Part shown: piece by piece, positions 1-12,481 of the stretch
Layout of the letters: each line of letters begins with the position of its first letter
How positions within the stretch are numbered: position 1 is the stretch's first letter
Origin: Bacillaceae bacterium
Lineage (GTDB): Bacteria > Bacillota > Bacilli > Bacillales > Amphibacillaceae
NCBI GenBank assembly: GCA_030152985.1
Contig: JASLIE010000276.1
Location: forward strand, 1 to 12,481
Length of the DNA stretch: 12,481 nucleotides
Direction of reading: 5' to 3'
Notes under the pieces: model-generated
Told to the model about the DNA's origin: nothing
Database searches by the model: none
The model's input: only the letters and a program-made list of their open reading frames with translations
Position numbers and translations under genes: made by a program

Positions 1-1
1 T

Positions 2-400
2 GAATGGATGACGGATAACGTAACAGTTGTTCGTGAAAATGATCGTCTCTTAAAAACAGATGAAAAAATTCAAGAACTACTTAAGCGTTGGGAAAACATT
101 AACATTACAGACACATCACGCTGGAGCAACCAAGCAGTTATGTTTACACGCCAGTTAAAGAACATGATGCATTTAGCACGTGTAATTACGATTGGTGCTT
201 ATAAACGTGATGAAAGTCGTGGTGCACATTATAAACCAGAGTTTCCAGAACGTGATGATGAGAACTTCTTAAAAACAACAATTGCAACATTTGATAAAGA
301 AAAAGAAGAGCCAATTATTACGTATGAAGATGTTGACGTTTCTTTAATTCCACCAAGAAAACGTGACTATACAACTACAAGTGAAGGGAGTAAGAAATAA
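2..400 (+). CDS. sdhA: Succinate dehydrogenase flavoprotein subunit, C-terminal part (5' truncated)
   Basis: This is the last 132 residues of the FAD-carrying subunit of succinate dehydrogenase (complex II), which oxidises succinate to fumarate on the cytoplasmic face of the membrane. The frame is open from the window edge, so the first in-frame ATG (position 8) is internal and not the true start. The visible part is the C-terminal helical domain of the SdhA/FrdA family: the segment SRWSNQ...LTRQLKNMMHLARV-like and then ESRGAHYKPEFPERDDENFL, whose ESRGAHYK core is a conserved family signature. The C-terminal tail (DVDVSLIPPRKRDY) matches what is known of Bacillus-type SdhA. Its TAA shares one base with the ATG of sdhB, which indicates translational coupling. 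The FAD-binding N-terminus lies outside the window. Confidence 0.95.
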   Translation, partial: EWMTDNVTVVRENDRLLKTDEKIQELLKRWENINITDTSRWSNQAVMFTRQLKNMMHLARVITIGAYKRDESRGAHYKPEFPERDDENFLKTTIATFDKEKEEPIITYEDVDVSLIPPRKRDYTTTSEGSKK

Positions 401-1170
401 TGGCTGACCAAAAGACAGTAACTTTTATAATTACTAGACAAGACAGCCCTGACTCAGCTCCTTACGAAGAGACATTTGAAATTCCTTATCGCCCAAATAT
501 GAACGTTATATCTGGTTTAATGGAAATTCAAAAAAATCCTGTTAACGCTAAGGGTGAAACAACAACACCTGTTAAATGGGATATGAACTGTCTAGAAGAA
601 GTTTGTGGAGCATGTTCAATGGTGATAAACGGTACGGCACGTCAATCGTGTGCTGCTTTAGTTGATCAATTAGAACAGCCAATTCGATTAGAGCCAATGT
701 CAACATTCCCAGTTGTGAGAGATTTAATCATTGACCGTGAGCGTATGTTTGATGCTTTAAAACAAATTAAAGCATGGATTCCAATTGACGGGACGCATGA
801 CTTAGGTCCAGGACCAAGAATGCCTGAGAAAAAACGTCAGTGGGCTTATGAACTTTCAAAATGTATGACATGCGGTGTTTGTTTAGAAGCGTGTCCAAAC
901 GTAAATGATAAATCAGAAAACAACTTTATTGGACCAGCTGCTATTTCACAAGCACGTCTATTTAACTCACATCCAACAGGTGAGATGAATAAGAGTGAAA
1001 GATTAGATGGATTAATGCAGGACAGCGGTATTGCAGCTTGTGGTAACTCACAAAACTGTGTCCAAGTATGTCCAAAAGGAATTCCATTAACAACATCAAT
1101 CGCAGCAATGAATAGAGCTACTGCAGTTCAAGCGTTTAAAAACTTCTTCGGAAGCGACAACGCACATTAA
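400..1170 (+). CDS. sdhB: Succinate dehydrogenase iron-sulfur subunit
   Basis: This is the electron-transfer subunit of succinate dehydrogenase, passing electrons from FAD to the membrane quinone. At 256 residues it is the usual length for Bacillales SdhB. All three clusters are visible. The [2Fe-2S] site has Cys64, Cys69, Cys72 and Cys84 in an N-terminal ferredoxin fold. The [4Fe-4S] site has Cys155, Cys158, Cys161 and Cys165 (CMTCGVCLEACP). The [3Fe-4S] site is formed by Cys214, Cys220 and Cys224 (CGNSQNCVQVCPKGIP). The start ATG overlaps the sdhA stop by one base and has a GGGAG ribosome binding site 9 nt upstream inside sdhA. A terminator follows at once, so sdhB is the last gene of an sdhCAB-type operon. 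No cysteine is missing and the gene looks intact. Confidence 0.97.
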   Translation: MADQKTVTFIITRQDSPDSAPYEETFEIPYRPNMNVISGLMEIQKNPVNAKGETTTPVKWDMNCLEEVCGACSMVINGTARQSCAALVDQLEQPIRLEPMSTFPVVRDLIIDRERMFDALKQIKAWIPIDGTHDLGPGPRMPEKKRQWAYELSKCMTCGVCLEACPNVNDKSENNFIGPAAISQARLFNSHPTGEMNKSERLDGLMQDSGIAACGNSQNCVQVCPKGIPLTTSIAAMNRATAVQAFKNFFGSDNAH

Positions 1171-1171
1171 T

Positions 1172-1198
1172 AAAAAACCACCTTTTTGGTGGTTTTTT
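1172..1198 (+). terminator. Intrinsic terminator of the sdh operon
   Basis: An 11-bp perfect stem (six A-T pairs plus the CCACC/GGTGG core) closes a TTTTT loop and its 3' arm ends in a T-run. It begins directly after the sdhB stop codon, so it ends the sdh transcript and separates it from the catabolic locus downstream. Confidence 0.93.
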
Positions 1199-1215
1199 AT
1201 TTTTACCTATGATTT

Positions 1216-1226
1216 TGTCTTAGACA
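1216..1226. promoter_or_regulatory. Putative upstream activating site for the sigma-54 regulator (unit 1)
   Basis: TGTCT-T-AGACA is a perfect palindrome with 5-bp arms. Its centre lies about 123 bp upstream of the expected start of sigma-54 promoter 1, a normal distance for an enhancer site. A related half-site, CGTCTA, begins at 1237, 21 bp (two helical turns) further on. The same half-site forms the palindrome upstream of sigma-54 promoter 2. That the locus regulator binds here is inferred from the shared motif, its position and the gene context. Confidence 0.55.
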
Positions 1227-1293
1227 TGTGTATAATCGTCTATACAGATAGCTGGATATATTTAGTAAAAACGCTTAATATCATGCAAAAGAA

Positions 1294-1307
1294 TGTAAAC
1301 GCTATCA
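1294..1307 (+). promoter_or_regulatory. Catabolite-responsive element (CcpA cre box)
   Basis: TGTAAACGCTATCA matches the Bacillus cre consensus TGWAANCGNTNWCA at every position. It lies between the proposed enhancer site and the -24 element, ending 9 bp before the sigma-54 core. CcpA bound here could obstruct the DNA loop or polymerase binding, giving glucose repression of unit 1. No comparable box was seen at promoter 2. Confidence 0.75.
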
Positions 1308-1316
1308 TTTAAGAAC

Positions 1317-1334
1317 TTGGCATGAAAATTGCAT
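1317..1334 (+). promoter_or_regulatory. Sigma-54 (-24/-12) promoter of unit 1
   Basis: TTGGCATGAAAATTGCAT carries the -24 GG (1319-1320) and -12 GC (1331-1332) exactly 10 bp apart, the invariant sigma-54 spacing. It differs from the TTGGCAC-N5-TTGC consensus at one core position (T for C). Transcription should begin near 1344, leaving a leader of about 25 nt before the first gene. Use depends on an enhancer-binding ATPase, and one is encoded two genes downstream. Confidence 0.88.
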
Positions 1335-1368
1335 AATATATAAGTAAGTTAAAAAAGGAGGAATAAAA

Positions 1369-2148
1369 ATGAATCAGTATATTCATGTAAAAAAAGAAAA
1401 GCAACTTGCACTAATTGAAGTTGATCATGCACCCGCAAATGCTTTATCAAGTCAGGTAATTAAAGAGTTAAGAGAAGTCGTAGAATATTTAGATAAGGAT
1501 TCCGAAATACATGCGGTGATAATTTCAGGTGCTGGAAAATTTTTTATCGCAGGAGCAGATATTAAAGAATTTATTCCAGCATTAGGAAGTAAAGAAAAAG
1601 CGATTGAATTAGCAGAGCAAGGCCAACTCCTTTGTGATGAGATTGAAGGAATGAAAAAACCGGTTATTGCTGCAATAAACGGTGCTTGCTTAGGTGGTGG
1701 TTTAGAAGTAGCCTTAGCTTGCCATATCAGACTCGCTAGTCAAGAGGCTATCTTAGGCTTACCAGAACTAAATCTAGGTTTAATTCCAGCATTTGGTGGC
1801 ACACAACGTTTAACGGATTTATTAGGAGAGTCACTTGCCTTTGAACTTATCTTAACAAGTAAACAGTTATCAGCCAAAGAGGCTAAAAACTTAAAATTAG
1901 TTAGAGAGGTCTATGAAAGAGAAGATCTCTTGCAGCAAGCAAAGCAGCTAGCAAGGAGCTTAACAGAAAAGAATAGCTATCAAGCAATAAAGCGTGCGAC
2001 ACAAGCAATTGTATCAAGTAAAAACCCCAAGCTTGATGGTTATGAGATAGAACGCGAATTATTTTCTGAATTATTTGAATCAAAAGACGCAAGCGAAGGA
2101 ATTCACGCATTTATTGAAAAAAGAAAAGCAGAATTTAAACATGAATAG
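1369..2148 (+). CDS. Enoyl-CoA hydratase (likely methacrylyl-CoA hydratase)
   Basis: A 259-residue crotonase-superfamily protein of the standard length for a single-domain enoyl-CoA hydratase. The oxyanion-hole segments are present (AGADIKEF, 61-68, and NGACLGGGLE, 104-113). So are both catalytic glutamates of true hydratases, Glu113 (GGGLEVAL) and Glu133 (LPELNLGLIP), followed by FGGTQRL. It should therefore add water across a 2-enoyl-CoA double bond. In this operon the likely substrate is methacrylyl-CoA from valine or isobutyrate, giving 3-hydroxyisobutyryl-CoA; this is inferred from neighbours, since the fold alone does not separate it from a crotonyl-CoA hydratase. AAGGAGG precedes the ATG, and it is the first gene after sigma-54 promoter 1. 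The hydrolase follows after 11 nt. Confidence 0.88.
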   Translation: MNQYIHVKKEKQLALIEVDHAPANALSSQVIKELREVVEYLDKDSEIHAVIISGAGKFFIAGADIKEFIPALGSKEKAIELAEQGQLLCDEIEGMKKPVIAAINGACLGGGLEVALACHIRLASQEAILGLPELNLGLIPAFGGTQRLTDLLGESLAFELILTSKQLSAKEAKNLKLVREVYEREDLLQQAKQLARSLTEKNSYQAIKRATQAIVSSKNPKLDGYEIERELFSELFESKDASEGIHAFIEKRKAEFKHE

Positions 2149-2159
2149 GAGTGGTTAAA

Positions 2160-3191
2160 ATGAGTATTGTGATTAAAGAACATGAAAATGGTTTAGCTGA
2201 ATTAATTTTAAATCGTCCAGAGGTTTTAAACTCACTTAATACAGACATGGTAGAGAAGTTAAAAGAAGCCTTATCTGCTTGGGAGAATGATCCAAAAATT
2301 AAAGTTGTTTTAATGCATAGTGATGGAAATCGTGCTTTTTGTGCAGGTGGAGATATAAAAATGTTATACGAGGCCCGTATGTCGGAGGATAACAAAGAAA
2401 TTGCACGTGACTTTTTTGAAAAAGAGTATGAACTTGATTTATTAATAGCTGAATATAACAAACCAATTGTTGCTTTAATGCACGGAATAATTATGGGAGG
2501 CGGGGTTGGACTTGCTCAGGGCGCATCTCACCGTATAGTAACAGAAAAAACAAAGTGGGCTATGCCTGAAATGAATATTGGTTTTTTTCCCGATGTCGGA
2601 GCAGCTTATTTTTTAAATAAGGCACCTTCGGAAATTGGTAAATACTTAGCTTTAAGTTCAGAAACAATTAGTGGGAAAGATGCGATTTATATAGGTGCAG
2701 CTGATTATTATCTTGAAAGTAGCCAGATTGAAGATTTATTTGAACAATTAAAACAAGTGAATTTACATTTAGATACTGAATATAAATTAGGTGAACTTAT
2801 TAATTTATTTAATGTAAATAAAATAAAAAGTGAAATTGAAAATAAACACGAATTTATTGATCATCACTTTAAGTATGAGCGAATCGAGGAAATCCTTGTT
2901 TCGCTTGAGTCAAGTTCTGATAGACTCGCTCATGAAACAAAGAAAGTCTTACTGAGTAAGTCACCTATCTCACTTAAGGTGACACTTGAACAGCTAATGA
3001 GAGGAAAAGGACGTTCACTTAAAGAGTGTCTAGAGACTGATAAAGTGATAGCAAATCACTTTTTATATCATGCTGACTTTTATGAAGGCATTCGTTCTGT
3101 TTTAATAGATAAAGATTTAAACCCAAACTACGCGTATTCAACACTTGAGTCAGTAACAAAAGATAAAGTGGATTCGTTTTTTATAAACTAA
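2160..3191 (+). CDS. 3-hydroxyisobutyryl-CoA hydrolase, copy 1
   Basis: A crotonase-superfamily thioesterase of 343 residues, matching the ~340-380-residue HIBCH family rather than ~260-residue hydratases. It hydrolyses 3-hydroxyisobutyryl-CoA to 3-hydroxyisobutyrate and CoA, which in valine breakdown removes the route back to toxic methacrylyl-CoA. Visible signatures are AFCAGGDIK (59-67), the oxyanion segment MGGGVGLAQG (112-121) and the hallmark MPEMNIGFFPDVGAAYFLN with Glu137 and Asp145, the family's catalytic acids. The C-terminal HIBCH extension ends DFYEGIRSVLIDKD...PNYAY. I chose ATG 2160 over the in-frame GTG at 2151 because AGGAG (2147-2151) then sits 8 nt upstream. It is co-transcribed with the hydratase before it and the regulator after it. 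A paralogue lies at 11308-12351. Confidence 0.93.
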   Translation: MSIVIKEHENGLAELILNRPEVLNSLNTDMVEKLKEALSAWENDPKIKVVLMHSDGNRAFCAGGDIKMLYEARMSEDNKEIARDFFEKEYELDLLIAEYNKPIVALMHGIIMGGGVGLAQGASHRIVTEKTKWAMPEMNIGFFPDVGAAYFLNKAPSEIGKYLALSSETISGKDAIYIGAADYYLESSQIEDLFEQLKQVNLHLDTEYKLGELINLFNVNKIKSEIENKHEFIDHHFKYERIEEILVSLESSSDRLAHETKKVLLSKSPISLKVTLEQLMRGKGRSLKECLETDKVIANHFLYHADFYEGIRSVLIDKDLNPNYAYSTLESVTKDKVDSFFIN

Positions 3192-3209
3192 AGAAAGGAT
3201 CTGATTTCT

Positions 3210-4970
3210 TTGAAGAGAGAAAAGGCGCAAGTAAAGAATTGGATGAAAGAAATCGATGTCATGCTTGCAGAAGATACATTAGTTCGTGATGCGATTCATT
3301 TATTTATGCAAGTTGATTTACATGAATTTCCTGTTGTAAGTGCAGGTAAACTAATTGGTGTTTTTCAAGTGAAAAATTATTTACATGCCTTACAAGGTAA
3401 AAGATTAAATCAAAGCGATAAAGTAATCGAATGGATGACACAGGTCTACACGACTGTTAACTTAGATGAGCGAATGGAATATATTGAGTCAACTCCTACT
3501 TATGTGTTAAATAATCAGTTAGAACTTGTAGGTGTTATTGATCAAGCGAGTCGTTTAGAATATTATCGTTCCTTTAGTCAAAAGAAAGATGAACTTGAAG
3601 AAATCATTAAATGGTATGACTTATCTTTTGATACGGCTTATGAAGGCTTAGCAGTTGTAGATAATCAAGGAATTATCCGTGTGTTCAATGACGCTTATAG
3701 TCGGTATGTAGGAATTAGTAAAGAAGAAGCAATTGGGAAAAAAGCAATAAATGTCATCGAAAATACGCGACTCCCCGTAGTCTTAAAAACAGGAGTTCCA
3801 GAAAGAAGTCAAGCGCACAGTCTATCCGGTCATAACTTAATCGTTCATCGACTGCCGATTTGGCATAATAATGAGGTTGTTGGTGCAGTCGGTATGCTAG
3901 TTTATGAAGGAGTCTCTGAAATTTATGATGTGATTCAGCGGATGGAACAATTAGAAACGAAAAATACACCTGAGAGACCAGCGATTAACTTTAATAACAA
4001 AGAAAGAAAAAAGGTTCGTTTTGAAGATATTTTAGGTGAGAGTGAATGCATGACACGGACTAAAAATATAGCAATCAAAGCGAGTAAAACAAAAGCAACA
4101 GTCTTATTGACTGGTGAAAGCGGCGTAGGAAAGGAGCAATTTGCAAAAGCGATTCATGATATGGGCCTTACCTCTGAAAATAACTTTGTCAGCGTCAATT
4201 GTGCAGCAATTCCTGACAATTTAATTGAGTCCGAACTCTTTGGTTATGAAGATGGTTCTTTTACAGGAGCTCGTCGTGGTGGACATATTGGAAAGTTTGA
4301 ACAAGCAAATAGAGGAACACTTTTTTTAGATGAAATTGGAGAGATGCCCTTAAATATTCAAGTTAAAATCTTGCGTGCTTTACAAGAACGTGAAATTCAA
4401 AGAATAGGTGGTAGAAAAACAATACCTTTAGATATCCGGATTATTGCTGCTACAAATAAAGATTTGAAGGAAGCTGTTAAAAAAGGTGTTTTTCGCGAAG
4501 ACTTATTTTACCGACTTAATGTGATTCCAATTGAAATCCCACCACTCAAAAAGCGCATCACAGATATCCCCTTAATTGTCGCTTATAAAATGAAAGAACT
4601 TGCTGAAAAGTATAAGCAAGAAGAAAAAACAATTGATGAAAAAATCATTCGTTTGTTTTACACCTATGATTGGCCTGGAAATGTCAGGGAACTAATGAAT
4701 GTCCTAGAGCGTTTATTTGTATTAACTGAAAGTCAACATATTAAAGCAGACGAATATAGCTATTATCTATTAGAAGAAAGTGGTTCAAATTTTGAGATTC
4801 AAAACAGTAGTTCATACAAAGCAATTGAAGCTGAACTTATCGAACAAGAAAAGCATGAAATTATTATTGCACTAGAAAAAGCCGATGGGAATAAATCATT
4901 GGCAGCTAAAAACTTAAATATTTCGCGTGCGACACTTTATAATAAATTGAACCGCTATCAAATCCAGTAA
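3210..4970 (+). CDS. Sigma-54-dependent activator with CBS-CBS-PAS-AAA+-Fis HTH domains
   Basis: A 586-residue bacterial enhancer-binding protein. In order it shows: two CBS motifs (about 8-60 and 67-115), a domain pair known in other proteins to bind adenine nucleotides; a PAS domain (about 132-240); a sigma-54 AAA+ domain (about 270-500); and a Fis-type helix-turn-helix (about 547-584, NKSLAAKNLNISRATLYNKL). The AAA+ domain has Walker A GESGVGKE (302-309), the sigma-54 contact loop as GSFTGA (349-354, Ser in place of the usual Ala), Walker B LFLDEIGE (371-378), an arginine-finger region REDLFYRLN (429-437) and WPGNVREL (488-495). There is no phosphorylation receiver domain. The TTG start has AAAGGA about 10 nt upstream, and the next ATG (3243) would cut into the first CBS motif. 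It follows the hydrolase by 18 nt and separates two sigma-54 units, so it probably activates both. The ligand is unknown. Confidence 0.93.
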   Translation: MKREKAQVKNWMKEIDVMLAEDTLVRDAIHLFMQVDLHEFPVVSAGKLIGVFQVKNYLHALQGKRLNQSDKVIEWMTQVYTTVNLDERMEYIESTPTYVLNNQLELVGVIDQASRLEYYRSFSQKKDELEEIIKWYDLSFDTAYEGLAVVDNQGIIRVFNDAYSRYVGISKEEAIGKKAINVIENTRLPVVLKTGVPERSQAHSLSGHNLIVHRLPIWHNNEVVGAVGMLVYEGVSEIYDVIQRMEQLETKNTPERPAINFNNKERKKVRFEDILGESECMTRTKNIAIKASKTKATVLLTGESGVGKEQFAKAIHDMGLTSENNFVSVNCAAIPDNLIESELFGYEDGSFTGARRGGHIGKFEQANRGTLFLDEIGEMPLNIQVKILRALQEREIQRIGGRKTIPLDIRIIAATNKDLKEAVKKGVFREDLFYRLNVIPIEIPPLKKRITDIPLIVAYKMKELAEKYKQEEKTIDEKIIRLFYTYDWPGNVRELMNVLERLFVLTESQHIKADEYSYYLLEESGSNFEIQNSSSYKAIEAELIEQEKHEIIIALEKADGNKSLAAKNLNISRATLYNKLNRYQIQ

Positions 4971-4988
4971 GTGTCTAAACACTTTTTT
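4969..4988 (+). terminator. Probable weak terminator after the regulator gene
   Basis: A 6-bp stem AAGTGT/ACACTT around a CTAA loop runs into six T residues, starting inside the regulator's stop codon. The stem is short, so termination may be partial. The same bases contain a TGTCTA half-site of the proposed enhancer motif, so the stretch may have two uses. Confidence 0.55.
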
Positions 4989-4995
4989 AAGAAGC

Positions 4996-5010
4996 TGTCT
5001 AGGCTAGACA
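4996..5010. promoter_or_regulatory. Putative upstream activating site for the sigma-54 regulator (unit 2)
   Basis: TGTCTAGGCTAGACA is a perfect palindrome with 7-bp arms, too unpaired with a T-run to be a terminator. Its centre is about 85 bp upstream of the expected start at sigma-54 promoter 2. It shares the TGTCT/AGACA arms with the palindrome at 1216-1226, and another TGTCTA lies 24 bp upstream at 4972. A two-fold symmetric site is what a dimeric Fis-type helix-turn-helix would recognise. Binding is inferred. Confidence 0.65.
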
Positions 5011-5060
5011 CTATTTGCTGAAAAATGATTTAAAAGTCCTGGTTTTATAGTAAAAAATAG

Positions 5061-5078
5061 TTGGCACGATACTTGCAT
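5061..5078 (+). promoter_or_regulatory. Sigma-54 (-24/-12) promoter of unit 2
   Basis: TTGGCACGATACTTGCAT is an essentially consensus -24/-12 promoter, with GG at 5063-5064 and GC at 5075-5076, 10 bp apart. Transcription should start near 5088, giving a leader of about 24 nt before the ATG at 5112. It continues TTGCATAATATAAG, very like promoter 1. An in-frame TTG at 5061 would extend the downstream gene through this promoter, which argues against that longer start. Confidence 0.95.
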
Positions 5079-5111
5079 AATATAAGGGTGAAGGATGAAA
5101 GGAGTTTTAAT

Positions 5112-6761
5112 ATGACGATGAGAGCGCATTTATTTCCAACTTTAGAAAAGGAAAGATCAACTTGGAGTCCGGAAGATTTTTCAGAAGAAGAAAGATTAAT
5201 TAAACAAACTGTCAGTCAATTTGTAGAACATAAAGTTATCCCTAATTTAGAAAAACTTGAAGCCTATGATTATGATGTAAGCCGATTCCTCTTTAAAGAA
5301 GCAGGTCAACTTGGCTTACTCGGTGCAGAAGTTCCAATGGCTTATGGCGGTATGGAAATGGGAAAAAAAGTTTCAGGAATCATTGCAGAAGGTTTAGGTT
5401 TTGCGAGTAGTTTCGGTGTTTCTTTTAATATTCATACTGGAGTAGGTATATTGCCTTATGTCTATTTTGGGAGTGAAAAACAAAAGAATAAATATATTCC
5501 TAAACTTGTGAGTGGTGAGTGGATTGGTGCTTATGCGCTGACAGAACCTAACGCAGGATCAGACGCCTTAGCAGCAAGAGCATCAGCTAAGGAAAATAAA
5601 GATGGAAGTTATACTTTGAATGGTGAAAAGCAATGGATCACCAATGGGCATTTAGCAAGTGTCTATGTTGTTTTTGCTAAAACAGAAGAAGGCATGACCT
5701 GTTTTATTGTTGAACGTGATTATCCAGGTGTTTCAGTTGGAGTAGAGGAACAAAAGATGGGGATTCGTGGTTCGTCTACGGCAACCTTAATTTTAGAAGA
5801 TGTAAATGTATTAGAGGAAAATATATTAGGAGAAAAAGGTAAAGGCCATTATATCGCACTTAATATTTTGAATCTTGCCCGTCTTAAACTAGCATTTTCA
5901 AACCTTGGTTCAGCAAAACAAGCATTTGATACTGGTCTAGCCTATGCAAAGGAAAGAGAGCAATTTAAAAAATCCCTCGTCGAATTTCCTTTAATTCAAG
6001 AGAAATTAGCAAACATGGCCATGGCAATTTATAAGGCTGAAACAAGCAGCTACTTTACTGCAAGTCAAGTTGATCAGCAAGCAATCGATGAAAAAAATAT
6101 TTTAAATATTTTACCCGACTATGCAGCAGACTGTGCACTTAATAAGGTAGAGGCATCTGAATGCTTAGATTATGTCGTAGATGAGGCCCTTCAAATTCAC
6201 GGTGGTTATGGTTATATGGAGGAGTATCCAATTGAACGCATGTATCGTGATGCAAGAATTAACCGTATTTTTGAAGGAACGAATGAAATAAATCGGTTGA
6301 CGGTGACACGGAGTTTTTTAAAGCTAATTCAAAAAAATCGTGAAATAATTTCAAGTGATTTATCCTTTGAAAATAAAGCTTATCTGCAGACTAAACAGAT
6401 TTTAAATCTTGTTTTAAAAGCCTTATCAAGTGAAGAAAAAGTTAAATTAACTCAGATAGAAGATGAGCAAGAATTAATGAGACTTATAGCAGATTTGATT
6501 AAAGAAATCTATTTATTTCAAGCGGTTTTAGTTCGAGCAGAAGAAAGTAATAAGGAAATCATTAAAGAATTGACAGATGTAATCAGTGAAGAGAGTTTAA
6601 TAAAAATTCAAAGTCTTGCTGAATCCATTTGTTTAAGATTAGTCCATGAAGCGACGCCTTATTTAAATGAGATTAATCAAACAAGAATTAAAACGGACTT
6701 AATTGAAAATAAGCGAAGAATAGCAGATCACTTTATAAACAAAGCTACTTATCATATTTAA
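5112..6761 (+). CDS. Acyl-CoA dehydrogenase (VLCAD/YusJ-like architecture), likely for isobutyryl-CoA
   Basis: An FAD-dependent acyl-CoA dehydrogenase that forms the 2,3-double bond of an acyl-CoA and passes electrons to electron-transfer flavoprotein (not encoded here). The catalytic core spans about 20-405. It shows the flavin-contact segment LTEPNAGSDA (143-152), QWITNG (174-179), IHGGYGYMEEYPIERMYRDARI (around 362-383) and the catalytic Glu388 in FEGTNEINRL. A further helical C-terminal region of roughly 140 residues makes the protein 549 residues, longer than the ~380 of ordinary short-chain dehydrogenases and closer to VLCAD or Bacillus YusJ/FadE. I chose ATG 5112 because AAAGGAG lies 7 nt upstream and longer starts run into the sigma-54 promoter. 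Leading the MmsB-MmsA operon suggests isobutyryl-CoA as substrate, but the architecture leaves straight-chain acyl-CoA open. Confidence 0.9.
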   Translation: MTMRAHLFPTLEKERSTWSPEDFSEEERLIKQTVSQFVEHKVIPNLEKLEAYDYDVSRFLFKEAGQLGLLGAEVPMAYGGMEMGKKVSGIIAEGLGFASSFGVSFNIHTGVGILPYVYFGSEKQKNKYIPKLVSGEWIGAYALTEPNAGSDALAARASAKENKDGSYTLNGEKQWITNGHLASVYVVFAKTEEGMTCFIVERDYPGVSVGVEEQKMGIRGSSTATLILEDVNVLEENILGEKGKGHYIALNILNLARLKLAFSNLGSAKQAFDTGLAYAKEREQFKKSLVEFPLIQEKLANMAMAIYKAETSSYFTASQVDQQAIDEKNILNILPDYAADCALNKVEASECLDYVVDEALQIHGGYGYMEEYPIERMYRDARINRIFEGTNEINRLTVTRSFLKLIQKNREIISSDLSFENKAYLQTKQILNLVLKALSSEEKVKLTQIEDEQELMRLIADLIKEIYLFQAVLVRAEESNKEIIKELTDVISEESLIKIQSLAESICLRLVHEATPYLNEINQTRIKTDLIENKRRIADHFINKATYHI

Positions 6762-6774
6762 AGGAGGGAATAAG

Positions 6775-7647
6775 ATGAAGCGACTTGGCATCATTGGCTT
6801 AGGGAACATGGGTTTACCTATGGCAAAGAACTTAGTTGAAGACTATATTGTTTATGGTTCAGATATAAATGAAAACGCTTTAAAAACATTTGAATCTTTT
6901 GGTGGAAAGCCTGTTCACTCGAATCAAGAATTGATTGAACAATGCGACATTATTTTAACCAGTCTACCAGCTGAATCTATTGTAGAATCAATCTATTTAG
7001 GAAAGGATGGGTTATTCACTTACACGTCAGATGTTACTTTTATTGATACAAGCACAGTTTCACCTGAATTAAATAAAAAGTTAAGTCATCTAGCAAAGAA
7101 ATCTAAACTTAAATTTATCGCCGCACCAGTGAGTGGTGGCGTTATTGGGGCAGAAAACCGCACACTTACATTTATGGTTGGGGGTGAGCGAAAGATATTC
7201 GAAGAAGTGAGTAGCTTATTTAATTTGTTAGGTGAAAATGTGTTTCATGTTGGCGAGGAAATTGATAGTGGGACAACCGTTAAACTGATTAATAATTTAT
7301 TAATTGGTTTTTATACAGCAGGTGTGGCAGAAGCGCTTCACATAGCTCGAAAACAAAAGATTGATCTTGATTTGTTGTTTGATATGTTGAATGTTAGCTA
7401 TGGTCAAAGTCGGATTTATGATCGTAACTACAATAGCCTTATCAAGCATGGAGATTATGAGCCAGGTTTTGCCTTAAGTTTATTGCTGAAGGATATGAAT
7501 TTTGCAATTGATTTAGCAAGAGAGCTAGAACTTGATTTGCCTATGAGTAGAGAGCTTTTAAGTTTGTATGAAAGAGCAGATCAAGAAGGCTATGGTCCTA
7601 AGGATATGGCTGTTTTATTCGAACGTGTCAAAGAAAAATCAAATTAA
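6775..7647 (+). CDS. mmsB: 3-hydroxyisobutyrate dehydrogenase
   Basis: A 290-residue beta-hydroxyacid dehydrogenase that oxidises 3-hydroxyisobutyrate to methylmalonate semialdehyde with NAD(P)+. The N-terminus is a Rossmann fold with GLGNMG (8-13). Asp30 at the end of the second strand (YGSDIN) suggests NAD+ preference. Family signatures follow: DTSTVSP (91-97), the substrate-binding APVSGGVIGAENRTLTFMVG-type segment (117-136), and the catalytic Lys170 in TVKLINNLL with Asn174 nearby. Length and motifs match MmsB/HIBADH, although glyoxylate/succinic semialdehyde reductases share the fold. Genes for the previous step (hydrolase) and the next step (MmsA) in the same locus make the assignment strong. 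AAGGAGGG precedes the ATG, and it lies 13 nt after the dehydrogenase gene. Confidence 0.92.
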   Translation: MKRLGIIGLGNMGLPMAKNLVEDYIVYGSDINENALKTFESFGGKPVHSNQELIEQCDIILTSLPAESIVESIYLGKDGLFTYTSDVTFIDTSTVSPELNKKLSHLAKKSKLKFIAAPVSGGVIGAENRTLTFMVGGERKIFEEVSSLFNLLGENVFHVGEEIDSGTTVKLINNLLIGFYTAGVAEALHIARKQKIDLDLLFDMLNVSYGQSRIYDRNYNSLIKHGDYEPGFALSLLLKDMNFAIDLARELELDLPMSRELLSLYERADQEGYGPKDMAVLFERVKEKSN

Positions 7648-7665
7648 AATAGGAGAGTGGATAAA

Positions 7666-9123
7666 ATGAGTCAAGTTAAATTAATGAAGAACTATATAGG
7701 TGATAGTTGGGTTGATGCAAAAACAGACCTTATTAATGATATACCGAATCCTGCAACAGGTGAAATTATTGCACGCGTTCCTATATCAGGTAAAGAAGAT
7801 GTCGATTTAGCAGTTGCGGCAGCTAAAGAAGCTTTCCCTGATTGGGCAAGTATTTCAGTTCCAAATCGTGCGCGTTATTTGTTTAAATACCTTCAGTTAC
7901 TTGAAGAAAATCGTGAAGAACTTGCTCAAATTCTAACAAAAGAAAATGGTAAGTCGATTAATGACTCACGTGGTGAAGTGCAGCGTGGCATAGAAGTGGT
8001 TGAATTAGCAACATCTGCTCCTAACTTAATGATGGGAGATGCTTTACCAAATATTGCAACAGGGATTGATGGTTCACTTTGGCGTTATCCACTCGGTGTT
8101 GTTGGAGGAATTACTCCTTTTAACTTCCCGATGATGGTTCCTTTATGGATGTTTCCACTTGCCATAGCAGTTGGAAATACATTTGTTTTAAAAGTTTCTG
8201 AGCAAACACCTGTCTTAGCTGAAAAATTAGTTGATTTATTTTATGCATCTGGCTTTCCAAAAGGAGTCTTAAACCTTGTGCATGGCGGGAAGGATGTAGT
8301 TAATACGATGCTAGAACATCCAGATATTGAAGCCTTGTCCTTTGTTGGCTCAGAGCCAGTTGCGCGCCATGTATATCAAACAGGAACAGCTCACGGAAAA
8401 AGAGTTCAAGCATTAGCAGGCGCAAAGAACCACGCAATTGTCATGCCGGATTGTCATTTAGATAAAACAATTGAAGGTGTCATTGGAGCAGCATTTGGTA
8501 GTAGTGGTGAAAGATGTATGGCTTGTTCAGTTGTTGCAGTTGTTGATGAGATTGCGGATGAATTTATAGAAAAGCTTGTTACAGAAACAAGAAAATTAAC
8601 AGTAGGTGACGGATCAGATGAATCAAACTTTGTCGGCCCTTTAATCCGTGATACAAATAAAGAAAGGGTCTTAGGCTATATTGATAGTGGCGTAGAACAA
8701 GGAGCGAAATTATTAGTTGATGGACGCGAAATTAAGGAAGAAACAGCAGATGGTTATTATGTTGGTGCTACAATTTTTGATCAAGTGAATCCAGAGATGA
8801 AAATTTGGCAAGATGAGATCTTTGCACCTGTTTTAAGTATAGTTAGAGTAAAAGATTTAGATGAAGGCATTAAGTTAACCAATCAATCACCTTTTGCAAA
8901 TGGGGCTGTCATTTATACATCAAGTGGTCAAGCTGCTCAAACATTTAGAAATGAAATTGACGCAGGTATGATTGGTGTAAATGTTAACGTTCCAGCACCA
9001 ATGGCCTTCTTTTCTTTTGCAGGTAATAAGGCTTCATTTTATGGTGATCTAGGTACAAATGGAAAAGATGGCGTTCAATTCTATACGCGTAAAAAAATTG
9101 TCACAGAGCGTTGGTTTAATTAA
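7666..9123 (+). CDS. mmsA: Methylmalonate-semialdehyde dehydrogenase (CoA-acylating)
   Basis: A 485-residue aldehyde dehydrogenase that converts methylmalonate semialdehyde, NAD+ and CoA to propionyl-CoA, CO2 and NADH, the last step specific to valine breakdown. Visible landmarks are [15 protein letters not shown] (about 150-164), FVGSEPVA, and the MMSDH-type segment [13 protein letters not shown] in place of the ELGGK motif that carries the general-base Glu of hydrolytic aldehyde dehydrogenases. The catalytic Cys284 lies in [10 protein letters not shown]. The loss of the general base is typical of this CoA-dependent subfamily, which also includes Bacillus IolA. I chose ATG 7666 over the in-frame GTG at 7657, because the GTG overlaps the AGGAGAG ribosome binding site that serves the ATG. 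It follows mmsB by 18 nt and ends unit 2. Confidence 0.94.
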
Positions 9124-9125
9124 AT

Positions 9126-9152
9126 AAAACGAGGGAGTAGCTCCTTCGTTTT
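9126..9152 (+). terminator. Hairpin between mmsA and the acyl-CoA synthetase gene
   Basis: A 12-bp stem with one G-T pair (AAAACGAGGGAG/CTCCTTCGTTTT) closes a TAG loop 2 nt after the mmsA stop. The only T-run is the four T's of the stem itself, so termination may be incomplete. It could end unit 2 or lower expression of the gene 34 nt downstream. I see no convincing separate promoter in that 34-nt gap. Confidence 0.6.
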
Positions 9153-9186
9153 AATCACATATGTACATTATATAGGGGGCATAAAC

Positions 9187-10746
9187 ATGAAAAAAGATTT
9201 ATTGATTGCACCGGAAGCGTACAATATGACACAGGAAATAGAGAAATATGCAAAAGACCCTACTAAAAAAGCACTCGTGTGGGAAAATGAAGATCAAAAA
9301 AGAGTCGAAGTCACTTATGATGAACTAATTAGAGGAGCTAACAAAATTGGGAACGCTTTCATTGATGCGGGTTTAAAAAAAGGTGATGCTATTTTAGTTA
9401 TGATTCCAAGACTCATTGATGCTTATCAAGTTTATATAGCTGCATTAAAAATTGGTTTAGTGATTACACCTAGTTCAGATATGTTACGTGCATCGGACTT
9501 AAAGTATCGGATTAATCACGGAGATGTAAAGGCCTGTATTGTTTATTATCCAAATGTTGATCATTTTAATGAGCTTGAGGGCATTGATCATCTCATTAAC
9601 TTTATTGTTGGAGGAGATCAACCCGGTTGGTTAAGTTTGGATAAAATAAAAGAAAAGCAATCCGAAGACTTAGAAACAGCTCAAACACATTCAAATGATA
9701 TTGCTTTTTTATCCTATACATCAGGTACAACAGGAAATCCTAAAGGTGTCATTCATACACATGGATGGGCTTATGCGCATTTAAAGCTAGCAGGTCAAAC
9801 TTGGCTCAATATTAAAGAGGGAGATAAGGTGTGGGCAACAGCTGGACCAGGATGGCAAAAGTGGGTTTGGAGTCCATTTTTAGCAGTGCTGGGACTCGGA
9901 GCAACGGGTTTTGTTTATCATGGCCCATTTAAACCAGAAGTTTATTTAGATATCTTAGAAAAAGAAAAAATTAATGTGCTTTGCTGTACACCGACAGAAT
10001 ATCGCTTAATGTCAATTGTTGATGAGATTGGTAAATATGATTTAAGTCATCTAAAAAGTGCAGTTTCAGCTGGGGAACCTTTAAATAGAGAAGTGATTGA
10101 TATCTTTTTAAATAACTTTAATATTCCAGTTCGAGATGGTTACGGGCAAACAGAAAACACCTTATTAATTGGTGTGACACCTGAAATGGATTTAAGACCA
10201 GGATCTATGGGAAGGCCGATGTTAGATGGAACGGTTGAAATTATTGATGAAGAGGGTCAGCCAACAGAAATAGGTATTGTAGGTGATATTGCTATTCATA
10301 AAGATACACCTGCCCTATTCAGAGAGTATTATAAAGAACCAGAAAGAACAGCAGAGCAGTATCGTGGATCTTATTACGTCACGGGGGACCGGGCAGCAAA
10401 AGATGCTGATGGGTATTATTGGTTTGAGGGAAGGGCAGATGATATCATCGTATCCTCAGGCTATACAATCGGACCATTCGAAGTAGAAGATGCTCTTTTA
10501 AAGCATCCGTCAGTACAAGAATGTGCAGTTGTAGCAAGCCCAGACGCAATTAGAGGAAATGTTGTCAAAGCCTTTATCATTCTAAGAAAGGATTCACCTG
10601 AAGCAACTGATCAATTAGTTAAAGAAATACAAGATCATGTTAAACAGATTACTGCACCATATAAGTATCCGAGAATTATCGAATTTGTAAATGAACTCCC
10701 AAAAACAATCTCCGGAAAAATAAGACGGGTTGAATTAAGGGGATAA
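9187..10746 (+). CDS. Acyl-CoA synthetase (AMP-forming), acetate/medium- or branched-chain type
   Basis: A 519-residue member of the ANL adenylate-forming family that activates a carboxylic acid with ATP and CoA through an acyl-AMP intermediate. Seen in order: the phosphate-binding loop SYTSGTTGNPKGV (176-188), AGPGWQKWVWSP (219-230), VSAGEPLN (293-300), the adenine-binding DGYGQTEN (317-324), TGDRA (399-403), the hinge GRADDIIVSSGYTIGPFEVE (415-434) and the C-terminal catalytic Lys511 in SGKIRR. That lysine is also the usual acetylation site controlling such enzymes. It is shorter than classical ~650-residue acetyl-CoA synthetase and resembles MACS, Bacillus YtcI and staphylococcal MbcS proteins. 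Its place after MmsA suggests isobutyrate or another branched short acid as substrate; acetate, propionate or butyrate are also possible. Ribosome binding site AGGGGG, 7 nt before ATG. Confidence 0.88.
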   Translation: MKKDLLIAPEAYNMTQEIEKYAKDPTKKALVWENEDQKRVEVTYDELIRGANKIGNAFIDAGLKKGDAILVMIPRLIDAYQVYIAALKIGLVITPSSDMLRASDLKYRINHGDVKACIVYYPNVDHFNELEGIDHLINFIVGGDQPGWLSLDKIKEKQSEDLETAQTHSNDIAFLSYTSGTTGNPKGVIHTHGWAYAHLKLAGQTWLNIKEGDKVWATAGPGWQKWVWSPFLAVLGLGATGFVYHGPFKPEVYLDILEKEKINVLCCTPTEYRLMSIVDEIGKYDLSHLKSAVSAGEPLNREVIDIFLNNFNIPVRDGYGQTENTLLIGVTPEMDLRPGSMGRPMLDGTVEIIDEEGQPTEIGIVGDIAIHKDTPALFREYYKEPERTAEQYRGSYYVTGDRAAKDADGYYWFEGRADDIIVSSGYTIGPFEVEDALLKHPSVQECAVVASPDAIRGNVVKAFIILRKDSPEATDQLVKEIQDHVKQITAPYKYPRIIEFVNELPKTISGKIRRVELRG

Positions 10747-10785
10747 AAAAAGGAAGTTGCAGCTAAGCGCTGTAACTTCCTTTTT
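10747..10785. terminator. Bidirectional terminator between convergent genes
   Basis: A 17-bp stem with one G-T pair and a 5-nt loop, with A-tract and T-tract flanks, begins at the stop codon of the synthetase gene (+) and ends next to the stop codon of the DsrE-family gene (-). Read on either strand it gives a stem followed by T's, so it should end both transcripts. Confidence 0.93.
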
Positions 10786-10786
10786 A

Positions 10787-11155
10787 TTAGTTGAGTTGCA
10801 ATGTTTTATTAGCTTTCATCAGCGCTTCAACTACATAGTCTGCTGTCACAATGTTTGCACCTTCGATTAAATCATCTTCAGCAACACCATTGTGTTGCAT
10901 ACATGCAGAACAGACATTAAGTATCCCACCATGAGCTAAAAATGCAGGTAAAACCTTGTTAATTGGCTCAAAAGGTGCTCCGATGTCAATCTTATCAGCA
11001 TAACCTTCTGAAGCAACATGCACACCATCAGATAAAAGTAGTATTTCTACTGAATGTCCGTCTTGTAAAGCTTTAAGACCCATTGAAAATGCAATTGTAA
11101 CGTTGTTTGCATCACGTTCGTGTGCAGTTAAAGTAATAAGTAAATCTGCCGCCAT
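10787..11155 (-). CDS. DsrE/DsrF-like family protein
   Basis: A 122-residue cytoplasmic protein of the DsrE/DsrF/YchN-like fold, a small alpha/beta family that often carries or transfers persulfide sulfur on a cysteine. The start MAADLLITLTAHERDANNVTIAF-type strand-helix, the segment GHSVEILLLSDGVH (33-46) and the motif VCSACMQHNGV with Cys82 and Cys85 fit the family. Cys85 is in the position commonly held by the active cysteine. It has no signal peptide or membrane segment. AAGGAGG lies 8 nt before the ATG. The gene is a lone minus-strand unit, convergent with the acyl-CoA synthetase and divergent from the second hydrolase, so it is probably unrelated to valine use. The 5-6-5 inverted repeat upstream suggests control by a CsoR/CstR-like repressor (inference). 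Its partner is unknown. Confidence 0.85.
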   Translation of the reverse strand: MAADLLITLTAHERDANNVTIAFSMGLKALQDGHSVEILLLSDGVHVASEGYADKIDIGAPFEPINKVLPAFLAHGGILNVCSACMQHNGVAEDDLIEGANIVTADYVVEALMKANKTLQLN

Positions 11156-11172
11156 TATAAATTCCTCCTTAA

Positions 11173-11188
11173 ATACCCTTATAGGTAT
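11173..11188. promoter_or_regulatory. Inverted repeat resembling a CsoR/CstR-family operator
   Basis: ATACC-N6-GGTAT lies 17 bp before the start codon of the DsrE-family gene, just upstream of its ribosome binding site. The ATACC/GGTAT arms are like the ATACCC...GGGTAT operators of the copper- and persulfide-sensing CsoR family. The G/C core between the arms is weaker than in typical sites. Repressor binding is inferred. Confidence 0.4.
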
Positions 11189-11234
11189 ATTGAACCATTC
11201 AAGACTAAAGAATGCAAGAAATCAGATTATCAAC

Positions 11235-11263
11235 TTGCTAAGTCATAAATAAAATAGTAGGAT
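11235..11263 (+). promoter_or_regulatory. Possible sigma-A promoter of the second hydrolase gene
   Basis: TTGCTA (11235-11240) and TAGGAT (11258-11263) are separated by 17 bp and lie about 45 bp before the start codon. Both boxes are 4/6 matches, so this is weak evidence. No GG-N10-GC sigma-54 element was found in this gap. Confidence 0.3.
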
Positions 11264-11307
11264 TTAATTGTAAGGGCTTACCCAAAACTAAAAAAGGTGT
11301 GATAGTG

Positions 11308-12351
11308 ATGACTGAAGTCTTATTTAATGAAAAATTTAATGGAGTTGGTGTAATTACTCTCAATCGTCCTCAAGTCTTAAACTCCTTAAATTTAAATATG
11401 GTACAAATGATTCATGAACAACTCGTTAAATGGGAGGAAAATGACGATATTAAATTAATCGTCTTAAAAGGAAAAGAAGCAAGGGCTTTTTGTGCAGGTG
11501 GTGATATAAAATCGCTCTATGAGGCAAAAGATGATGAAAAAGTCTTAAAATATGCACAGGATTTCTTTAAAGAAGAGTATCAACTTGATGAATACATCGC
11601 TCAATATAAAAAGCCAATTATAGCCTATCTAGAAGGAATCGTTATGGGAGGTGGTGTTGGCCTTGCGATTCACAGCGATTTTAGAATTGTGACAGAAAAT
11701 ACACGTTGGGCAATGCCAGAAATGAATTTAGGTTTCTTCCCAGATGTAGGAGCGGGTTACTTTTTAAATCAAGCACCTCATTCTCTTGGAAAATATTTAG
11801 CGCTGACAGGTGAGATGATTAACGGTAGAGAAGCGGTTCATATTAAAGCTGCAGACTATTTATTAACAAGCGAAAATGCAGAAAAATTATTTAATGAACT
11901 TAATCATGTTAAGTTTAAAGATGAGGTAGAGAAGGAAGTAGCCTTGTTAATTGATAAATATAAAACTGAAAATATTCAGTCCTTTAATCTTTTCGAACAT
12001 GAAGATGAAATTAATAGACATTTTTCTCATGAAACAGTTGAAGAAATCATTGAATCTCTTGAAAATGATTCATCAGAATTCAGTAATTCGACACGACATA
12101 CCTTACTCGGAAAATCTCCAGTATCGCTCAAGGTAGCAAATCAACAATTAGCTGTTTGTAAAAACAAGCGACTTGAAGAGGTTTTAACATTGGATTATAT
12201 TCTAGCCTTTAATTTTTTAAGGCACGATGATTTTTATGAAGGAACACGCTCAGTTTTAGTTGATAAAGATCGAACGCCAAATTACGAGTATAAATTACTT
12301 TCTGATGTAAGTGATGAGTTTGTCGATTCATTTTTTTCAATCAAAGAGTAA
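11308..12351 (+). CDS. 3-hydroxyisobutyryl-CoA hydrolase, copy 2
   Basis: A 347-residue HIBCH-type thioesterase of the crotonase superfamily, paralogous to the protein encoded at 2160-3191 and about half identical to it by eye. Shared signatures are LNRPQVLNSLN (18-28), AFCAGGDIK (60-68), MGGGVGLA (113-120), the catalytic-acid segment MPEMNLGFFPDVGAGYFLN (Glu138, Asp146) and the C-terminal DFYEGTRSVLVDKDRTPNYEY. All the residues I looked for are kept, so both copies should be active. I chose ATG 11308 over the in-frame GTG codons at 11299 and 11305, because AAAGGTG (11293-11299) is then 8 nt upstream. It is a single-gene unit: divergent from the DsrE-family gene, followed by a strong terminator, and without a sigma-54 promoter. 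It may provide basal activity or act on a different 3-hydroxyacyl-CoA. Confidence 0.9.
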   Translation: MTEVLFNEKFNGVGVITLNRPQVLNSLNLNMVQMIHEQLVKWEENDDIKLIVLKGKEARAFCAGGDIKSLYEAKDDEKVLKYAQDFFKEEYQLDEYIAQYKKPIIAYLEGIVMGGGVGLAIHSDFRIVTENTRWAMPEMNLGFFPDVGAGYFLNQAPHSLGKYLALTGEMINGREAVHIKAADYLLTSENAEKLFNELNHVKFKDEVEKEVALLIDKYKTENIQSFNLFEHEDEINRHFSHETVEEIIESLENDSSEFSNSTRHTLLGKSPVSLKVANQQLAVCKNKRLEEVLTLDYILAFNFLRHDDFYEGTRSVLVDKDRTPNYEYKLLSDVSDEFVDSFFSIKE

Positions 12352-12380
12352 AATAACAGGCAAAGGCCTGTTATTTTATT
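12350..12380 (+). terminator. Intrinsic terminator after the second hydrolase gene
   Basis: A 12-bp stem (AAAATAACAGGC-type arm against GCCTGTTATTTT) with an AAAG loop, followed by further A/T bases, starts within the stop codon. Confidence 0.92.
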
Positions 12381-12406
12381 GCATTTTATTTTAAATGACT
12401 TATAAT
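12379..12406 (+). promoter_or_regulatory. Sigma-A-type promoter of the last (partial) gene
   Basis: TTGCAT (12379-12384) and a perfect TATAAT (12401-12406) are 16 bp apart. The -35 box overlaps the end of the preceding terminator. Transcription would start near 12413, within the palindrome that follows. Confidence 0.72.
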
Positions 12407-12407
12407 G

Positions 12408-12427
12408 AAATGAATAGCTATTCATTT
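12408..12427. promoter_or_regulatory. 20-bp perfect palindrome, probable repressor operator (TetR/FadR-like)
   Basis: The core ATGAATAGCTATTCAT extends by two A/T pairs each side to a 20-bp perfect palindrome that covers the expected transcription start, directly after the -10 box. This is the classical place for a repressor. The TGAAT...ATTCA arms resemble operators of TetR-family regulators, including the TGAATGA/TCATTCA half-sites of Bacillus FadR. The regulator itself is not in the window. Confidence 0.65.
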
Positions 12428-12444
12428 TAAGGAGGAAGATGGAT

Positions 12445-12481
12445 ATGGATTATGAAAAGATGACAGTTGATGAGGTTTGGG
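12445..12481 (+). CDS. Start of an unidentified gene (3' truncated)
   Basis: An ATG with a strong AAGGAGG 9 nt upstream opens a frame that reads MDYEKMTVDEVW to the window edge. An in-frame ATG at 12439 is only 3 nt from the ribosome binding site and is less likely. Twelve residues are too few to name the product. The upstream palindrome is compatible with a fatty-acid-degradation gene under a TetR-family repressor, but that is only a guess from context. Confidence 0.6.
   Translation, partial: MDYEKMTVDEVW

Follow-up and report, generated by a model that had tools for sequence, protein, structure and literature searches.

TGT-N10..12-ACA enhancers are described as the sites of Fis-type sigma-54 activators, among them PrdR, NifA and FhlA (PMC6615313, PMC4641369). 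In Bacillus, the bkd operon is activated by BkdR together with sigma-L; the part of its description cited here gives it two PAS/PAC domains and mentions no CBS domain (PMC4428206). MbcS of Staphylococcus aureus is reported to activate isobutyrate and 2-methylbutyrate (PMC10026030). For the lower valine pathway in Bacilli, a search of open-licence papers returned no description of any sigma-54 activator.

We analysed a 12,481-bp stretch of a Bacillaceae contig (hereafter the window), which contains a cluster of predicted valine-degradation genes arranged in two operons, with a regulator encoded between their promoters. Like the described enhancers, the motif found here has inverted TGT and ACA 12 bp apart before a -24/-12 promoter, with the activator gene adjoining, and the predicted valine operator would be a further case of the known TGT-N12-ACA enhancers. 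As far as the cited accounts go, it differs from them in its inner letters (TGTnTA/TAnACA), in a second, inner TGT-N4-ACA, in an additional TGTnTA arm on the outside, matched at 4 or more of 5 letters in 12 of the 26 promoters with a site, that extends the palindrome to up to 26 bp, and in its pathway, lower valine degradation. The regulator's best NCBIfam match, nearly full length, was PrdR, the proline reductase activator (NF041552), but its 470 bits lie far under the 795-bit cut-off, which ruled out that identity, and the neighbouring genes differ. Like BkdR, the regulator would be a sigma-54 activator for branched-chain amino-acid breakdown in Bacilli, whereas the target of BkdR is the bkd operon, taken as the upper steps; the two were compared by description alone (PMC4428206). 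The MbcS of the window exceeds the family cut-off; the S. aureus enzyme feeds fatty-acid synthesis, whereas mbcS here stands in a degradation operon (PMC10026030).

Table 1. Genes, promoters and predicted regulatory elements in the window.
Feature	Position	Strand	Evidence and remarks
palindrome TGTCTTAGACA	1216..1226	.	18-mers across it reach at most -6.7 bits; geometry not conserved; probable auxiliary half-sites
predicted operator (UAS), ech promoter, TGTATAGACGATTATACA	1229..1246	-	16.9 bits, E 0.031; second-best window match
predicted CcpA cre box ATGTAAACGCTATCA	1293..1307	+	full match to consensus; just upstream of ech promoter
ech-hibch-regulator operon promoter, sigma-54-type, TGGCATGAAAATTGCA	1318..1333	+	GG-N10-GC, 1 mismatch to consensus
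ech	1369..2148	+	enoyl-CoA hydratase family; PF00378
hibch	2151..3191	+	3-hydroxyisobutyryl-CoA hydrolase; NF004127, 425 bits vs cut-off 274
sigma-54 activator gene	3210..4970	+	CBS-PAS-AAA+-Fis HTH, GSFTGA loop, helix SRATLYN; Pfam, sequence and tree
predicted operator (UAS), acd promoter, TGTCTAAACACTTTTTTA	4972..4989	+	17.5 bits, E 0.022; best window match
palindrome TGTCTAGGCTAGACA	4996..5010	.	best overlapping 18-mer -6.5 bits; probable auxiliary half-sites
acd-hibadh-mmsdh-mbcS operon promoter, sigma-54-type, TGGCACGATACTTGCA	5062..5077	+	GG-N10-GC, 0 mismatches to consensus
acd	5112..6761	+	acyl-CoA dehydrogenase; Pfam and in-frame tblastn
hibadh	6775..7647	+	3-hydroxyisobutyrate dehydrogenase-like; top NCBIfam model TIGR01692, 201 bits vs cut-off 292 (not reached)
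mmsdh	7657..9123	+	methylmalonate-semialdehyde dehydrogenase; TIGR01722, 624 bits vs cut-off 448.5
mbcS	9187..10746	+	acyl-CoA synthetase; NF047394, 892 bits vs cut-off 850

The acd start was taken as ATG 5112, the listed ORF beginning at a TTG further upstream. No Rfam element was found in the window at gathering scores. The sigma-54 consensus is TGGCAC-N5-TTGCA, or more loosely TGGCAY-N5-TTGCW, with GG and GC 10 bp apart. Both window promoters satisfy it with at most one mismatch to the strict form, and direct reading of the sequence confirmed the GG-N10-GC spacing claimed by the first-pass annotation, together with the common continuation TTGCATAATATA (1329-1340 and 5073-5084) and leaders of about 25 nt before ATG 1369 and ATG 5112, with the start site taken about 12 nt past the -12 GC. 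Among 18 loci, the window counted, 8 have a promoter ahead of ech, and in most relatives a promoter lies between the regulator and acd; ahead of acd in the nearest relative (L001), neither a promoter nor a site was found. The regulator has the features of an enhancer-binding protein of the NtrC/NifA type, namely a Sigma54_activat AAA+ domain (PF00158, 232 bits), a Fis-type HTH (PF02954, 48 bits) and a GAFTGA-type loop, which reads GSFTGA in the window and GAFTGA in L001. A serine at that loop position is noted for LevR (PMC3162934), and GSFTGA is given for DVU2394 (PMC4641369). A sigma-54 gene was present in all 15 regulator-bearing genomes tested.

The operator motif was learned from relatives' promoters, with the window held out. 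The sample comprised 33 promoters, 31 from relatives and 2 from the window; three sigma-54-like sequences with at most one mismatch (L071 7019, L074 13196 and L077 244) were omitted because none faces pathway genes. The promoters labelled acd at L044 8717 and L045 8854 actually face hibadh, and the one labelled ech at L044 10917 actually faces acd. EM on 22 non-redundant non-window promoters, with 9 near-duplicates among the relatives omitted from training only, yielded TGTCTATACAcTTATACA, an 18-bp motif of the form TGTnTA-N6-TAnACA (equivalent to TGT-N12-ACA). The top two matches over the 12.5-kb window were 4972-4989 and 1229-1246, the third scoring 12.7 bits, and the same two ranked on top when the matrix was retrained without L001. 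Only 1 of 500 column-permuted matrices placed both top matches in the two intergenic regions, while 15 of 500 reached 16 somewhere; a score of at least 16.9 occurred somewhere in 3 of 200 simulated windows. The predicted operators precede the -24 elements by 89 bp (ech) and 90 bp (acd). The ech-side operator is an exact TGT-N12-ACA, as found in 25 of the 33 class-A promoters; the acd-side operator retains TGT and the inner TGT-N4-ACA, and its right outer arm is degenerate, with TTA where ACA is expected. Both score lower than most relatives' sites (21.6-26.9 bits). Of the 31 relatives' promoters, 24 carried a site scoring 16.5 bits or more, and the other seven had no good site (two of L044, L068 ech, L069 mbcS and ech, L071 acd and L073 acd). 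None of 26 paralogue-locus promoters reached 16.9 bits. A census of TGT[ACT]TA/TA[AGT]ACA pairs in the 250 bp upstream of the 33 sigma-54 promoters at regulator-linked loci gave a spacer of -2 in 25 pairs and of 6 in 22, every other spacer occurring 1-3 times. These sequence comparisons suggest that the conserved operator is likely TGTnTA-N6-TAnACA, best matched at 1229-1246 and 4972-4989. Both regions had figured in the first-pass annotation only as secondary half-sites, and the CGTCTA at 1237 and TGTCTA at 4972 reported there are indeed present.

The acd-side operator begins two bases past the regulator stop codon, as does TGTCTAAACAGTTATACA in L068, and a weak hairpin followed by a T run overlaps it (AAGTGT-CTAA-ACACTT, -4.1 kcal/mol, z -1.4), which could be a terminator. 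On the strength of this hairpin, 4972-4989 might serve only to terminate the regulator gene, with the acd promoter driven from other half-sites or from a distant ech-side operator. We consider this improbable, as 22 of 200 shuffles fold equally well and the L068 site, at the same place, has TATACA replacing the T run.

The first-pass annotation had instead placed the working sites at two palindromes with TGTCT/AGACA arms. Both are present, as TGTCTTAGACA and TGTCTAGGCTAGACA, but they are not the same site, because their arms stand 1 bp and 5 bp apart. The proposed TGTCTA-N3-TAGACA has its sole exact window match at 4996, and 1216-1226 does not fit it. Binding of the regulator to such DNA at the two palindromes would gain from the position of 4996-5010, an exact palindrome whose location, -66 to -52, falls within that of the acd site in L016-L019 (TGTCTAGTCA(C/G)TTAGACA at -69 to -52), and from an enrichment of extra half-sites in the promoters. 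Outside the core site, exact TGTCTA/TAGACA occurred 11 times in the 33 promoters, where 2.5 were expected and the highest count in 300 simulated sets was 9, with 3 of the 11 from the window and the remaining 8 not exceeding that highest count; looser half-sites numbered 38 (35 without the window) versus 12.1 expected (largest simulated set, 23). Against this reading, the two arm distances cannot belong to one site type, the spacer of 3 at 4996-5010 (6 in conserved pairs) was found once among the 33 promoters, that pair being the window's own, and the best 18-mers over both palindromes fall below -6 bits. We therefore regard it as quite unlikely, and TGTCTA-N3-TAGACA was ruled out as the conserved motif by the spacer census and matrix scores. 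In relatives that keep the regulator and promoters the palindromes are not conserved, the outcome that the annotation itself had named as a refutation. They are probably best read, from their sequence, as auxiliary half-sites. As RNA structures they were rejected, since 4985-5025 and 1208-1256 fold no better than shuffles.

We assessed the co-occurrence of the site with the regulator gene. In a first family (261 genomes), site plus promoter was found in 5 of 5 regulator bearers and 0 of 256 others; the order-level search gave the same genomes as the family-level search. Similarly, in a second family (29 genomes), it was found in 8 of 10 regulator bearers and 0 of 19 others. A pattern scan placed 33 of 47 matches in 18 orthologue-bearing genomes at the locus, versus 24 matches in 22 other genomes. 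Thirty loci were fetched out of the 71 pattern matches; in 7 of the 8 valine loci among them, and in none of the remaining 22, the match was followed within 300 bp by a sigma-54 promoter (at most one mismatch). A broad regulon of exact matches beyond the locus was rejected, with 14 out-of-locus matches in the 18 orthologue genomes against 24 in the 22 others. In the class sample, site plus promoter matched in only 1 of 5 genomes with a near orthologue, and G001 shows the other orientation. G442, G575 and G584 gave neither a site-plus-promoter match nor a pattern match at the locus; among relatives of G575 and G442, no further orthologue appeared at E 1e-142 beyond those already found. The relatives compared are not independent of each other. 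The regulator likely binds the 18-bp motif, because distant bacteria with the regulator gene carry the motif at the same genes. Sites upstream of the regulator gene in G463, G630 and G632, where the search gave no sigma-54 promoter, would suit a different transcription factor binding the motif, the linked activator being unrelated. This is very improbable, given that site plus promoter follows the regulator gene across the 261 and 29 genomes and that motifs of paralogous activators also fall in the TGT-N12-ACA frame, the published form for Fis-type activators (PMC6615313). The annotation's wider proposal, one activator for both pathway halves through TGTCTA-type sites, is supported by the conservation and the co-occurrence with the regulator gene, but the geometry and place that it gave to the motif were wrong.

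Regulators that own a site fall in one clade (100/98) in 16 of 17 cases, and all 17 carry the helix [ST]RATLYN. Outside the clade stands L045, a site owner with a 17.3-bit site and this helix, as do L044 (SRSTLYN) and L043 (SRATLYN; no promoter found); the motif label on the tree was assigned to 16 rows, L045 not included. In paralogues whose helix is HRTT or HRST, the TGT-N12-ACA sites carry different inner letters, so the half-site appears to track the recognition helix. Class C is mixed, and its 11 promoters yielded just 6 sites. The control (paralogue) motif was trained in one run on 21 of 26 control promoters and in another on all 26, the latter with a coarser search of its four shuffled sets, which used every second seed and 3 rather than 6 refinements. 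Jointly, these observations might be read as a readable DNA code, in which one TGT-N12-ACA frame is shared, the helix sets the next letters, switches are kept apart and a 26-bp palindrome provides cooperativity; we hold this tentatively, at slightly less than even confidence. In such a code, helix positions I-x-R-x-T-L-Y-x would set the next three letters after TGT, with [ST]R[AS]T-N specifying TGT-(C/A)TA, HRTT-(Q/K) specifying TGT-AG and HRST-E specifying TGT-CTG/CGG. The helix-to-half-site rule is a lead and not a statistic, because about two changes on the tree underlie it.

Judging from the sequence, the activator encoded at 3210-4970 probably switches on both promoters by binding an operator of the form TGTnTA-N6-TAnACA that precedes each by about 90 bp. 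A dimer of its Fis-type HTH would read each TGT-N12-ACA. As auxiliary half-sites, the TGTCTA/TAGACA pairs at 1216-1226 and 4996-5010 may help to load further dimers, and DNA looping would carry the AAA+ ring to RNA polymerase-sigma-54. An intermediate of the pathway, detected by the CBS-PAS half, is the probable trigger. The regulator gene stands third in the operon driven by the ech promoter, and activation of that promoter would therefore create a feedback on the regulator. The CcpA cre consensus is WTGNAANCGNWNNCW; a match lies at -25 in the window and at -24 in L001 (6048-6062), and a scan of 13 further loci showed none in this position. Through this predicted adjoining cre box, preferred sugars may repress the ech promoter.

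For lower valine degradation in Bacilli, the locus offers a predicted sigma-54 activator operator that can be put to the test, and the paralogue comparison points to a concrete rule linking helix to half-site in Fis-type activators. Motif similarity is reported not always to follow similarity of the DNA-binding domain (PMC4641369), and a case in which the motif follows the helix is therefore testable by helix swaps. If the code holds, paralogous catabolic switches within one cell would be kept separate, and the valine switch would be cooperative through two overlapping frames in one 26-bp palindrome.

We counted TGT[ACT]TA/TA[AGT]ACA pairs in the 250 bp upstream of 33 sigma-54 promoters from 18 loci, window included, with expectations taken from shuffles. 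The half-sites were separated by a spacer of -2 in 25 pairs (0.11 expected) and of 6 in 22 pairs (0.01 expected), and the remaining spacers occurred 1 to 3 times each. TGTCTA-N3-TAGACA, proposed in the first-pass annotation as the conserved motif, did not hold: spacer 3 occurred once in the 33 promoters, in the window itself. The EM motif learned from 22 non-redundant promoters, window excluded, was TGTCTATACAcTTATACA (19.1 bits), and sites of at least 16.5 bits were present at 24 of the 31 relatives' promoters, leaving 7 without. Over both strands and all positions of the window, the best match was 4972-4989 (17.5 bits, E 0.022), 90 bp before the -24 element, followed by 1229-1246 (16.9 bits, E 0.031), 89 bp before the -24 element; the third-ranked match scored 12.7 bits with the same matrix. 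When the nearest relative, the Savagea locus (L001), was left out of training, these two remained on top (16.6 and 16.5 vs 10.9 for the third). Among 500 column-permuted matrices, 15 reached 16 somewhere in the window and 1 had both top matches in the two intergenic regions, and 3 of 200 simulated windows contained any score of at least 16.9.

The palindromes 1216-1226 and 4996-5010 had been described as one shared motif. Both are present at these positions, but their arms are 1 bp and 5 bp apart, respectively, and they are therefore not copies of one site. Their top overlapping 18-mers scored -6.7 and -6.5 bits, and we consider it very unlikely that they are the main sites. Outside the core, exact TGTCTA/TAGACA half-sites numbered 11, with 2.5 expected and at most 9 in any of 300 simulated sets, and loose half-sites 38, with 12.1 expected and at most 23 in any simulated set; the window contributed 3 to each count, the relatives 8 and 35. 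The 4996 palindrome lies at -66 to -52, and the acd site of loci L016-L019 at -69 to -52. From the extra half-sites and this match in position, we read both palindromes as putative auxiliary half-sites. In the Savagea locus (L001 5889-5915), TTTGTCTAAA and TTTAGACAAA arms lie ~180 bp before the ech promoter, the same half-sites at another unusual spacing.

Sequence reading confirmed GG-N10-GC in both sigma-54-type promoters and TTGCATAATATA as common to the two, and the leaders of ~25 nt were also borne out. The idea that one activator switches on both promoters stands, but with the operators corrected to 1229-1246 and 4972-4989. The listed acd ORF starts at an upstream TTG; with the ATG that follows the ribosome site, at 5112, as the start, the promoter 5062-5077 lies outside acd. 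The steps from isobutyryl-CoA to propionyl-CoA are established, and the cluster genes together fit them. S. aureus MbcS is reported to activate isobutyrate and 2-methylbutyrate (PMC10026030).

Genes and promoters of the window
Feature	Position	Remark
Gene end ahead of sdhB	left edge of window	taken as sdhA by place
sdhB	after putative sdhA end, left of ech	
ech promoter	1318-1333	
ech, hibch, sigma-54 activator	1369-4970	
acd promoter	5062-5077	
acd, 3-hydroxyisobutyrate dehydrogenase-like gene, mmsdh, mbcS	5112-10746	
DsrE gene	right of mbcS	opposite strand
Second hibch (3-hydroxyisobutyryl-CoA hydrolase)	11299-12351	just past cluster; above same family cut-off as first hibch

A strong terminator-like hairpin lies directly 3' of sdhB (-16 kcal/mol, z -5.9). 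A second hairpin, with a T run, overlaps 4972-4989; its fold is only modestly better than shuffles, and it is therefore only a possible terminator of the regulator transcript. A full match to the cre consensus was found 25 bp before the ech promoter, at 1293-1307, and a match 24 bp before the Savagea ech promoter, at L001 6048-6062; none of the 13 other loci scanned had one at that place, and one further window match lay inside mbcS. The predicted cre box near both ech promoters suggests carbon catabolite repression of valine breakdown.

The Savagea serpentis regulator orthologue is 60% identical and has nearly the same neighbour genes, with mmsdh not found in the 17.8 kb around it; further orthologues in Bacilli share about 45-51% identity. 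The 33 promoters face acd (16), ech (8), mbcS (6), hibadh (2) and hibch (1), acd lying ~580 bp from the promoter in L071 and L073. In these two loci (L071 10736-11218, L073 10739) a sigma-54 promoter stands directly behind the regulator with no operator within 200 bp, and that of L071 leads first into a small gene resembling, by eye, universal stress protein. In genome G185 (L016 2301-5892), citrate-synthase-like, PrpD-like and PrpB-like genes, named from reading the sequences rather than by family search, precede the regulator. A second rpoN adjoins the methylcitrate-valine locus in 2 of 4 sister genomes (L018 416-1753 in G187; G186:C260:27534-28013), in L018 divergent from the citrate-synthase-like gene. 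Matches in overlapping pieces, as if frameshifted, were seen for ech in G187 (L018 13128-13876) and mmsdh in G631 (L074 6622-8071).

The 18-bp pattern, with palindromes read on both strands counted twice, gave 47 matches in 18 genomes with the orthologue, of which 33 fell no more than 9 kb from the regulator gene. The 22 genomes without a match at the regulator-search cut-offs gave 24, and no match lay at the locus in G442, G575 or G584. Among the 30 loci from these 71 matches, a sigma-54 promoter (at most 1 mismatch) followed within 300 bp downstream at 7 of the 8 valine loci and at none of the remaining 22, the eighth valine locus (L102) being read in the other orientation. Site and promoter 30-60 bp apart were found in 8 of 29 genomes of G463's family, all among the 10 bearers of the clade regulator, and in 0 of the 19 others; in the two missed bearers (G641 and G655) the site lies ~150 bp from the promoter. 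The same search of a 398-genome class sample matched G463 once and none of the near-orthologue genomes G001, G442, G575 and G584; the miss in G001 is explained by the opposite orientation of its site. In that orientation, 5 of 261 genomes of G001's family matched, and these are the same 5 in which the regulator search at E 1e-140 gave a match. Sigma-54 is encoded in 15/15 regulator bearers tested, in G630 as two pieces. TGTCTAAACAACTATACA also occurs upstream of the regulator gene (G463:C11:31404-31421, G630:C34:264470-264487, G632:C8:329327-329344), at a distance from the matched region of ~100 bp (G463, G630) or ~320 bp (G632), with no sigma-54 promoter found at these copies; autoregulation is possible.

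One clade (100/98) takes in 16 of the 17 regulators, window included, with a site scoring at least 16.5 bits at their loci; the exception, L045, falls outside it, and its site is weaker. All 17 carry the recognition helix GI[ST]RATLYN, and the paralogue helices (n=20) read GIHRTTLY or GI[HQ]RST[LF]Y. None of 26 sigma-54-like promoters of paralogue loci had a valine-type site of at least 16.9 bits. Their own EM motif was TGTAG-N8-CTACA (log-likelihood 120 vs 52-62 in four more coarsely searched shuffled sets), present at 9/26 paralogue promoters vs 0/30 promoters of 16 clade loci. TGT-N12-ACA was the commonest TGT/ACA spacing in every helix class, at 25/33 promoters in A ([ST]R[AS]TLYN), 12/15 in B (HRTT) and 6/11 in C (HRST). 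Arms were CTA or ATA in 39/50 of class A, with G at position 5 in 23/24 of class B and at position 6 in 8/12 of class C. In G187, which has regulators of both class A and class B, each lies next to sites of its own type (L018, L021), and the two would therefore be kept apart in one cell. That half-site letters may follow helix class is a lead, resting on few evolutionary changes. Most paralogous-activator loci (L020-L027, L047-L054, L076, L078-L080) lie beside an mmsdh-related aldehyde dehydrogenase, and the TGT-N12-ACA sites at these loci are of their own kinds, TGTAG-N8-CTACA or TGTCTGG-type.

In the accessible parts of published work, fifteen activator groups, PrdR included, have TGT and ACA 10-12 bp apart (PMC6615313), and activator sites have 9, 11 or 12 bp spacing, one with three half-sites (PMC4641369). 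The part available on sigma-54 in B. thuringiensis links BkdR to the degradation of isoleucine and valine and names no activator of the lower valine steps (PMC4428206), and those of PMC12316311, PMC4941409 and PMC11407668 hold nothing closer. Our literature search, with subscription papers mostly outside it, recognised no description, in Bacilli, of a sigma-54 activator for the lower part of the valine pathway; the TGT/ACA enhancer kind is thus known, and its valine-pathway member appears new.

With the promoter sequences, the motif, its place, its co-occurrence with the regulator gene and the helix class as observed, we hold it highly probable that a sigma-54 activator switches the valine pathway through 1229-1246 and 4972-4989. 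An inducer would act on the regulator, which would bind the operators and activate both promoters; activation would feed back on the regulator, and the cre box would mediate repression. In G185, the methylcitrate-cycle-like operon would handle the pathway's propionyl-CoA, tying propionyl-CoA disposal to the valine locus.
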